Position numbers and translations under genes: made by a program. From an uncultured Leptolyngbyaceae cyanobacterium (GTDB taxonomy: Bacteria; Cyanobacteriota; Cyanobacteriia; Leptolyngbyales; Leptolyngbyaceae), in assembly GCA_938023035.1 (NCBI GenBank), contig CALIDI010000007.1, positions 1-64,000 of the forward strand: DNA of 64,000 nucleotides. Direction: 5' to 3'. This document shows, piece by piece, positions 1 to 64,000 of this stretch (position 1 is its first letter; the number at the start of each line of letters is the position of its first letter). A model generated the notes under the pieces. The model was not told the origin of the DNA, did not search any database, and worked only from the letters and a program-made list of their open reading frames with translations.

Positions 1-27
1 TTGAGCAGATGCTGATACAGCAAGACC

Positions 28-190
28 CTGATTGACTGACAAAACCTAGCCCCCGGGCGGTTGAAACCGCTGCGACATCAACAAAGTCGGGCGCTGCCTC
101 TCTACCCTTACCGAAAACCCGCCTGCGCGGGTTTTGCATCTATAGGCGCGGCTTCCAGCCGCCAGCGAAAAAGTTTTGTCAATCAACGAG
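28..190. mobile_element. 163-bp MITE, copy 1
   Basis: A 163-bp non-coding element is nearly identical to one at 27392-27554, with the same length and only scattered substitutions. Its ends are imperfect 18-bp inverted repeats: the left end reads CTGATTGACTGACAAAAC, and the right end read inward is CTCGTTGATTGACAAAAC (15 of 18 match). Inside are short hairpins, among them AAAACCCGC/GCGGGTTTT and GCGGCT/AGCCGC. No target duplication is visible around this copy, so it may be older or rearranged. A 163-bp element cannot encode a transposase and must be moved in trans. Confidence 0.8.
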
Positions 191-569
191 CGTATCCGAC
201 AGTTAAAAACGCGACGACATGAGTCAACTCCAACTGGCAGACTTCAACCACCAGGCGGCTTCTGTCTAGTTGTCAATGAAGCTGGCTCTCCTGCTCCCAA
301 ACTTAGGAGGAGACCGTAGGGCGTGCGCAGCAGAGCCATCGCCCTGACAGGCATTCAAACCAGAGGAGTGAGGTGGCTTTTGTGAGCTACCCTGCTTAAT
401 TAAAGTCCATCGCCCTGACAGGCATTCAAACCAGGGGAGTGAGGGCAGTGCGATGCAAAAGTGTCTGGACTAGTGCTTGGGTAAAGTCGGGAGAGAGTCG
501 GGAGATAAACTTGTCTTGATCTGTCTCCTTAAGCTTCCTGAGCCGCAGATTGATTGCTGTTATAGCATC
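191..569. other. Intergenic stretch with a spaced repeat pair
   Basis: This is non-coding sequence between the MITE and the hydrolase gene, which is read towards it. It holds the 37-bp repeat pair listed separately. I see no convincing gene; a 60-codon frame from 477 overlaps the 3' end of the hydrolase and has no protein-like features. Confidence 0.5.
336..443. repeat. 37-bp direct repeat pair with a 34-bp spacer
   Basis: Two 37-bp copies (336-372 and 407-443) begin CCATCGCCCTGACAGGCATT and differ at one base (CAGAGG versus CAGGGG). They are separated by 34 unique bases. A small stem can form from GCC/GGC flanked by AT. Unit length and spacing resemble a cyanobacterial CRISPR repeat-spacer, but there are only two copies and no cas gene in the window. 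It could be an orphan or decayed mini-array, or a simple duplicated segment. Confidence 0.6.
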
Positions 570-1445
570 CTAGCTCCGCAAAAAATTGAGAATCTCGCGA
601 TTGACAGTTTGGGGGGCTTCTTGTTGTACCCAGTGACCGCAATCGGGAATACTAACTAGGCGATAGGGCGCATGAATCAATTGCTCTAACCCAGTGGTGT
701 GATCAGGGCAGAGAAAGCTATCGTCTTCTCCCCAAAGAATCAGAGTTGGCACGGTTACCGCTTGGAGTTGTTTGCCCCAATCGCGCAACCAGTTCCAAGG
801 AGTTAGCAATTGGCGATAGTAGCTTAGAGCAGCAGATAGTACGCCTGGTTTCTCCAAAGCCGCCTGGTAAACGGCGATTTCTTCTTTAGAGAAGGCCCCT
901 TTACGCACTGCTTGCGTCTGAAACAGATTATGGACAAAGGCTTTTAAGTTTTGCTGAATCAGCCACTCTGGCATCAATGGCACTTGGAAAGCCAAGACAT
1001 ACCAACTTCGTCGGAGTTGATCGAGATTGCCCAGCATTTCTTGTAAAAAGCGCTGCGGGTGGGGAGCATTGAGAATAACTAGACGATCAAGAAAGTGGGG
1101 AAACTTTTGGGCAAGCTGCCAGGCGATGATGCCACCCCAGTCATGCCCGATAATATGGGCACGCACATAACCCAGGCTGTGGATCAGGCCCCGAATGTCT
1201 TCAGTCAAAGTCTCTAGATCGTAACCGCCGCTGGGCTTGTCAGAGTCGTTATAGCCGCGTAGATCAGGCGCAACTACTTTGAAGTGTCTGGCCAAGACAG
1301 GAATTTGAAAGCGCCAGGAGTACCAAAACTCTGGAAATCCATGGAGCAATACCACTAAGTCCCCTTCTCCTTGGGTAACACAGTGTAACCGAATGCGGTT
1401 TGTGTCAACGAAGCAATGCTGCCAGGTGGCTGAAAGAGTTGTCAT
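570..1445 (-). CDS. Alpha/beta hydrolase, epoxide hydrolase-like
   Basis: This 291-aa soluble protein has the epoxide hydrolase/haloalkane dehalogenase layout. The oxyanion motif HGFPEFWYSW is at residues 35-44. The nucleophile is Asp102 in GHDWGG, which is why Asp-type epoxide hydrolase chemistry is favoured over a Ser esterase. A cap region follows at about 130-215, then the acid in GEDDSF and the catalytic His in DCGHW near the C-terminus. Length is normal for the family, which opens epoxides or cleaves carbon-halogen bonds through an alkyl-enzyme ester. It appears monocistronic; the neighbours say nothing about substrate. Confidence 0.85.
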   Translation of the reverse strand: MTTLSATWQHCFVDTNRIRLHCVTQGEGDLVVLLHGFPEFWYSWRFQIPVLARHFKVVAPDLRGYNDSDKPSGGYDLETLTEDIRGLIHSLGYVRAHIIGHDWGGIIAWQLAQKFPHFLDRLVILNAPHPQRFLQEMLGNLDQLRRSWYVLAFQVPLMPEWLIQQNLKAFVHNLFQTQAVRKGAFSKEEIAVYQAALEKPGVLSAALSYYRQLLTPWNWLRDWGKQLQAVTVPTLILWGEDDSFLCPDHTTGLEQLIHAPYRLVSIPDCGHWVQQEAPQTVNREILNFLRS

Positions 1446-1522
1446 ACGAGACTGAGAAAGACAGCGGTTGGCAAAAAGATGTATCGCTAGCTACCAACCA
1501 TAAATTCACTTCTTTCAGGGTA

Positions 1523-2014
1523 TCATCTGGGCTGTTTTTTCGGGAAAACTCCTTCATGCCCTGACTCTATGGAGCGAACGATCGCCCCGGGGGGACGGAG
1601 AGCTTCCCTGCCTAGCATGAACATGCCTGCCACCCCAATCCCAACCAGATAGATGTAAGGATGCCAGTAACGGCTGACTTGTTGCAGGGGGCTAAGGTGG
1701 GGATGGCGGATGGAAAGAAATAACAGCAGAAAAAGTAAGGAGAGGGCACTACTGCCAACAAACAGCAGCCCTATTTGAATACGGGCAGATTGCCGTTCGG
1801 CCTCTGTAATTGTGTCAAGGTCAATGGTTGCCAGTTCCATCAGGGTTGTATCGGCCAGGAGCGATATTTCTCCCAGGCGGATGGCCAGAGACACAGGTAG
1901 AAGCGGGACAAGGCCACGAAGCAGTTGAGCCCGCAGCGATCGCTCCGTGTCTCGTAGTAGGACGAGCGGCGCTTTGATGAAAACCGTTGACCAAAGGGAA
2001 GGCTGATCTGGCAT
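1523..2014 (-). CDS. Small membrane protein of unknown function
   Basis: This 163-aa protein has two clear hydrophobic helices (about residues 80-102 and 118-136) and a less certain N-terminal one around 33-45. The N-terminal part is amphipathic and the C-terminal tail is basic. I do not recognise a family. The overlapping frame at 1821-2084 lacks protein character and is rejected. It lies 77 bp upstream of the hydrolase on the same strand, so the two could be co-transcribed. Confidence 0.6.
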   Translation of the reverse strand: MPDQPSLWSTVFIKAPLVLLRDTERSLRAQLLRGLVPLLPVSLAIRLGEISLLADTTLMELATIDLDTITEAERQSARIQIGLLFVGSSALSLLFLLLFLSIRHPHLSPLQQVSRYWHPYIYLVGIGVAGMFMLGREALRPPGAIVRSIESGHEGVFPKKQPR

Positions 2015-2361
2015 GGTTGACGAGCCTGGAGGTGAGATCGACGCTATCGGGGCACAGGAATCGTTTTCTGGTTTCTGCGATCACTCAATTGATTAGTCAA
2101 ATTATAGCGATCGCCCGATTGCTGAGTCCATTAGGGAAGTAAGGGGCATGGAAGCGCTGTCCCCCGCCAGAGCCCCCTCTGCACCCTGTCCTCAATCCGG
2201 TGGCGATGGCTATAAATAAAGAAGGAGGCCCCTCAATCAGGGATTTCACCTCTGCCCCGCGCCTCACCCTACAGAGGTGACTATACTTTTCTTGCTGTGC
2301 TCTTTCAGCGATCGCTCAGAACCATCTATGCTACTGATTACGGATGAACGCAAAGTAAGAG
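2015..2361. other. Divergent intergenic region
   Basis: This region between the minus-strand membrane gene and accC should hold both promoters. It contains several GATCGC-type HIP1 fragments. I see no gene, RNA or clear terminator. Confidence 0.4.
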
Positions 2362-3723
2362 ATGCAGTTTTCTAAAATCCTGATTGCTAACCGAGGGGAA
2401 ATCGCGCTACGAATTATTCGTACCTGCGAAGAGTTAGGCATTGCCACAGTTGCCGTCCACTCAACGATTGATCGGAATTCTTTACATGTGCAACTGGCGG
2501 ATGAAGCCGTGTGTATTGGGGAACCCCCTAGCAGTAAAAGTTACCTCAACATTCCCAACATTATCGCAGCGGCTCTAACACGCAATGCAACGGCGATTCA
2601 TCCGGGCTATGGCTTCTTGGCAGAAAATTCTCGTTTTGTCGAAATCTGTGCCGACCATCAAATTGCGTTTATTGGCCCTACTGCCGAAGCAATCCGGCTG
2701 ATGGGGGATAAATCCACTGCCAAAAAAACCATGCAGGCCGTAGGGGTACCCACAGTGCCAGGAAGTGCTGGGTTGGTTCTCGATGAAGCAGAAGCCCAGG
2801 CGATCGCCCGCAAAATTGGCTACCCTGTCATCATTAAAGCCACCGCTGGGGGAGGTGGCCGGGGGATGCGCCTGGTAAAGGATGAAGCCGATTTGGGTAA
2901 ATTGTTTGCGGCAGCCCAGGGAGAAGCAGAAGCCGCCTTTGGTAATCCCGGCCTATACATTGAAAAATTCATTCAAAAGCCTCGCCACATTGAGTTTCAA
3001 ATCCTCGCAGACAACTACGGCAATGTCGTGCATCTGGGAGAGCGGGAATGCTCCATTCAACGGCGACATCAAAAACTGTTAGAAGAGGCTCCTAGCACTG
3101 CTCTTACCCCAGAACTGCGAGAAAAAATGGGGGCGGCAGCGGTACTGGCAGCCCGCTCCATCAACTATGTGGGCGCGGGAACCATTGAGTTTTTGCTAGA
3201 TGCATCGGGCGATTTCTACTTCATGGAAATGAATACCCGGATTCAAGTAGAGCATCCGGTCACCGAGATGGTGACAGGCCTGGACTTGATTGCAGAACAG
3301 ATTCGCATCGCCCAAGGGGAGGTTCTGAGCGTTCGCCAGGAAGAAATTGAGTTGCGCGGCCACGCGATCGAATGCCGGATTAATGCTGAAGACCCTGACT
3401 ATAACTTTCGCCCAGCCCCCGGACGCATCAATGGTTACCTGCCGCCCAGTGGGCCAGGCGTTCGGATGGATTCCCACGTTTATACCGACTACGAAATTCC
3501 GCCCTACTACGATTCGTTGATTGGCAAGCTGATTGTTTGGGGGCCAGATCGGCCCTCAGCCATTCGACGGATGCGTCGGGCTTTGCGAGAATGCGCGGTG
3601 ACGGGTTTGCCGACAACGATCGCCTTTCATCAAAAAATTCTGGATACGCCCGAATTTCAACAGGGTGAGATCTATACCAATTTTGTCGAGCAACTGATGC
3701 AGCGAGAAAACCGCCAAATTTGA
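2362..3723 (+). CDS. accC: Biotin carboxylase of acetyl-CoA carboxylase
   Basis: This 453-aa protein starts with the AccC signature [19 protein letters not shown]. It catalyses ATP-dependent carboxylation of biotin on BCCP, the first half of malonyl-CoA formation for fatty acid synthesis. Visible features are the biotin carboxylase N domain, an ATP-grasp domain with the glycine-rich [12 protein letters not shown] loop near residue 160, the [20 protein letters not shown] motif carrying catalytic Glu, Asn and Arg residues, and the biotin carboxylase C domain. The length matches the stand-alone bacterial subunit. accB, accA and accD are not next to it, which is usual in cyanobacteria. Confidence 0.97.
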
Positions 3724-3977
3724 TACCTTCGTATTATCACAGTGGAGGATGAAGCTAGATGACCCCATTTTCTGGCCAATCAATGGCATAAACCAATGGG
3801 GCAAGCCTCAGCAGGTATTTTGCCCACACGGGCAGGCAATGAGGCTCAAACGATTCTCAATCTTCAGAGGGCTTCTATCTAGCTATAGTGTCTTCTTTAT
3901 AGAAAAACCCCTAAATCTAGTAGCCATCCTGCCGGCGATCGCGTAACCTGTTACTCGTTGCTTGGGTTTGAGTTGCC

Positions 3978-6900
3978 ATGTCCTTTGTTGGTCTACACAA
4001 TCACAGTGATTACAGTTTGCTGGATGGGGCTAGCCAGTTACCCAATTTGATTGACCGGGCGATTGAAATGGGGATGCCAGCGATCGCCCTGACGGATCAC
4101 GGTGTCATGTATGGCGCGATCGAGTTACTGAAAGTCACCAAAGATAAGCCTATCAAACCCATCATTGGCAACGAGATGTACATCATCAACGGGGATATTG
4201 CCAAACAGGAGCGGCGGCCCCGCTACCACCAAATTGTGCTGGCCAAAAATAAGCAGGGCTATAAGAACCTGGTGAAGTTAACGACCATCTCTCACCTAAA
4301 GGGTACCCAGGGCAAAGGGATTTTTTCGCGACCCTGCATTAATAAGGATTTACTGGCTCAGTACCATGAGGGTTTAGTGGTTACCAGTGGTTGTATGGCG
4401 GGCGAGGTGCCCCAGGCCATTCTCCAGGGTAAGCCCGATGCGGCTCGACGAATCGCCCAGTGGTATCAGAGCCTGTTTGGTGAAGACTATTACCTGGAAA
4501 TTCAAGACCACGGTTTTCAAGAAGAACGTATTATCAACGTCGAGATTGCCAAAATTGCGGCTGAACTCGGCATTAAAATCGTTGCCACGAACGACTCTCA
4601 CTTCACCTCCTGCTACGATGTGGAAGCCCACGATGCCTTACTCTGCATTCAAACGGGTAAGCTCATCACCGAGGAAAAACGGCTCCGCTACACCGGCACC
4701 GAATACCTCAAGTCACCAGCGGAGATGCGTCAACTATTTCGTGACCATTTGCCCGCCGCCGTGATTGAAGCAGCGATCGCCACAACGCTAGAAGTGGCCG
4801 ATAAAATCGAAGCTTACAACATTCTGGGGGAGCCACGCTTACCCAACTACCCGGTACCAGAGGGCTACACCGATGGCACCTATCTCGAAAAGATTGCCCG
4901 TGAAGGCCTGGCCGCGCGCAAGCACTGTTCCAGTTATGCTGAGGTTGACTCCACCTATCGCGATCGCCTGGAGTATGAGTTGCAGATGATGCAACGCATG
5001 GGTTTTGCCGCCTACTTCCTGGTCGTGTGGGACTATATTAAATTTGCCCGCGATCGCGGCATTCCCGTGGGGCCGGGGCGCGGGTCAGCAGCCGGTTCCC
5101 TGGTAGCCTACGCCATGGGCATCACGAACATTGACCCAGTACACCACGGCCTCCTGTTTGAACGCTTTCTCAACCCCGAACGCAAATCCATGCCCGATAT
5201 TGACACAGACTTCTGCATTGATCGGCGAGAAGAAGTGATTCAATACGTCACCGAAAAATATGGCCCCGACCATGTCGCTCAAATTATCACCTACAACCGC
5301 ATGACCTCCAAGGCCGTGCTTAAGGATGTGGCGCGGGTGCTGGATATCCCCTACGGCGAATCAGACCGCATGACCAAAATGATTCCCGTAGTACGGGGCA
5401 AGCCCACCAAGCTCAAGGTGATGATTTCTGACGAAACCCCTGCCCCTGAGTTTAAAGAAAAATACGACAAAGACCTGACCGTTCCCGGCTCCAATGTCAC
5501 CTATCGCCGCTGGATTGACACCGCCATTCGGATTGAGGGCACCAATAAAAGTGTTGGAATTCATGCAGCTGGCGTGGTGATTTCCTCCGACCCGTTAGAT
5601 GAGGTCGTGCCTCTACAACGCAACGCCGATGGAGCCGTCTTTACCCAGTACTACATGGAAGACATCGAAGCCATCGGCCTACTCAAAATGGACTTTTTGG
5701 GCCTCAAGAACCTGACGATGATTCAAAAGACCCTGGATCTGGTGCAGCAGGGCCACCAACAAACCATCGATTTAGATCGGTTGCCCTTGGATGACCCCGC
5801 AACCTACCGCCTTCTCGAAAAGGGTGAACTGGAAGGGGTGTTCCAGCTAGAGTCATCTGGAATGCGCCAGATTGTGCGCGACTTAAAACCCTCTGGTTTA
5901 GAGGATATTTCCTCGGTGCTGGCCCTCTATCGCCCCGGCCCCCTCGATGCTGGACTCATCCCCAAATTTATTAATCGCAAGCATGGGCGCGAAAAAATCG
6001 ACTATGCCCACGATATTCTTAAGCCGATTCTAAATGAAACCTACGGCATCATGGTCTACCAGGAGCAGATCATGAAAATCGCCCAGGATATGGCGGGGTA
6101 TTCCTTAGGGCAGGCTGACTTGCTGCGGCGGGCCATGGGTAAGAAGAAAAAAGCCGAGATGGAAAAGCACCAGGAAATCTTTGTGAATGGTGCCAGGGAG
6201 CGGGGCGTAGACGAGAAAGTTGCCGTGGAACTGTTTGAGCAAATGGTGAAGTTTGCAGAATATTGCTTCAACAAATCCCACTCCTTTGCCTATGGCTATG
6301 TTACTTACCAGACTGCCTATCTCAAGGCCAACTATCCCACTGAGTATATGGCTGCCTTGCTCACGGCTAACAGTGGCGACCAAGACAAGGTGCAAAAGTA
6401 TATCGCGGCCTGTCTGGCCATGGGCATTGAGGTAGAACCCCCAGACATCAATCGCTCAGGGGTAGATTTTACCCCCACAGGTAAGAGCATTCTGTTTGGG
6501 CTGTCGGCAGTGCGGAATGTTGGCATGGGGCCGATTGAATGTATCTTGCAAGCGCGGCAAGAAGGGGGCGCGTTTCAATCTCTGGCTGATCTCTGCGATC
6601 GCATTGATTCGCGGGCCGTCAACCGCCGCGCTCTGGAATCCTTAATTTATGCCGGAGCGATGGATCGACTCCACCCTACCGCCAATCGCCACCAAATGAT
6701 TCGCCATGTAGAACTGCTACTAGATTGGTCCCAATCTCGCCGAGCTGAGCGCGAGATTGGCCAAGGCAACTTGTTTGACCTCCTGTCCCCCAAGGTCGGA
6801 GAGACTGCCGCTAGCTTTGATGCTGCGCCCCAGGCCCCTCCTGTCGAAGATTACCCCACTCAAGAACGCCTTCGCTTAGAAAAAGAAATCCTCGGTTTCT

Positions 6901-7502
6901 ACATCTCTGACCATCCCCTCAAGATGGTGCGTAACGCCATCAAGCTCTTAGCCCCAATTAATCTGAGCGACCTAGAAGACTACGCCGACACTGGTGTGAT
7001 TAGCGCCGTGGTCATGCTAACCAATGTAAAACTGGTTACCACGAAAAAGGGCGATCGCATGGCGATTGTCCAGCTTGAGGATCTAACCGGGCACACTGAG
7101 GCAGTTATCTTTCCCAAATCCTTTGAGCGTGTGGGGCCGCTAATCACGGCTGACGCCCGCCTGATTGTTTGGGGCAAGGTTGATCGCCGAGACGATCAAG
7201 TACAACTAGTCATCGAAGATGCCGAACCTATTGACGATATGCACTTAGTCATGGTGGAGCTAGATCCTAAATTCGCCAGCGACATTGCCGAACGCCAACG
7301 GCTCAAAGAAGTGATTCTCAATCATCAGGGAGAAAAAGACAAAGCAAAAGTACCGATTGTTGCAGTCATCAAAAACCAGCAGAAACAGCACATGGTACCC
7401 TTTGGCGCACAGTTTCGCGTTGAAAATCACGAAACAACGGTGAATGCTCTCGTACAGGCCGGCTTTCGGGCCAGAGCCTCAACCCTCGTTAGCAAAAGCT
7501 GA
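3978..7502 (+). CDS. dnaE: DNA polymerase III alpha subunit, uninterrupted
   Basis: This 1174-aa catalytic subunit of the chromosomal replicase opens with a PHP domain ([14 protein letters not shown], residues 5-18). It has the polymerase motif [12 protein letters not shown] and the metal-binding PDIDTDF motif near residue 405. The tail holds a helix-hairpin-helix region and an OB domain (about 1005-1080). Many cyanobacteria split dnaE into two distant genes joined by a trans-splicing intein at [10 protein letters not shown]. Here Tyr762 and Cys763 are contiguous and there is no intein sequence, so the protein is made in one piece. The beta-proteobacterial-type exonuclease is not part of it. 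Confidence 0.97.
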
Positions 7503-7738
7503 TGAACCAAGCACACTTAAAACTCTAAAATTCAGTATTGTAGCCTCTAGCGTCGTAGGACAGGGCTTAGGAGTAAAACTTGCTCCTTGAGAAAGCTTTT
7601 GCAAAATACTGGCTCTCATTCCTGGCGATGCTGCTGCCCTAATAGGGCAGGACAGTGTGCAAAGGTTGCATCAGAAATCCCAAGCGTATCAGAGCTTCTA
7701 CCTTCAAAAAACAGGCAAACCGCTTATACTGTCGAGCA

Positions 7739-7909
7739 CTAATTTAAGCCTAACCAAGCTAACAGCCCCTTACCTGTTGCGTATTCAATCACCAAGACGA
7801 GAATAAACCCAATCATAGCAGCCCGACCATTCAGGCGCTCGGAGTAATGATTAAATCCAAACTTAGGCTCTGTGATGTTCGGCGTGACCGATGGCTTTAT
7901 GTTAGTCAT
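7739..7909 (-). CDS. High-light-inducible protein (Hli/Scp), 56 aa
   Basis: This 56-codon gene encodes a one-helix Hli protein. The stretch FGFNHYSERLNGRAAMIGF (residues 17-35) is the chlorophyll a/b-binding signature, with Glu24, Asn27 and Arg29 as the ExxNxR pigment ligands. One membrane helix follows (about 30-48). Hlips bind chlorophyll and carotenoid and protect photosystem assembly intermediates under high light. The start is the ATG at 7909, and a GGGAG sits about 10 bases upstream. Two 20-bp tandem repeats lie directly upstream and may be regulatory. The gene stands alone, convergent with dnaE. Confidence 0.9.
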   Translation of the reverse strand: MTNIKPSVTPNITEPKFGFNHYSERLNGRAAMIGFILVLVIEYATGKGLLAWLGLN

Positions 7910-8337
7910 TGAATAAATACTCCCAGATTTCTCTTAAAAATAGGTCACTTTACCCCAAAATAGGCCTCTTTACCCCATCGAGGCGGGGAAACAAGCCAGA
8001 GACTCACTTTGATCCTAGAGAGACCCACAGTAGATCTGCAATCTAAGGTAAGTGAGGCAGGCGGCATCACAAAAATTTACATAATCTTAGCCCACGGGGA
8101 ACCAAGTTGCCAAGCAGATTGCGCGATCGCGCGTTGCGAAGGAGCCTAGAATCAATAATATGAACTCTTGGGGCAAGTTCCGGCAGGCAGTTCGTCCTAA
8201 GAGGTGGGGAATGCACCCAAAGAGATCCAAGCAATTGAGAACTTTAGCAAATTACCGCAGAGGGCTGAGGTATTGATAACGAGAATCTCCTTGACTGATC
8301 GCCTGCGTCTTCACCAAAGGATCTGCAGTGTCACCCG
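7910..8337. other. Upstream region of the hli gene
   Basis: This holds the 20-bp tandem repeat just upstream of hli. The remainder to the end of the protease gene shows no gene or RNA that I can support. Confidence 0.4.
7937..7976. repeat. 20-bp tandem repeat in the hli promoter region
   Basis: Two adjacent copies, AAAATAGGTCACTTTACCCC and AAAATAGGCCTCTTTACCCC (17 of 20 identical), end 28 bases upstream of the hli start codon. Read on the gene's strand each is GGGGTAAAG...CCTATTTT. Direct repeats of helical-turn-multiple length at this place suggest a paired regulator site. They do not match the published HLR1 element well. Confidence 0.65.
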
Positions 8338-8892
8338 CTACCGACGATGAAACTCCACAACATCTTGCTTGATCTTAATGTCATATCGCCCGAAAAAATT
8401 TTGCCCTAGCAAGCCTGTTGCCGCATTGGGGGCAATCACAACTTGCAGATCACGGGCTTCTGCCCCATCGATAGAAATCGATCGCAAGCGACCAATGGGC
8501 AACACAACGGTGCGGCCATCCGCCATGACAAACCGCCCGTTAGTAAGCACCGGCACATTTAAAGCGGCGGCCATTTGCTGCGTGATCAATGTGCCACTTG
8601 CACCCGTGTCAAGCAACATCTCAAAGGTCCGAGAACCGTTGAAGGTGACATCAATAACAGGGGTGCCACCCTCGCGCCGCTTGATACGAGCCGTATGAAC
8701 CCCCTGCTGAGTTGAGGTTCTAGAAACACCACATAACTTATCCAGACTAACTCGTTGCCCTGAGGAGGTGACCATAAAGCAACCTGCATCTTGGGCGATC
8801 GCCGGTGCACCCACGACCCCCTGCCCCAGGGTCGCCAGTAAATAAGCGCCACTACCTATGCCCAAGATCCAACCAGTCAGCCCTATTTTCAT
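8338..8892 (-). CDS. Retropepsin-like aspartic protease, exported
   Basis: This 184-aa protein belongs to the clan AA single-domain aspartic proteases. The catalytic motif is LLDTGASGT, followed by the flap region and the hydrophobic motif GLLGQNFFGRYDIKI. An N-terminal hydrophobic segment (ILGIGSGAYLLATLG) acts as signal or anchor, so the protease domain is probably periplasmic. I chose the ATG at 8892 because GAGGTGAG lies just upstream; an in-frame ATG at 8919 would add nine residues. Retropepsins work as dimers; substrates of the cyanobacterial proteins are unknown. Confidence 0.85.
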   Translation of the reverse strand: MKIGLTGWILGIGSGAYLLATLGQGVVGAPAIAQDAGCFMVTSSGQRVSLDKLCGVSRTSTQQGVHTARIKRREGGTPVIDVTFNGSRTFEMLLDTGASGTLITQQMAAALNVPVLTNGRFVMADGRTVVLPIGRLRSISIDGAEARDLQVVIAPNAATGLLGQNFFGRYDIKIKQDVVEFHRR

Positions 8893-9284
8893 CGCCTCAC
8901 CTCTCATAGCCATAGCCACCTGATTGAAGACGGGGTGCAGGAGGAGAACCCCTACCTGAAGGCAGCGCCCTCACAGCCCCTTAACCCCCAATAAACTCCA
9001 GCCACCTAAGTGATCGCTACATGTGTTCGTTGCGATCGCCCGGCCTTGATTGATTATAGAGTTCCCCTTCTTGCTATCTAACGATTGAAGGCCATCCCAA
9101 ACAGTGAGATGGCCACTAACTGGAGCATTGCCACTAATTAGGGCATTGTATGCGTGTTCCATCTAACAAGTTTGGATGGGTTACAGACCCTTATGACCAT
9201 TTCTAATTTTAGACTGGTGGTGAGCTTGTCGAACGATGAATCCGACAGTGAGAGTCGTGCAAAGGGTTCTGGTTCATGGGTTCT

Positions 9285-9483
9285 AGCTTCAAAATGCAAC
9301 AGCAATTGCCGCCGGAGTAATCGGTGCGATTTTGGCTAGCCGCATCCCTGCAACGCCAAACGTTTAGTCGGGTGCCACACTCCTTGTTTCAGTGGGTACT
9401 GTAGGCATCACCATGTTTCTTATGGCGACAGCGCGTCAGAAATTCTACCGAGTATTGGCCGTTGAGCACTTGGTTTTGTCTTA
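9285..9483 (+). pseudogene. Remnant of a small membrane protein
   Basis: One frame reads as two hydrophobic helices, AIAAGVIGAILASRI and LLVSVGTVGITMFLMATARQ, separated by an in-frame TAG after the codons for NV and preceded by another TAG. The second half and its 3' flank (9416-9504) resemble 13229-13314. The reading frame and composition look like a decayed small membrane protein, but no start codon survives. Family unknown. Confidence 0.35.
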
Positions 9484-9677
9484 ACTTAAGCTTTCTGAAC
9501 AAAGATAGATTCTTTGTGCTCTGGGTTACCTGAGTAGCGTCCTAATTTTGCCCGATCCAAGAATTTTTTTGGTGGTACTGGAATCGTTAGGTTAAGCCTT
9601 TTTCCAAAAATTTTCCTCAATCCGTCGATATTGCAGCGATTCTAAAGTTTTCCGTAATAACCCTGAAATCACCTGAG

Positions 9678-9728
9678 CTTAATACTTGTCATATCAAGCT
9701 TAATCTCAAGATTATCCAGGATTAATCT
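9678..9728 (+). promoter_or_regulatory. Candidate Pho box upstream of phoX
   Basis: The core 9699-9728 reads CTTAATCT, CAA, GATTATCC, AGG, ATTAATCT: three octamers spaced by 3 bp, the geometry of the cyanobacterial Pho box bound by SphR/PhoB. The first octamer matches the yTTAAyyT consensus fully, the third matches at 7 of 8 and the middle one is weak. A further CTTAATAC lies at 9678-9685. The following gene, 246 bp downstream, encodes a PhoX phosphatase, a classic member of the phosphate regulon. Confidence 0.6.
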
Positions 9729-9973
9729 TATGGCGATAAGTTCATGCGTGGGATCACGTCCGTACAAACACTCGCATCTGTGTTTAAGAATACGGGACAC
9801 CTGCAACGGAATCTGGAAATTTTTCTGAGCTGATGCAGGCTGTTGATCTGAGGGAAAGCGGCGGGATTGATTCCTAGGGCTGCGTCATCTCACCCTGTTC
9901 TTAAGCAAGATTGCCATCGTACATTGCCTGCTTGAATCAAACTTTTAGAGAGCTGAAGTAATTAATTCTTACC

Positions 9974-12316
9974 ATGTCTAACCTCACTCGCAGAAAGCTG
10001 CTGGTTTTTTTTGGGAGCAGTGCTGCCGCCGCCGCTTTAGCACCCACTGTTGGTAACAAGCTTTTTGGTGATATTGCCGAAGCAAACCAGCCCTTGGGTC
10101 TGACCCCTGTGCGTCTGCCCCACCCGATGTCAATCTACCGCGAATATCCTAGCTACATGCCCACAGGCATCGGCCAAGGCCGGACAATGCCTGCGGTGGC
10201 TGACCCCAGCCTGCCTGAATATCGGGTGCTAGATGATATGGTTGTGCCTCCCGAGTACGAGCGCTATGTGATTGTGCGCTGGGGAGATCGCGTTTTTCCA
10301 AATCCTGAAGAATATTTTGGTTTTAACTGCGATTACACCAGCTTTATCGCGATTTCTGGCAACACTGATGGCTATTTGACCGTTAACCACGAGTACAATA
10401 GCTACCCCATGTCTTTTCTCACTCCTGAAACTCCCAGGGATTTGAGAGACTTTCCAGAGGCTGGGCCACTGGTGATTCCTGGATTCCCAACTGAGCGTGG
10501 CCCAGAGCTGTTGGGTGAGTTTATGTACAACATGGGCATTTCAGTCGTGCGGATTCGTAAGAATGCCTCTGGCCGCTTTGTGGTTGTTCGCGATGCCAAG
10601 AACCGTCGTTTACATGGTCTATCGGGTTTGGGTATCAATGCGCAACGGAGCGATGCCTACAGAACGGTGACATCCTGGGGGCGCAAGAGCTATCAACAGG
10701 GCGACCAAAACTACCTTATTGGTACTGGCCCAGCCGCTACTGAAGTGTTTGAGCGGGTCAACTCCGATGGTTTAGGTAACCGCATTATTGGTACTGCCTA
10801 CAACTGCTCTGGTGGCGACACCCCCTGGGGTACCGTGCTGACCGCTGAAGAAAACTTCCAGGCCAGTCCTGCTTTCTTTGTCGGTGTGCAGGAAGCTGTG
10901 AAACCCGACGGTTCTCAAATCGGTTATATCAGTGGCACCCCTGGTGAAGCTTTTGGTCTGGTGGGTGAGAAGTATGGTTGGATGGCTGAGATCGATCCTA
11001 AAGACCCCACATGGCGAGGGCGTAAGCATTCCTGGTTGGGTCGCTTCCGCCATGAAAATATTGCTCTTCGGGTTGAAGAAGGGAAGAAACTGGTGGGCTA
11101 CCTAGGGTGCGATCGCCGCGGTGGTCACACCTGGAAGTTTGTCAGCACGGGTGTTTACCGCCGTGCAGCGGGTCGGGGCAATAGCGCTCTGTTTGAATCT
11201 GGTATCCTCTATGTGGCACGTTATAACCCCAACGGTACTGGCACATGGGTTCCTCTGCTGCTGACGACACCTACAAACCCAATTCCTCCGAGTGTACTGG
11301 CCTCTCAAGAAATCGCTGCCCTGGGTACTGCCCAGCAGAATGGTCGGATTCGTCTGCCGCGCCGCAACGGGATTGCCGGACAAACAGTAGATGGGGGCTT
11401 GTTTAACCTAGACACCACAAACGAAGCAACCGCTCTGCCTGATTACCAGGGTAAAACTCTGGCCGACTTCTATCAAACCCAGGGTGCGGTGTTGGTCGAT
11501 GCCTTCTTGGCTGCCAACTTGGTGGGTGGTACGCCCACGGCCCGTCCGGAAGATTTGGAAGTCAACCCCCGCAACCCCCGTGAGGTATTCATTGCTTACA
11601 CCGATGGTGCTCCTGGTAGCGACGGTTATCCTGATTCGCGCATCTTCCAGGTGTCGAAGCTCAGCACTGCCGTTAATGCAACTCAGCAATCTGGTGGTCT
11701 CTACAAAATCATTGAAGATAGTGCAGACAGTACCGGTACCACCTTCCGTTGGACTAACTTCCTCCAGGGAGGGGAAGATGGGAGTGAAGGCGGTGCGGGT
11801 TTCGCTAACCTGGATAACCTGGCCTTTGACCCCCAAGGTAATATCTGGGGTGTGACGGATATGTCCACCAACCTGCAGAACGGTATCAATGTTGGTGCAA
11901 CGGCTAATCAAGTGCCGATTGACCATACCCGGGCCGGTAATGTTTCTAGCTTTGTTGGGGTCTTTGGTAACAACTGGATGTTTTACGTGCCGCTGCAAGG
12001 GCCAAATGCTGGTAAGGTGGTGCCCTTTGCCTATGGGCCTCCACGCTGTGAAATAACTGGGCCAACTTTTGTAAATGACACTCTGATCGTCGCGGTGCAA
12101 CACCCCAGTGAGGGTTGTCCCTTTACACCGAACCCAATTGTTAGCCGCGATATTGAGATGCTAAAGCTGGACGGCAGTCTGTTTATCCAGAAGCGCTCAG
12201 TACCACGGGGTAGCAACTGGCCTAGCAACATTCAGGGCAACCCGCTGGGTGTACCCCGCCCATCGGTGATTGGGATTCGCCGCAAGCGCCCCAACCCTAA
12301 CGGTCGATTTGTCTAG
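9974..12316 (+). CDS. phoX: PhoX-family (DUF839) alkaline phosphatase, Tat-exported
   Basis: This 780-aa protein starts with a twin-arginine signal (TRRKLLVFFGSSAAAAA, residues 5-21), so it is folded in the cytoplasm and exported by Tat. The rest is a PhoX/DUF839 beta-propeller, with typical segments such as GTVLTAEENF, KHSWLGRFRHENIAL and DNLAFDPQGNIWGVTD. PhoX enzymes carry calcium and iron cofactors and release phosphate from organic esters outside the cytoplasm. The family is often shorter, and cyanobacterial members can be of this size. A Pho-box-like array lies upstream, a strong terminator downstream, and a second exported phosphatase gene nearby. Confidence 0.9.
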   Translation: MSNLTRRKLLVFFGSSAAAAALAPTVGNKLFGDIAEANQPLGLTPVRLPHPMSIYREYPSYMPTGIGQGRTMPAVADPSLPEYRVLDDMVVPPEYERYVIVRWGDRVFPNPEEYFGFNCDYTSFIAISGNTDGYLTVNHEYNSYPMSFLTPETPRDLRDFPEAGPLVIPGFPTERGPELLGEFMYNMGISVVRIRKNASGRFVVVRDAKNRRLHGLSGLGINAQRSDAYRTVTSWGRKSYQQGDQNYLIGTGPAATEVFERVNSDGLGNRIIGTAYNCSGGDTPWGTVLTAEENFQASPAFFVGVQEAVKPDGSQIGYISGTPGEAFGLVGEKYGWMAEIDPKDPTWRGRKHSWLGRFRHENIALRVEEGKKLVGYLGCDRRGGHTWKFVSTGVYRRAAGRGNSALFESGILYVARYNPNGTGTWVPLLLTTPTNPIPPSVLASQEIAALGTAQQNGRIRLPRRNGIAGQTVDGGLFNLDTTNEATALPDYQGKTLADFYQTQGAVLVDAFLAANLVGGTPTARPEDLEVNPRNPREVFIAYTDGAPGSDGYPDSRIFQVSKLSTAVNATQQSGGLYKIIEDSADSTGTTFRWTNFLQGGEDGSEGGAGFANLDNLAFDPQGNIWGVTDMSTNLQNGINVGATANQVPIDHTRAGNVSSFVGVFGNNWMFYVPLQGPNAGKVVPFAYGPPRCEITGPTFVNDTLIVAVQHPSEGCPFTPNPIVSRDIEMLKLDGSLFIQKRSVPRGSNWPSNIQGNPLGVPRPSVIGIRRKRPNPNGRFV

Positions 12317-12333
12317 AGTTTGTGTTGCTTGTC

Positions 12334-12358
12334 GGGGGGCAGGATTGCCCCCCTTTCT
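12334..12358 (+). terminator. Rho-independent terminator after phoX
   Basis: GGGGGGCA and TGCCCCCC form a perfect 8-bp GC-rich stem around the loop GGAT, followed by TTT. It begins 18 bases after the phoX stop codon. Confidence 0.85.
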
Positions 12359-12486
12359 AACCCCTCCTTTCTAGAAAAAGTGGTTGAAAGGCAACTCACC
12401 CTTTTCATACAACCCTGTTGCTCACGTTTTGAACCCCCTCTTAAAACATGAGCGATCGCCTTTAGTTTATTCTTGGAGGACATTGC

Positions 12487-13020
12487 GTGCTTGCTCAACT
12501 TCGTAACCTGTTAACCGTCGGTGCTACGGCTGCGATCGCAGCAATTGTGATTGCGGCTCCGGCGCAGGCTTTCAACATTAGCTTTAGATTCTCATTTTTA
12601 GATGCAGACGAAGACCCTAGGAATGACCCGGCTCTTCTGGGTTTTTTCGTCGCAGAAGATGCGAACAATAACGCCCGTCTCGACTTTGAGGAAATAACTG
12701 CTTTTGCGGCGGCCTTTACCGATCTGGGTGAGTCAGTTTCCTGGAGTTTGGCGGATTTGTCTTCAGAGAGCTTCTATGTCTCCCCTGATGACTACTTTCT
12801 AGCTGCTACTAGCGGTCTCAACAGCTTCCGTAGCAATAGCTTGTTTGCGGTCGGCGGCCCGGTCGCTGCATCGACTGAGGTAGAAGCTGGCTTTACCTAT
12901 TTCGATGCTTCGCCCCTTGCCTTTCATCCGCCTGTGGCAGTACCTGAGCCTACGACCATGGTGGGTCTTGCTTTAGCAGGAGCGGGTTTGACCGCTGCTC
13001 GTCGTCGTAAGCAGGCTTAG
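12487..13020 (+). CDS. PEP-CTERM exported protein
   Basis: This 177-aa protein begins at a GTG preceded by GGAGGA seven bases upstream. An N-terminal signal peptide ends near APAQAF (residue 28). The mature part is acidic and has no known domain. The C-terminus carries the PEP-CTERM sorting signal: VPEPTTM, a hydrophobic helix, then the basic ARRRKQA. Such proteins are cut and sorted by an exosortase in the inner membrane, and none is encoded in this window. It lies 170 bp after phoX, beyond a terminator, and has its own terminator. Confidence 0.85.
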   Translation: MLAQLRNLLTVGATAAIAAIVIAAPAQAFNISFRFSFLDADEDPRNDPALLGFFVAEDANNNARLDFEEITAFAAAFTDLGESVSWSLADLSSESFYVSPDDYFLAATSGLNSFRSNSLFAVGGPVAASTEVEAGFTYFDASPLAFHPPVAVPEPTTMVGLALAGAGLTAARRRKQA

Positions 13021-13083
13021 TTAGGTTGATCTCACACCTGGAAAGTCAGCAGGCAGAGTTCTTCCTGTTTGATTGAGCGACCG

Positions 13084-13116
13084 ACCTGTGCTGAAACATC
13101 AGTGCAGGTTTTTTTG
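13084..13116 (+). terminator. Terminator after the PEP-CTERM gene
   Basis: ACCTGTGCTGA and TCAGTGCAGGT pair over 11 positions, two of them G-U, around the loop AACA, followed by a run of seven T. Confidence 0.8.
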
Positions 13117-13228
13117 TGATAAAAATCTACCTGAGGCGATCGCCCAGCCACAGACGTATCAAGCCATATCCTTTTTGATTGGGATAAGGCATACTATTCG
13201 CGTAAGACTTCTATTGCCGTTACCAATA

Positions 13229-13314
13229 TTTCTCATAGCGACAGTGAGGCAGAAAAGCCTAGTCAACATTCGTGGTTGAGCACTTGGGCTTGTCTTAAGC
13301 TTTCTGACCAAAGC
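13229..13314 (+). repeat. Second copy of the 9.4-kb remnant
   Basis: This segment aligns with 9416-9504, sharing GCGACAG...CAGAAA, GGTTGAGCACTTGG, TTGTCTTAA and GCTTTCTGA with small indels. In frame it gives FLIATVRQK, matching FLMATARQK of the other copy. Both are decayed, and they flank the phoX/PEP-CTERM pair on either side in the same orientation. The rest of 13117-13556 shows no gene. Confidence 0.5.
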
Positions 13315-13556
13315 TATCTACGCTCCTCTCCTACCTTGGGAGAAAAAGTGAGGGGGTTAGACGAAAGCGGCTCCTCTTTAGGATGGGGTGATGAAAAGTG
13401 TGGGGTGATGCAAGTCGGATACTCCTAAACCCTTGCTTATGGTTCAATCGGCTGACCTACCGATGCGTCTTAGAGAGCTATGTTCGTTGATTTCTTACGA
13501 TTTCAACCTGAGTCATTTCTAAATCGCCCTGTTCTCATGCGCGATTGCCCTTTCCT

Positions 13557-14624
13557 ATGAAGAAGTCCCTCAGGCGCATTATTGGTGGAGCGCTATTTTT
13601 CATCTTGATTCTGATGATTTCAACAGCCGGCTACATGGTAGCAGGTTGGAGTTTTTTAGACGCTGTTTACCAGGTTGTTATTACAGTATTTGGAGTGGGC
13701 TTTGGTGAAATTCGCGAAATGACGCCAGGCTTACGTGTTTTTACCATGTTTGTGATTATCTCTGGTTATACCGTCGTTGGTTATATCGTCGGGTCATTTT
13801 TGCAGTTGATCACCGAAGGTGAGATTCGCAGAGCAATGGGAGCAAGGCGCATGGAACGAGAAATTCAAACCTTAAAGGCCCACACGATTATTTGTGGATT
13901 TGGGCGGATGGGGCAGGTGTTAGCCCGCAAACTGCAAGACAATAAACATGCGTTTGTGATTATTGATAACAGTAGCGATCGCGTCGAGATGGCAGAGGCT
14001 TTGGGTTATCTGGTGCGCCATGGGAGTGCCACGGATGAGTCGGTGTTAGAAGCCGCAGGTATTGCCAGAGCTAGAACTTTGGCAACCGCCTTACCCGACG
14101 ATGCCGTGAATGTATTTATCACCCTAACAGCCCGCAGCATGAACCCGAATCTCACCATTCTGGCGCGAGGTGAGTTTCCTTCAACAGAAAAAAAACTACG
14201 CCAGGCGGGTGCCGATTATGTGGTGTTACCGGCAGAAATTGGGGCCTTGCGCATGTCCCACATCATTGCCCATCCGGCAGCGCTGGATATTTTTGAGCGT
14301 AATAATGGCGGCAGTAGCCTGACGGAATTGCTGGCCCAAATTGAGATTCAACTAGATGAGCTAATCATTACCCCCGATTCGGATCTGGCTGGTACCAGCA
14401 TTGGCAGTATTCGTATTCAGGGCGATCGCAACTTTATTATCGTGGCCGTGCGACGAGCTGACGGAGAGCTAATCATGCGTCCTAGCGGCGAGGTGTTTCT
14501 GCATGAAGGAGATACCGTAATTCTGATGGGGCCGCGTGGCTCGATTCCTAAGTTTGCAGCAATGCATAACCTCAGCCGGCAGATGCAGTATCGCGGGGCA
14601 CGCAATCGAAATCGCCTTCAGTAG
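13557..14624 (+). CDS. Ion channel with RCK (TrkA-N/TrkA-C) domains
   Basis: This 355-aa protein has two membrane helices around a pore loop, then a regulator-of-K-conductance module. The pore reads TVFGVGFGE (about residues 43-51) where canonical K+ channels have TVGYGD. The TrkA-N domain starts HTIICGFGRMGQVLARKL, a Rossmann nucleotide-binding motif, and a TrkA-C domain ends the protein. It probably conducts K+ across the plasma membrane under ligand control. I use the ATG at 13557; a TTG at 13545 would add four residues. Confidence 0.85.
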   Translation: MKKSLRRIIGGALFFILILMISTAGYMVAGWSFLDAVYQVVITVFGVGFGEIREMTPGLRVFTMFVIISGYTVVGYIVGSFLQLITEGEIRRAMGARRMEREIQTLKAHTIICGFGRMGQVLARKLQDNKHAFVIIDNSSDRVEMAEALGYLVRHGSATDESVLEAAGIARARTLATALPDDAVNVFITLTARSMNPNLTILARGEFPSTEKKLRQAGADYVVLPAEIGALRMSHIIAHPAALDIFERNNGGSSLTELLAQIEIQLDELIITPDSDLAGTSIGSIRIQGDRNFIIVAVRRADGELIMRPSGEVFLHEGDTVILMGPRGSIPKFAAMHNLSRQMQYRGARNRNRLQ

Positions 14625-14796
14625 CTCAACCTATAGCCATCACCACCTAATTGAGGAAGGAGTGCAGGGGTGTGACCCCAATGGCCTCAGCCACCGGGCG
14701 ATTTCACATGAGCGGGCACTCTATTTGGACTCAGTGGTTGGACTCAGTGGCAGTGCATAACTTGCCCTGATAAGCGTGAACAAGCAGTGAACTGCC

Positions 14797-16590
14797 CTAT
14801 AAAGAAAACTGGTCAAATTTAATCACGCCCTGATCAGGCTGGCGCGTATCAAACCGGTAGCTGCTAACAAGGCCTGTGCCCGTATCCAAAATACTGAAGA
14901 CCGTGATGTCGTTGCTAGCCACGTAGGCTAGGGGTTGCCCCGCGTCATCCAGCAGCGGGGCGATCGTGGGTATCACTGCGGCTAGCCCGTAGGGATTGCC
15001 CTCAGCAGCGTAGTTGCGCTGATCGTAGCGCGCATCTTGATCCTGGGGCACATCCCGGCGTTTGCCGTTAATGTAGGCCCCATAGGAGTTGCCCACATTC
15101 GATGTTTCCAAAAAGTGGGTGCCTGCCGGGCTAACAAACCGATTCCATAGATGGGAATGGCCATAGAAAACCAGATTAGTCCCAGCTTTTTCTAAGAGGG
15201 GCAGCAGATCCCGAATAATGTAGTTATTTTGCTTGGGATACTCGTACCGCAGGCTCACATTGCCCGCCTCATCGGTTTCGTAGATGGCTACTGGATCGGT
15301 GTAAGGAGGAATGCTATTCTCCCCCAAAGAGTGGGGAGGATGGTGAAACATCACGACTTTATACCGGGCCTGCTGCCACTCTGGGTGCTGTAGCTCTTGC
15401 TCTAGCCACTGATATTGAGGACTGCCTTTGTCAATCGGCTCAAAAATATGTTGCCCATGGCCCCATTCCAAGAGATTTTGCGCCTGCACATCGTCTTCTC
15501 GCTCGCGATATTTACCCTGAACGTGGGGAGCCAAGCTGGGCGATCGCCAAATATGCGTGATGTAGAGCACAATGAGGCGCATATCCCCAAAGCTCACTGA
15601 GTAGTAGCGTTGCCCTCCCGATGGGCTTTGGGGTAGGGTAAACAGCTCTTCATAAGTATCGGTATTAAAGGAATGATCCTTCAGCCACTGCGGATCAATA
15701 GGATGCTGCCGTTGAATCGTCGATGCATCCTGATCGTTGTAGGCAACGCCCTTCTCCCTGTAGTAGTAAGGAATCGCCACCTGGCGCGGCACGGCGCTGT
15801 TGTATTGCTGATTCAAGCTTAGCTCTTGCGCCCGCCGCCCCATTACTTCGTGGTTGCCGATTGCCGTATACATCGGTGCATTTTGAATAATCGCGGCTCC
15901 GCGATATAGCGTTTTTTGGCTATTCTTCTCCAGGGTGTAATGGGCGCGCCCCTGCAAAGCCGGAAAAAAAGCTCCGCCATTCATCTCATCAAACCATTCC
16001 GATGCGCGATCTGGGACATTAACCAGATCTCCAGCAAACAAAACAAGATCCACCAGCCCGACGGTCTCCATCACCTTTTGCAGATTCGCTGCCACCATTG
16101 GCTTGAGCTGGTGATCAGAGGTGAGTAAAATTTTCACGGGTTGGCCGCGGCTAGGGGCCGCCGCCAGGTGATAAACCGCGCTCCGAACCATCGCATGATC
16201 CGCTCGTTCGCTCGTCACATAATAGGGTAGGCGTTGCCCCGGATTCAGGCCTGCTATCATCGCTTCATGTCGCCAAACTGGGCGAGGAGTCACTCCCTGC
16301 GGCGGATGAAGAATGGGTGATGCTGCATCTTCAGCGGTACGAGTGAGCTGGCGTGTCGTTGCGATCGCCACCTGCTCTAGACTTTGACCATAACGAACAG
16401 TGTGCCGTTTGCCTGCAAACTCCGTCAACCAAACCACCCGTACTGATGTCGGGGTTGGTAACTGCAAAAACGGATCGGTGAGTAATTGGGGTGGGGCTAC
16501 CATCGCACGCACCTTAGGCGCCAGGCGGAGGGCAAGGGGAAACGCTAGTGCTCCCAACAGCAGACGGCGACGGGTCAGAAGCCATGGCAT
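14797..16590 (-). CDS. Tat-exported metallophosphoesterase
   Basis: This 597-aa protein begins with a twin-arginine signal (LTRRRLLLGALAFPLAL). A fibronectin-like N domain of the purple-acid-phosphatase type follows (about 35-150). The calcineurin-like metal site is marked by TSDHQ, AGDLVN, GNHE, HHPPH and GHSHLW. It likely hydrolyses phosphomonoesters or diesters outside the cytoplasm. Its position a few genes from PhoX suggests phosphate acquisition, but I see no Pho box directly upstream. The gene lies 54 bp downstream of lepB on the same strand. Confidence 0.88.
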   Translation of the reverse strand: MPWLLTRRRLLLGALAFPLALRLAPKVRAMVAPPQLLTDPFLQLPTPTSVRVVWLTEFAGKRHTVRYGQSLEQVAIATTRQLTRTAEDAASPILHPPQGVTPRPVWRHEAMIAGLNPGQRLPYYVTSERADHAMVRSAVYHLAAAPSRGQPVKILLTSDHQLKPMVAANLQKVMETVGLVDLVLFAGDLVNVPDRASEWFDEMNGGAFFPALQGRAHYTLEKNSQKTLYRGAAIIQNAPMYTAIGNHEVMGRRAQELSLNQQYNSAVPRQVAIPYYYREKGVAYNDQDASTIQRQHPIDPQWLKDHSFNTDTYEELFTLPQSPSGGQRYYSVSFGDMRLIVLYITHIWRSPSLAPHVQGKYREREDDVQAQNLLEWGHGQHIFEPIDKGSPQYQWLEQELQHPEWQQARYKVVMFHHPPHSLGENSIPPYTDPVAIYETDEAGNVSLRYEYPKQNNYIIRDLLPLLEKAGTNLVFYGHSHLWNRFVSPAGTHFLETSNVGNSYGAYINGKRRDVPQDQDARYDQRNYAAEGNPYGLAAVIPTIAPLLDDAGQPLAYVASNDITVFSILDTGTGLVSSYRFDTRQPDQGVIKFDQFSL

Positions 16591-16644
16591 GACCGGCGTT
16601 TATGAGAGGTGATACGAGAATACCCTATCTAGGTTAAGAAGGGA

Positions 16645-17229
16645 TTAGCGTATCCTCCCCAACCGAGTCAATGGAAAAAAGCGAAAACAGGCTCGGCCAA
16701 TCAGGTTGTCGCCAGGCAAAAAGCCCCATACATGGGAGTCATTACTGTTGTTGCGATTGTCACCCATGACGAAATAGTTGCCAGGAGGAATTTTTACTGG
16801 TGGCATCTGATAGTCGGGGGCTTCAGCGACGTAAGGCTCTTGCAGGGGGTGTTGATCAACCCAAACCTGGCGATCGCGCACTTCGATGAGCTGCCCTGGT
16901 AGACCAATGATCCGCTTAATAAAGGCTTGATCCCTAGCATAACCGCGCTCTTGCAGTTGGGGCGGTGGGTCAAACACAACAATATCGCCCGCTTGGGGCG
17001 AGTGCAACCGATAGGAAACCTTCTCGACGATCAGCCGATCTCCCACCAGTAAAGTGGGCACCATCGAGTCAGAGGGGATAAAGCGCGGCTCGGCTACAAA
17101 GGCACGGATCAAAAGCGCCAGCACTAGAGCGATCGCAATCACCTGCAAATTCTCGACCCAGACCCGCCAAGTCGGCTTAGGGGTTAGGGTTTTCGGAGTT
17201 TGTGAATCAGAAGCGGGATCAGAAGTCAT
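16645..17229 (-). CDS. lepB: Signal peptidase I
   Basis: This 194-aa protein cleaves signal peptides from exported proteins at the outer face of the plasma membrane. One N-terminal membrane helix (about 27-46) precedes the catalytic serine Ser55 in PSDSMVPTL. The general base is Lys105 in FIKRIIGLPG, and the conserved GDNRNNSNDSHVWG box follows. The length is usual for cyanobacterial LepB. It is 38 bp downstream of the MoaD/ThiS-like gene and upstream of the metallophosphoesterase, all on the minus strand. Confidence 0.95.
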   Translation of the reverse strand: MTSDPASDSQTPKTLTPKPTWRVWVENLQVIAIALVLALLIRAFVAEPRFIPSDSMVPTLLVGDRLIVEKVSYRLHSPQAGDIVVFDPPPQLQERGYARDQAFIKRIIGLPGQLIEVRDRQVWVDQHPLQEPYVAEAPDYQMPPVKIPPGNYFVMGDNRNNSNDSHVWGFLPGDNLIGRACFRFFPLTRLGRIR

Positions 17230-17267
17230 AGGGTTGATACGGGCAGGTCATCTAAACTCAATGCCCC

Positions 17268-17543
17268 TCAGCCTCCCGCAATCGCAGGCACAATGCTAAC
17301 CTCATCCCCCTCTTTGAGAGGCGTATTGCGCCCATCCAAAAAGCGAATATCTTCGCTATTGACATAAAAATTGACAAACCGACGTAACTCTCCCTGCTCA
17401 TCGCAGAGGCGGGCCTTAATCCCAGGACAACTACTTTCTAGATTATCCAGCAATTCGGCAATCGTAGCTCCCTGACACTCCAGCGTAGCCTGGTCGTTGG
17501 TCAGTTTTTGCAGGGGGGTTGGAATTAGGACTTTCACACTCAT
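17268..17543 (-). CDS. MoaD/ThiS-family ubiquitin-like sulfur carrier
   Basis: This 91-aa beta-grasp protein ends in the free Gly-Gly (IVPAIAGG) that is adenylated and thiocarboxylated in MoaD, ThiS and CysO. The typical [14 protein letters not shown] tail is intact. I start at the ATG at 17543 ([10 protein letters not shown]); a longer start at 17558 is possible. It follows thrC on the same strand, 257 bp downstream, and precedes lepB. The pairing with threonine synthase suggests a sulfur-carrier role linked to amino acid metabolism, as with CysO, but its partner is not proven. Confidence 0.85.
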
Positions 17544-17800
17544 GGAAACTTCAATCAATCACAAAAAAGTAAATACAGTCGATGAACGAACGAGTAAAGG
17601 ACAGATCCTGCTGGATGACTTAAAGCTATCAATCTGGCGATCGTGATTCTAACTCAGCTATCGTGCATCCTCTAAAGAGAGGTTCTCCGTTCACTGGCAT
17701 GTTAGGAGACGACAACCCTTCATCCACAATCAGCAACCAGACTGTGGACTACCCGATTGATCGCTAGTCTGCTCTATTTCTCATGTTTCATTCTCCCCCA

Positions 17801-19096
17801 TTAAACCAGCACTTGCTGCCACTCTAGCCGTTCCAACGTGCGAGAACGCTCCAGTGCCCGCTCAAAACTATCCAACTTTGGCTCAATGGTGAGAGGCTCA
17901 CCCACGTAACCCTGCACTGCCTCCTGGGTCTTCAGACCATTGCCCGTGATATAAACCACCGTCGTTTCATCGGGATGGATTTTACCGGCTTCCACCAGTT
18001 TCTTGAGCACAGCAATAGTAGTACCCCCGGCGGTTTCAGTAAAAATACCCTCTGTCTCGGCCAACAGCTTAATGCCATCCACAATCTCAGCATCGGTCAC
18101 AGCTTCAATATGCCCCTGGGTTTTGCGGGCAATGTCGAGGGCATACACCCCATCGGCTGGATTCCCGATGGCGATCGACTTCGCAATCGTATTGGGCTTC
18201 ACAGGTGCAATAAAGTCCCGCCCTTCCTGAAAGGCCTGAGCAATGGGTGAACACCCCTCAGCCTGGGCACCACTAAAACGAACGGCCCTATCTTCCACAA
18301 GCCCCACTTCTACAAATTCCCGGAATCCCTTGTAGATCTTGGTAAAGAGAGAACCCGATGCCAGGGGTGCCACAATATGATCAGGCAGTTGCCAGCCTAG
18401 TTGCTCAGCTACTTCATAGCCCAGTGTTTTCGAGCCTTCTGAGTAGTAGGGCCGCAGGTTAATGTTGACAAAGCCCCACCCATGGGTATTCGCCACCTCA
18501 GAACAAAGGCGATTCACCTGATCGTAGTTGCCCTGTACGGCCATCACCGTCGGGCTGTAAATCAGAGTACCCATGACTTTACCTGCTTCCAGATCAGCCG
18601 GAATAAACACGCAGCAGTCGAGACCGGCATGGGCGGCGATCGCCGCTGTAGAATTGGCCAGGTTGCCCGTACTGGCGCAAGACACCGTTGAGAAGCCCAA
18701 CTCCCGCGCCCGCGTCAGGGCCACCGACACCACCCGATCCTTAAAGCTCAGAGTGGGCATATTGACCGCATCATTCTTAATGTAGAGCCGATGCAGCCCC
18801 AGCCGTCGGGCCAACCGGTTAGCCTGCACCAGTGGGGTCACCCCCGTACCGACATCGATGGGCTGCTCACTGGTCACTGGCAAAAACTCCCGATACCGCC
18901 AGATTGAGTGTGGCCCAGCCTGAATCTTTTCCCGACTAACCCGCTGGCGAATCGCAGAGTAGTCATAGGCAACCTCTAGAGGCCCAAAACATAACTCACA
19001 TACATGAATCGCCTGAGCTTCATACTCAGCGCCGCACTCTTTACACTTGAGCGCTCGGAAAGTGGCTTGCGTTTTCGGTTGGGTGGCAACAGTCAT
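17801..19096 (-). CDS. thrC: Threonine synthase
   Basis: This 431-aa PLP enzyme converts O-phosphohomoserine to threonine. An N-terminal zinc-ribbon-like motif has Cys18, Cys21, Cys33 and Cys36, as in other cyanobacterial and plant-type enzymes. The PLP lysine is Lys119 in LSFKDR. Further fold type II motifs are STGNLANSTAA and the glycine-rich GNPADG region. Length and layout are complete. It heads a minus-strand series with the MoaD-like gene, lepB and the metallophosphoesterase. Confidence 0.95.
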   Translation of the reverse strand: MTVATQPKTQATFRALKCKECGAEYEAQAIHVCELCFGPLEVAYDYSAIRQRVSREKIQAGPHSIWRYREFLPVTSEQPIDVGTGVTPLVQANRLARRLGLHRLYIKNDAVNMPTLSFKDRVVSVALTRARELGFSTVSCASTGNLANSTAAIAAHAGLDCCVFIPADLEAGKVMGTLIYSPTVMAVQGNYDQVNRLCSEVANTHGWGFVNINLRPYYSEGSKTLGYEVAEQLGWQLPDHIVAPLASGSLFTKIYKGFREFVEVGLVEDRAVRFSGAQAEGCSPIAQAFQEGRDFIAPVKPNTIAKSIAIGNPADGVYALDIARKTQGHIEAVTDAEIVDGIKLLAETEGIFTETAGGTTIAVLKKLVEAGKIHPDETTVVYITGNGLKTQEAVQGYVGEPLTIEPKLDSFERALERSRTLERLEWQQVLV

Positions 19097-19649
19097 GGCT
19101 GAATCTCGCGGTAGGGATGGGTGAGGAAAGGGTAGAAAACCGTGATTTTTTTAGATTCCTAGATAAGTGGGCCGATAGTAACACGGGCAAAATTCCTCGT
19201 CAAACATAGCCGACTCTTTTTGTCGGGATTTGAATTTTCGCCGCAAAGTAAGGCGGTCGTTCTGACGAACTGTCAGCAAAGAAGAGTGGGGGCTGCCCCC
19301 AGGCAGGGGATTCCACCCCCTCCACCCCTGAAATCAGCTTCAATTTAATTGTGTCGAGCTACTGAATAGAAAAAACGAATGCGATTTAGCTCGTAGGCTT
19401 GAAAGTCTTCCAAATCCTTTCTTCTGCAAGAGGCGGTGAGCAGCTTTCCGATCAAAAGCACCCCATCGGGGGTATGGGCATTTTGTCAACACGATTGTTA
19501 TACTTTGTTACACGCATCTGTTGATTGCCCCTAAGTCGTTGGGAACAATTTAGGGAACTCGCGATCGCTAGACGTAGCAAGTCATACTTTTAGACCTCTG
19601 AAAGAATGGCATCGTAAATTCACTACTCTCTCACAGTAAGGAGATGTCT
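19097..19649. other. Intergenic region between thrC and nblA
   Basis: Divergent promoters of thrC and the nblA pair should lie here. The only specific signal I see is the NtcA-type site at 19574-19587. No gene or structured RNA is evident. Confidence 0.45.
19574..19587 (+). promoter_or_regulatory. Candidate NtcA site upstream of nblA
   Basis: GTAGCAAGTCATAC is an exact GTA-N8-TAC match to the NtcA consensus. It ends 62 bases upstream of the first nblA start. A TAAATT that could serve as -10 begins 27 bases downstream, slightly further than the usual 22-23. Nitrogen-starvation induction of nblA by NtcA is established in other cyanobacteria. Confidence 0.55.
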
Positions 19650-19847
19650 ATGGAACCGACATCCTACGAACTCACCATCGAGCAGCAGTTTCAAATGCGC
19701 TTGATGGAGGAGTCCGCTCGGAACATGAGCCAAGCTCAACTAGCTGACACGCTGGTGCAGGCTTCTCGCCTGATTATGCTAAAAGACAATGTTATTCGCA
19801 GTTTAATGAAGCAGTTGCCCGTTCGTGCCTTTGGCTATGACGTTTGA
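19650..19847 (+). CDS. nblA: Phycobilisome degradation protein NblA, copy 1
   Basis: This 65-aa protein fits the NblA/Ycf18 family. It opens with ELTIEQQFQMRLMEE, the two-helix hallmark, followed by MSQAQLADTLVQASRLIMLKD. NblA docks on phycobiliproteins and guides Clp protease to dismantle the antenna under nitrogen or sulfur starvation. I prefer the ATG at 19650 because TAAGGAG ends six bases upstream; the ATG at 19644 directly abuts that Shine-Dalgarno sequence. A second nblA follows 68 bp downstream. Confidence 0.92.
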   Translation: MEPTSYELTIEQQFQMRLMEESARNMSQAQLADTLVQASRLIMLKDNVIRSLMKQLPVRAFGYDV

Positions 19848-19915
19848 TTGACTGCGCTCAGTTCATGCATCCCGTTGTTTACATTCCACGTTCAATTGTT
19901 CTCTAAGGAGGCACT

Positions 19916-20092
19916 ATGTTTGATCCTTCGGTCTTTGAGTTAAGTCTGGAGCAGCAATTTGAAGTTTGCCGAATTCAAAAAGAAGCTCAAGACATGAGTC
20001 ACGAGGAAACGATGGAAATGCTGCTGAAAATTACCCATCTCCTCATGGTGAAAGACAACCTCATTCGCGACTTAACCCGCCAAGTGCTATAG
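19916..20092 (+). CDS. nblA: Phycobilisome degradation protein NblA, copy 2
   Basis: This 58-codon gene encodes a second NblA, with FELSLEQQFEVCRIQKEAQDM near the start and LLMVKDNLIRDL near the end. It aligns along its length with copy 1 but is clearly diverged, so the tandem duplication is old. AAGGAG lies about five bases before the ATG. Tandem nblA genes are known in some cyanobacteria (nblA1/nblA2), where both can be needed because NblA acts as an oligomer. It is probably co-transcribed with copy 1 from the NtcA-type promoter. Confidence 0.92.
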   Translation: MFDPSVFELSLEQQFEVCRIQKEAQDMSHEETMEMLLKITHLLMVKDNLIRDLTRQVL

Positions 20093-20596
20093 CCCAAGAC
20101 TCACCTATTTGCCTCAATCTCTTGCTGGATTCTTGCAAAGGAGCAAGCTGGGGATGTTGGGGTATTACCTCGATGCTGATCCGTAGAATATAGATTCAGG
20201 ATATAGATTCGGTTGCTCCTCAGTTATACTGACCGAATACCGCTTAGGAATCCTCATTGTTAAGTCGCCTATTTTTGCTAAAGATTTTTATTGGGAATTG
20301 TTGCACACGCAGACGGTCACCTTGCCAATCATTGTGGAATGATTCAAGTCGTTTGTCCGGCTAGCAATCTTTAGGTCAGCCGTATTCGAAAGTATGCAAA
20401 GCTTATAGAGTCACTTCTACAAGCCCCTTCTGCCTGTTGGGGATAAGTCTGCTTTAGTTTGAATACTTTGTAGCGGTCATTTTCAAGAGGAGCGAACCCT
20501 CTAGGGTGTATTAATAGATGCCTTTGGTTGGTTTCATCTCTTCTTTAAGAACAGCCGACTCTCAAACACTTGGCGATTCGTTTCAAAGAACTCTCA
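20093..20596. other. Intergenic stretch, nothing recognised
   Basis: About 500 bp between convergent nblA2 and the SDR gene. I see no protein-like frame, clear terminator hairpin or RNA. Confidence 0.4.
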
Positions 20597-21352
20597 TCAG
20601 AAAAATAGATGGCTCTCTGGCTGAAGGTTGATCTCCATTGGAACAGCCTGTGGCTCTGCTGAGAGTGCATAGAAAATAGCATCTGCCGCTGTCTCTGGTC
20701 GTAGCATTTTGCTGCGATCGACCTTGAGAGCGACGTGATCCCAAAAGGGAGTATCCACTCCACCAAAATAGAATAGGGTTACTTTGATGTTATAGCGGCG
20801 TACTTCTTCGGCAATGCACTTGCTCAACCCGACGACACCAAACTTAGAAGCACAGTAGGCGGTAGCCATGGGCATCGAGTGCTTACCCAGGATGCCAATC
20901 ACATTGCAAATGTGACCGCTGCGCTGCTCTTTCATGACGTTGGCAGCCGCTTGAGTTGTGTAGAAGCTTCCCTTCAAGTTCAGATCCAGCATGGCATCGA
21001 GATCGGCTGGCTCCAGCTTATTAAATTGCTTCATAACACCCGCACCCGCTGCATTGACTAGGGCATCAATCCGGCCAAATTGGGCGACCGCCTTTTGCAT
21101 GGCCGCTTCCACCTGATCAGGCTGGGTAATATCTGTGGCTACCGTCAACACCGAGGCCCCCTCTCCCTCTCCTAGGTGGCTTTGGAGTTGATTGAGGCGC
21201 TGCTGATTCCGCGCGACTAGAACCAATTTGGCTCCAGCATTCCTGAGTTTGAGGGTTAAAGCCGTACCAATGCCGCCCGTTGCGCCAACAATGACAATAA
21301 CCTTTCCTTGCATTTCTTTACATTTATTAATGTCCATTTCTATCATACTCAT
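20597..21352 (-). CDS. Short-chain dehydrogenase/reductase
   Basis: This protein of up to 251 aa is a classical SDR. It has the NAD(P)-binding motif GATGGIGTAL, an NAAGAG motif, the catalytic YCASK (Tyr and Lys) and a Ser upstream in NVIGILGKHS. The basic LVARNQQR after the second strand suggests NADP(H) preference. The substrate cannot be read from sequence. Several in-frame ATGs (21352, 21346, 21337, 21313) compete as starts; the last, MQGKVIVIVG, begins the fold itself. It appears monocistronic. Confidence 0.88.
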   Translation of the reverse strand: MSMIEMDINKCKEMQGKVIVIVGATGGIGTALTLKLRNAGAKLVLVARNQQRLNQLQSHLGEGEGASVLTVATDITQPDQVEAAMQKAVAQFGRIDALVNAAGAGVMKQFNKLEPADLDAMLDLNLKGSFYTTQAAANVMKEQRSGHICNVIGILGKHSMPMATAYCASKFGVVGLSKCIAEEVRRYNIKVTLFYFGGVDTPFWDHVALKVDRSKMLRPETAADAIFYALSAEPQAVPMEINLQPESHLFF

Positions 21353-21794
21353 ATGAATCGCATTTCGTTGTTCTGCTCTAACAAGGGCTCGTCTTTCTGG
21401 TACCAGCAGGTTTGAGGGGTTATGACGATCGCTAGGTGGCTGAGTCCACTGGGGGTTAGGGGAGTGTGTAGGTGCTGCTCCCAGCTAGGGGTGCTGCTCC
21501 CGACTGTCACCCTCGATCAGGTAGCGATGACCATCGATGAGAGTTAAGGTTTGCTTTGGGGCGGCGGTGCCATTTTTGGGTCACTGCATTAGGGCTGCAA
21601 TCAATGCGGCAGTTTTTGGTTCAAGAGGTTTAGGCCTGGTCTTGTAGCCAGGCAATATGAAACGTAGAGCGTCTCCGTTGCAGGATCGGATATAGTTCCA
21701 ACCATGTCTTTTGCCAGGAAGTAGGGAAAAGAGCACTTGCTAAAGTTGGTCAAGATTTATATTGTTTATCCGTGAAGACTCATCTCGATTGCTG
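21353..21794. other. Divergent intergenic region
   Basis: About 440 bp between the SDR gene and the RodZ-like gene, presumably with both promoters. Nothing else is recognised. Confidence 0.4.
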
Positions 21795-22682
21795 ATGAAA
21801 GGACTAAGCCCCACTCAAATCGAACAGCTCCGCGCGATTGTTGATCAGCTTAGGCAAGAGCGGCAACGCCAGGGAATTTTACTGGAAGAAATTGCCCTGA
21901 AGACCTATGTACCGTTACGGCAGTTGCATGCCCTGGAAACCGATGACATCAATGTCCTGCCTGAACCAGTGTTTGTGCAGGGGTTCATTCGTCGCTATGC
22001 GGATGCGCTTGGAATGGATGGGATAGCTCTCTCTAAAAGCTTTGACTTTCAGCCGGAGACGACCCCTCAGGCGATGATCCGAACAGAGAGTAAAACCCCG
22101 CTACCACCACCGACCGAGCACGATTTACCAAAGTCTCCGGCTCAATCTGAAAGGCACCTGCGATCGCGTACGGCTTCTGGTAGTCCTAATCCGCTGCTGT
22201 GGCTGTTAGCGGCTGGTGTAGCCTTGTTGGTAGGGGTTGGTCTCTATGAGTTGACTCGTGTATCGAAGACAGCTCAAAATCCCGTTAGCTCTCTAGGGTC
22301 TCCATCTGATAGCAATACGTCGGCTCCTGATACTGACACCCCTCAGGCTGGCCCTAGCCCGGCGGTCAGTCCTGGCTCGACGGCGGAGCCATCGCCCTCC
22401 CCCCAGACATCTGCCCCAGTGGAGGTAACGATCAATACGACAGGGCGCTCTTGGCTAGAAGTCTTTGTGGATGGCAGTACTCAACCTGTGATTAGCGAAA
22501 CGGTGCAAAAGGGTTATACCAAAACCTGGACAGCGCAAAAGTCGCTGCGAGTGATTGCCGGTGATGCGGGTAACGTTCAAGTAGTGTATAACCGGGAGAC
22601 GGCCAAGCCTCTTGGGCGAGCGGGTGAAGTTGAGGAAGTAGTATATACCCCCGTCAGTTCCAGCACCGTTCCTAGCCCCTAA
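21795..22682 (+). CDS. RodZ-like helix-turn-helix membrane protein
   Basis: This 295-aa protein has a cytoplasmic RodZ-type helix-turn-helix domain (about 1-85, with LPEPVFVQGFIRRYADALG). A single membrane helix (WLLAAGVALLVGVGLYEL) and a Pro/Ser/Thr-rich linker follow. A C-terminal DUF4115 domain ends it (VTINTTGRSWLEVFVDG). In rod-shaped bacteria RodZ links MreB to the cell wall machinery. The ATG at 21795 is preferred; a TTG at 21762 would add 11 residues. No mre genes are adjacent. Confidence 0.82.
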   Translation: MKGLSPTQIEQLRAIVDQLRQERQRQGILLEEIALKTYVPLRQLHALETDDINVLPEPVFVQGFIRRYADALGMDGIALSKSFDFQPETTPQAMIRTESKTPLPPPTEHDLPKSPAQSERHLRSRTASGSPNPLLWLLAAGVALLVGVGLYELTRVSKTAQNPVSSLGSPSDSNTSAPDTDTPQAGPSPAVSPGSTAEPSPSPQTSAPVEVTINTTGRSWLEVFVDGSTQPVISETVQKGYTKTWTAQKSLRVIAGDAGNVQVVYNRETAKPLGRAGEVEEVVYTPVSSSTVPSP

Positions 22683-22814
22683 GGAGGGCTTTCGCGATTT
22701 GATTCTGGGTTGTCTTAATTTCTTACCTATTTCTTGAAGGATGAAACATCATCAGACGTTTCTAGTAGTTTTTCAGCAAGCGTTTGCCAGTTCGAGATGA
22801 TTTTTCTCTGCCTT

Positions 22815-23198
22815 TTACATCAGGGCACTACCTGATTCAGTTTCTACCCAGACTGTGACGGCTGCAACAGCCATCAGCATTTCATCATTTTTGTCTGCCA
22901 GTTCTGGAATAGCCCGTCCCTGCACGATCATGCCCCCTTCTACTGCTGTTAGCGTCTTTTGACCAAAGGGCAAGATGGCTAGAACTTCCTCTGCCCGTAC
23001 TTGATCGGGGTAAGGCACCCCAATCTGAACTTCAACGATCATTTCATTCGGGTGAGCTAGGCCCGCAACTTCCCAGATGCCGGGGAGAGCATTATGAGCG
23101 ATCGCATTACGAACCGCACGCGCGGCAGCAACGGTCGGGTCTTGACCATGCTGATCAACGCCCATTCCCATTTCAATCACAAAGCGTTTGAGGGTCAT
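22815..23198 (-). CDS. Lin0512-family protein
   Basis: This 127-aa protein matches the small Lin0512 family: KRFVIEMGMGVDQHGQDPT at the start and AARAVRNAIAHNALPG after it. The family is conserved but biochemically uncharacterised. Its ATG directly abuts the stop codon of pxcA, so the two are translationally coupled in one transcript. That suggests a link to PxcA function or simply shared expression. Confidence 0.8.
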   Translation of the reverse strand: MTLKRFVIEMGMGVDQHGQDPTVAAARAVRNAIAHNALPGIWEVAGLAHPNEMIVEVQIGVPYPDQVRAEEVLAILPFGQKTLTAVEGGMIVQGRAIPELADKNDEMLMAVAAVTVWVETESGSALM

Positions 23199-24671
23199 TT
23201 ATTGTTCATTCATGTTGCGGTAAGTGGCCACGGCAGAAGGCGAGACGCGGTTCAGATAACGGAAGATCCAATACTTGAAAATCGTATCGAGGATAACCGG
23301 GAACGTTGCAATAAACAGAAAGATAAAGTCTCGATTAGCCGGTAAGCCAAAATGGCGTGAAACCCCCTCTAAAAGGATTTCCCAACCATGGGGCGAGTGA
23401 AAGCCAACGAATATATCAGTAAACAAGATAATGATAAAGGCTTTAGCGCTATCGCTTAAGCCATAGACGGTTTCATCAATAAACGACTTTAGTACAGAAA
23501 CTGCACGGCGATTTGTGGTAAGCACTAATCCCAGGGCTAGCACTGAAGCAATATCCGCAAACACATTTTTAATAGCATTTGAGCCACGGCGCTGGTAATC
23601 TTGGGCTAATTCTCTGGCTCGCTCTTGCACACGCTCTTGAATGTAGGCTTCTTGCTCCTCTTTCGTCAGGGCAACCGGCGGCTGAGCCATAGCAATGGGC
23701 TTTGTCACTCCAGTTTCCTGGAATTGGGCGATCGCCCTTTGACCACTTGTGTTACCCTCAGCCAGAGTCGAAACGGCTTTAACTCCCGGAGCCTTCCCCA
23801 ACAAAAAGTCAAACTCTAGACGTTCGCGATAAACCTGTAGCTCTTTTAGAGCCTCTTCTTCTAGCTCATTGTTGAGAAAAATGGCTGACTGCTCTGGGTT
23901 TCTGAAAGCATCGACGATTGGCCCAACCACCAAAATTTTAGAGAGCTGCTGGGTCAGCAGTGGAATAATGATCAGCAAGATCAAAAACCGGATGGAGATG
24001 AGGGTCTTGACGCGGGTAGAGCGATAGCTTTGTACCACGCGCTGTTCCGCAGTGGGGTCAAGATCCCGTCGAATGCGGTTGAGCGTGCCCACAATCGAAC
24101 GAGGTAAAACCCCCGTTTTATCCATAATGCCTTCCCCATCGCTCCCCTCTAGATCTGAGGCAGAAGTCCTGTCTATCTGGCGGGTTGGGGATTGATTCGG
24201 GGATGGTAAAACAGACTTCGCATTCGCTCGGTGACTGGACTTTGCCACAGGCACTAACGAAACAGAGGCACTGGGGCGAGCACGATAATGGTCGAGGGTA
24301 TCGTCAATAAACTTGAGCTTCTCCAAAATAATGGCTGACTTTTCCTTATCACTCAGTGCCGTATGTCCCGACCGGGCACTGGCCGAGCCATCCAACAAGT
24401 TTAAGAAAGAGCGGCTGGTCTTAAATTCAGCAAGGCGAATCTCCGCAATTTTGAGGTACTTTTTCAGCTCGGTCTGAAAGTAGGCATTGGTGTTGTCGCT
24501 CAGTTTGGGTGAAACATGGATGCGCCTGCCATCAAAGTGCTCGGTTTCAATCGATTGGATCATGAGAGCGGCATCATAGGCTTGCTCTAAGGCGCGATCA
24601 GGTGTGGTCTCGTACCACTGCCGGCTGGTTTGCAAGAATTGACTAAATCGGGAAAAAAAGGAGCCATTCAT
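23199..24671 (-). CDS. pxcA: Proton extrusion protein PxcA (CotA/CemA family)
   Basis: This 490-aa membrane protein has a long cyanobacterial N-terminal extension (about 1-235). The CemA-like part contains about four helices, including FLILLIIIPLLTQQLSKILV, SVLALGLVLTT, AFIIILFTDIFVGFHSPHGWEI and FIFLFIATFPVILDTIFKYWIF. HSPHGWE is the recognised family motif. PxcA is needed for light-dependent proton extrusion, and its chloroplast relative CemA supports inorganic carbon uptake. The ATG at 24671 is preferred over a TTG at 24683. It is coupled to the Lin0512 gene. Confidence 0.93.
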   Translation of the reverse strand: MNGSFFSRFSQFLQTSRQWYETTPDRALEQAYDAALMIQSIETEHFDGRRIHVSPKLSDNTNAYFQTELKKYLKIAEIRLAEFKTSRSFLNLLDGSASARSGHTALSDKEKSAIILEKLKFIDDTLDHYRARPSASVSLVPVAKSSHRANAKSVLPSPNQSPTRQIDRTSASDLEGSDGEGIMDKTGVLPRSIVGTLNRIRRDLDPTAEQRVVQSYRSTRVKTLISIRFLILLIIIPLLTQQLSKILVVGPIVDAFRNPEQSAIFLNNELEEEALKELQVYRERLEFDFLLGKAPGVKAVSTLAEGNTSGQRAIAQFQETGVTKPIAMAQPPVALTKEEQEAYIQERVQERARELAQDYQRRGSNAIKNVFADIASVLALGLVLTTNRRAVSVLKSFIDETVYGLSDSAKAFIIILFTDIFVGFHSPHGWEILLEGVSRHFGLPANRDFIFLFIATFPVILDTIFKYWIFRYLNRVSPSAVATYRNMNEQ

Positions 24672-24941
24672 GGGCGATAGCAATAATCAGGGGCTGGATA
24701 GACAAACCTGACCAGAGTCTAGATCCGTCGGTTAATCAACGGAAAAACGACCGCTTGTGAGCGAGACCGGGTATGAGAAGGGGAAGGGTCGGGGCGATCG
24801 CCACTAGCCCACGCCACCGGGCGATCACGATAGAATTGAGCAAAGCCGTCGGTAGGAAACAGCCTTATTCTAGATCTACGATGGGGGTTGGCTACCCAGC
24901 AAAGCTTTAATTAAAGATTGTAAACAGTTCGCGCACAAAAG

Positions 24942-27110
24942 ATGAGTTCAGCGAGAGCCACCTGGATCATCGGGGGAAGTCTGAGCGGCAAAACGACTCG
25001 CTTGGTTAATGCCTTTCAGCAATGGGTGGGGCAGCAGGCTGCGATCGCAGAGCAATCAACCCAAGAACGTCCAGGGGTATTAGCCTTTGCAGCCTTGGGG
25101 GAGCATCGGCTAGAACTGGCCGATCGCCTATCTACAGCAACCCAGGGCAAATATCCCTTCACGTCTACAACACCAACAGGTTTTTGGCAAGATGAGGTGC
25201 AGTTATTTTGGCCCCTGCTCATTCAGCAGTTGGAGCTTAAGGCCCAGTTTCCAATTCGGCTGACTCCAGAATCAGAACAGGAACTGGCCACTCAGTTGTG
25301 GCGGGTTGAGTTAGACCGCGCAATGGCAGCAGCGACTCCCATGGGTGAAGCCCGACTGGTTCGACGGATTCTCGATTTGCTGCAACTGGCTGCCCTTGCA
25401 GGGCGCGCCATCGCAGACATTCCCCTGATTCTTGAGCAGGGGTTGGGCGGCTCCTCTTCGGATTTGCCGTTTCCCTTTGAGGTCATTGGTGAAATGCTGC
25501 AACGCTGGCAGAATTGGTGCTTGGGTCGGGGGTTACTCACCTACAGCCTAACAGCGGCGCTCTACTGGCAATATCTGCTGCCACATCCTCTATATCAGCA
25601 ACAATTGACTCGCCGCTACTCGCTGATCCTGGCGGATGATGTCGATGAGTATCCAGCGATCGCTCGCATCCTGTTTGAAACCTTGATCGACGAGGGCGCG
25701 ACAGTGGTCTTCACCTTTAACCCAGAGGGCGCGATTCGCCTGGGGTTGGGGGCAGATCCTCAGGATTTGGCGGCCTTGGCCCGGCGCTGTCAAGTAGAGA
25801 CGTTGCCTCAAAAGGGGGGGTCAGCCCTAGCGGGCCTCCCTGCTACAGAAGTGGTTCAACTGGCGCTGGAGCCGGTGTTAGCAGAGAGTTTACCAGAGGC
25901 TTTTCAACTGATTCAGACCACAGCCCGCTCTCAGCTACTGCGGAAAATTGCCAACCAGATCATAGCGGCGGTACAGGGTGGAACAATTCAGCCCCGAGAG
26001 ATTGCGGTGATTGGCCCGGGGCTGGATGCGATCGCCCGCTATGCCCTGATTGAAATACTCACCCGGCATCAGATTCCAGTAGAATCTTTGAATGATCAGC
26101 GCCCCCTTAGTAGTTTTCCGATTGTGCGGGCCTTGCTAACCCTGCTTGCCCTAGTCTATCCGGGATTGGGACGGTTGTTGGAGCGATCGGCGATCGCAGA
26201 AATGCTGGTTGTTTTGACCCATGAGCCACCCGTCAAGGCGGAATGCGTCAGCGCTGCTAGCGCTTTAGAAACCGACGATGCCTCTAAAGGGATGACGATC
26301 GATCCGGTGCGGGCGGGGTTACTGGCTGACTATTGCTTTGCCCCCCACCCAGAGCGCCCCAGGCTATTGCCAGTCAACACCTTTCCCCGGTGGGATCGGC
26401 TAGGCTACCGGGCCAGCGAAGCTTACACCCATCTAGTGGAGTGGATCGCCCAGCAACAGGCCCAACTCGAACAACGCTTGATTCCCAATGCGATCGCCCT
26501 GATGGATCGGGCCATTCAGCATTTTTTGCAGGGAGGGGGTGGCCTCCGATTTGACCAACTGTCTGCCCTCCGCCAACTGCTTGAGACCTCCCAACACTAT
26601 TGGGAAGTCGCAGATCGTCTCCGTCGAATTGACGGCCACGAAACATCAACTAGCCGGGTTTTGGGTCGCTTTATTCAATTACTCCGCAGTGGCACCATCA
26701 CGGCCAATCCTTTTCCAGTGCGTCCAATTGGGGCTGACAGCAATGCCATTACCCTGGCAACAGTGTTTCAATATCGGGCAAGCCGACGGTGTCATCGCTG
26801 GCAGTTTTGGTTGGATGCCGGTTCGAGCCGCTGGCTATCAGGAGTTGACGCTCTCTTTGCTGCGCCCTTATTTTTACAGGCATGGGCTGGTACCCCCTGG
26901 ACGACGGCTGATGCGCTCGTTGCCAATGAGCAGCGACTTCGCCGCATTTTGCTGGATTTATTAGCCCGGTCTGAAGAGCGTATTTACCTTTGCCACAGTG
27001 AGCTGGCAACCAATGGCCAGGAACAAGTGGGGGGCTTAATCGCCCTCGTTAATGCGGCAATCCCGGAGGCTTTAGACTCGTCGGAGGCGGTAACTTTATG
27101 CGATCGCTAG
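24942..27110 (+). CDS. UvrD/AddB-like NTPase of unknown role
   Basis: This 722-aa protein has a Walker A motif near the start (IIGGSLSGKTTR, residues 9-20) and a Walker-B-like strand LILADDVDEYP (about residue 230). This layout recalls superfamily 1 helicases of the UvrD/AddB class. The C-terminal motif VFQYRASRRCHRWQFWLDAGSSRWL resembles the part of these proteins that senses nucleotide. I see no clear nuclease motif and not all SF1 motifs, so helicase activity is uncertain. A role in DNA recombination or repair is an inference from the fold only. Confidence 0.6.
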   Translation: MSSARATWIIGGSLSGKTTRLVNAFQQWVGQQAAIAEQSTQERPGVLAFAALGEHRLELADRLSTATQGKYPFTSTTPTGFWQDEVQLFWPLLIQQLELKAQFPIRLTPESEQELATQLWRVELDRAMAAATPMGEARLVRRILDLLQLAALAGRAIADIPLILEQGLGGSSSDLPFPFEVIGEMLQRWQNWCLGRGLLTYSLTAALYWQYLLPHPLYQQQLTRRYSLILADDVDEYPAIARILFETLIDEGATVVFTFNPEGAIRLGLGADPQDLAALARRCQVETLPQKGGSALAGLPATEVVQLALEPVLAESLPEAFQLIQTTARSQLLRKIANQIIAAVQGGTIQPREIAVIGPGLDAIARYALIEILTRHQIPVESLNDQRPLSSFPIVRALLTLLALVYPGLGRLLERSAIAEMLVVLTHEPPVKAECVSAASALETDDASKGMTIDPVRAGLLADYCFAPHPERPRLLPVNTFPRWDRLGYRASEAYTHLVEWIAQQQAQLEQRLIPNAIALMDRAIQHFLQGGGGLRFDQLSALRQLLETSQHYWEVADRLRRIDGHETSTSRVLGRFIQLLRSGTITANPFPVRPIGADSNAITLATVFQYRASRRCHRWQFWLDAGSSRWLSGVDALFAAPLFLQAWAGTPWTTADALVANEQRLRRILLDLLARSEERIYLCHSELATNGQEQVGGLIALVNAAIPEALDSSEAVTLCDR

Positions 27111-27185
27111 GTTGATGAATCTATTGGAAGCTAGGAGGCTGCAAGAGTAAAACCCCGCACCCTGTTGTCAATCGCTTAGCTATGG

Positions 27186-27272
27186 CCATATCGGCTCAAA
27201 TCAGCGGCGGCAGACAAGTTTGAACTCAGCACCAGCGACTTTTAACCGTCCGCTGCATTTGAATTGTTGTGC
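27186..27272 (-). other. attC-like cassette recombination site A
   Basis: This 87-bp imperfect palindrome lies 10 bp after the stop codon of the disrupted cassette gene. Read on the minus strand it opens with R'' GCACAAC (one mismatch to RYYYAAC) and closes with a degraded R' GATATGG. The arms TCAAATGCAGCGGACGG and CCGCCGCTGATTTGA pair over about 14 bp with unpaired bases on one side, the extrahelical-base pattern of integron attC sites. The same layout and length recur at 28332-28417 and 33151-33237. Confidence 0.6.
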
Positions 27273-27382
27273 GGCGTTTCTGCTAGAAAACTTCTTCAGA
27301 CAAGAGTTGACCTTTAATCCGTTCATATTCATCTTCGAGAAGCCATTCTTGGGCAGCTTCATAGTTGAAGTGAGTAACTATA

Positions 27383-27563
27383 AGTTTATAGCTGATTGAC
27401 TGACAAAACCTGGGCACCGGGCGGTTGAAACCGCTGCGACATCAACAAAGTCGGGCGCGGCCTCTCTACCCTTACCGAAAACCCGTCTGCGCGGGTTTTG
27501 CATCTGTAGGCGCGGCTTCCAGCCGCCAGCGAAAAAGTTTTGTCAATCAACGAGAGTTTATAG
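27383..27563. repeat. 9-bp target site duplication around MITE copy 2
   Basis: AGTTTATAG occurs at 27383-27391 and again at 27555-27563, immediately flanking the element on both sides. This is a direct record of transposition. Confidence 0.9.
27392..27554. mobile_element. 163-bp MITE, copy 2, with target duplication
   Basis: This is the same 163-bp element as at 28-190, with the same 18-bp imperfect inverted repeat ends and internal hairpins. It is flanked by the 9-bp duplication AGTTTATAG and interrupts a small minus-strand gene. Ends starting CTGA and a 9-bp duplication are also seen in IS4-family elements such as IS10 and IS50, so a transposase of that kind is a reasonable guess for the driver. 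No such transposase is in the window. Confidence 0.92.
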
Positions 27564-27873
27564 TCAGATGCAGGATTAAAAATGCGACAAGTACCATCTT
27601 GATCGCCCACAAGCATAAGAATCTTGGGCGGGAAAAGCACTGGATCAACCCAACTTCGGAGCAAGCGTTGGACTTGAGGAGTATTAGGCAGATGGCGGTC
27701 AATCAGGCTTAGTCGGGGGTCAGGGATAATATCTCGGTCAATTCTGCTCATGGGTTGAGCGATCGCAGACTAATTTCAGAACCACCATTGTAAGGGATTG
27801 GGCGGGGTTGGAACCTCCAGAGGTCATGGAGCGGATTTCATCATCATGCATTCGTGCAGCAGATGCCTTGCCG

Positions 27874-28277
27874 TTATGTCTGATCGGGTAAGCCGAGATC
27901 TCCATAGACACCTGCAATGACAACAGTATAGCCGTCCGGATCACGAAGCCAAACTTCACGATAGTTGGCATTGGGGATTCACCTGTGGAGCTTCAAAAAC
28001 CTGTGCACCATTCAATTGAATCCGGTGGAGTGCTTCATCAAAGTTATCAGTTTGGAACCAGAGCACCACCCCGTTTCCATAGGGCTGATACTCAGAATTA
28101 CCTAAATGTGGATGATCATGCATATCCCAATGGTGGAGCTACATGATCATCTGAACCATTCAATACAAGTCGCTCGTATTCAGAGCCACCATGACCGCTT
28201 TGACAGCCAAGTACTGCTTGATACCATAGGCTGCTAACTTTGATATTTCGAACCGTGATAAGTAGCTGTGGATTCAT
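27874..28277 (-). pseudogene. VOC-superfamily (glyoxalase/bleomycin resistance-like) pseudogene
   Basis: From the ATG at 28277 the frame reads LLITVRNIKVSSLWYQAVLG, the start of a VOC domain. A frameshift near 28150 and an in-frame TAG follow before LHHWDMHDHPHLG. A one-base shift near 27977 precedes the C-terminal REVWLRDPDGYTVVIAG, a typical VOC ending. Corrected length is about 130 aa, normal for a single VOC domain. At least three lesions make it non-functional. It lies between attC-like sites, in the same orientation as the other cassette genes. Confidence 0.85.
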
Positions 28278-28331
28278 TGGTCTGCTCCAGTCTTTAGGTT
28301 TATTCCCCCAGTACAGCCGATAGCTGGAGCT

Positions 28332-28417
28332 GCATAACGGCTAAAGTGAGCGGCGGCAGATACGACTGAAACAAAGCGCAAAGACTCTATTCCGTACGCT
28401 CCACTGTGTTGTTAGCT
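28332..28417 (-). other. attC-like cassette recombination site C
   Basis: This is an 86-bp imperfect palindrome at the end of the DUF6887 gene. On the minus strand the R'' box is AGCTAAC and the R' box GTTATGC, each with one mismatch to the RYYYAAC/GTTRRRY consensus. The inner arms CAGTGGAGCG and CGCTCACTTT pair with one bulged G, the hallmark extrahelical base. The last codons of the DUF6887 gene lie inside the site, a common arrangement for cassette genes. Among the three sites this is best preserved in its outer boxes. Confidence 0.65.
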
Positions 28418-28605
28418 GGCTGGCTATTACGTGATGCTTCTAATTTTTGCCGAATTGCTGCCTGAATCTTTGTGTCAAAATCAGGATCACTTGGGCTTGC
28501 AATGAGTGACTTTGGACGCTGACTGAACCTGTTCAAATACGCTTGAAAAGCAACTTGATCTTGGCGATTTGCCAGAAAGTACCGTTTTAATTCGGCATCA
28601 CTCAT
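28387..28605 (-). CDS. DUF6887-like small protein
   Basis: This 72-aa soluble, basic protein starts MSDAELKRYFLANRQDQVAF and fits the small cyanobacterial family annotated as DUF6887. The function is unknown. GGTGAA lies eight bases before the ATG. It follows the DUF6888-like gene by 21 bp on the same strand, so they form a bicistron. Its last codons (ANNTVERTE) are translated from the attC-like palindrome, so the C-terminal tail is probably not conserved. The pairing of two tiny genes resembles a toxin-antitoxin layout, but this is only inference. Confidence 0.72.
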   Translation of the reverse strand: MSDAELKRYFLANRQDQVAFQAYLNRFSQRPKSLIASPSDPDFDTKIQAAIRQKLEASRNSQPANNTVERTE

Positions 28606-28626
28606 GGTAAAAATTCACCTGATTCA

Positions 28627-28815
28627 TCAGAACACCTCTCCATTCGGTACAACTTCAAACTCAAGGTCTTCACCACATCCAGCTAGGACATATACGTTGC
28701 GAGTCCGACGATCAACACAGACTAAATGAATTGGTTGCAACATGATGAACGTCAATTGATAGCTGACGCGGTATAGACTCTCTAGCTGAGCAGCAGTAGG
28801 CATTTTGTCACTCAC
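28627..28815 (-). CDS. DUF6888-like small protein
   Basis: This 62-aa protein contains LYRVSYQLTFIMLQPIHLVCVDRRTRNVYVLAG, the body of the cyanobacterial DUF6888 family, whose function is unknown. The frame begins with a GTG at 28815; the ATG at 28803 would give 58 residues and is also possible. It is the first gene of a pair with the DUF6887-like gene. In cyanobacteria I recall these two families as frequent neighbours, which supports a joint function. Confidence 0.7.
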   Translation of the reverse strand: MSDKMPTAAQLESLYRVSYQLTFIMLQPIHLVCVDRRTRNVYVLAGCGEDLEFEVVPNGEVF

Positions 28816-28969
28816 TTCACCTGCCGCCTATTTTAACAGATGCTCCGAGTTCAAACGGACTCAAACGGTTGTGATTGTCTTTCGCTTTGTGGTTAGTTGC
28901 GTAGCATCTAGTGCAGTTTGTTCAAGCCCATTTTGTACTATTCAATTTCTGCTGCCCATAGAATTGCAT

Positions 28970-29001
28970 TAAAAATGGGGCGAGCAGTACAGCTCACCCC
29001 A
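28970..29001 (-). terminator. Terminator of the Gly/Ala-rich gene
   Basis: On the minus strand GGGGTGAGC and GCTCGCCCC form a 9-bp stem with one mismatch around a 6-base loop, followed by ATTTTTAAT. It begins 25 bases after the stop codon at 29026. Confidence 0.75.
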
Positions 29002-29025
29002 ACAAATTGAAAAATAAGATTTAGT

Positions 29026-29232
29026 TTACTTGAAGAACGCCTTCTTCAATCCATATGCTGCTAGACCGACAACTGCACCAGCAGCGACAACTGGTGCAGC
29101 AGTGATGGCAACAGCCGTTCCGCCAACTGCTAAACCCATCCCACCTACTGTAGCAGCTACGCCTGCCCCAGCAGCAGCACCGCCAGCCGCATATGCAGCA
29201 GCCTCTACTTTGTCATTATTAGATTTAGACAT
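29026..29232 (-). CDS. Gly/Ala-rich small membrane peptide
   Basis: This 68-aa peptide has a polar start (MSKSNNDKVEAA), a long Gly/Ala/Val-rich hydrophobic core (about 13-60) with repeated GxxxG and small-xxx-small spacing, and the basic end LKKAFFK. Such glycine-zipper helices insert in and oligomerise within membranes, as in two-peptide bacteriocins and some pore-forming or holin-like peptides. GGAGAA precedes the ATG and a terminator follows, so the gene looks real and separately transcribed. I do not recognise a named family; immunity or processing genes are not evident. Confidence 0.68.
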   Translation of the reverse strand: MSKSNNDKVEAAAYAAGGAAAGAGVAATVGGMGLAVGGTAVAITAAPVVAAGAVVGLAAYGLKKAFFK

Positions 29233-29554
29233 TTACCATTTCTCCGAAAAAATGAAGAATTGCAAGCAATTCCTACTGTAATCCTGTTCAATAATGCCAG
29301 TCATGTCAGCAGTACCGCCGCATCAAGACTTTCGTACCCGCTACTGAAACCCTACGAGAAACTACGCATCGCCATTGCCGGAAAGCCTAGAGGTCTTCGG
29401 GTCCATTTGAGCTGGCAAAAATCTATCCCCGGCTAGGATTTCATTCCTTTTCCAAGCCTTGAGCAACCGGCTTTGGCGATGTTTTGCTCTTGTAGTGGCG
29501 TTCTCCTTTGATTCTTGCAATCTTGAGAAACCTAAGCAATGAGGAAAGCTTTCC
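29233..29554. other. Divergent intergenic region
   Basis: About 320 bp between the Gly/Ala-rich gene and the DUF4394 gene. A 128-codon minus-strand frame at 29362-29748 is the shadow of the DUF4394 gene start. Nothing else is recognised. Confidence 0.4.
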
Positions 29555-30445
29555 ATGAACCTGAATAAGCTGACAACTGGCATTTCTATGGCAACAGTGG
29601 CAACAGCATTGCAGCTACTGAGCGGAATCAACGCCGCAACGGCAATAGGGATTACGGGTCTAGATACCCAAAACAATCTGGTGTTTTTCGATTCGACTAA
29701 CCCCAGCGTCATCACAAACAGCGTCAGCATCACTGGCTTGCAGGCCAATGAATTTCTGCTGGGGATTGACTATCGCCCGGCAACCAGTCAATTGTTTGGG
29801 ATTGGTAGCACCAGCGCCCTTTACCAGATTGACCCTTTGACTGGGGTTGCCTCAATTATTGGTTCTAGCTTTCCCTCAGTAATTGGCAATGCCCTAGGCG
29901 TTGACTTTAACCCAGTGCCTGATCGCCTGCGCGTGGTTAGCAATGCTGGCCAAAACCTGCGACTCAACCCTAACAACGGAACGGGCGTTGCTGATGGTAA
30001 CCTGGCCTATGCAGCGGGGGATGTGAACGTGGGCCAGCCAGCGAATATTGCAGCAGTTGCCTATAGCAATAATGTGGCTGGAGCGACGACGACCACCCTT
30101 TATGGGATTGACACTGCTCTGGATGTTTTGGTGATTCAAAATCCTCCCAATGCGGGTGTGCTAAACACGGTAGGAGCACTAGGAGTAAACTTTACAAATT
30201 TGGCAGGATTTGACATCTTTACCCAAAATGGGATAGATACCGCCTTCGCTTCGACCGGTTCTAGCCTCTACAGCATTAACCTGGGTACGGGGTCGGCTAC
30301 CTTGATTGGTGGCATTGGCAATGGCACCAACCTGCGGGACATTGCTGTTACACCTGTCCCCGAACCGACTACGATGGCTGATGCTTTCCTTGGCGGTAGC
30401 GCGATCGCGGTGTTTCGGCGTCACCGCCTGAAGTCTGCTGAATAG
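29555..30445 (+). CDS. DUF4394 protein with PEP-CTERM anchor
   Basis: This 296-aa exported protein has an N-terminal signal peptide (about 1-31). A DUF4394 domain follows (about 32-265), a beta-propeller-like repeat with LGIDYRPATSQLFGIG, GVDFNPVPDRLRVVSN and LRLNPNNGTGV. The C-terminal sorting signal is PVPEPTTM, a hydrophobic stretch and the basic RRHRLK. It probably ends up outside the cell or in the outer layers after exosortase processing. GAGGAAAG lies six bases before the ATG. It is the second PEP-CTERM protein of this window. Confidence 0.87.
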   Translation: MNLNKLTTGISMATVATALQLLSGINAATAIGITGLDTQNNLVFFDSTNPSVITNSVSITGLQANEFLLGIDYRPATSQLFGIGSTSALYQIDPLTGVASIIGSSFPSVIGNALGVDFNPVPDRLRVVSNAGQNLRLNPNNGTGVADGNLAYAAGDVNVGQPANIAAVAYSNNVAGATTTTLYGIDTALDVLVIQNPPNAGVLNTVGALGVNFTNLAGFDIFTQNGIDTAFASTGSSLYSINLGTGSATLIGGIGNGTNLRDIAVTPVPEPTTMADAFLGGSAIAVFRRHRLKSAE

Positions 30446-30802
30446 GTGGAACGTGTTGACTTCCCTGTTGATGGTTAATGCTCTTTGTTCTTTGCTCCAA
30501 TTCAGTCGTTCATGGGGGGATGCTGGCGGTGAACGTGATTTTCCCTGGCACTCCCCCCTTTCTTGTTGGCCTGTCGGCAGGTAAACCCCTGCCCCCACCC
30601 ATGCTTTCCATAGGAGATCAGTGAGGATAGTGCTGTTTTGGATTTTAGACGCAGGGTGAGCAGTTGATCTTGTTCTAGGCTTTCTAAGCAAACAGCACTG
30701 GCTTGAGCCAGATCGAACCCAACCGCCAAAATTTAGGGCAATTTCATAGGATTGCCTAGACTTTCCACGCCAGAATAAAGAGACCCCGATCTACTACGAG
30801 CA
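30446..30802. other. Intergenic stretch, nothing recognised
   Basis: About 360 bp between the DUF4394 gene and cofH. The minus-strand frames here are shadows with no protein-like features. Confidence 0.4.
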
Positions 30803-31996
30803 ATGATTGTATCTGTTGAAGCCATTTTAGAACGTGCCCTAGCAAGTTACGATCTAACAGAAGCTGAGGGAGTGACCCTTTTACAGCAACGGGAACCCGT
30901 CGCGATCGCCCAAATCCGTCAAGCTGCGGATCAGTTACGTCAACATCAGGTCGGAGACACCGTCACCTATGTGGTGAATCGCAACATCAACTTCACCAAT
31001 ATCTGCGAACAACACTGTAGTTTTTGTGCCTTTCGGCGGGATGGGGACGATAGAGATGCCTATTGGCTAGACCAGACCCAACTGCTAGAAAAAGCCAGTG
31101 ATGCAGTGGCTAGAGGTGCGACAGAACTCTGTATTCAGGGAGGGCTAAATCCAGCGGCAAAGTGCCAGGGGCGATCGCTGACCTACTACACCCAGCTCAT
31201 TGCTAATTTGCGCGATCGCTTTCCTCAACTGCACTTTCATGCGTTTTCACCCCAGGAGATTCAATTCATCGCCAGGGAAGATGGTTTATCCTATGCCTAC
31301 GTGCTTGCGGCACTCCGCGATGCCGGGGTTGGTTCTTTACCAGGAACCGCCGCCGAGATTTTAGATGACCAGGTGCGGCGGATTATTTGCCCTGAAAAGA
31401 TTAACTCGGCCACTTGGCTAGAAATTGTCGCCACAGCGCACCAGCAAGGCTTACCCACGACCAGCACCATGCTCTGTGGTCATATCGAGACCGTGGAGCA
31501 GCAAATTCACCATCTAGCCCAGTTGCGATCGCTGCAACAACAAGCCCTAGAGCAGGGCAAGGGCTACATTACTGAATTGATTCTCTTGCCCTTTGTCGGG
31601 CAAATGGCTCCTAAGCCTCTGCGCCAGCGGGTTGGCCGAGATCAGCCTGTATTGTCCGATAGCTTGCAACTGACGGCAGTCGCACGACTCTTCCTGGGCA
31701 ATTGGATTCGGAATCATCAGCCCAGTTGGGTCAAACTAGGCTTAGCAGGGGCAACGGAGGCATTACGCTGGGGCTGTAACGACATTGGCGGCACACTGAT
31801 GGAGGAGCACATTACGACCATGGCCGGTGCTCAGGGTGGTACCTGTCAATCGGTTGAGGCCCTACAAGCAGCGATTCGATCCTGCGATCGCCCCTACGCC
31901 CAGCGAGATACCCTCTACAATTGGCGCACCCCGCCCTCATTGAGTCAGCGCCAGGTTATCGCGGTGAATCACAGTCTCGACCCCCTCATACCCTAG
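30803..31996 (+). CDS. cofH: FO synthase subunit 2
   Basis: This 397-aa radical SAM enzyme carries Cys68, Cys72 and Cys75 in [12 protein letters not shown], which hold the 4Fe-4S cluster. The flanking segments [14 protein letters not shown] and [12 protein letters not shown] are CofH rather than CofG type. With CofG it builds 7,8-didemethyl-8-hydroxy-5-deazariboflavin (FO) from tyrosine and a ribityl pyrimidine. In cyanobacteria FO serves as antenna of DNA photolyase. cofG is not adjacent. The 3' end overlaps convergent proB by 60 bp. Confidence 0.93.
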
Positions 31997-33049
31997 AAGA
32001 GTGACAATCTCGTCTGACTGGTAGCCCTTAATTTTATCCAGTTCCTCATTGCTGTAATTCACAATGCCACGAGCAATTTCACGCCCCTGGCGATCGCAAA
32101 CCTGAACCGCATCCTGACTATCAAAAGCCCCTTCAACGGCAACAATCCCCGCAGGCAAGAGAGATTTTCCGCCAGAACGAAGGGCACGAACTGCCCCTTC
32201 ATCCACATATAACTTGCCTAGAGGGACTAAGCCGTGGGCAATCCAGCGCTTACGGGCACTCACAGGACGAGGTTGAGGTTCAAATTGGGTACCCACTGGT
32301 TCCCCCGCCAAAATGCACACAATTTTTTGGGGCGATCGCCCTTCCATAATCACCGTACGTACTCCCGCACCCGTTGCAATTTGAGCCGCCGCAATTTTTG
32401 TGGCCATTCCCCCCGTGCCCCATTGCGTCCCCGCTTGACTCACCTGCACCTGTAGCTCAGCGAGCTGGGCAATATTTTTAACATGGGTAATCGGCTCAGC
32501 GTCAGGATTAAAGCGGGGGTCAGCAGAGTAGAGCCGATCCACATCAGTCAGTAAGAACAACCAATCGGCCCGAACCAAGCTAGCAACCAGCGCTGAAAGG
32601 GTATCGTTATCGCCAAACTTCAGCTCATCCACCGAAACCGTATCATTCTCATTCACAATCGGGATGACCCCTAGGCGCAGCAATTCCTGAAGTGTGCGCT
32701 CAATATTGAGGTAGCTGCTGCGCTGCACCAGGTCTCCACGAGTGAGTAGCACTTGGGCGATCGGTTGCTGTAAAGATGTAAAGAAGTCATCATAAACCCG
32801 CATCAAGCGACCCTGACCCACTGCTGCAACCGCTTGCTTCAAGGCAATTGTGCGAGGGCGCTCGGTCATACCAAGCCGGGCACAGCCAACCCCAACAGCC
32901 CCGGAAGATACCAGAACCACACGGTATCCCTGCCGTTGCAGTTGACTCAGTACTTCCACCAGATGAGCAATAGTTGAGAGGGCCAACAGCCCTGTAGATG
33001 GCTGAGTCAGGCTGGACGTACCAATCTTAACCACCAATGTTGGCGACAT
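31937..33049 (-). CDS. proB: Glutamate 5-kinase
   Basis: This 370-aa enzyme phosphorylates glutamate in the first step of proline synthesis. The amino acid kinase domain (about 1-260) shows VVKIGTSSL at the start, [27 protein letters not shown] and [16 protein letters not shown] domain fills the C-terminal third. Length is standard for two-domain ProB. It converges on cofH with a 60-bp 3' overlap, so the two transcripts are antisense there. proA is not next to it. Confidence 0.95.
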
Positions 33050-33150
33050 AGGCAGGCGATCACCATAGAGAAGCCATAACCCATTTTAAACAGTTTTTCC
33101 AGCTAAGCATCACCCTAGTACAGCAAGGCAGGAGTTTTCAACTCTAAGCA

Positions 33151-33237
33151 GCTCAACGGCAAAGGTCAGCAGCGGCAGACAACCCTAAACTCAACACAAG
33201 AGGCTTTCAGCCGTCCGCTACATTTGAATTGTTCTGC
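33151..33237 (-). other. attC-like cassette recombination site B
   Basis: This 87-bp palindrome on the minus strand opens with GCAGAAC and closes with GTTGAGC, a full match to the GTTRRRY box. The sequence after the first box, AATTCAAATGTAGCGGACGG, is almost identical to site A, and GTCTGCCGC on the other arm is shared with site A (GTCTGCCGCC). The inner pairing is more decayed than in the others. The broken RelE-type gene ends inside it, at 33218. Confidence 0.6.
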
Positions 33238-33528
33238 CGCGCCGCCATAACTGCTCTAGCAATCTGTCATACTCTGCGTGTGAACCAACCCAAAACTAAA
33301 TCACTGTATATGCATCCAATTGACCTGCCGCTCGGTAGCTTTTGTTGATACGGACAGAATAAATCGGTAACTCCAGATGTACTTTTTTGAAGCATAGACT
33401 TTGAAGCATAGACTTGGATAGCTCGGATCCTCCTGGAACTGGCGATAGGCTGCACGAGCCTGATGCTGAACCTACTTAGGCAGTTCTGTAAACAACTTAC
33501 GAAACTGGTCAGTGGTGCGTGACTTCAC
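33218..33528 (-). pseudogene. RelE/ParE-type toxin pseudogene
   Basis: From a GTG at 33528, overlapping the antitoxin stop, the frame gives KSRTTDQFRKLFTELPK, an in-frame TAG, then VQHQARAAYRQFQEDPSYPSL, typical of RelE/ParE-type toxins. A 14-bp tandem duplication (33387-33414) shifts the frame. With one copy removed it continues through PIYSVRINKSYRAAG, a second TAG, and FWVGSHAEYDRLL. Three independent lesions show it is dead. The end runs into the attC-like site. Corrected length is about 98 aa, right for the family. Confidence 0.82.
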
Positions 33529-33680
33529 AGCATTTCTGGATTCAGTTCCTGGGCTTCACCGGCATGGTACTCAGGCATTGCTGAGGCTGCGAGTTTAGCA
33601 AGAATATCCGGAGAACAGGAAAATGCTTCATCCCAGAACCGCTCATCCTCAACTTCTTCTAGAATGATTTAGGTTTTCAT
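33525..33680 (-). pseudogene. Cognate antitoxin pseudogene
   Basis: The frame from ATG 33680 has a TAA at codon 4, then reads EEVEDERFWDEAFSCSPDIL, LAKLAASAMPEYHAGEAQEL and a TGA at 33525-33527. Its stop overlaps the toxin start by ATGA/GTGA-like coupling, the usual antitoxin-toxin arrangement. The acidic N-terminal half and small size (about 51 aa) fit an antitoxin. More coding-like sequence (DFNIYRIVEVLWVIDWQAL) lies just upstream and ends at a TGA, so the true N-terminus may be lost. Confidence 0.6.
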
Positions 33681-33784
33681 CGATAACCAAATACCTCATC
33701 TGCTTTTGCAAAACTCGACAGAGCTTGCCAATCAATCACCCACAGCACCTCAACAATTCGATAGATGTTGAAATCGCCTTGCCA

Positions 33785-34306
33785 TTATCGCTCCAATAAT
33801 TGATCCACAAACGCTGCAAATACAGCCATCTGAATCAATTCATGCACAGCTTGTGGCAAGCCAAGTAGAACTACAAAAAGAGAGTACAGCAACCCCATCA
33901 GGCTAACCACTAGCCAGGAGAATGCGGAGGTCTGTCTCCAACGCCCTTGCTCAAGGGTATACATCACTGTATACAAGATTACGAAAACACAAAGAATAGC
34001 GATAGAAATGTAGAATTGTATATCAGATAATAAACCTTTTGCTACCCAAATGAAACCTTCTAATCGTCCTTTAGAAGTTGTATGTGAGATACACCAAATC
34101 CAACTAGCAAGAACTTCCACTAACAAGCTGGGCATCGCTACAAAAAGGATTAGCAAAAACGTCCATAGGGTAGATTGCAGCCAATCCCTGAACTCGGAAA
34201 ACCTTTTCCGGCGATCCTGCTCGCAATGCTCCCTCAACCGCTGATCAAGTTCCGCGCTATATTTTCGAATTGCTGAGCGACTTAAATGCCTACGACGGTA
34301 TTTCAC
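33785..34306 (-). CDS. Four-helix membrane protein, unknown
   Basis: This 173-aa protein has a basic N-terminus (RRRHLSRSAIRKYSAELDQRLREHCEQDRRKR). About four hydrophobic helices follow (roughly 47-70, 95-116, 128-148 and 150-168). It starts at a GTG with AGGAGGAA seven bases upstream, a strong ribosome site. I recognise no family. Same strand as the cassette genes, but no attC-like site lies next to it, so cassette status is uncertain. G+C looks lower than in the core genes around. Confidence 0.6.
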   Translation of the reverse strand: MKYRRRHLSRSAIRKYSAELDQRLREHCEQDRRKRFSEFRDWLQSTLWTFLLILFVAMPSLLVEVLASWIWCISHTTSKGRLEGFIWVAKGLLSDIQFYISIAILCVFVILYTVMYTLEQGRWRQTSAFSWLVVSLMGLLYSLFVVLLGLPQAVHELIQMAVFAAFVDQLLER

Positions 34307-34419
34307 AAAAGATTCCTCCTATTCCGTAAGGTGCTTCTGGTACGACTCAAGCTTGGAATCTAGTGTGAAACTGCTCATAAATCAGCAGTGAAAAAAATCA
34401 GCAGTGAAAAATTACTGCA

Positions 34420-34941
34420 TTATCTGATGCTCTCTTCATTGAAAACGATTAACTGCTGCTCAAGGTCATCAATCACTCGATAAATAAACTGCTTCTTTGC
34501 TTCACCAAAATTAAAGTGCTCCCAGTTTCCAATGGTCCTATCTGCCCATTGCCGTGCGCTGCTCCTATTGTCTCCAAGTTCTTGCGCGATCGCCGTCCAA
34601 TCACAAACCATCTCAATCAGGTCAAGGTCAGACATGTCATCGGGCGAGGCGTGAAACTCAGGATGGTGACGGTTCGTTGTAACGTGATGGTGGATGGCAG
34701 CCTCTACTTGCTCTTTCACTCCGTCAGGATAGGTAAACGCTTCACCGTTCTGTCGGCGACGGTGAAACTCTGTCAACCAGATATAAGGTATCCGTTCAGG
34801 TGGGACAAACTTTGACTCGTCATGAATCTCACCTCGATCAAGCAGTGCTTGTGGATAATCTGGAAGCGCTGCTAGAGCAGCAAGATTGCGACGAACGCGA
34901 CCAATATGTTCACGAGTCCGGCGCTCGAAAAACGTAACCAT
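34420..34941 (-). CDS. DUF5662-family protein
   Basis: This 173-aa soluble protein contains EIHDESKFVPPERIPYIWLTEFH, AIHHHVTTNRHHPEFH and DLDLIEMVCDWTAIAQELG, a His/Asp-rich pattern that fits DUF5662. The spacing of H, HD-like (IHDESK) and HHH motifs suggests a metal-binding helical fold related to HD-domain proteins, but the reaction is unknown. It stands alone on the minus strand, upstream of the four-helix membrane protein by 113 bp. Typical of accessory regions in many bacteria. Confidence 0.78.
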   Translation of the reverse strand: MVTFFERRTREHIGRVRRNLAALAALPDYPQALLDRGEIHDESKFVPPERIPYIWLTEFHRRRQNGEAFTYPDGVKEQVEAAIHHHVTTNRHHPEFHASPDDMSDLDLIEMVCDWTAIAQELGDNRSSARQWADRTIGNWEHFNFGEAKKQFIYRVIDDLEQQLIVFNEESIR

Positions 34942-35049
34942 CTCTGAAGTAGGAGCGATCGGGTTAGTAAGCGGAGATTGCTTGGAGATATTTTCGATTA
35001 AAGAGTAGGATTCAGGATACTCCCTTGTAGGATATTCACCTGCTTGCCG
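34942..35049. other. Short spacer, nothing recognised
   Basis: Between the DUF5662 gene and a candidate 49-aa gene. It probably contains the promoter of the DUF5662 gene. Confidence 0.3.
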
Positions 35050-35199
35050 CTAACTTGTGGGTTGGCTTAGCAAGGCATGATTACTTGAAGGAATCATTAT
35101 CTTTTTAGAAACCACTGGTAAAGAGAAGGCGATCGCAAACCCTAAAAATGCAAGAGTAATAATGGAAACAACACGTTTTGATAAGCTTAAGATAGTCAT
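35050..35199 (-). CDS. Candidate 49-aa secreted or membrane peptide
   Basis: The frame from ATG 35199 encodes a basic start (MTILSLSKRVV), a hydrophobic stretch (SIITLAFLGFAIAFSLPVV) and a short polar tail, ending at TAG. This is the shape of a signal peptide or one-helix membrane peptide. No ribosome site is obvious and no family is recognised, so the call rests only on protein-like composition. Confidence 0.35.
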   Translation of the reverse strand: MTILSLSKRVVSIITLAFLGFAIAFSLPVVSKKIMIPSSNHALLSQPTS

Positions 35200-35640
35200 G
35201 GCTTAATCAAAGGCATTAACACCGTATCTGCATTTAATTTGGCAGTTCAATGGGCGATTGTAATGAATCAAACAGCCTTATCATCTCTAACTGGCCTTAG
35301 TTATCCTCATTTCCTAACCCTTTCTCCCATCAAGGTAGGAAACCAAATCCAAGCCTCTCTCCTCGACCCCCGATTCATGGGAGATAGCAAGAAAGGTATA
35401 GCCTTAACAAGCATTTAAGAAAGAGGGTGAAGGCAGCCAGATGCGTGCTATGGCCTGCTGTTCAAATTAGCAAAAGCACTACACTAGCTGAGTCACCAGT
35501 AGCCTTCACCAATATGGCTAGTACGGCTCACAGCATTCAAAACGACATCATTCAGAGCGCCTAGTATATCCGCGTTGCAAGATTCGTAGATAGGTGGGTC
35601 ATCCCTACTATGGTGTGCTGAACTAATTACAGACCAGATA
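35200..35640. other. Intergenic stretch, nothing recognised
   Basis: About 440 bp before the ferredoxin gene end. Only short frames without protein character are seen. Confidence 0.35.
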
Positions 35641-36120
35641 CTAATCTTCAGGGTGAAAGAGCTGCTGTCGCTTAGCAAGTCGAGTCATCCGCTTACGTTG
35701 GGCCGCCCGAATCAAAGCAGTCTCTACTGGAAAACCCGCCACCGGAATGACCTGATATTTGCGCTCCTCTTCTAGCCGTTGCAGCTCTTTGTAGTTAACC
35801 CAGTGGATGCAGTCAACCGGGCAAGTGTCAATCGCTTCTTGAATCAGCTCTTCAGAATCCCCGTCTTGGCGAATGACCCGCGATCGGCCATTGTCTGGCT
35901 CAATATAAAATGTATTACGAGCAACATGGGCACAGTGCTTACAGCCAATGCAGGTGACTTCATCCACGTAGACCGCCTTCTGTCTCAACAGACCACCTAG
36001 TTCCGGCTCAAAACCGGAGCGCTCTGGTAAGTCTCTCAGAAACGAACCAAGCTCTGGCTCTAGGCCAGAGCGTAGCCCTTCTGCACCGACCTCTGCACGA
36101 GAAGCCGAAAACTCTGACAT
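35641..36120 (-). CDS. Ferredoxin of the Ycf35 (DUF1257) operon
   Basis: This 159-aa protein has a ferredoxin core with CIGCKHCAHVA near residue 57 and CPVDCIHW near residue 99, which together hold one 4Fe-4S cluster. The N-terminal part carries two copies of a short motif, SGLEPELGSFLRDL and SGFEPELGGLLRQK. The C-terminal extension (VIPVAGFPVETALI) is typical of this cyanobacterial family. It is the third gene of the DUF2997-DUF1257-ferredoxin operon; its start shares a base with the DUF1257 stop. An electron-transfer role with the DUF1257 protein is likely, but the pathway is unknown. Confidence 0.88.
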   Translation of the reverse strand: MSEFSASRAEVGAEGLRSGLEPELGSFLRDLPERSGFEPELGGLLRQKAVYVDEVTCIGCKHCAHVARNTFYIEPDNGRSRVIRQDGDSEELIQEAIDTCPVDCIHWVNYKELQRLEEERKYQVIPVAGFPVETALIRAAQRKRMTRLAKRQQLFHPED

Positions 36121-36506
36121 TAGGCACTCCAGCGTTGTAAGACCAAACGAATAGAGCCATCTGAATTCTGCTGCTGCTCAGCCAACTGAAAGCCTTGGCT
36201 GCTGCTCTCGTTCAAGACAGTGTGGTAAGCGTAGCGCTGAGTCACCTTGCTAAGAAAGCGATCCACATTCCATTCCTGCTTCCAATATTGCAGGTCAGCT
36301 ACTAGCTCGTACTCGCTGCCGTTCCAGCTAAACCCAATGTCGTAACCATTATCTTGGGCGATCGCAACATCAGCTTGATGCGTTAGCCCTTGATAACCAC
36401 GCACCTGCTGAGGTCCAGGCTTCCACTCAATCCCCAGGTCGGTCAGAGCTGACTGCAAAGATAAAAGGTTACGAATCTGTGTCTTAATCTGGCTGAAATG
36501 TGACAT
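36120..36506 (-). CDS. ycf35: DUF1257 (Ycf35) protein
   Basis: This 128-aa protein matches Ycf35/DUF1257, conserved in cyanobacteria and some plastids: MSHFSQIKTQIRNLLSLQSAL at the start, VAIAQDNGYDIGFSWNGSEYELVADLQYW in the centre. Function is not established. It is flanked by the DUF2997 gene (49 bp upstream) and the ferredoxin (1-base overlap), an arrangement that recurs in cyanobacteria and suggests a joint redox task. Confidence 0.9.
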   Translation of the reverse strand: MSHFSQIKTQIRNLLSLQSALTDLGIEWKPGPQQVRGYQGLTHQADVAIAQDNGYDIGFSWNGSEYELVADLQYWKQEWNVDRFLSKVTQRYAYHTVLNESSSQGFQLAEQQQNSDGSIRLVLQRWSA

Positions 36507-36555
36507 GGCTACCTAATTTAAGTATCAAACGAGGACAAAAAACAAAATCAAAACA

Positions 36556-36765
36556 CTACCACTCGCTAAAGGCTGCCTGGGCCTTTACTAAGACAGAATG
36601 CTGCGACACTTGAGTAAAATACTCAGAAGTCGGCGATTGGGTAATCACTTGACCCAGCTGCGCCTCAATTGCTGCAGTCACCTCCTCACAAGAGGCCCCC
36701 ACAATTCCAGTCACTTTCTCCTCAACGCGACCATCGGGGTAAATCACAAACTCTAGGGTCTCCAT
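36556..36765 (-). CDS. DUF2997 protein
   Basis: This 69-aa protein starts METLEFVIYPDGRVEEKVTGIVGASC, which is the DUF2997 pattern. It leads the three-gene operon with DUF1257 and the ferredoxin. The single conserved Cys (VGASC) and small size are notable, but no function is known. Confidence 0.88.
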   Translation of the reverse strand: METLEFVIYPDGRVEEKVTGIVGASCEEVTAAIEAQLGQVITQSPTSEYFTQVSQHSVLVKAQAAFSEW

Positions 36766-37797
36766 GTTGGTTACCTGAAAACGGCTACGGAACCAGCAAT
36801 GACTGGATAGCAGAAACAGTGCCTGAGCACCGCCCCTAACCAGGTTTAACCTGAAGCTCTGCCCACAACCTAGCTTATCGAAAGTTGTCTACAACATTGC
36901 AAACGAAGATAAATCGTTATAAAAGTTGTCGAAACCTGGTTGTATTAGCTCAGCTACTAGTCAGTTTCGCTTAACTTTGAAGACCAGTCAAGCTGAGAAA
37001 GGTCGAACTTTTCTTTGCAAAAATTTACATTTCGTCTAAAAACCCTGATGGGAAGACCCAACTGCTGTTTTCAACGCTAAAACTTTTTGGTAGATTGTGG
37101 GCAATTTGGTAGATTATGGACAAATTGAACGTTTGGAGCTACGAGGCTTCTGTTAACTAGCCAAACTTGCAAATATTGCTTGGGTCAAAACGCCTAGGGT
37201 AAAACCGACTGGTTACCACACATCCAAAATCCAAAATGGCATCACCCCTATGGGGGGTATCACACCTTAGGCCGTTCACACAAATTTAGGTAAAACTTCC
37301 TATGTGACTTCATATCACGGGTCGTGTGTTCTTGTGTTCTCCAAACCTTTCACGGAAGAGAGTTGACCAATACAATTTGAACGGATGCCTGGGGTCTAGT
37401 TGAACGGATGCCTGGGGTCTAGCTCCTGAGAAGGCTATTTAAAGTTGACTTTGAGATCTGACTATTGAGGTTAGGTCAGCCTTTAGTAGCCGTTTAAGCT
37501 AGCTGAAGTTTCACCAAGCTGATGGCATTCTTGCGCGGGTGAAAAGCGTTTGGTTGTGAAAGAGCCTGAAGGGAAAGAGTGTTTGCAAAGACACGACTCA
37601 CTGTAATCTCTGGAAACTTTTAATTTCTGCCTATTGAGGAGCGCAGGAAAACGCTGAGCCGGTTTTGGTTGATTTCTAGCAAGTTTTCAGGCATTTTGCA
37701 GGATTTCCTAGGCATTCTTCTTTTCTGAGGTGGGCGCGGAGGTCGATTTGTAGGCTAATCGTTCGCTGGCCGACTGCCAGGTTTCTGCTTTGTTGCT
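36766..37797. other. Long AT-rich intergenic region with short tandem repeats
   Basis: About 1 kb between the divergent DUF2997 operon and the kinase gene. It contains a near-tandem TTTGGTAGATT repeat around 37085-37125 and a perfect 23-bp tandem duplication at 37377-37422. I see no gene. Both promoters should be here, and the length leaves room for a small RNA. Confidence 0.45.
37377..37422. repeat. Perfect 23-bp tandem duplication
   Basis: The 23-bp unit starting TTGAACGGATGCCTGGGGTC occurs twice without spacer (37377-37399 and 37400-37422). Identity is complete, so the duplication is recent or under selection. It lies about 375 bp upstream of the kinase gene. Confidence 0.9.
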
Positions 37798-39651
37798 ATG
37801 AGTGCTCCACTTTTACCAGGGACGGTTTTCCGCCAACGCTATGTGATTCAGCAAATGCTGGGTCAGGGTGGGTTTGGGCGCACCTATCTAGTGCTCGACC
37901 AGGAGCGTTTCAACGAACTTTGTGTGCTGAAGGAGTTTACAGTTCCCTATCAGGATGCTGCTTTGATTGCTAAGTCTAAAAGCTTGTTTCAACGGGAAGC
38001 CAGTATTCTCTATCAAATCGATCACCCGCAGATTCCCCAGTTTTGGGCCTCTTTTGAGGAAGACACTCGATTATTTCTGGTGCAGAGTTATATTGAGGGA
38101 CAAACCTATCGCCAATGTTTGATAGAACGCCAGCAACAAGGCCGCGGGTTCTCGGTTGCAGAAGTCGTCCACTTGCTGAGCCAAATGCTGCCGGTACTTC
38201 ATTACATCCATGAGCGCGATATCATTCACCGCGATATTACTCCGGAAAATATCATTCTTCAGTTGCCTGGAGCAAAGACTCGGCGAGGAGTCATTCCCGC
38301 TTTGGGGTTGCCGGTGCTAATTGATTTTGGCTCTGTAAAAGAGGCTGCTAACCACTGGTTTTTAGCTTCAATGACGACGCGCGTTGGCAAAGTGGGCTAC
38401 GCCCCTCCGGAACAGTTACAAACAGGGATGGCTTCGCCGAGCAGTGATCTTTACGCTCTGGCTGCTACTTGTCTAGTGCTACTGACAGGAAAAGAACCGC
38501 GCAAGTTACTCGATGGTGAAACCTTGACCTGGCGCTGGGAGGCCTGTGGTCATCTGCCGGAGGAATTGATTGCGATTCTCAGTCGAATGCTCGCAGTCTA
38601 CCCTGGCGATCGCTATCACACAGCGAATGCCGTCTTAGAAGATTTGCAACCCTTGCTAGCATTTCAGGTAGATAAGCTGGAGCGAGATCCAGCGATCGCC
38701 CTTCCAGCACCTCCCCGAGCTAGCGCGATTCTCCCTGAGGCCATAACGCCGGAAGTCGATTTTGCAGCAGAACAATCGCCAGTCGCGTTCAAACCCACGC
38801 CATACTATCGACCCACCCGCCTGCGGCGCTGGCAATGGGGAGGGGCAGCAGTCGCCTTAGCCGTCCTTGGAGCCGCAATTCCAGTGATTTGGCGCTTGCT
38901 ACTGCCCTTACCCGATTCCAGTGAAGAAGTTTGGGTTTCTGGAACACGGGTTCCTCGGTCAGAAGCTTCACGCATTATTGAATCGCAGGCCTCCCATAGT
39001 CGCGCTGCGCTTAAGCCGCGTTCAAATTCGCCGGAAAGGCTTGCGCCTCAAGTGTTGCAATTTGCCCCGAATCAAGTGATGACAACAGTGGCAGGTCGCC
39101 TAACCAGCGGACAAATCCAACCTTACACTTTACGAGCATCAGCCGGCCAAATCATAACCGTAACGCTCACTGGATCCGATGTTGCGATGAATTTGAATCG
39201 GTCTGACCAAACTCCGATTGACAGTACCGCCCTACAAACCCGTCGCTGGACTGGGCAGATCCCTACAGATGATGAATACAACATCCAAGTCAATGGGGTG
39301 GGAGACTATACTTTGGAAGTTGTGATGGCACCGCTAGTTCGCCCTAACCAGGAACAAACCGGACGCATCACCTTTACCAGGGGCAGCCGGAACACAACCG
39401 TAACTGGGCAACTAAGCCCAGATCAGGTACGCCGTTACCTGTTGCGGGCTAAGCAGGGACAGTTGCTGAGGCTTAAGCTCCTAGAGGGGCAGGTAAAACT
39501 AGATGCGATTGCTCCTTCTGGACAACGCCTTACCCCTGTGAGTAAGGTTCAGGGTGAATGGCAAGGTACCCTTCCCCAGGAAGGAGACTATGTGATTGAA
39601 GTATCGACGGATCGGGCAAGCGACTACGCTTTAGTCGTGGAGGTTTATTAA
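37798..39651 (+). CDS. Membrane-anchored Ser/Thr protein kinase
   Basis: This 617-aa protein starts with a Hanks-type kinase domain (about 15-290): GQGGFGRTY, Lys45 in CVLKEF, catalytic HRDITPENI, metal-binding IDFGSVK and APPEQL. A single membrane helix lies near residues 347-367 (WGGAAVALAVLGAAIPVIW). The outside part holds two repeats that look like PPC-type beta domains, each with a GxLxxxQxxxYxLRAxxGQ pattern (about 435 and 535). The kinase probably senses something outside the plasma membrane. No phosphatase partner is adjacent. Confidence 0.9.
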   Translation: MSAPLLPGTVFRQRYVIQQMLGQGGFGRTYLVLDQERFNELCVLKEFTVPYQDAALIAKSKSLFQREASILYQIDHPQIPQFWASFEEDTRLFLVQSYIEGQTYRQCLIERQQQGRGFSVAEVVHLLSQMLPVLHYIHERDIIHRDITPENIILQLPGAKTRRGVIPALGLPVLIDFGSVKEAANHWFLASMTTRVGKVGYAPPEQLQTGMASPSSDLYALAATCLVLLTGKEPRKLLDGETLTWRWEACGHLPEELIAILSRMLAVYPGDRYHTANAVLEDLQPLLAFQVDKLERDPAIALPAPPRASAILPEAITPEVDFAAEQSPVAFKPTPYYRPTRLRRWQWGGAAVALAVLGAAIPVIWRLLLPLPDSSEEVWVSGTRVPRSEASRIIESQASHSRAALKPRSNSPERLAPQVLQFAPNQVMTTVAGRLTSGQIQPYTLRASAGQIITVTLTGSDVAMNLNRSDQTPIDSTALQTRRWTGQIPTDDEYNIQVNGVGDYTLEVVMAPLVRPNQEQTGRITFTRGSRNTTVTGQLSPDQVRRYLLRAKQGQLLRLKLLEGQVKLDAIAPSGQRLTPVSKVQGEWQGTLPQEGDYVIEVSTDRASDYALVVEVY

Positions 39652-40187
39652 GAAAACGCTGGCCGTTTACCGATCTCACTGTGTGCTCTGGCAGACAGGT
39701 GACGACTGGCTTCTTTCTCTTGACGATTGGCTTCTTTCTCTTTAGGAAAGACGACAAAAACGATGGAACTAACCAACGATACTCCTCGGAAACGCAACAT
39801 TGCCGAAGCTGGATGTCAATCACCTAATTCACCCCACCCCAGCCCTTTCTTCAGAGGAGAGGGAACAGAATCTGTTACTCCATCGATTACTCCCCTCAGA
39901 TGCGCCAATCTGAAATCAACCGAATTGAACTCCCTAAGGGAGAGAAACCAGAGTCTATCGCCTCCGGCTCCCAATGAGAAAAGCAAGTAACCCTCACAGA
40001 CATTGACATTCAAGAATGGGAACGAGGGCTTTCATCCTTTTGTCAAGCAATGCCCGGAAATGCTCAGAATGCTAGCTTAAGGGGTAGAACCTTTTTGCGG
40101 GGCTTTGTCCAAACAAGCGCGACTCTAAATTGTCTGGCCTACCCTGAGGGCAGGCCTCTGAAGTGTCTCTTTAGCCTTGCGAGCTAA
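39652..40187. other. Intergenic stretch, nothing recognised
   Basis: About 540 bp between the kinase and the convergent sigma factor gene. Short frames here show no protein character. The sequence includes a short repeated GACGAYTGGCTTCTTTCTCT around 39702-39742. Confidence 0.4.
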
Positions 40188-41144
40188 CTAGCTGGCAATA
40201 TATTCACCAATCGATGCTTTACATTTGCGTAACTTGGTCAATGCTTCTCGCTCAATCTGGCGGACTCGTTCTCGACTGATATTGAGGCGATCGCCAATTT
40301 TTGCCAAGGTCAGAGCCTGCCCATCCTCTAAGCCAAAGCGAAGGTTTAACACCTCTTGCTGCTGCGGGGTCAGATTAGCCATTAAAGCTTCTAGGTCAGT
40401 TCGCAACGACGATTGGGTCGCAAATTCCTCAGGAGTAACGTTTGGATCTTCCAACAGATCTCCCAACTCCGTATCTTGATTATCCCCAACTCGCAGATCC
40501 AGCGATAATGGTAGGCGTGCTCGCTCAAGGCATTCTCGTACCTGAGCAGGACTTAAGTCCAACTCCGTCGCTAACTCAGCCATCGTAGCAGCTCGCCCCA
40601 GAGTCTGAGCTAGCTGGCGTTGAGCCTTCTTGATCTTATTCAGCTTCTCAGTAATGTGAATGGGCAACCGAATGGTGCGACCCTTCTCTGCGATCGCACG
40701 GGTAATAGCTTGTCGAATCCACCAATAAGCATAGGTACTAAAGCGGTATCCCTTCGTGGGGTCAAACTTTTCTACCCCACGCTGCATTCCAATGGTGCCC
40801 TCTTGAATCAAATCCAACAGGTCTACATTGCGCTTTGTGTACTTTTTAGCCACCGATACTACCAGGCGCAGGTTGGCTTCAACCATTCTGCGCTTTGCGT
40901 ATTCGCCTTCGGCAATTACTTGCTCCAAGTCGGGTACTGACAATTGAGCCTGCTCAGCCCATTCAGACAAACTCGGCAACCGCCCTAGACGCTCTGCCAG
41001 TTCATCCCTAATTTGATTCAAAGCAACCTGCCGCTGCACTTGCTTACCAAACAGAATTTCTTGTTCATGGGTTAAAAGGGGAACACGGCCAATCTCACGA
41101 AGATAGGTGCGAACCGGATCAGTAGAGTTTTGCGAGGTTTTCAT
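40188..41144 (-). CDS. Group 2 sigma-70 factor
   Basis: This 318-aa protein is a primary-like sigma factor without the long region 1.1. It opens [21 protein letters not shown] (region 1.2). Region 2 has [59 protein letters not shown]; region 3 and region 4 ([30 protein letters not shown]) follow. This is the SigB/C/D/E class that cyanobacteria use for stress, carbon or dark responses. I cannot assign the letter from sequence alone. The gene stands alone. Confidence 0.93.
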
Positions 41145-41847
41145 GACAATCGCGAGTAGCTAGACGTATCAAAGACCGGAAACCAGAAGCAATCTGACCA
41201 TTTGGAGTGGTAGCTAGTGCAAGGTGCCCACCTAGAAACCTTCGGGACAACAGTTCAAAAACCGGGCGCTCCAAAGGCACTCCTAAAGCGGAAGATGCCA
41301 CCAAAATTGAATCAGATGAGAAATACATGCATCGAAGTGTGTGGCACTAGAGAATGGAGCGACCCTAACCACAAGACAGTAAACGATCTCAACACCTTTT
41401 CCTTATGTTTTGACAAATGACGAGTTTACCTCTGCTCTCTCTTTAAGGATTGTAACATTTGTTAAGGTAAATGCTCAAATAAATTTTCCCGATCTGCTGC
41501 ATCGAGATGCTCGTTTTCCTCCGCTACGGTTCTTTACAGTGTCTATACAATAAGCTGAATCCTTTGGGGTGAATGCATCTTAAGAAACAAAATGAGCCTT
41601 TCTGAGGGTGCTCTGATGCAAGGCATTCGCATCCAAAAGTCTGATGAACCGGTGCGCAATTTTAATATTTCTGCATGCAGCTTAGAAACGCCTTTAGTTC
41701 AGCCTGATTGCTAGACCAGATCTAGCTCTGACATGGCCTCGCGATTGCTCTAATCTGATGCCGATTGCCTCCTTCTTAACCGGCATTTGCAGGAAAACCC
41801 GCAAAATGTAACAAATTCTCATAAAAGAGCCTTCAGGCTCTCAGAGA
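41145..41847. other. Intergenic region upstream of the sigma factor gene
   Basis: About 700 bp containing the sigma factor promoter. A 40-codon frame at 41592-41714 is the only candidate gene, and I do not support it. No RNA is recognised. Confidence 0.4.
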
Positions 41848-43248
41848 CTAGTTGTGACCAGGGACAAATCCAGCCAGTTCTAGTCGCTTTTGAGCGGCCT
41901 GTAGGGCCTCTTGGGGGCTGCTTTTTTGCAGAAGAACGGCTTCGATCGCCCGCCCTAGACTTTCAGATAAGCGGTTGTAGCCAGCAAACAGGGGGCGTGA
42001 TCGACCAAACGCAGCCTGCTCTAAAAATATCTTCAGGGCGGGATGTTGTGCGACATAGCGTTGATAAATGGCCGATTGACGCGCTTTAAGATTCACGGGT
42101 AGATAACCGGTACCCATCGCCCACTGGGTTTGAAACGATTCACTCAAGACAAATTCCAAAAACTGGAGGGCTGCTTGCTGCTGAGTAGGATTAGTGCGTA
42201 ACACAAAAAGATTTTCGCCGCCGATTACGGTTGCCCGTTGTTGGCCTTTGGGAATGGGTAACACACCGAAATCCACACCCGTTGCGGTCAGTTGGGCCAG
42301 GGTCCAGGGGCCTGAAAGTTGCATGGCCACCTTCCCAGCCAAAAACTTGTCCAGCTCGTACCCCCGTTCTGGTGCGGAGAGGATGGCTGACCCGTCCGTG
42401 AGCAAATCTTGCCAGAGTTGTAAGGCCGCGATCGCCCCAGGCTGATTGAGTTGAAGGGTCTCTGCCGCGTTAGTCGTTACACTGAGTTCTCCCCCTGCGC
42501 TCCAGAAAAAGGGCAACCAAGTGAATACAGACCATTCGCCTTTACCCAGGGGCAACAACAAGCCATAGTGATCAGGGCGACCATCATGATTCCAATCCTG
42601 GCTGAGTTGCCGAGCCACCCGACGCAAATCTTCCCAGGTTTTGGGTAATTCGGTAATTCCCGCTTGAGCGAATAGGCTAGGGCGGTAATAAATACCTACA
42701 TTATTGGTGCCAAAGGGCACCGACCAGAGGTGCCCTTCTAGGGTCATGCTGCTGAGTAATGTCGGATCTAGTTCGGCTGCGATCCGCCCCTGCAACCATC
42801 CGTCGAGTGGGCAAAGGGCTTCCAAGTCTAGCAACCGGCCTGTCAGCGTGGGGGCATACCAGAGTAAGTCAGGTGGAGCGTGGCCAGCGATCGCGGCCAA
42901 AATTTTGGGAAGCTGCTGATCTGGCTGGCCAATGTAGCGTGCTTCTACCTGAATGTTAGGGTGAGTCTGGTTAAATTGCGCAACAAGTTGTTGCAACACC
43001 ATTCGATTGGGGGGAGGGTTGACCCCATGCCACAAAGTCAAATGAGTCACCTCTGCCGGCGGGGGAGGTGTGCCGCCTTTAGATGACTGAACCGTGGGCC
43101 AATGGTCGGGTGTAATCAGGGTAGGGACAGCAGCCACTGCGCTCAATAGGCCGGAGCTTGCGGCGAGGCTGGGGGTTGCCAGTAGTAGCCACCCACTCAG
43201 AGTGCACCACAGCAGCAAAAGCCAGGCTTGAGTCCTTAAGTAGGACAT
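41848..43248 (-). CDS. Sugar-type ABC transporter substrate-binding protein
   Basis: This 466-aa protein belongs to extracellular solute-binding family 1 (MalE/UgpB type). A signal peptide covers about residues 1-30 (AWLLLLWCTLSGWLLLATPSLA). The body shows LTLWHGVNPPPNRMVLQQLVAQFNQTHPNIQVE, KTWEDLRRVARQL and GKVAMQLSGPWTL, all typical of the family. It likely delivers a sugar or glycoside to a membrane permease in the plasma membrane. No permease or ATPase genes are next to it. I use the ATG at 43248; an upstream frame to 43308 adds 20 unlikely residues. Confidence 0.88.
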   Translation of the reverse strand: MSYLRTQAWLLLLWCTLSGWLLLATPSLAASSGLLSAVAAVPTLITPDHWPTVQSSKGGTPPPPAEVTHLTLWHGVNPPPNRMVLQQLVAQFNQTHPNIQVEARYIGQPDQQLPKILAAIAGHAPPDLLWYAPTLTGRLLDLEALCPLDGWLQGRIAAELDPTLLSSMTLEGHLWSVPFGTNNVGIYYRPSLFAQAGITELPKTWEDLRRVARQLSQDWNHDGRPDHYGLLLPLGKGEWSVFTWLPFFWSAGGELSVTTNAAETLQLNQPGAIAALQLWQDLLTDGSAILSAPERGYELDKFLAGKVAMQLSGPWTLAQLTATGVDFGVLPIPKGQQRATVIGGENLFVLRTNPTQQQAALQFLEFVLSESFQTQWAMGTGYLPVNLKARQSAIYQRYVAQHPALKIFLEQAAFGRSRPLFAGYNRLSESLGRAIEAVLLQKSSPQEALQAAQKRLELAGFVPGHN

Positions 43249-43359
43249 GGAGCAAAGGAACCAATTCACTTTTAGAACCGTTTTGAGCAGAGATAAATGG
43301 TAGAACAATCGGCGGCTGGATAAACCTCAATCTTTTTGCCGTTGCCTCTAGACAATTCC

Positions 43360-43710
43360 ATGTTACAAGCTGTAGTATTCAGGTGGTGTATTCTGGGCGT
43401 TGTCTTTTTTCCAGTAGTTTTTGCTCAAGCTTTGATCGCTGTTCTTATTGCCATGAAACGTTTTGTCTCAGCCATCCTTCCTGATTTAGTGCTGCGCTCA
43501 GTTGAGTGCCGGAGCTGCATTACAGCAGGATTATTGCGGAAAATCCATTGGCGGCAGGATCGGCTGGTGCAGTTCTGCTGCTACGGCAATTGCGTCATCA
43601 CCGGGCTAGGAGTGAATGCTCTTTCCCTGCTCCCGATTTTTGAGATTCTACCAATTTGTGATCAGTTAATACAGAGTGGGAGGTATCGTCCTGGCACGCT
43701 ACCGATATAG
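43360..43710 (+). CDS. Small Cys-containing protein with one or two membrane helices
   Basis: This frame of 116 aa starts MLQAVVFRWCILGVVFFPVVF, an N-terminal membrane helix. It contains VECRSCITAGLL and FCCYGNCVITGLG, so five or more cysteines in two clusters. A strong terminator begins 25 bases after the stop, which supports transcription of this strand. I recognise no family and the start is uncertain (a TTG at 43336 is also in frame). Confidence 0.45.
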   Translation: MLQAVVFRWCILGVVFFPVVFAQALIAVLIAMKRFVSAILPDLVLRSVECRSCITAGLLRKIHWRQDRLVQFCCYGNCVITGLGVNALSLLPIFEILPICDQLIQSGRYRPGTLPI

Positions 43711-43734
43711 GCAACAAGACCTTGCGAGTTGACC

Positions 43735-43775
43735 AACCCCCGCTCTGGAATTCTGGAAGCGGGGGTTGTTGTTTT
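43735..43775 (+). terminator. Rho-independent terminator
   Basis: AACCCCCGCT and AGCGGGGGTT form a perfect 10-bp stem around a 13-base loop, followed by GTTGTTTT. It ends transcription from the small Cys-containing gene. Confidence 0.85.
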
Positions 43776-44134
43776 AGAGGCCCAAACGAATGTAAACCCA
43801 GATTCAGCAACACCCATTTTTCAAACCTTGGTGGTCGTGTTCTCAAAACTCACCCTTGATCGCGTATTGTCCTGCTTTTGCCGGGGGTTCACACAGTGGG
43901 GACAACATTGTCGCAGCCTGCGTTGCCTGCAATGGGCGTCAGGGCAATCGCACTCCTCAAGCGGCCAAGGTGCCGCTCAAGTCTTTACCCTAAGCCCCGA
44001 TGTACCCAGCGGTTGCCTTTGCAGCACAGGTTTGGCTTGAAGGCTAAACGGTTGTGATCCGAATGGTTAAGCGATTCACCAATAGTGATTGGCGGCTTGG
44101 CTTCTCCTCTTTTCCATTTTTGGGAGATAATTCC

Positions 44135-44515
44135 ATGTTAAAGCTAACGTATACCGATGCCGGGCTGCATCTGGAACGGGTGCCGACTCCTTTAGAAGTC
44201 ATGGTAACGCTACGCGTCATGCTGGCCATGCGCACAAGGCAAACCCTTTATGCTGAGCCAGGACGTGCGGCATTTTTGTTACCTGTAGACGCTCCAGGGC
44301 TGAAGCAATTGGAAGCAACGTTGCGGTTAGAGCCAAGTCAGACGGTTGTGGTCGATCAGGTCGATGATGAATTTGTCGAAATTGGTCTGAGTGGCTATTG
44401 GCTGGCAGCCAGTGTTGATGCACACACTGGCATCTTCGTGACCGTTTTGTCAGAATGGGCAGAATATGTTGTTGCCAAGCTCTGGCAGACGACTCAAAGT
44501 CAGGTTCCACGGTAA
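44135..44515 (+). CDS. Alr0857-like conserved cyanobacterial protein
   Basis: This 126-aa protein starts MLKLTYTDAGLHLERV and contains AEPGRAAFLLPVDAPGLKQLE, which I recognise as the conserved cyanobacterial family often labelled alr0857-like. No function is known and no membrane segments are present. GGGAGA lies seven bases before the chosen ATG at 44135; a longer frame starts at 44054 but its first 27 residues look non-coding. Confidence 0.75.
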   Translation: MLKLTYTDAGLHLERVPTPLEVMVTLRVMLAMRTRQTLYAEPGRAAFLLPVDAPGLKQLEATLRLEPSQTVVVDQVDDEFVEIGLSGYWLAASVDAHTGIFVTVLSEWAEYVVAKLWQTTQSQVPR

Positions 44516-44548
44516 GTGATCACTCGTAGCCGGGGTGATCGTTAGGTG

Positions 44549-45739
44549 CTATTCCCAATAGACCTGCGATCGCTCATGCAAGACTCGCCCGTATACCGCT
44601 TCGGTTTGCTGGGCCAACTTATCCCAACGAAAGCGAATCTCTAAATCGGCATAGGCGTTTTCAGTTAACTGGCGGGCAAAGTCAGGATCTTTCAATACTT
44701 TTAGAATGCCGCAGGCCAGAGAGTTGTGGTCGTTTGTGCGGGTAACGATTCCCGTTTTCTCGTGACGGACGACTTCGGGTAAGCCACCCGTATCGGAAAC
44801 GACAACCGGTACACGGGCCGCAAAGCTCTCTAGAGCAACAATGCCAAAGGGTTCGTACAAGCTAGGGAAAACTGCACAATCGGCAATTGTTTGAAACTTG
44901 TCCAGATCTTCATCGGACATAAAGCCCGTGAAGTAGCATTTGTGCCAAATGCCAGAATCCCAGGCTTGCCGTTTTAAGGCATCGGTATTGCCACCGCCAA
45001 TCAGCACTACCTTAACCTGTCCCTCCAGTTCCCAGATCACTTTAGGGGCGGCACTCAAGAGTACAGAAACGCCCTTTTCGTAGGTCATACGCCCCACGTA
45101 GTAGATAATTTTTTCGTCGTCGTGCGCAAAACAACGACGAAACCCCTGGGCATCAAAGTGGGGACGGAGTTGTTTCTTTTCTGGGCGAATGCCATTGTAG
45201 ACGACATCAATTTTGTCCCAAGGGGCGTGAAAGATCCGCTCTACTTCGAGACGCATGTAATTTGTACACACGATAATGCGCCAGGCTTCTGCTGTGAGGG
45301 CGCATTCTTTGCGATGAATGTGGCGCTGGGAGTCGGAGTGAATCCCGTTGCAGCGCCCATGCTCTGTGGCATGGATGGTCGCTACCAGTGGAATTTTGAA
45401 GGTGTGCTTGAGGGCGATCGCAGCATCAGCAACCAACCAGTCATGGGCATGAATCATATCAAATGCCCCTTCCTCTGTAATCAACTTGCCGCCGTGCCGC
45501 CCCATGCTTTCATTCATGTTGGCGATCCAGTGAAAAAAGTCATGACTGTGCCCCACATGCACGCGATGAATGTGTATGCCATCGACCACCTCGTAACGGG
45601 GAGCATGGCCAAACTCAACCGTCACCAGGTGAACTTCATGCCCTCGCAGAATCAACTCAGGATATAGCTCTGCAACATGTCGAGAGATGCCCCCTACAAT
45701 GCGGGGGGGAAATTCCCAACTCAGCACGAGGATTTTCAT
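44549..45739 (-). CDS. GT4-family glycosyltransferase
   Basis: This 396-aa GT-B enzyme begins KILVLSWEFPPRIVGGISRHV, as in starch/glycogen-synthase-like GT4 proteins. The C-terminal half holds IIYYVGRMTYEKGVSVLL and the nucleotide-sugar motif EPFGIVALESFAARVPVVVS. It transfers a sugar from an NDP-sugar or ADP-glucose to an acceptor that cannot be read from sequence. The length is short of true GlgA (about 470 aa), so a polysaccharide or glycolipid role is as likely as glycogen synthesis. Confidence 0.88.
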   Translation of the reverse strand: MKILVLSWEFPPRIVGGISRHVAELYPELILRGHEVHLVTVEFGHAPRYEVVDGIHIHRVHVGHSHDFFHWIANMNESMGRHGGKLITEEGAFDMIHAHDWLVADAAIALKHTFKIPLVATIHATEHGRCNGIHSDSQRHIHRKECALTAEAWRIIVCTNYMRLEVERIFHAPWDKIDVVYNGIRPEKKQLRPHFDAQGFRRCFAHDDEKIIYYVGRMTYEKGVSVLLSAAPKVIWELEGQVKVVLIGGGNTDALKRQAWDSGIWHKCYFTGFMSDEDLDKFQTIADCAVFPSLYEPFGIVALESFAARVPVVVSDTGGLPEVVRHEKTGIVTRTNDHNSLACGILKVLKDPDFARQLTENAYADLEIRFRWDKLAQQTEAVYGRVLHERSQVYWE

Positions 45740-46337
45740 CGACAGTGGTTCAATCTCAAAAAGGTTGCTTTCAATTTACTGGGGGTCTGGTGAGCAAATT
45801 TAGAATACCAGGGCCTTGGATGTGAAGAGATCGAGAAGAAACTGAGGAGCAGAAACTGAAACCAACCCCATTGAGACTAGTATGCGCCTTTGTTTGCCCG
45901 ATCTTCTCCAAAAGCCTATGAAGAATTCATCATAGAGTAATCGGCGGGATAAATGCTCCGACTGCTGGCGAACAGTGGCGGTCGCTGTTTTCACCCAGCC
46001 GGTGTGGTTGGCTGCCGAGAAGCAGATTAACCTACACTGAGCAAAAAGGGAGAGCGGCAAAGTGGGTGTAACGGATTTTCACAAAACCCCTGGTTTTTCA
46101 CCAATATCTCTATCAATTAGGGATACCCTTAACTTATCAGAAGGGAAGGTTTTTAGTTTAGAGGAGCGCTGAAAAGGAATCTGCGGTTGCTTGAGTCTCG
46201 CATGGGTTCCCCTGACCCTGGGCTAAGCGTCGATCTGTTTTCTGGAAATGCCCTCTGGTCTATACCGGAAACGCTGAATCAGAGGTTGCGATTCACTCAC
46301 ATTGCGCTTCTGTCTGTTGGTATCTACCCAAATTCTT
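45740..46337. other. Divergent intergenic region
   Basis: About 600 bp between the glycosyltransferase and the universal stress protein gene. A frame from 46187 overlaps the latter gene in another phase and is rejected. Nothing else is seen. Confidence 0.4.
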
Positions 46338-47378
46338 GTGTTATCTCTTCCTTTTTTGCTAGCTACAGATGGCTCCGAAACAGCCCGTGTTGCCCAAACA
46401 TGGCTCTATACGATCGCCCATCCGCTGGTGACACCGAATCCAGCGGCTCCTGCTGTTGTTGTGCTGGCTGTGCAACCGACTCGTTCGCGGTTGCAAGCTA
46501 GTTTTTCAAGGGATAGCTCCCTGTTAGCCAAACCGACCACTAAAGCGGGGATCGCCAGTGAGCCAGTTATCACCCCCGAACAATTGGCCCAGTTACAAGC
46601 CGAATATCCGACGCCCTTCCCAGTTGAGTATCGCTGGCAGCAGGGGCGACCCGCTACGGAAATTCTCAACTGCGCCCGTTCTATCGGAGCTGGTCTGATT
46701 GCCCTGGGAAGTGGCACCAAAAGAACTGGACGTGATCGCCTCCTGGGCAGTGTGGCAGCGGTTATCGCCCGTTATGCCCCCTGTAGTGTGCTGATTGCCC
46801 GTCAATCTCAGCCGATTGCAGGCTCACCTTTAGGACATTTGTTGCTCTTGCTTAATCATGCCGCTACGACCCAGCGGGCGATCGCTCTATTGCATCAGCT
46901 TGTTCCGGCTGGGGTTCACACAGTGACTCTGTTGCGAGTGCAGTTACCTGTCAATGCCGGCTATCTGTTTGGGCCTTTTGCAAACCCTAACCCAAGCTGG
47001 CAACTCAATCAATCCCTGCAAGCGGCCCAGAAAGAACAGGGAGAGCATTTGCTGCAACAAGCCAAGGCGCTGATTTTAAAGGCTCATCCCCAACTAGAGG
47101 TACAAACAGCATTGCATGTTGGGGAAGCCGGACCAGTCGTTTGTGAAGTGGCACAGCAACTCTCAATTAGCCTGATTGTGTTAACCAGCGCGGGCGATCG
47201 CCAATCACTCCTAAAGCCGCTACAAAACCTCCGACAACCACAATCTTCTCCCCGCCCCTTGCGAAATACACGACTTGGCCCAGTAGAAGACTATATTATC
47301 CATCACGCTTCCTGCCCTGTTTTATTGCATCGTCCAGGAGTACCCCAAGCGCCGATACACCGGATAAGTGGAAAATAA
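46338..47378 (+). CDS. Universal stress protein with two UspA domains
   Basis: This 346-aa protein contains two UspA domains. The first starts at FLLATDGSE (near residue 6) and ends with GSVAAVIARYAPCSVLIAR. The second starts at LLLLNHAATTQ and ends VEDYIIHHASCPVLLHR. The ATP-binding G-x2-G-x9-GS signature in the first domain is partly kept (GSGTKRTGRDRLLGSVA). The second lacks most of it. I prefer the GTG at 46338, since the UspA fold begins right there; a TTG at 46302 would add 12 residues. Confidence 0.85.
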   Translation: MLSLPFLLATDGSETARVAQTWLYTIAHPLVTPNPAAPAVVVLAVQPTRSRLQASFSRDSSLLAKPTTKAGIASEPVITPEQLAQLQAEYPTPFPVEYRWQQGRPATEILNCARSIGAGLIALGSGTKRTGRDRLLGSVAAVIARYAPCSVLIARQSQPIAGSPLGHLLLLLNHAATTQRAIALLHQLVPAGVHTVTLLRVQLPVNAGYLFGPFANPNPSWQLNQSLQAAQKEQGEHLLQQAKALILKAHPQLEVQTALHVGEAGPVVCEVAQQLSISLIVLTSAGDRQSLLKPLQNLRQPQSSPRPLRNTRLGPVEDYIIHHASCPVLLHRPGVPQAPIHRISGK

Positions 47379-47524
47379 TTGTTTATATGCTTAAGTATTG
47401 TGAGCAAAGTTCCACTAACATCTTGCCCCTGGGATAAGTCTTTGGCGGCAACGCCAAGATGTGATGCAGTTAGTGACTAGCCATTGCCTATATCCCTTTC
47501 TGAAATCCATACTGAATACGTTGA

Positions 47525-48826
47525 ATGTCTCAAATTCCTCGCTCCCAGATTTCTAACGATGAAGCACCGGCCCTAGGGATGCCCCTGCAACTACTCTTGT
47601 TTGTGAACAATCGGCCTAGTACTCAAGAGCGGGTTAGGCAGGTGATTGCCTGCCTGGATAGCTATCAAGAGGAGTATGCGTTCGAGTTACAGATTATTGA
47701 TGTGAGTGAACAACCATATCTGGCAGAGTATTACCGCCTGGTTGCCACACCAGCATTGATCAAAATTCACCCAGAACCACGCCATACCCTAGCAGGGAGC
47801 GATTTGGTCAAGCAATTGCAGCATTGGTGGAGCCTTTGGCGACAAACCGCCGATGAGTATGTGAACGATGCGACCGTTGCCGAAGCTTTTAGTGAGATGA
47901 CGCCAGCCAAGGAGTCACCGAGAGATCAAGAGGAGGTGCCCAACAATCACCCCGGCTCTGACGCTCAAGCAAGAATAAATGCGGCGGCCAAGTCCCGACT
48001 TACCTCTAGAAACCCAGCATCACTTAGGTTGACGGCTCCATTTACCAATCAATCTTTGGTGCGTTCGGCAGAAATCATTCAACTTTCGGACGAGATTTTT
48101 CGCATTAAAAAAGAAAAAGAAGAATTGGAAAACCAACTGAAATTTAAAGATCAGATTATTGCGATGCTGGCCCACGATTTGCGCAACCCAATTACCGCGG
48201 CCTCCCTCGCCCTGGAAACGCTAGAAATGGGGCATAACCCTAGTAAGGGCTGGAGTCAGGGATTGGCCCCAACTCAGATTAGTCAATTGTTAAACCATGC
48301 CCGTAACCAAATTAAGGCTATTGACCGAATGATTACCGACATTCTGTCACGCATGCAGATACAGCCCCAAAGGCTAGATCTACGACAACTTTGCGTTGAA
48401 GTGCTGGATGGAATGGGCGATCGCTTCACCGCCAAATCGCTTCACATTGTGCGGGATATTCCCTCTGATTTGCCACCCGTGCTGGCAGACCCTGAACGGA
48501 TCCGTCAGGTGTTGATCAATCTGCTGGATAATGCGATCAAGTATACCCCTGACCATGGCAAACTGTTGATTTCAGCCCTTCATCGTAAAACGCAGGAAGT
48601 ACAGGTGAGTGTGAGCGATGATGGGCCTGGCATTCCCTCGGATGCGCAAGACCGCATTTTTGACGATCGCTTTCGCCTGCAACGGGATGCTGATAAGGAA
48701 GGCTATGGGATTGGACTGGCACTTTGTCGCCGCATTGTTCAGGCTCACTGTGGCAGAATTTGGGTTGATTCGACGCCGGGGCAGGGCAGTTGCTTTCACT
48801 TTACGCTCCCTGCCGTGAAAGAATAG
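47525..48826 (+). CDS. sasA: Clock-output histidine kinase SasA
   Basis: This 433-aa kinase carries a KaiB-like thioredoxin-fold domain at its N-terminus (about 20-108), which binds KaiC. A variable linker and a coiled coil (about 185-212) follow. His217 in MLAHDLRNPITAASLALETLE is the phosphorylated residue. The ATPase domain shows NLLDNAIKYTP, DDGPGIP and GYGIGLALCRRIV. SasA passes circadian timing from KaiC to RpaA. kaiABC are not in the window. The L,D-transpeptidase gene follows by 21 bp. Confidence 0.94.
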   Translation: MSQIPRSQISNDEAPALGMPLQLLLFVNNRPSTQERVRQVIACLDSYQEEYAFELQIIDVSEQPYLAEYYRLVATPALIKIHPEPRHTLAGSDLVKQLQHWWSLWRQTADEYVNDATVAEAFSEMTPAKESPRDQEEVPNNHPGSDAQARINAAAKSRLTSRNPASLRLTAPFTNQSLVRSAEIIQLSDEIFRIKKEKEELENQLKFKDQIIAMLAHDLRNPITAASLALETLEMGHNPSKGWSQGLAPTQISQLLNHARNQIKAIDRMITDILSRMQIQPQRLDLRQLCVEVLDGMGDRFTAKSLHIVRDIPSDLPPVLADPERIRQVLINLLDNAIKYTPDHGKLLISALHRKTQEVQVSVSDDGPGIPSDAQDRIFDDRFRLQRDADKEGYGIGLALCRRIVQAHCGRIWVDSTPGQGSCFHFTLPAVKE

Positions 48827-48847
48827 CGATCGCAGTGGAGCAGCAGG

Positions 48848-49405
48848 ATGAAAAATCAGTGGGCAATTGGGGTCAATACGCTTCTCTGGGGCAGTTCCAC
48901 CCTGGTTGGAATCGGACTGGCTCCCCTAGCTAGGGCTGTAGAACTGATTCCCCTTCCGACAGCACCCTTACCTGCGATCAAACAACCCGATTGGCCACGC
49001 CCAATAGACCTAGTCCCCCGCTTAGAAATTCGTTTAAGTCAGCGACAAGTCACCTTACTGCAAGGCGAGACGGCTATCAAAACCTACCCGATCGCCGTTG
49101 GGCGAGACGGCTGGGAGACCCCGACAGGTCACTACACCGTGCAGCAAATGCTCAAAGATCCAGCCTGGGTCAACCCCCTGAAGCCAGGGATTGTGATTCC
49201 AGGGGGTGATCCCGAAAATCCTCTCGGTCGCTATTGGATTGGGTTTTGGAGCGATGGCAAAAATTGGATTGGCTTTCACGGTACCCCAAACCCGCACTCC
49301 GTTGGCACCGCCGCCTCCCATGGTTGCATTCGGATGTATAACCAAGATATTGAGGAACTCTTTGCCCTGGTTAGCTTAGGCACTCAGGTGATTGTCAAAC
49401 CCTAA
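48848..49405 (+). CDS. L,D-transpeptidase (YkuD domain)
   Basis: This 185-aa exported enzyme has a signal peptide (about 1-30) and a YkuD domain. The catalytic motif is HGTPNPHSVGTAASHGCIRM, with Cys in SHGCIRM. It forms 3-3 crosslinks or attaches proteins to peptidoglycan in the periplasm. It lies 21 bp after sasA on the same strand and may be in the same transcript. Confidence 0.92.
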   Translation: MKNQWAIGVNTLLWGSSTLVGIGLAPLARAVELIPLPTAPLPAIKQPDWPRPIDLVPRLEIRLSQRQVTLLQGETAIKTYPIAVGRDGWETPTGHYTVQQMLKDPAWVNPLKPGIVIPGGDPENPLGRYWIGFWSDGKNWIGFHGTPNPHSVGTAASHGCIRMYNQDIEELFALVSLGTQVIVKP

Positions 49406-49541
49406 TACCCCTATGCGGAATTCAAAGTTCAAAGTAAAACAGGCTTAGCGCATCTGGATTGCAAGCGGCTTAAACTGTTGTCCAATTTCTGCTGTAGTGT
49501 ACTAGAGAAAGGGAGTTCCCCTCGTTTCTACAGATTCAGTC

Positions 49542-50177
49542 ATGGTCTCTCTTCTTCCCTCATCTGAATGGCGCGTCTTTAGCTGGATTGAGGAGTTTGT
49601 CTCTCAATACGGCATTTCGCCGACGCTGCGAGAAATTCAGCAGGGGTTAGGGTATCGCTCAACAGCAGCGATTCGGCCACGGGTTGAGGCCCTAGCTAAT
49701 AAGGGGTTTATTAGCCGCATACCCGGCAAAACTCGGACGATTCGAGTGCTGAAGTCTAGCCGTAGTATTCCCTTACTGGGCCTGATTGTGGCCCATAGCC
49801 TGGTGGAAACTTTTCCAGAGAAAGATATCCAGCACCTAGAGTTATCTCTATTTCCTAAGTTTGCGCCCCTCTCCAATCATGAACTCTCGCAATACTTTGC
49901 CCTGAGGGTTAGCGGCGACAGCATGATTAATGCCCACATTGATCACAACGACGTTGTCATTTTGCGGCGTGAAAGCAATCCCAACGCTATCCGTAATGGC
50001 ATGATTGTGGCGGCCAGGGTGGAGGGTGCCACGACCCTTAAATACCTGCATCGCAATGGCAAAACCATTATTTTGCAACCCGCTAACCCTACCTACAAAG
50101 CCACGATGATTAACACGGCCCATCAGGAAGTCGAGATTCAGGGATTTTTTGTGGGGTTGATGCGCGGCATTGTTTAA
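49542..50177 (+). CDS. lexA: LexA-family transcriptional repressor
   Basis: This 211-aa protein has the LexA helix-turn-helix (SPTLREIQQGLGYRSTAAIR, residues 26-45) and an S24 peptidase domain. The catalytic dyad is present: Ser127 in SGDSMI and Lys167 in TLKYL. The usual Ala-Gly cleavage bond is replaced by Ala84-His85 in IVAHSLVE. Some cyanobacterial LexA proteins lack cleavage residues and regulate carbon or redox genes instead of DNA repair. This one keeps the dyad but not the canonical bond, so self-cleavage is uncertain. No clear LexA box is visible directly upstream. Confidence 0.9.
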   Translation: MVSLLPSSEWRVFSWIEEFVSQYGISPTLREIQQGLGYRSTAAIRPRVEALANKGFISRIPGKTRTIRVLKSSRSIPLLGLIVAHSLVETFPEKDIQHLELSLFPKFAPLSNHELSQYFALRVSGDSMINAHIDHNDVVILRRESNPNAIRNGMIVAARVEGATTLKYLHRNGKTIILQPANPTYKATMINTAHQEVEIQGFFVGLMRGIV

Positions 50178-50354
50178 ACTTGCTAGTAGACTAAGGTACT
50201 TGTCTGGCTACCCTCACCCTCACCCCGCTCCTAGAGTGGGAGAGAAGCTTCAATCCGGCTAAGGTTAGGCTGAGAGATAGGGATTTTCCCTGGCTAGGGG
50301 CGCAGTATCCGTATTTTTCTTTTTGCCCAACTATCCCAACATGTTTGCGTGGCT

Positions 50355-50864
50355 TTAAAAGCAAGCTGGCTCTCGCAAAAATTTTGAGAACACATACCCG
50401 TCTTGACCATTTTCCAGGCGGACTTTTGACCAGTTGCCCTGGGGTGCCAGCAACATCACTAATGTGGCATTGGGTAAAGCCTGAATGATTGGGCCGTTGG
50501 GCGATCGCCGCAGGTTGACACGTGTATCTTTCGGATCAACCACTTCATAAACTAATCGATAAAGAAAGCGGCGAAACACATAGACTGTTTGATTTTGGTA
50601 CCGCACCGACAGCCAGCCAGGGGATGAGGGAGGTGTTTCGGGGTAGGTATCGGTTACTTGGGTTCCATTGGCCACCGTTCGCAGGATCCGGCCATTGGGG
50701 GATTGCCGCAGGTGCACTTTGGTATCGTTTAGGTCAAAGACCCGATAGCCAAAGCAACGCTCTTCCATTGAGAAGCGTGCGTCTGCTACGGTGGGGTGCA
50801 GACTGGCAAGCAAAACGGCAGAAATGACAAGAGGAAGGCGCGATCGCCACAAGCATGGTTTCAT
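50355..50864 (-). CDS. Exported protein with two SH3b domains
   Basis: This 169-aa protein has a signal peptide (PCLWRSRLPLVISAVLLASLHPTVADA). Two bacterial SH3-like repeats follow: one with VHLRQSPNGRILRTVANGTQV, the other with VNLRRSPNGPIIQALPNATLV. Such domains bind peptidoglycan or other envelope material. The start at 50864 is chosen since it opens directly with the basic signal region and has GGAGAA upstream. It is a single gene, convergent with lexA. Confidence 0.82.
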   Translation of the reverse strand: MKPCLWRSRLPLVISAVLLASLHPTVADARFSMEERCFGYRVFDLNDTKVHLRQSPNGRILRTVANGTQVTDTYPETPPSSPGWLSVRYQNQTVYVFRRFLYRLVYEVVDPKDTRVNLRRSPNGPIIQALPNATLVMLLAPQGNWSKVRLENGQDGYVFSKFLREPACF

Positions 50865-50891
50865 CTCAAAATTCTCCAACCGGTACGTCAA

Positions 50892-51587
50892 GAGGGATTG
50901 CTTTGGTCAAAACGCTGAGGGCAAAGCCCAGCTCCTAAACGTCGATGCTGGGTCAGCGGTCTGACTCCCAGTCACCACGTTTCTGACGGCGCGCTGTAAG
51001 CGTTCACATTGGTTTGTTAGATACCGAAACAGACAAAAGGAGTGTGAACCCCTAAACCTTGCTTCAAAAAAAGTTTGGATCATTCTCGAAAGCCGAGAAG
51101 CAACTTTATGCAATCCACACAAACGCCTAAGCCATGCTCTCAGGGTATCCAGCCAATCTAGAGAATGGCCAGGGTGCTGTCAATTTTTGATTAGTGAGCA
51201 GAGCCACAACCCAAATCAACCCCATGATGGCAGCTTTAGCCCATGAGTCGTGCCTTTGATGTTGCTGAATAGGAATAGGAATCACCCGATTCACCCGCTC
51301 TTTGGCCCTCTTCCTTTAGGAGGGAGAACAACATCTCTAGCACCCTTCCACCTTCCATTGGAAAAGGGTGGGGAATGAGGGCCAGGCATCCCTTCCTGAA
51401 GCGATGCCTGCTTTTTAAGAGAGAAAAGGCCAGGGGAATGCTCGTCTCTCTGTGGGGGAGAGGTACCCTTTGCGCATTGATTTTGGGCGTTGCTGAAAAG
51501 CAAGATGAATTGCAACGAAGTTTCAAGCATCCATCACCTTTTTCATCCCCAGATTCAGCAATGCCAATTGATTTTTGTATGACAGAT
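50892..51587. other. Intergenic region with a small inverted-repeat segment
   Basis: About 700 bp with no convincing gene. It holds an 80-bp segment with 12-bp inverted ends at 51486-51565. Frames around 51236-51599 are low-complexity and overlap on both strands, so I do not call them. Confidence 0.4.
51486..51565. repeat. 80-bp segment with 12-bp inverted ends
   Basis: GGCGTTGCTGAA at the left and, read inward, GGCATTGCTGAA at the right (11 of 12) bound the segment. The same end sequence (TGTTGCTGAATCTGGG) occurs at about 43796-43830 on the minus strand. This may be a worn MITE or the stump of an insertion sequence. Confidence 0.4.
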
Positions 51588-52778
51588 CTAAGAAGCTAGG
51601 GCAAAGCGCCGGGGCGAGAGCGACTCTATTAGAGGATCGAGATTTCCCGAAGCGTGAGCGGCAAATCGGCGAGCCAAAGCTGGCGCGATCGCTAGGGGAC
51701 TGCTAAAGCCTGTAAACAGAAACACCCCTTCGATGCCAGGAACCGCGCCAACTAACGGTAAATGGTCAGCGCTATAGACAACATGGCAGCAGTGCCAAGT
51801 TCCCGGTAAGTCGGCCAGAGCCGGAAGAATTTGTCGCACCCCCTCGCGAATCATCGCCTCACTTTTCGCCGCGTCAGGACGAGATCCTAAATCTGTTAGC
51901 GCCCGGCTTAGCTGCCCTAAACGCAAGCGCCCATCCAGCAACTGAATGGCTCCTGCATCTAAAATCGGGCTAGCTGGTTCATGCCCCGGCTCGTCCCAAA
52001 GAGCGTCCATTTCTAAACGACTGGCCGCATCCTCTAATTGATAGCGCTTTAAATCTGCCGGGCTGACCATGGTGCGCAGTTGTAGGTCTAGGATAGGGGC
52101 CGTTTCAATGATTTCAGCCTGGGTAAAGTACAGCCGGATAGGGATGCCGGCAGCCTTCAGGAGTGACCGGCTAGAGGCCCCAGCACAGATCACCACATTT
52201 GCGGCGGTCAGATCTGTTTGACCACAAACGACTCCTGTTACTTGCATCTGCGAGCCTCGCCGCAAACCTGTGACTTGGCCCTGGTATGTGTGGCCACCTT
52301 GCCGGTGAAAGGCTTGCAGGTATGCCTGGGTCGTGCGTTCTGGATCGATATGCCCATGCCGCACGGTGAGTGCCGCTGCGATCGCCGCTCGATTGAGCAG
52401 TGGCTCCAGTTCTACCGCATCCGTTGCTGAGATCAACTGGGGCGCAGTTGCAAACTGGGCATAAGATGAGACAATCTGATGAATGGCCTCCCCCGGAGCA
52501 ATGGTTAACAGCAAGTCAATCTCACGAAACTGGGTTTCTCCGTCAAGTTCATCGGCCAGGCTGGTATAAATCAGCGCCCCTTCATGGCAAATTTGTCGGG
52601 TTAACTCGGTTGTTCCTGCCCAAAACGATAACCCTCCATAGCTATAGCGCGTGGCTCCCTGCAAATGCCGATATTGCTCGACCAACAGCACCTTAAACCC
52701 TTGTTTGCTCAGCTCATAGCCGAGAGTTGCGCCCACAAAGCCTGCGCCCACTACGATCCAGTCATAAATGTCTGTCAT
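51588..52778 (-). CDS. FAD-dependent oxidoreductase, DAO family
   Basis: This 396-aa protein starts with a Rossmann FAD motif (DWIVVGAGFVGATLGYELSKQG) and has the DAO-family pattern throughout, for example GHIDPERTTQAYLQAF and VVICAGASSRSLLKAAG, then a C-terminal FTGFSSPLAIAPALARR. Members oxidise amines or amino acids such as glycine, sarcosine or D-amino acids. The substrate cannot be deduced. I use the ATG at 52778; a frame to 52820 adds 14 unlikely residues. Confidence 0.87.
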   Translation of the reverse strand: MTDIYDWIVVGAGFVGATLGYELSKQGFKVLLVEQYRHLQGATRYSYGGLSFWAGTTELTRQICHEGALIYTSLADELDGETQFREIDLLLTIAPGEAIHQIVSSYAQFATAPQLISATDAVELEPLLNRAAIAAALTVRHGHIDPERTTQAYLQAFHRQGGHTYQGQVTGLRRGSQMQVTGVVCGQTDLTAANVVICAGASSRSLLKAAGIPIRLYFTQAEIIETAPILDLQLRTMVSPADLKRYQLEDAASRLEMDALWDEPGHEPASPILDAGAIQLLDGRLRLGQLSRALTDLGSRPDAAKSEAMIREGVRQILPALADLPGTWHCCHVVYSADHLPLVGAVPGIEGVFLFTGFSSPLAIAPALARRFAAHASGNLDPLIESLSPRRFALAS

Positions 52779-52820
52779 ACTCGATTTTGGCGCTTCCCTT
52801 TTATCTGTACTCTGAATCAA

Positions 52821-53678
52821 TCTATCTCACATCGCCAGAAACATGCCTAAGGGGATGAATCCTGCAAAATCCAGTGCGTAATGAGCATATCCCAGTCTCG
52901 CAAACGTGCCCTCATCCTCCTTCTCCCCAAAGGAGCCAAAAAAGGGCTGCTAGGTTCAAAAGTCTCTCTCGTCTTGGTTCTCAGGATGCACGGGTGAGGG
53001 ATGCCATTGGAAATGAACCCAGTACTCTAAAATCAAAGGTCAATTCCCTTTTGGGAGAGGGACTTTGAGATGACTCGGCCCCTTCTCTCAGGTTGGGAAA
53101 AGGGACTGGGGGATGAGGGCCTGAAAAAGTGACATGTTCTCAGATGCATCCGTTCGTGATGGCCCTAAAAAGCAGGGCGCTTTTCAGCTTGAAAAAGGCA
53201 GAGACCGGGATGATTTTGTAACAATAAAGTTATCTTTTTTCAGTCCTTCATTGCCTCAAAAGCGGCTATCTTCTTTATCTGTCAGGGCAAAGTTTTGTAT
53301 CGTCTATTCTTTTTTATCGTGTTTTTGTAAAGGCATATTCACAGTTTTAGATTACTGAAGTCTCTATCCTGTTGCAAAAGTTTTCGGTCTTGGGTGGGTG
53401 CGTAAACTTTGGTGTCTTTTGCTGTTGCGATCGCCCTCTATTTGTTAGTCTGCCAATATTGAGACAATGAGTAGCCGGTTGAGTGACCCAATCACTCCAA
53501 TGCATTTTTGCTTTAGGTCTAGGCGCTGTTGTTGTCCTTTGAGGAAACGTCTGCCTAGTAGTGCTTCTGGCTTTAGGGTTAGGTTTTGCTTCTTGACCTG
53601 ATGAAAAGAGCGAACATTGTCTACCGAACTTGGTCTACCGAACTTGAATCTGTTAAGAGAAAGCGAAGAGAAAGCCCT
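52821..53678. other. Long intergenic region, nothing recognised
   Basis: About 860 bp between divergent genes. Frames on both strands are short and without protein character. I see no tRNA or repeat. Confidence 0.4.
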
Positions 53679-54020
53679 ATGCAGCATTTTGCCGCCCAAT
53701 GGATTGATGAATGGTGTCAGCAAAGCGGTTGGACTGACTGGTTTGTTGAGTGTTCCCAGTATTGGGCTTTCCCACCAAATTCGGTAATGCCGTTGCCCAT
53801 TCCTAAGCAAGTTTTGCAAGCGATTAAGGCCGAAAAGGGCCTCTGTTACGAGGAAAAAATCTGGGTTTTCTCGGCACTGTTGAGTGGGGTATTGGCTGTC
53901 ATTTTCACCTGTTTAATGGTTTCGCCTATGCCACTAGTTGCGGCGTTTACCTACTGTGCCATTACCTTTGCACGAATGGAAGATGAAATTCTTGAACCCC
54001 CTCCTTTTGTGACTGAGTAA
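53679..54020 (+). CDS. Cyanobacterial small membrane protein, unknown
   Basis: This 113-aa protein begins MQHFAAQWIDEWCQQSGWTDWF, has a conserved-looking MPLPIPKQVLQ segment in the middle, and ends with a hydrophobic hairpin (WVFSALLSGVLAVIFTCLM and PLVAAFTYCAITFA). I prefer the ATG at 53679; the upstream part of the frame (from 53586) looks non-coding. It has the look of a conserved cyanobacterial protein but I cannot name a family. Confidence 0.6.
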   Translation: MQHFAAQWIDEWCQQSGWTDWFVECSQYWAFPPNSVMPLPIPKQVLQAIKAEKGLCYEEKIWVFSALLSGVLAVIFTCLMVSPMPLVAAFTYCAITFARMEDEILEPPPFVTE

Positions 54021-54323
54021 CTATGGTGACTGAGTAAACAGGCCAAGTCCATCTGAAAGTTTGGCGTTTTCCGATAGGCAAGCCTTTTGTTTTGGACTTG
54101 GGTAAGGTTTGAGCAGTTCAACTTGCTCGATGTAGCGTGTACAGTCCCTCTTCGGCCTTGATGGTGAGGAAGGGGGGCTTTTTTTGGGCGTTAGAGGCTC
54201 CAAATTTTATAAGTTGGTAGGGTAACAGCGTTTTTTCTGGAGGCGACACCCTTCAGGGAAAACTCAAAGTAGAATAAACACTCCTGTCGTGTGAAATGAA
54301 CGCTCCTTTGGGTTGATAAGCGA
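54021..54323. other. Intergenic region before the ThyA-like gene
   Basis: About 300 bp. Nothing beyond the expected promoter of the downstream gene is recognised. Confidence 0.35.
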
Positions 54324-55844
54324 ATGGTCACAGCAAAATCTGCTCTTGAGTTTCAGTACCAACCTCTGTATAAGAATAACCAAATCATCTGCGGCAGCGG
54401 GCAGACCGCCGTCGTCACTGGTTGGACGATCAAACAGGCGATCGCAAAGCATCTAGAGGAGTCAGAATTTGCTGCGATTGGTCAACTTTACAGCCCTACC
54501 CGCGGCCTGAGCTTTTTGATTCGTAACTTGCTGGCAAACCCCCATGTCCGTTATTTGGTGGTGATGAATGGCACCCGCGAAGACCGCACAGCAGGGGCTA
54601 GCCAATGTTTGTTAGATTTTTTTCATCACGGTTTTACCCTGGGTGTGAGTGATACAGGCCAACCCTGTTGGGTTGTGAATTCGGCGGTAACGGGGTATAT
54701 CGATGGTGATATTCCAGGGGAGATCTTGGAGCAACTACGAGCCGCGATCACCTGTTACGAAGTCAGTTCTAGCCGGGAGGCCGTGCAACAGGTAAAAGCA
54801 CTGGCCCAGCGATCGCCACTCCCCGTCTGGGGCACCCCCCAAGTCAGCCTGCCCCGCTCCCAACCCCAACCCACCGTACTACCTGGCCCACGCTACGGGC
54901 ACCGGATTGAGGGGCGCACCATTGCCGAAACCTGGGTCAAAATTATCCATCGCATTAAAACGACCGGTGCAATTCGGCCTAATGCCTATGATGGGCAGTG
55001 GCAAGAGTTGATTGACCTAGTAGCCGTCATCACCGCAGAACCAGAAGGCTTCTATTTCCCCGAACCCAACTACCTGCCTGTGGAGCGGCCCTTTTTACAG
55101 CAATACATCAGCCAAATGCTGGATGATGCTCCATCGCAGGAAGGGGTGAAATACACCTATGGGCAGCGGCTACGCTCCTGGTTTCAGCGGGATCAGGTCA
55201 AACAAGTCATCCACAAACTCACAGCGGATCCCAACTCTGCTAGAGCCGTGCTCTCCCTCTGGGATGTGCAGAGTGATGCCGACGGAGAAAACCCGCCCTG
55301 CCTCAATCATATCTGGGTGAGAATTGTTGATCGCGCCTTGTCCCTAACAGCAACCTTTCGTAGCAATGACATGTTTTCTGCCTGGGTAGCTAACGCGATT
55401 GGGCTACGGGCCTTGCAGCAACACATTTGCGACAAAGTTGAGGAACGTTCTGGCCAACCACTGACCCTCGGGCCACTCATCACCGTGAGCCAAAGTGCCC
55501 ACATTTACGACGATTGCTGGGAAGCGAGCGATCGCATCATTGCCGAACACTACCCCAAAATTTGCCAGCAGCGCGACTACACCGACCCCTCCGGTAGTTT
55601 TGTGATTACCATCCAAGACGGCGAAATTCTTGTAGAGCACCTGACACCTGGCTCAGGAGAAGTCGTGCATTGCTACGCAGGCAAAACCGCCCCACAACTC
55701 TACCAACAGATTGCAGCCGCCTGTCCCGCCCTCCAGATTGACCATGCTCTTTACCTCGGTTCCGAATTGCAAAAAGCCGAAATTAGCCTGAACACCCCTG
55801 GGCTAACCTACGAGCAAGATCAACCCCTGCGCTTGCCAGCGTAA
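54324..55844 (+). CDS. Thymidylate synthase fused to MtrA-like and DUF4346 domains
   Basis: This 506-aa protein has three parts. Residues about 15-150 (IICGSGQTAVVTGWT, YSPTRGLSFLIRNLLANPHVRYLVVMNG) resemble MtrA, a methyltransferase subunit of methanogens. Residues 190-440 are thymidylate-synthase-like, with Cys326 in NPPCLNHIWVRIVDRALSLTATFRSNDMFSAW taking the catalytic place. The end (about 445-506, EILVEHLTPGSGEVVHCYAGK) is a DUF4346-type domain. It probably methylates dUMP to dTMP with a folate donor. The extra domains are seen in cyanobacterial homologues and their role is unknown. Confidence 0.85.
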   Translation: MVTAKSALEFQYQPLYKNNQIICGSGQTAVVTGWTIKQAIAKHLEESEFAAIGQLYSPTRGLSFLIRNLLANPHVRYLVVMNGTREDRTAGASQCLLDFFHHGFTLGVSDTGQPCWVVNSAVTGYIDGDIPGEILEQLRAAITCYEVSSSREAVQQVKALAQRSPLPVWGTPQVSLPRSQPQPTVLPGPRYGHRIEGRTIAETWVKIIHRIKTTGAIRPNAYDGQWQELIDLVAVITAEPEGFYFPEPNYLPVERPFLQQYISQMLDDAPSQEGVKYTYGQRLRSWFQRDQVKQVIHKLTADPNSARAVLSLWDVQSDADGENPPCLNHIWVRIVDRALSLTATFRSNDMFSAWVANAIGLRALQQHICDKVEERSGQPLTLGPLITVSQSAHIYDDCWEASDRIIAEHYPKICQQRDYTDPSGSFVITIQDGEILVEHLTPGSGEVVHCYAGKTAPQLYQQIAAACPALQIDHALYLGSELQKAEISLNTPGLTYEQDQPLRLPA

Positions 55845-56079
55845 AAAGGAACAGGGCCAGCCAGTAATTCTATTGATTTACACAGAAGATCCGCTAGATA
55901 CTCAACAGAACCTTCAGCGCTGCGGGGCTTCTGCCAGCCCAACTTGCAACTCCTGCGACCCGCTCACCACATACCCAACATCCAAAAGGGTCTGACATCC
56001 CAGAAACCCCCAGAAACCTGAGGCCATCTCTCTGCGCCCTCCGTGGCTCCGTGGTAAAAGATTCGATAAAACCGCCTTC

Positions 56080-56823
56080 TTAAGCAAGGCAGCGCAAAAA
56101 TGCCTGCGCCTCTGGATGGGCCGATTGCTGAAACGCTGCCGGGGTTCCCAGAAATACCAGCTTGCCCCCCTGCATTAACCCAATCCGCGAAGCGAGCACT
56201 AGGGCTTCTTGAATATCGTGGGTGACAAAAATGATGGTTTTACCAAGGCGTTGCTGCAACTGGCGCAGTTCTTGTTGCAAATCGAGGCGAGTAATGGGGT
56301 CAAGGGCACCAAAGGGTTCATCCATCAACAAAATCAGTGGATCAGCAGCTAAAGCCCTAGCAACTCCAACCCGCTGCCGTTGGCCGCCTGAGAGTTGGGC
56401 TGGGTAGCAATCGCGAAATCGCCCCGGATCTAGCCCCACTAGTTCGAGTAGTTCCACCACCCGCTGGTCAATTTTAGTCGCATCCCAACCTTGTAGAGCT
56501 GGCACCAAGCCCACATTCCGGGCAATCGTGAAATGAGGAAACAACCCAATTTCCTGAATCACATAACCAACCTGTCGTCGCAGTTGAATTTTATCCCAGG
56601 CACAAGTACTCTTGCCTGAGACCAGAACCTGCCCTCGCGTCGGGGTAATTAAGCGATTAATCAACTTCATCGTGGTAGTTTTGCCAGAGCCACTCCGCCC
56701 CAACAAGACCAAAAATTCCCCCGCTCCAACCTCAAAGCTAAGGTCATCCAGCAGCACTCGCCCACCGGCATCAAAGCCGACATGGTCAAAGCAAATCTCA
56801 GGCAGAGGAAGAGAGGGCACCAT
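56080..56823 (-). CDS. ABC transporter ATPase, osmoprotectant type
   Basis: This 247-aa ATPase has Walker A GRSGSGKTTTMKLIN, Q-loop YVIQEIGLFPHFT, signature LSGGQRQRVGVARAL, Walker B LILLMDEPFGALD and the H-loop FVTHDIQEAL. The segment following Walker A (LINRLITPTRGQVLVSGK) fits the glycine betaine/choline (ProV/OpuCA) branch. It lacks the C-terminal CBS domains of many OpuCA proteins. Permease genes are not in the window. It follows the Crp-type regulator by only 4 bp. Confidence 0.87.
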   Translation of the reverse strand: MVPSLPLPEICFDHVGFDAGGRVLLDDLSFEVGAGEFLVLLGRSGSGKTTTMKLINRLITPTRGQVLVSGKSTCAWDKIQLRRQVGYVIQEIGLFPHFTIARNVGLVPALQGWDATKIDQRVVELLELVGLDPGRFRDCYPAQLSGGQRQRVGVARALAADPLILLMDEPFGALDPITRLDLQQELRQLQQRLGKTIIFVTHDIQEALVLASRIGLMQGGKLVFLGTPAAFQQSAHPEAQAFLRCLA

Positions 56824-56827
56824 TCAC

Positions 56828-57526
56828 CTAAATCATCAGACGCTCGAGCGCATGGGTATCGGGAATACGGAGAACATCGCGATCGCGCACAATTAAGCTT
56901 TTCTTCTCTAACTTGCTCAGTACCCGCGTCACCGTTTCACGCGCCAAACCACTCAAGCTGCTCAGCTCCCGATGAGGCAAATTGGGAATCTCAGTCCCGT
57001 GATCACTTTTCTTCCCTTGACCATCGGCTAAAAACAGCAAAATATCAGCAACCCGCGACGTACTATCAGACTCTCTCAAGCGCAACCGCCGATTTACCTG
57101 ACGCAACCGTCGCGCCATCAACTTCGCCAGTCGAATTCCCGATTCAGGCTCCGTATTGAGCAAATTCACAAAATCTTGGGCCGGCATATTGCCAATCACC
57201 GTTGGAGCCAGTGTAATCACATCTGTTGACCGCGGCACCTCGTCCAGGGGAGCCATCTCACCAAATAACTCCCCCTTACCCAGAATATTGAGCGTTACTT
57301 CTTTCCCATCCAGATTGTAGGTACGAATCTTAACCCACCCACTGAGGATAAAGTAAACAGAGCTACCCCAGTCATTTTCTAACAGAATCACCTGGTTCGC
57401 TGGGTGACTCCGCATCACAACGTGGGAAGTCGCCTTTTCGACAATAGATTCTGGCAAGCCCTGGAAAAACGGGGCAGAACGAATTGATAAGTCGGCAATT
57501 TCCCTTGAATTAAAGCGATCGTCCAT
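56828..57526 (-). CDS. Crp/Fnr-family transcriptional regulator
   Basis: This 232-aa protein has a cyclic-nucleotide-binding fold (about 20-135, with KGELFGEMAPLDEVPRSTDV in place of the phosphate-binding cassette) and a winged helix with LSGLARETVTRVLSKLEKKSLIV. It is not NtcA, since the DNA helix sequence differs. It may be a cAMP receptor of SyCRP type, with the GEMAPLDEVPRST motif supporting nucleotide binding. It lies directly before the ABC ATPase, which it could regulate. Confidence 0.9.
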   Translation of the reverse strand: MDDRFNSREIADLSIRSAPFFQGLPESIVEKATSHVVMRSHPANQVILLENDWGSSVYFILSGWVKIRTYNLDGKEVTLNILGKGELFGEMAPLDEVPRSTDVITLAPTVIGNMPAQDFVNLLNTEPESGIRLAKLMARRLRQVNRRLRLRESDSTSRVADILLFLADGQGKKSDHGTEIPNLPHRELSSLSGLARETVTRVLSKLEKKSLIVRDRDVLRIPDTHALERLMI

Positions 57527-58516
57527 GCGGTTGACTTAGCGTAATTCCCCAGATGAAGCTAAAATATCACAATGCATCCGTATTGAACGAGCAATTTTAC
57601 CTATCCATTCAGTTTAGGAGTCCACCCATCTAACCGAAAACACCGATACCCTTAAAGGCTCTAACAATCTGAATCTGCTTTTGCAAAATTTTGCAAAAAG
57701 TAACCCAATTATCTTCAGATCAAACAGGCGCATATACCGAATCAGGTAAATGTATAAAAGACATCAGATAAATTGAGAAACCCAGACAACTTTTAAGGAG
57801 TAAAACTTAGATTTCTTTCCTTCTCTCTCAGTTATTATTTTATTAAGCTCTAAGTACTTAGGTGATCATACAGGATTTTAGAGATGTGCTTAAAGATCCT
57901 GGTCAGACCGTTGAGGTAAAGGAGTGGCAAACCTCGCGAAAACATATTGCAGAGATCGGGAGATTGATGCCAGCAGATTGCAGCATGAATCTTGGTACGC
58001 TGGCGGAGTGCGTCATCGCGCCCTGATAAATCGCACCCTGATAAAAAGTAAACTTTAGGTATAAATTCGCTCTAGATACAAATCTACTCTGAAGGTTAGA
58101 CATTCAGCTTCACAGTCAGAGTAACAGGCTTTGAGTGACTTTTGGCCTCGTGTTGAGTGATGTCTGCAAAGGAAGTGCCTCTGTGGGTAGGGTTTGTTAT
58201 TCGTTGAGAGCTTAACCCGCTTACTTTTGCAAACCAGTTCTGTTAAGGGATCTTTGCTTTTCTAGTAATCTTTTGGTCAAAGAAATGAAGACAGCATCGT
58301 GAGGGCTTCACCCTATCAATATTTTTTGCTCTGGTCTGACCCATTCTCTGGCCTGGCTATCAAGGTCAAGAACCTCAAGCAACCCCAGAGAAATTCGTTC
58401 TCATTGAGCAGATTCAAAAGTAAAATTAATCGTTCCGACCGGGAAACCTGGGGTATACCGGAGAGTATCAAGATTCTCCGTAGTCAACCCAATTGATAGC
58501 TGTCAAGGGGTTCATC
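57527..58516. other. Long intergenic region
   Basis: Almost 1 kb between the divergent Crp gene and the acidic repeat protein gene. It is AT-rich and has no protein-like frame that I can support. Promoters in both directions are expected. Confidence 0.4.
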
Positions 58517-61500
58517 GTGACATTTCAACAGGATCAAATTCAAGCTCTCATCACTGAGATTGATGGCGTTTTGCAAAAGACCACTCCACGTCTACCGTGG
58601 GTGATGTCTGGTGAGGCCACCCAGCAACGGCAAACTCTTGAGCGGATTCGCAACTTTTTGATCGATTTACAGCAGGGAGTTGGTGGTGCCCCCGTCGATA
58701 TGCGCTCCAGTTTGATGGCCTACGATATTTCCTATCAGCCATCTCAGGCAGAGTTAGGCACGAGCCAAAGTTTTGTTGATGCCCCTGTTGATGCATCGGC
58801 CCAGCAGCTCCTACAGCTTTTGACTCAGGAAATCGCAACCTTACGAGCCGATTTATTGCAACCGCTTCAAGCAGAAATGGAGACTCTGCGACAACAACGG
58901 CAGTTGTTGCTTCAAGAAATCCAACAGCTAAAAAGACAGCAACCCGCCTATCTGCCACCCCAGGGAGAACAGACCCGTCAACTCGCTGTGGAAATTGTGC
59001 AAGTGTTGATGACTCGGCTACAAGAAACCTTGCCCTATCAGATTGCTCAAGGCTTACAGGCGCTTCCAGAGGCTAACCGGTTTGATTTGCCACCCGACTA
59101 TCAGGCATCCCAGCAGATCCGGGCGATTCAGGCCCAATCTGATGAGTTGTTAGTCAATCTAGATACAACCATTCGGATTGTGTTTGAGTCGTTGCAGCGA
59201 GATATTCAGGCCTATCAGGCCTCTTTGTCTCAGGGCATTGAACAAATGCATACCTTGGGGCAGCAGGGAGAGATGATGTTTTCTGCCTTGGTGAGTCATC
59301 TGGCTCAGCAAATTGGGCGAGAAGCTTCCTCCTATTTGCAATCGGCTAACCCGCGAACAGAGGCGAAGCCTGCGAGCACCTTGCCCCCTTCGCTAACGGT
59401 TGCTCCAGTAACGCAATCCACGCCATCCTCTCCCGCTGCAACCCCGCCAACTCTAGGACTGCCCTACCCAGGAGTTGAGCTCCCCCCTCCTGCTGCACCT
59501 GCCCCAACTATAGATGGAGTAGATGGAGCTATTGATCAGTGGCTAACAAATCTTAGGGAAGAACCGGAGGGTATTGCCGGTGACGGTTCTTTACCCCAAG
59601 TTAATCTAGATGGCGTGGATTTGGCGTCCGTCGAAGCAGCGGAAATTGATCATTTCTTGGAGCAATCCAGTCAACTGACTCCAGGGCAGGTAACCGATCC
59701 ACTGCTAGAAGATACGAAGGATATTGATGCGGCGCTGCAATTATTGGAGGAACTGAGTCATGGTGTGGCTCAACCGAGTGACTTGGCCCAGGCCGATGCT
59801 GTTATTGATCAAGTGTTGGGCATTGAAGGGAGTTCAGCTAGTCCAATGACTTCTCCTCTCTATGCAGAGGTAGACGATTTGTATCAGAGTATGTTTGGTG
59901 GTGACAGCTCTGTGACTGACGAGGGGGGGCCTGCTCGTGACACTCCGACGGATTTTGCCGCTGATGCGTTAGTGGTTTCGCCTCCGCCACTGTCAGCGCC
60001 TTTTGTTGAAGAGGCAGTTGGTCATACTCTGCTAGATGTTGACCCAACGGCAGGCTGGGAACTAGGACCGGTGGGAACGGATGGCGTTACGTCAATCGCT
60101 ATGGAGCCGTCGGTTTCGTTTCCTTTGCCGGAGGTGGCGGAAACGACGACTGACGTCACCCCCGATCGAAGTGGTGACTTGACAGACGTTGACCCGACGG
60201 CAGGCTGGGAGTTAGGGCCGGTGGAAACCAATGCAGAAAATCCGGCTGTTGTAGAGACCACGCTGGCAGTGCCCTTGCTCTCTGGGGAAGAGGCGGATGC
60301 TTCCCTGGGGATGCTGCCACTGCCGGAACCAGAGTCTACCCCTGCCGCCGCTCCGCTGCTCAGTTTGAGTGAGGGGGGGGCGATCGATGAAATTAATGCC
60401 TTAACCGATTTGTTGGACGATTTCACAGTTCCGGATGATTTAGCAACGCCTCGTATTCCCCACCCCACCAGTGGTTTGGGGTTGGATGCCTCACAGACAG
60501 TGGATAGTCTCTCTGTTCCAAATCGTGACATTTCTGGGATTGGGGATGATACCTATATTCTTGCTTCACCGGAGGAAGTTTTGCTACCAGAGTCTTTACC
60601 GTCAGAAACTAGCAGTCGTTTCTGGTTGGATGAGGCAACTTTGAGTGAGTTGAGTGAGGATCTTTCTAATCTTGAAGCTGGCTTTTCAGATAGTGGAGTG
60701 CCACCATTGACCTTTGAGGAAACTACGGGCTTTGGTATTTTTGGCTCTGCACCAGAGTCTGTATCGACTCCCGATGTACTAGAGGTGCAAGATGCTACCC
60801 CAATGATAGATATCCCTGGTGTGGATAGTCTTGCTGCTTTTGGACAAGAGTTTTTAGCCGCAACAGAGCCACCTTCAGAGGGGTTGACCCCATTAGCAGC
60901 AGAGTCTTTTGAAGAGCCTGCCATTGCTGCCGTTGAGCCACTGCCAGAGTCACCCTCAATTGACGATTTGTTTGGAGATTTTGGCGGGGCGGATACGATA
61001 TCGGAGCAGTTGGCTGAAGCTTCAGTGTCACCGGTGCTCGATGACTTTTTGGAAGATTTTAGCTCACCGGATACAGCGCCAGCAGCATCGGCTGCGGTGC
61101 CGATGTTAGATGAGTTTTTGGGCGATTTTGGGACGCTTTCCACTCCAACTGTTGTTCCTCCAGTCGCTCCCAGTTTGGATGATTTCTCCCAGGATGTTGA
61201 CTCAGGCCCAGGATTGAACCTGCCTACTGGAGCAGGTTCCGAATTCACTTTAGAGGGGATGGATGATTTGTTTGCAGATGTTCCTTCTGTGGCGGCGACT
61301 CCTGTGCCACCTCCGGCGACAGCAACCCCATCGGCTCCTTCGACCTTTGGCCTAGGGGGGATTGATGATTTGTTTGCAGCAGTGCCGCCGACTATGGCGA
61401 CTCCGATTACTCCTCCTGGTATGGTGGAGTCTACTTCTGGCGCTGCAACAGAGGGGGAGGGGGTAGCCTTTACCTTAGAAGGAATGCATGACCTGTTTGG

Positions 61501-61912
61501 TGACGCGCCAGCCAGTCCTGGGTCAACTAGTTCTTTGGAAGAAGTCATGCTGACTGAAGATGTGGCTTTTCTGCCAGCAGAACCGACGATGTTGACAACT
61601 CCTGAGTTGTTGGATAAGCAACTCTTACCCTCAACTCTGGAGGCAGAAAAGGTTGCTTTTACGTTGGAGGAAATTGAGGGAATTTTTACGGAGGTAGAAG
61701 TACCGATTACGGCGATCGCTCAGCCCCTATCAGACTCAGCGACCTCAGCTTTTAGCCTGGAAAACCATGGTGGGGTCTTTGTGGAGGTTTCGACCAATAG
61801 AGCCAGTGATGAGCGGATGGCGGCAGCTTCTGGCCCTTCCAAAATTGATGACTTGTTCAGTGATCTACCGCCGAGGGAGGATAGGACGGAAAAAAAAACA
61901 GAAGAGCGCTGA
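58517..61912 (+). CDS. Large acidic repeat protein with DDLF motifs
   Basis: This 1131-aa protein is unusual. Residues about 1-270 are helical with a coiled coil (QQLLQLLTQEIATLRADLLQ and on). The rest is acidic, rich in Pro, Ser, Thr and Ala, and probably disordered. It includes a repeated VDPTAGWELGPV and, near the C-terminus, about ten variants of a short motif such as GMDDLFADVP, GIDDLFAAVP, IDDLFGDFG, LDEFLGDFG and IDDLFSDLP. The GTG at 58517 has AAGGGG upstream. The downstream Hsp70-like gene begins six bases after the stop. No named family is recognised. Confidence 0.8.
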   Translation: MTFQQDQIQALITEIDGVLQKTTPRLPWVMSGEATQQRQTLERIRNFLIDLQQGVGGAPVDMRSSLMAYDISYQPSQAELGTSQSFVDAPVDASAQQLLQLLTQEIATLRADLLQPLQAEMETLRQQRQLLLQEIQQLKRQQPAYLPPQGEQTRQLAVEIVQVLMTRLQETLPYQIAQGLQALPEANRFDLPPDYQASQQIRAIQAQSDELLVNLDTTIRIVFESLQRDIQAYQASLSQGIEQMHTLGQQGEMMFSALVSHLAQQIGREASSYLQSANPRTEAKPASTLPPSLTVAPVTQSTPSSPAATPPTLGLPYPGVELPPPAAPAPTIDGVDGAIDQWLTNLREEPEGIAGDGSLPQVNLDGVDLASVEAAEIDHFLEQSSQLTPGQVTDPLLEDTKDIDAALQLLEELSHGVAQPSDLAQADAVIDQVLGIEGSSASPMTSPLYAEVDDLYQSMFGGDSSVTDEGGPARDTPTDFAADALVVSPPPLSAPFVEEAVGHTLLDVDPTAGWELGPVGTDGVTSIAMEPSVSFPLPEVAETTTDVTPDRSGDLTDVDPTAGWELGPVETNAENPAVVETTLAVPLLSGEEADASLGMLPLPEPESTPAAAPLLSLSEGGAIDEINALTDLLDDFTVPDDLATPRIPHPTSGLGLDASQTVDSLSVPNRDISGIGDDTYILASPEEVLLPESLPSETSSRFWLDEATLSELSEDLSNLEAGFSDSGVPPLTFEETTGFGIFGSAPESVSTPDVLEVQDATPMIDIPGVDSLAAFGQEFLAATEPPSEGLTPLAAESFEEPAIAAVEPLPESPSIDDLFGDFGGADTISEQLAEASVSPVLDDFLEDFSSPDTAPAASAAVPMLDEFLGDFGTLSTPTVVPPVAPSLDDFSQDVDSGPGLNLPTGAGSEFTLEGMDDLFADVPSVAATPVPPPATATPSAPSTFGLGGIDDLFAAVPPTMATPITPPGMVESTSGAATEGEGVAFTLEGMHDLFGDAPASPGSTSSLEEVMLTEDVAFLPAEPTMLTTPELLDKQLLPSTLEAEKVAFTLEEIEGIFTEVEVPITAIAQPLSDSATSAFSLENHGGVFVEVSTNRASDERMAAASGPSKIDDLFSDLPPREDRTEKKTEER

Positions 61913-61917
61913 GTTTG

Positions 61918-63705
61918 GTGGCGCAGAATCATCGCTCGGGGCCAATCCCTCCTTTAGCGATCGCCCTGGGGTCAAAGCCGATAAACTTCCTTGACTTGAA
62001 TACCCACCTTCACTCTGCTCTGGTGCCTTTGGGGGATGCGGCCAGCGAATGGTATTTGGGGATTCAGCTAGGGACAACGGCTCTGATTGCGATCTTGTTG
62101 AATCCAAAGACATGCGAGCAATCCTCTCTGGGCGTTTGGCCTTGGTATTCATCATCTTGCGCCGCCCCTGTTGCATTTGCTGATAGGGCATTTACCTGTT
62201 CTGCAAATGCCAATTCCCCAGACTGGTTGCCCGCAGATGAGGCTCATGCTTACAACCAACTCCTGACCTATAGCCAGCAGTATTTCAGCATGGGCGTGCC
62301 CTACTATTGTGCTCAGACTCAGACCTGGCTACCCGCAATTCAATGGTCTCGGCTTCAATCGTTCTCCTTGCACCAGATTCAGCAAAAGATTACGGGTATT
62401 TTGATGGGTCTGAAATCGAGTGGCCTGCCTTCTCTGGCGGGTGTGGTAGTCAATCGTTGTGTAGGGAGCAGCGAATCCTACGATTTTAATTTGCGGGAGG
62501 CAGTCTTAGCCGCAGGGTTAGTGCCGCATCCAGAGCAGATCTATTTTGTTGAAGGAGCGATCGCGGCTTTACTGGAAACAGTAACCCCAACAGATGTCCG
62601 TTCCGATAGCCCGATTCAACGGGGAACGATCGCGAATCTGCGGGAGGGTAAAACCTTGCTTTTGTTTGTGGGAGCCGTCGAAACAGAGTGGCTATTAGTC
62701 GATTTGCCGGCGGATTGCTCAACGTTGCAACGCTCAGACTGCTATCTGCGTGGGTTTGCCTATGGTACAAACGATCTAGATCAGGATATAGTGGCGCAAC
62801 TGTTTTATCCGCGCCTGCGGCAAACAGGGCAAGTTGCTAGGGTAAATTGCCCTCTCCCAGGGCAACCCGACGCTTTGGTAAGAGTTGCTTTTGAGCAACA
62901 GTTGCATGATTTGCCAGAGGGTATTAACTTACTGCGGCTGGCGGGTCAGGTACGCGAAATGTTGTGTCGAGAGGCAACGGCCCAGGCTCAGTTTGAGCAA
63001 TGGCAATGGCAGCTCTCAGAGGCGGAGTTTAGCCAGCAAATTCTCTCACCGTTTATCCAAGGATTAAATCGTGAATGCAATGTGCTCTTGAGTCAGACGG
63101 GGACAGATGCCGCAGCCATTCGCCAAGTGATTTGCGTTGGCGCGATCGCCCAAACTGCCACGATCCGGTGTTGGCTCAAACAAAAGCTTCCTAACACCAA
63201 ACTAGTTGCGCCCGCCGAACTTTTGACCGAGAGTTTACTGGCGAGGGGCTTGGCCAAAATTCCCCTATATCCCCAGTTGATTGATACTACCCGCCATCAG
63301 TACAGTACGTTGTTTCTCTTGCAGGAATTACTCAACGCTTTACCAAATACCCCCCTGAGTCTGGGGCAAGTTTTGCAACGACTAGAGCGCCGTGGTATTC
63401 ACACTAGTGCCTGCCAGAAAATGATCCTCAACCTCCTAGAGGGAGAACTGCCAGCCATGCTAGCTGCTCCTGATAACGCCTGGTTAAGCCCTAGTAGCCA
63501 GCATCCGGCGATCACCCAAACCCTGGCAGCAACCCCTCTCTTCAAGAAGCAAGATCATCACTATGTGGTCAACGAGCCTGCCAAGGCCGCTCTAAAGCAA
63601 CATCTGGAAACCCTACTGGCAACCACTATCCAAACCCTGCAAGAACCCCTACCCTTTGGCTTAACCAATGCCCAGCCATCCTCTTTTGCCTCCGCCCGCA
63701 ACTAA
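61918..63705 (+). CDS. Divergent Hsp70/actin-fold-like protein
   Basis: This 595-aa protein has the motif order of Hsp70/actin ATPases in weak form. LREAVLAAGLVPHPEQIYFVEGAIAALLE resembles the NEPTAAAL region. KTLLLFVGAVETEWLLVD stands at the second phosphate-loop position and RGFAYGTNDLDQDIVAQL at the GGEDFD region. VICVGAIAQTATIRCWLKQ follows at the adenosine-motif position. Typical DLGGGT residues are missing, so ATP binding is uncertain. GTG at 61918 and TTG at 61915 are both possible starts. The gene is coupled to the acidic repeat protein. No standard annotation is recognised. Confidence 0.6.
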   Translation: MAQNHRSGPIPPLAIALGSKPINFLDLNTHLHSALVPLGDAASEWYLGIQLGTTALIAILLNPKTCEQSSLGVWPWYSSSCAAPVAFADRAFTCSANANSPDWLPADEAHAYNQLLTYSQQYFSMGVPYYCAQTQTWLPAIQWSRLQSFSLHQIQQKITGILMGLKSSGLPSLAGVVVNRCVGSSESYDFNLREAVLAAGLVPHPEQIYFVEGAIAALLETVTPTDVRSDSPIQRGTIANLREGKTLLLFVGAVETEWLLVDLPADCSTLQRSDCYLRGFAYGTNDLDQDIVAQLFYPRLRQTGQVARVNCPLPGQPDALVRVAFEQQLHDLPEGINLLRLAGQVREMLCREATAQAQFEQWQWQLSEAEFSQQILSPFIQGLNRECNVLLSQTGTDAAAIRQVICVGAIAQTATIRCWLKQKLPNTKLVAPAELLTESLLARGLAKIPLYPQLIDTTRHQYSTLFLLQELLNALPNTPLSLGQVLQRLERRGIHTSACQKMILNLLEGELPAMLAAPDNAWLSPSSQHPAITQTLAATPLFKKQDHHYVVNEPAKAALKQHLETLLATTIQTLQEPLPFGLTNAQPSSFASARN

Positions 63706-64000
63706 GAGAATGGCTTAAAAAGCCAATCCTTCAGTATCCCCAGCCACTCAAGTCGCGGCAATATGGAATCAGACACAACCTTACCTCCGCAGGCTACGGA
63801 AAGCTCTAGTTGGTTGAAGTCTACAGCAGGGGATGTGGAGTCCTGCCAGCACAGTTTTAACCACCGAAGCTTTTTCAAACGCCCGCTCAACCAAAGAGCA
63901 GCCCAAGATTTCGGCCAATTTATCAGGTCAGCTAACCCGAGTTAAAAACCTCCAGTGTAGCTACAACCCAGGGGTAAAACCATCTTTCCTTAAACCTGCC
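63706..64000. other. Window end, nothing recognised
   Basis: About 300 bp after the Hsp70-like gene. Frames on both strands (63702-63890 minus, 63763-63945 plus) overlap and neither has clear protein character. Confidence 0.35.

Follow-up and report, generated by a model that had tools for sequence, protein, structure and literature searches.

A motif-bearing coiled-coil scaffold coupled to an Hsp70-fold protein in cyanobacteria

Two adjoining genes of an uncultured Leptolyngbyaceae cyanobacterium encode the two parts of a real, conserved system, and the data collected here support reading their products, P1 and P2, as one undescribed, functionally coupled pair of a scaffold and an Hsp70-fold protein. 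The genes lie in a 64,000-nucleotide stretch of DNA, called the window. The original prediction had matched the two proteins to no described system, and a literature search of partial coverage likewise returned no description of the pair and no characterised member of the P2 branch.

A coupled gene pair and its conserved surroundings

Both open reading frames (ORFs) lie where they had been predicted, within 58517-63705. The genes, the head domain of P1 and the conserved neighbour are as follows (coordinates in the window, strand, description).

58517..61912, + strand: P1, scaffold protein of 1131 aa with a GTG start (ORF and homologs)
58517..59386, + strand: P1 head, residues 1-290, a conserved coiled-coil domain homologous to the head of EamA transporters (identity, hhalign, coiled-coil profile matches in the PDB)
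61915..63705, + strand: P2, Hsp70-like protein of 596 aa (ORF, homologs, AlphaFold2 model)
56828..57526, - strand: Crp/Fnr-family regulator, a divergently transcribed conserved neighbour at 90/112 evaluable loci, a count that includes some loci counted by two routes

The start of P1 was placed at GTG 58517 because the first residue, M1 (not the tail motif of that name), is invariant in the alignment of the P1 family. P2 starts at TTG 61915 or GTG 61918, 2 or 5 bases past the P1 stop.

Homologs of P2 were found in 33 of 58 relatives and in 50 of 194 sampled cyanobacterial genomes, about a quarter. A scan of genome contigs with P2 alone as query gave no matches; with the P1-head alignment as query, the scan recovered 80 named loci from Leptolyngbya, Microcoleus, Arthrospira, Moorena, Nodosilinea, Roseofilum and others. 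The arrangement can be judged from the length of the contig at 65 of these loci: 34 have P2 next to P1 in the same orientation, and in 22 the two are fused in-frame. The two genes are thus neighbours or fused at 56 of 65 loci, and the possibility raised beforehand that they would rarely adjoin did not materialise; 6 of the remaining loci have no P2 nearby and 3 are arranged otherwise. Fused proteins, 31 overall and 589-2611 aa long, share the order head-(M1)-(M2)-linker-Hsp70-like ATPase; some lack M1 or M2. Fused and adjacent loci do not group separately on a tree of the heads, which requires 13 to 15 changes between the two states, at least five of which are forced by well-supported branches. 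Such repeated fusion and fission is strong evidence that the products of P1 and P2 act together.

The P1 head is 70% identical to its same-genus homolog and 23-57% identical to the remaining homologs. Its profile matches in the PDB are coiled coils; Max, ZapB and GCN4, which are among these matches, were dismissed as identities for being generic coiled coils, and Pfam and NCBIfam gave nothing on P1 beyond chance matches. The original description of P1 as a coiled-coil head with a long disordered tail stands, the tail being acidic and the head conserved. EamA transporters carry at their cytosolic N-terminus a domain homologous to the second half of the P1 head (hhalign probability 99, E 8e-18), and EamA proteins with a P1-type head occur in most P1-bearing genomes, including that of the window (L177:9068-10819). 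Since the transporter carries a P1-type head, P1 may be tethered at the membrane through head-head pairing, as the homology within one genome suggests, or the shared head may be just a common oligomerisation module. In the transporters the head is fused to a membrane protein without an acidic motif tail or an Hsp70 domain, unlike in P1/P2. By description, P1 also resembles HmpF, a cyanobacteria-specific coiled-coil protein, and other cyanobacterial coiled-coil regulators; the review of HmpF (PMC12288463) describes no directly attached Hsp70-like partner, unlike the case of P1.

The conserved neighbours of P1/P2 comprise the Crp-type gene, DUF2232, a CobT-like gene, a sugar transferase and PgsA. 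The product of the Crp/Fnr-family gene scores below the cut-offs for NtcA, CRP and PtrA. Matches to the E. coli-type consensus Crp site in the window number 23 against 25 expected, and none was found at two mismatches between the Crp gene and P1, so that direct regulation of P1/P2 by Crp is unsupported by a classical site. A search of Rfam over 57000-64000 gave no matches.

P2: fold, relatives and catalytic residues

The domains of P2 and the positions of its altered catalytic residues are listed below.

62044..63279, + strand: Hsp70/actin-type nucleotide-binding domain, P2 residues 44-455 (AlphaFold2, Foldseek, VIA-align)
63280..63684, + strand: small, mostly helical C-terminal domain, predicted to replace the Hsp70 substrate-binding domain (AlphaFold2 secondary structure, alignment conservation)
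62065..62067, + strand: Q51 at the Hsp70 D10 position (D in 80/84 homologs)
62275..62277, + strand: Q121 at the Hsp70 K71 position (K/R in 76/84)
62665..62667, + strand: F251 at the Hsp70 D199 position (S/N in 60/84, D in 9/84)

Using an alignment of 41 homologs, AlphaFold2 modelled P2 with a pLDDT of 85.5 and a pTM of 0.86. The best 50 Foldseek matches of the model are all of Hsp70/DnaK type, with a best E of 1.2e-12 to the DnaK nucleotide-binding domain; PilM is not among the 50 matches listed, which is no argument against PilM. VIA-align superposed P2 on DnaK with a Z of 22.0 and an rmsd of 3.9 over 344 residues, and a model of a fused homolog gave the same Hsp70-type fold. The predicted kinship of P2 with Hsp70 and actin was thus upheld, and a fold unrelated to either did not appear. 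P2 shares with Hsp70/DnaK, its best structural match, the fold of the nucleotide-binding domain, the motif order, the adenosine glycine and E175. It differs in being joined to a scaffold and in the predicted absence of a substrate-binding domain (beta sandwich and lid), the ~135 residues after the nucleotide-binding domain being modelled chiefly as helices with two short strands. No gene for a J-protein or for GrpE was seen close to P2, and the annotated neighbour clusters contain no conserved dnaJ or grpE, though such partners may be encoded elsewhere.

MreB was superposed on P2 with a Z of 20.0, close to the values for DnaK, and the actin-like fold that P2 thereby shows is common to the whole superfamily. 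An actin-like filament former of MreB or ParM type, with P1 as its cross-linker or adaptor in a cytoskeletal system, would suit this score as well as the coiled-coil head and multivalent tail of P1 and the many filamentous genera among the named hosts. Such a role is nevertheless unlikely for P2, since Foldseek ranked Hsp70 first throughout, P2 forms the C-terminus of a larger protein of up to 2,611 aa in 31 loci, which is awkward for a polymer, and catalytic residues have been lost in the window genus.

At the level of profiles the relation to known families is distant. P2 reaches DnaK in the PDB weakly (7e-4) and the DnaK of its own genome with an hhalign E of 7.8e-5; it falls below the cut-off of the Pfam HSP70 profile, which matches 12/41 homologs weakly (best 9.6e-5), and Pfam/NCBIfam returned a single weak HscA match (8e-4). 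The closest cellular relative tested is a cyanobacterial Hsp70-family paralog of ~530 aa encoded in the same genome (G000:C26, L183), aligned by hhalign with a probability of 97 and an E of 8.6e-11 over 346 columns. Unlike P2, this paralog matches Pfam HSP70 at 6e-30 and is a separate gene, whose locus showed no P1 partner.

Weak matches to the Pfam PilM_2 profile, in 16/41 homologs with a best value of 1.8e-5, raise the question of whether P2 is a PilM-like part of a system that controls type IV pili or secreted polysaccharide. By analogy, the conserved Crp-type neighbour would fit, since SyCRP1, the Crp of Synechocystis, is required for pili (PMC2633013), as would the sugar transferase close by in 8/40 loci and the Nostoc DnaK1/DnaJ3 system, a canonical DnaK there, which acts on pili (PMC9239167). 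This role is improbable, however, because the P2-bearing relatives own a separate PilM, no pil genes were found among the conserved neighbours and the pilMNOQ context was not encountered, and the P2 of the window lies below the PilM_2 cut-off without a match. From both PilM and MreB, P2 is further set apart by its extra C-terminal domain and its long N-terminal scaffold or partner, and no pil or mre context was seen. A separate suggestion, that the window species has lost its type IV pili and that the decay of P2 is tied to this, was dropped, as homologs of pilB, pilT and pilC are present.

The motifs of P2 had been called degenerate, and the residues agree: D10, K71 and D199 of Hsp70 are replaced by Q51, Q121 and F251. 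Three of the four residues of the Hsp70 catalytic set (Q, Q, E, F in the window protein) are therefore lost, and only E175 is retained, as E213; E175 is present in 71/84 homologs. While D199 has been lost in most of the family, D10, K/R71 and E175 are retained together in 66/84 homologs, and D10 and K71 are both lost in only 2/84, the window genome and its sister genome. Judged from these residues, members of the P2 family may bind nucleotide and possibly hydrolyse it, and the P2 of the window genus is a probable pseudo-ATPase.

Tail motifs of P1 and their association with P2

The 841-aa tail of P1 holds 155 D+E, 17 K+R and 95 P residues and is acidic and disordered. Its conserved elements M1, M2 and LF were defined by iterative profiles over 105 homologous tails.

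59705..59920, + strand: tail motif M1, residues 397-468, DxDxALxLLEQLS ... ELDEFYQSLFG, in 68/105 tails
60034..60233, + strand: two copies of DVDPTAGWELGPV(E/G), 84% identical in DNA, scarcely conserved in other homologs (segment search)
60545..60679, + strand: tail motif M2, residues 677-721, DDTYILASPEEVLLP ... FWLDEATLSELSEDLSNLE, a candidate docking site for P2, in 85/105 tails
60950..61870, + strand: LF-motif array, residues 812-1118, consensus FTLEGMDDLFxDVP (motif counts, profiles)
60951-60984, 61029-61062, 61251-61284, 61353-61386, 61476-61509 and, as the last, near 61835-61870, + strand: LF copies

Strict DDLF occurs 4 times in the tail against 0.02 expected from shuffling, and the relaxed pattern [IMLV][DEHG][DEG][LFIV][FL] 8 times against 0.47. 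The looser variants SLDDFSQDV and NHGGVFVEV raise the count to about ten, the number of DDLF-type motifs first proposed. Over 97 homologous tails, [DE]LF was counted 386 times against 68 expected, whereas the scrambled controls FL[DE] (60 against 68) and F[DE]L (69 against 68) showed no enrichment. The LF motif is therefore real and family-wide, and not an effect of composition. The full FTLEGMDDLFxDVP repeat was found in 107 copies in 30 tails. With a disordered chain (linker pLDDT <50 in a fused homolog) and repeated short motifs (by motif counts), P1 has the make-up of a multivalent scaffold.

In sixteen genomes from the same family, one of which (G034) is only 69% complete, neither protein nor profile search finds a P2, and these genomes keep a short P1 of 262-470 aa. 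In 14 of the 16, an LF motif lies within the last 50 residues of P1, against 0.08 expected, for a pattern written after the sequences had been inspected. M2, on the other hand, tracks P2: it is present in 78/87 cases with P2 and in 1/16 without, with a Fisher value of 5e-11 that overstates independence because the loci share ancestry, as few as 4 changes on the head tree being enough to account for the absence of P2. M2 is present with P2 not found nearby in Arthrospira (L140), Hormoscilla (L139) and one Leptolyngbyaceae MAG (L136). When residues 731-1721 of L077, a naturally fused protein, are modelled with AlphaFold2, the block of the M2 helix has a pLDDT of 88, and nearly all else in the 300-residue linker, LF motifs included, falls below 50, so that M2 is the sole tail segment to become ordered. 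As M2 is ordered in the fusion and lost with P2 while LF is kept without it, the simplest reading of the association and of the model is that M2 docks P2 and that the LF motifs bind some protein other than P2.

The idea first put forward was a different one, in which P2, as a chaperone-like receptor, binds the LF motifs as peptides in a client-chaperone or condensate system. The coupling of the two genes, LF motifs that adjoin the ATPase within the linker of some fused proteins, and LF arrays that are richest in P2-bearing Leptolyngbyaceae all speak for this idea. It has nonetheless become improbable, as the motif persists at the P1 C-terminus in genomes that have no P2, the P2 model has no substrate-binding domain, the LF motifs of the fused model are disordered where M2 is ordered, and distant P2-bearing families have few LF motifs or none. 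Thus, from the original prediction, a multivalent scaffold coupled to an Hsp70-fold partner was retained, and the client-chaperone logic for the DDLF motifs was not.

A further reading takes P2 for a pseudo-enzyme in decay and the tail of P1 for neutral low-complexity sequence. The three catalytic residues lost in the window genus could be taken in this sense, as could the length of the tail, which in the P1 family ranges from next to nothing to well above 1,000 aa. The ORFs are intact across many families, however, the head is 70% identical to that of the sister genome, the M1, M2 and LF motifs are conserved, and D10, K/R71 and E175 persist together in most homologs, which makes decay very improbable.

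Proposed mechanism and significance

Under the preferred reading, P1 and P2 would form one cyanobacterial machine in which P2 is a switch held by M2 and the LF arrays bind a third protein; the probability given to it is about 0.45, somewhat short of even. P1 would oligomerise through its coiled-coil head, which may pair with the head of the EamA transporter and so provide a membrane tether, and its long, acidic, disordered tail would carry separate docking motifs. M2 would hold P2 on the scaffold, where P2 may serve as a nucleotide-dependent clamp or switch and would not fold proteins as a chaperone does. LF motifs of the FTLEGMDDLF type, often arrayed, would offer multivalent sites to a putative third, widely conserved protein. 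In the window genus, P2 would probably be a structural or nucleotide-sensing pseudo-ATPase. A more specific version is put forward only tentatively and is the less probable of the two, namely a nucleotide-gated, membrane-tethered cyanobacterial scaffold with an Hsp70 domain that has no substrate-binding domain and is permanently attached, by fusion or M2, and with LF arrays that recruit a conserved protein.

Proteins with an Hsp70 fold are familiar above all as chaperones, and the related actin-like proteins as filaments. In the present case an entire branch of the Hsp70 fold, found in about a quarter of the sampled cyanobacterial genomes, is bound to a motif-bearing scaffold. With P1-only genomes, fusions and a probable pseudo-ATPase lineage available as natural variants, what the motifs and ATP contribute can be tested directly. 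The LF partner, once found, would probably reveal the cell structure that is organised by it.

Upstream regulator and pilus genes

A regulator gene of the Crp/Fnr family lies divergent to the gene of the scaffold protein P1, an arrangement that is strongly conserved across cyanobacteria:

56828-57526, minus strand, Crp/Fnr-family regulator

Nearly 1 kb of intergenic DNA separates the two genes in the window, and no classical Crp site was found there. PilM, present in 17 of the 20 genomes compared, was not found in the organism's own genome, which has homologs of pilB, pilT and pilC; this may be an assembly gap, the genome being 95.9% complete.

The P1 tail

The acidic tail of P1 contains a short repeat that was hardly found in other homologs:

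60034-60233, 50-nt repeat in two copies, encoding DVDPTAGWELGPV

In the homologous loci L212 and L136, the P1 frame is broken past the start of M2, the candidate docking motif for the Hsp70-like protein P2. The remaining M2 and the LF motif (FTLEGMDDLFxDVP-type) of L136 lie downstream in a different frame. Either a frameshift or an assembly error would account for both.

Relatives of the head and the ATPase

Homologs of both components were identified outside the pair:

L177:9068-10819 (own genome, contig C48), EamA-family transporter with N-terminal cytosolic coiled-coil head
L183:6997-8595, second divergent Hsp70-family protein, ~530-aa ORF

The P1 head is homologous to that of the transporter, and most P1-bearing genomes also encode similar EamA-type proteins of about 580-800 aa. 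The L183 protein, with similar ~530-aa ORFs in many cyanobacteria, is the nearest relative of P2 among those tested. In the compact fusions of L095 (589 aa) and L190 (555 aa), the Hsp70-like domain directly follows the head and the motif tail is absent, which suggests that head and ATPase form the minimal core.
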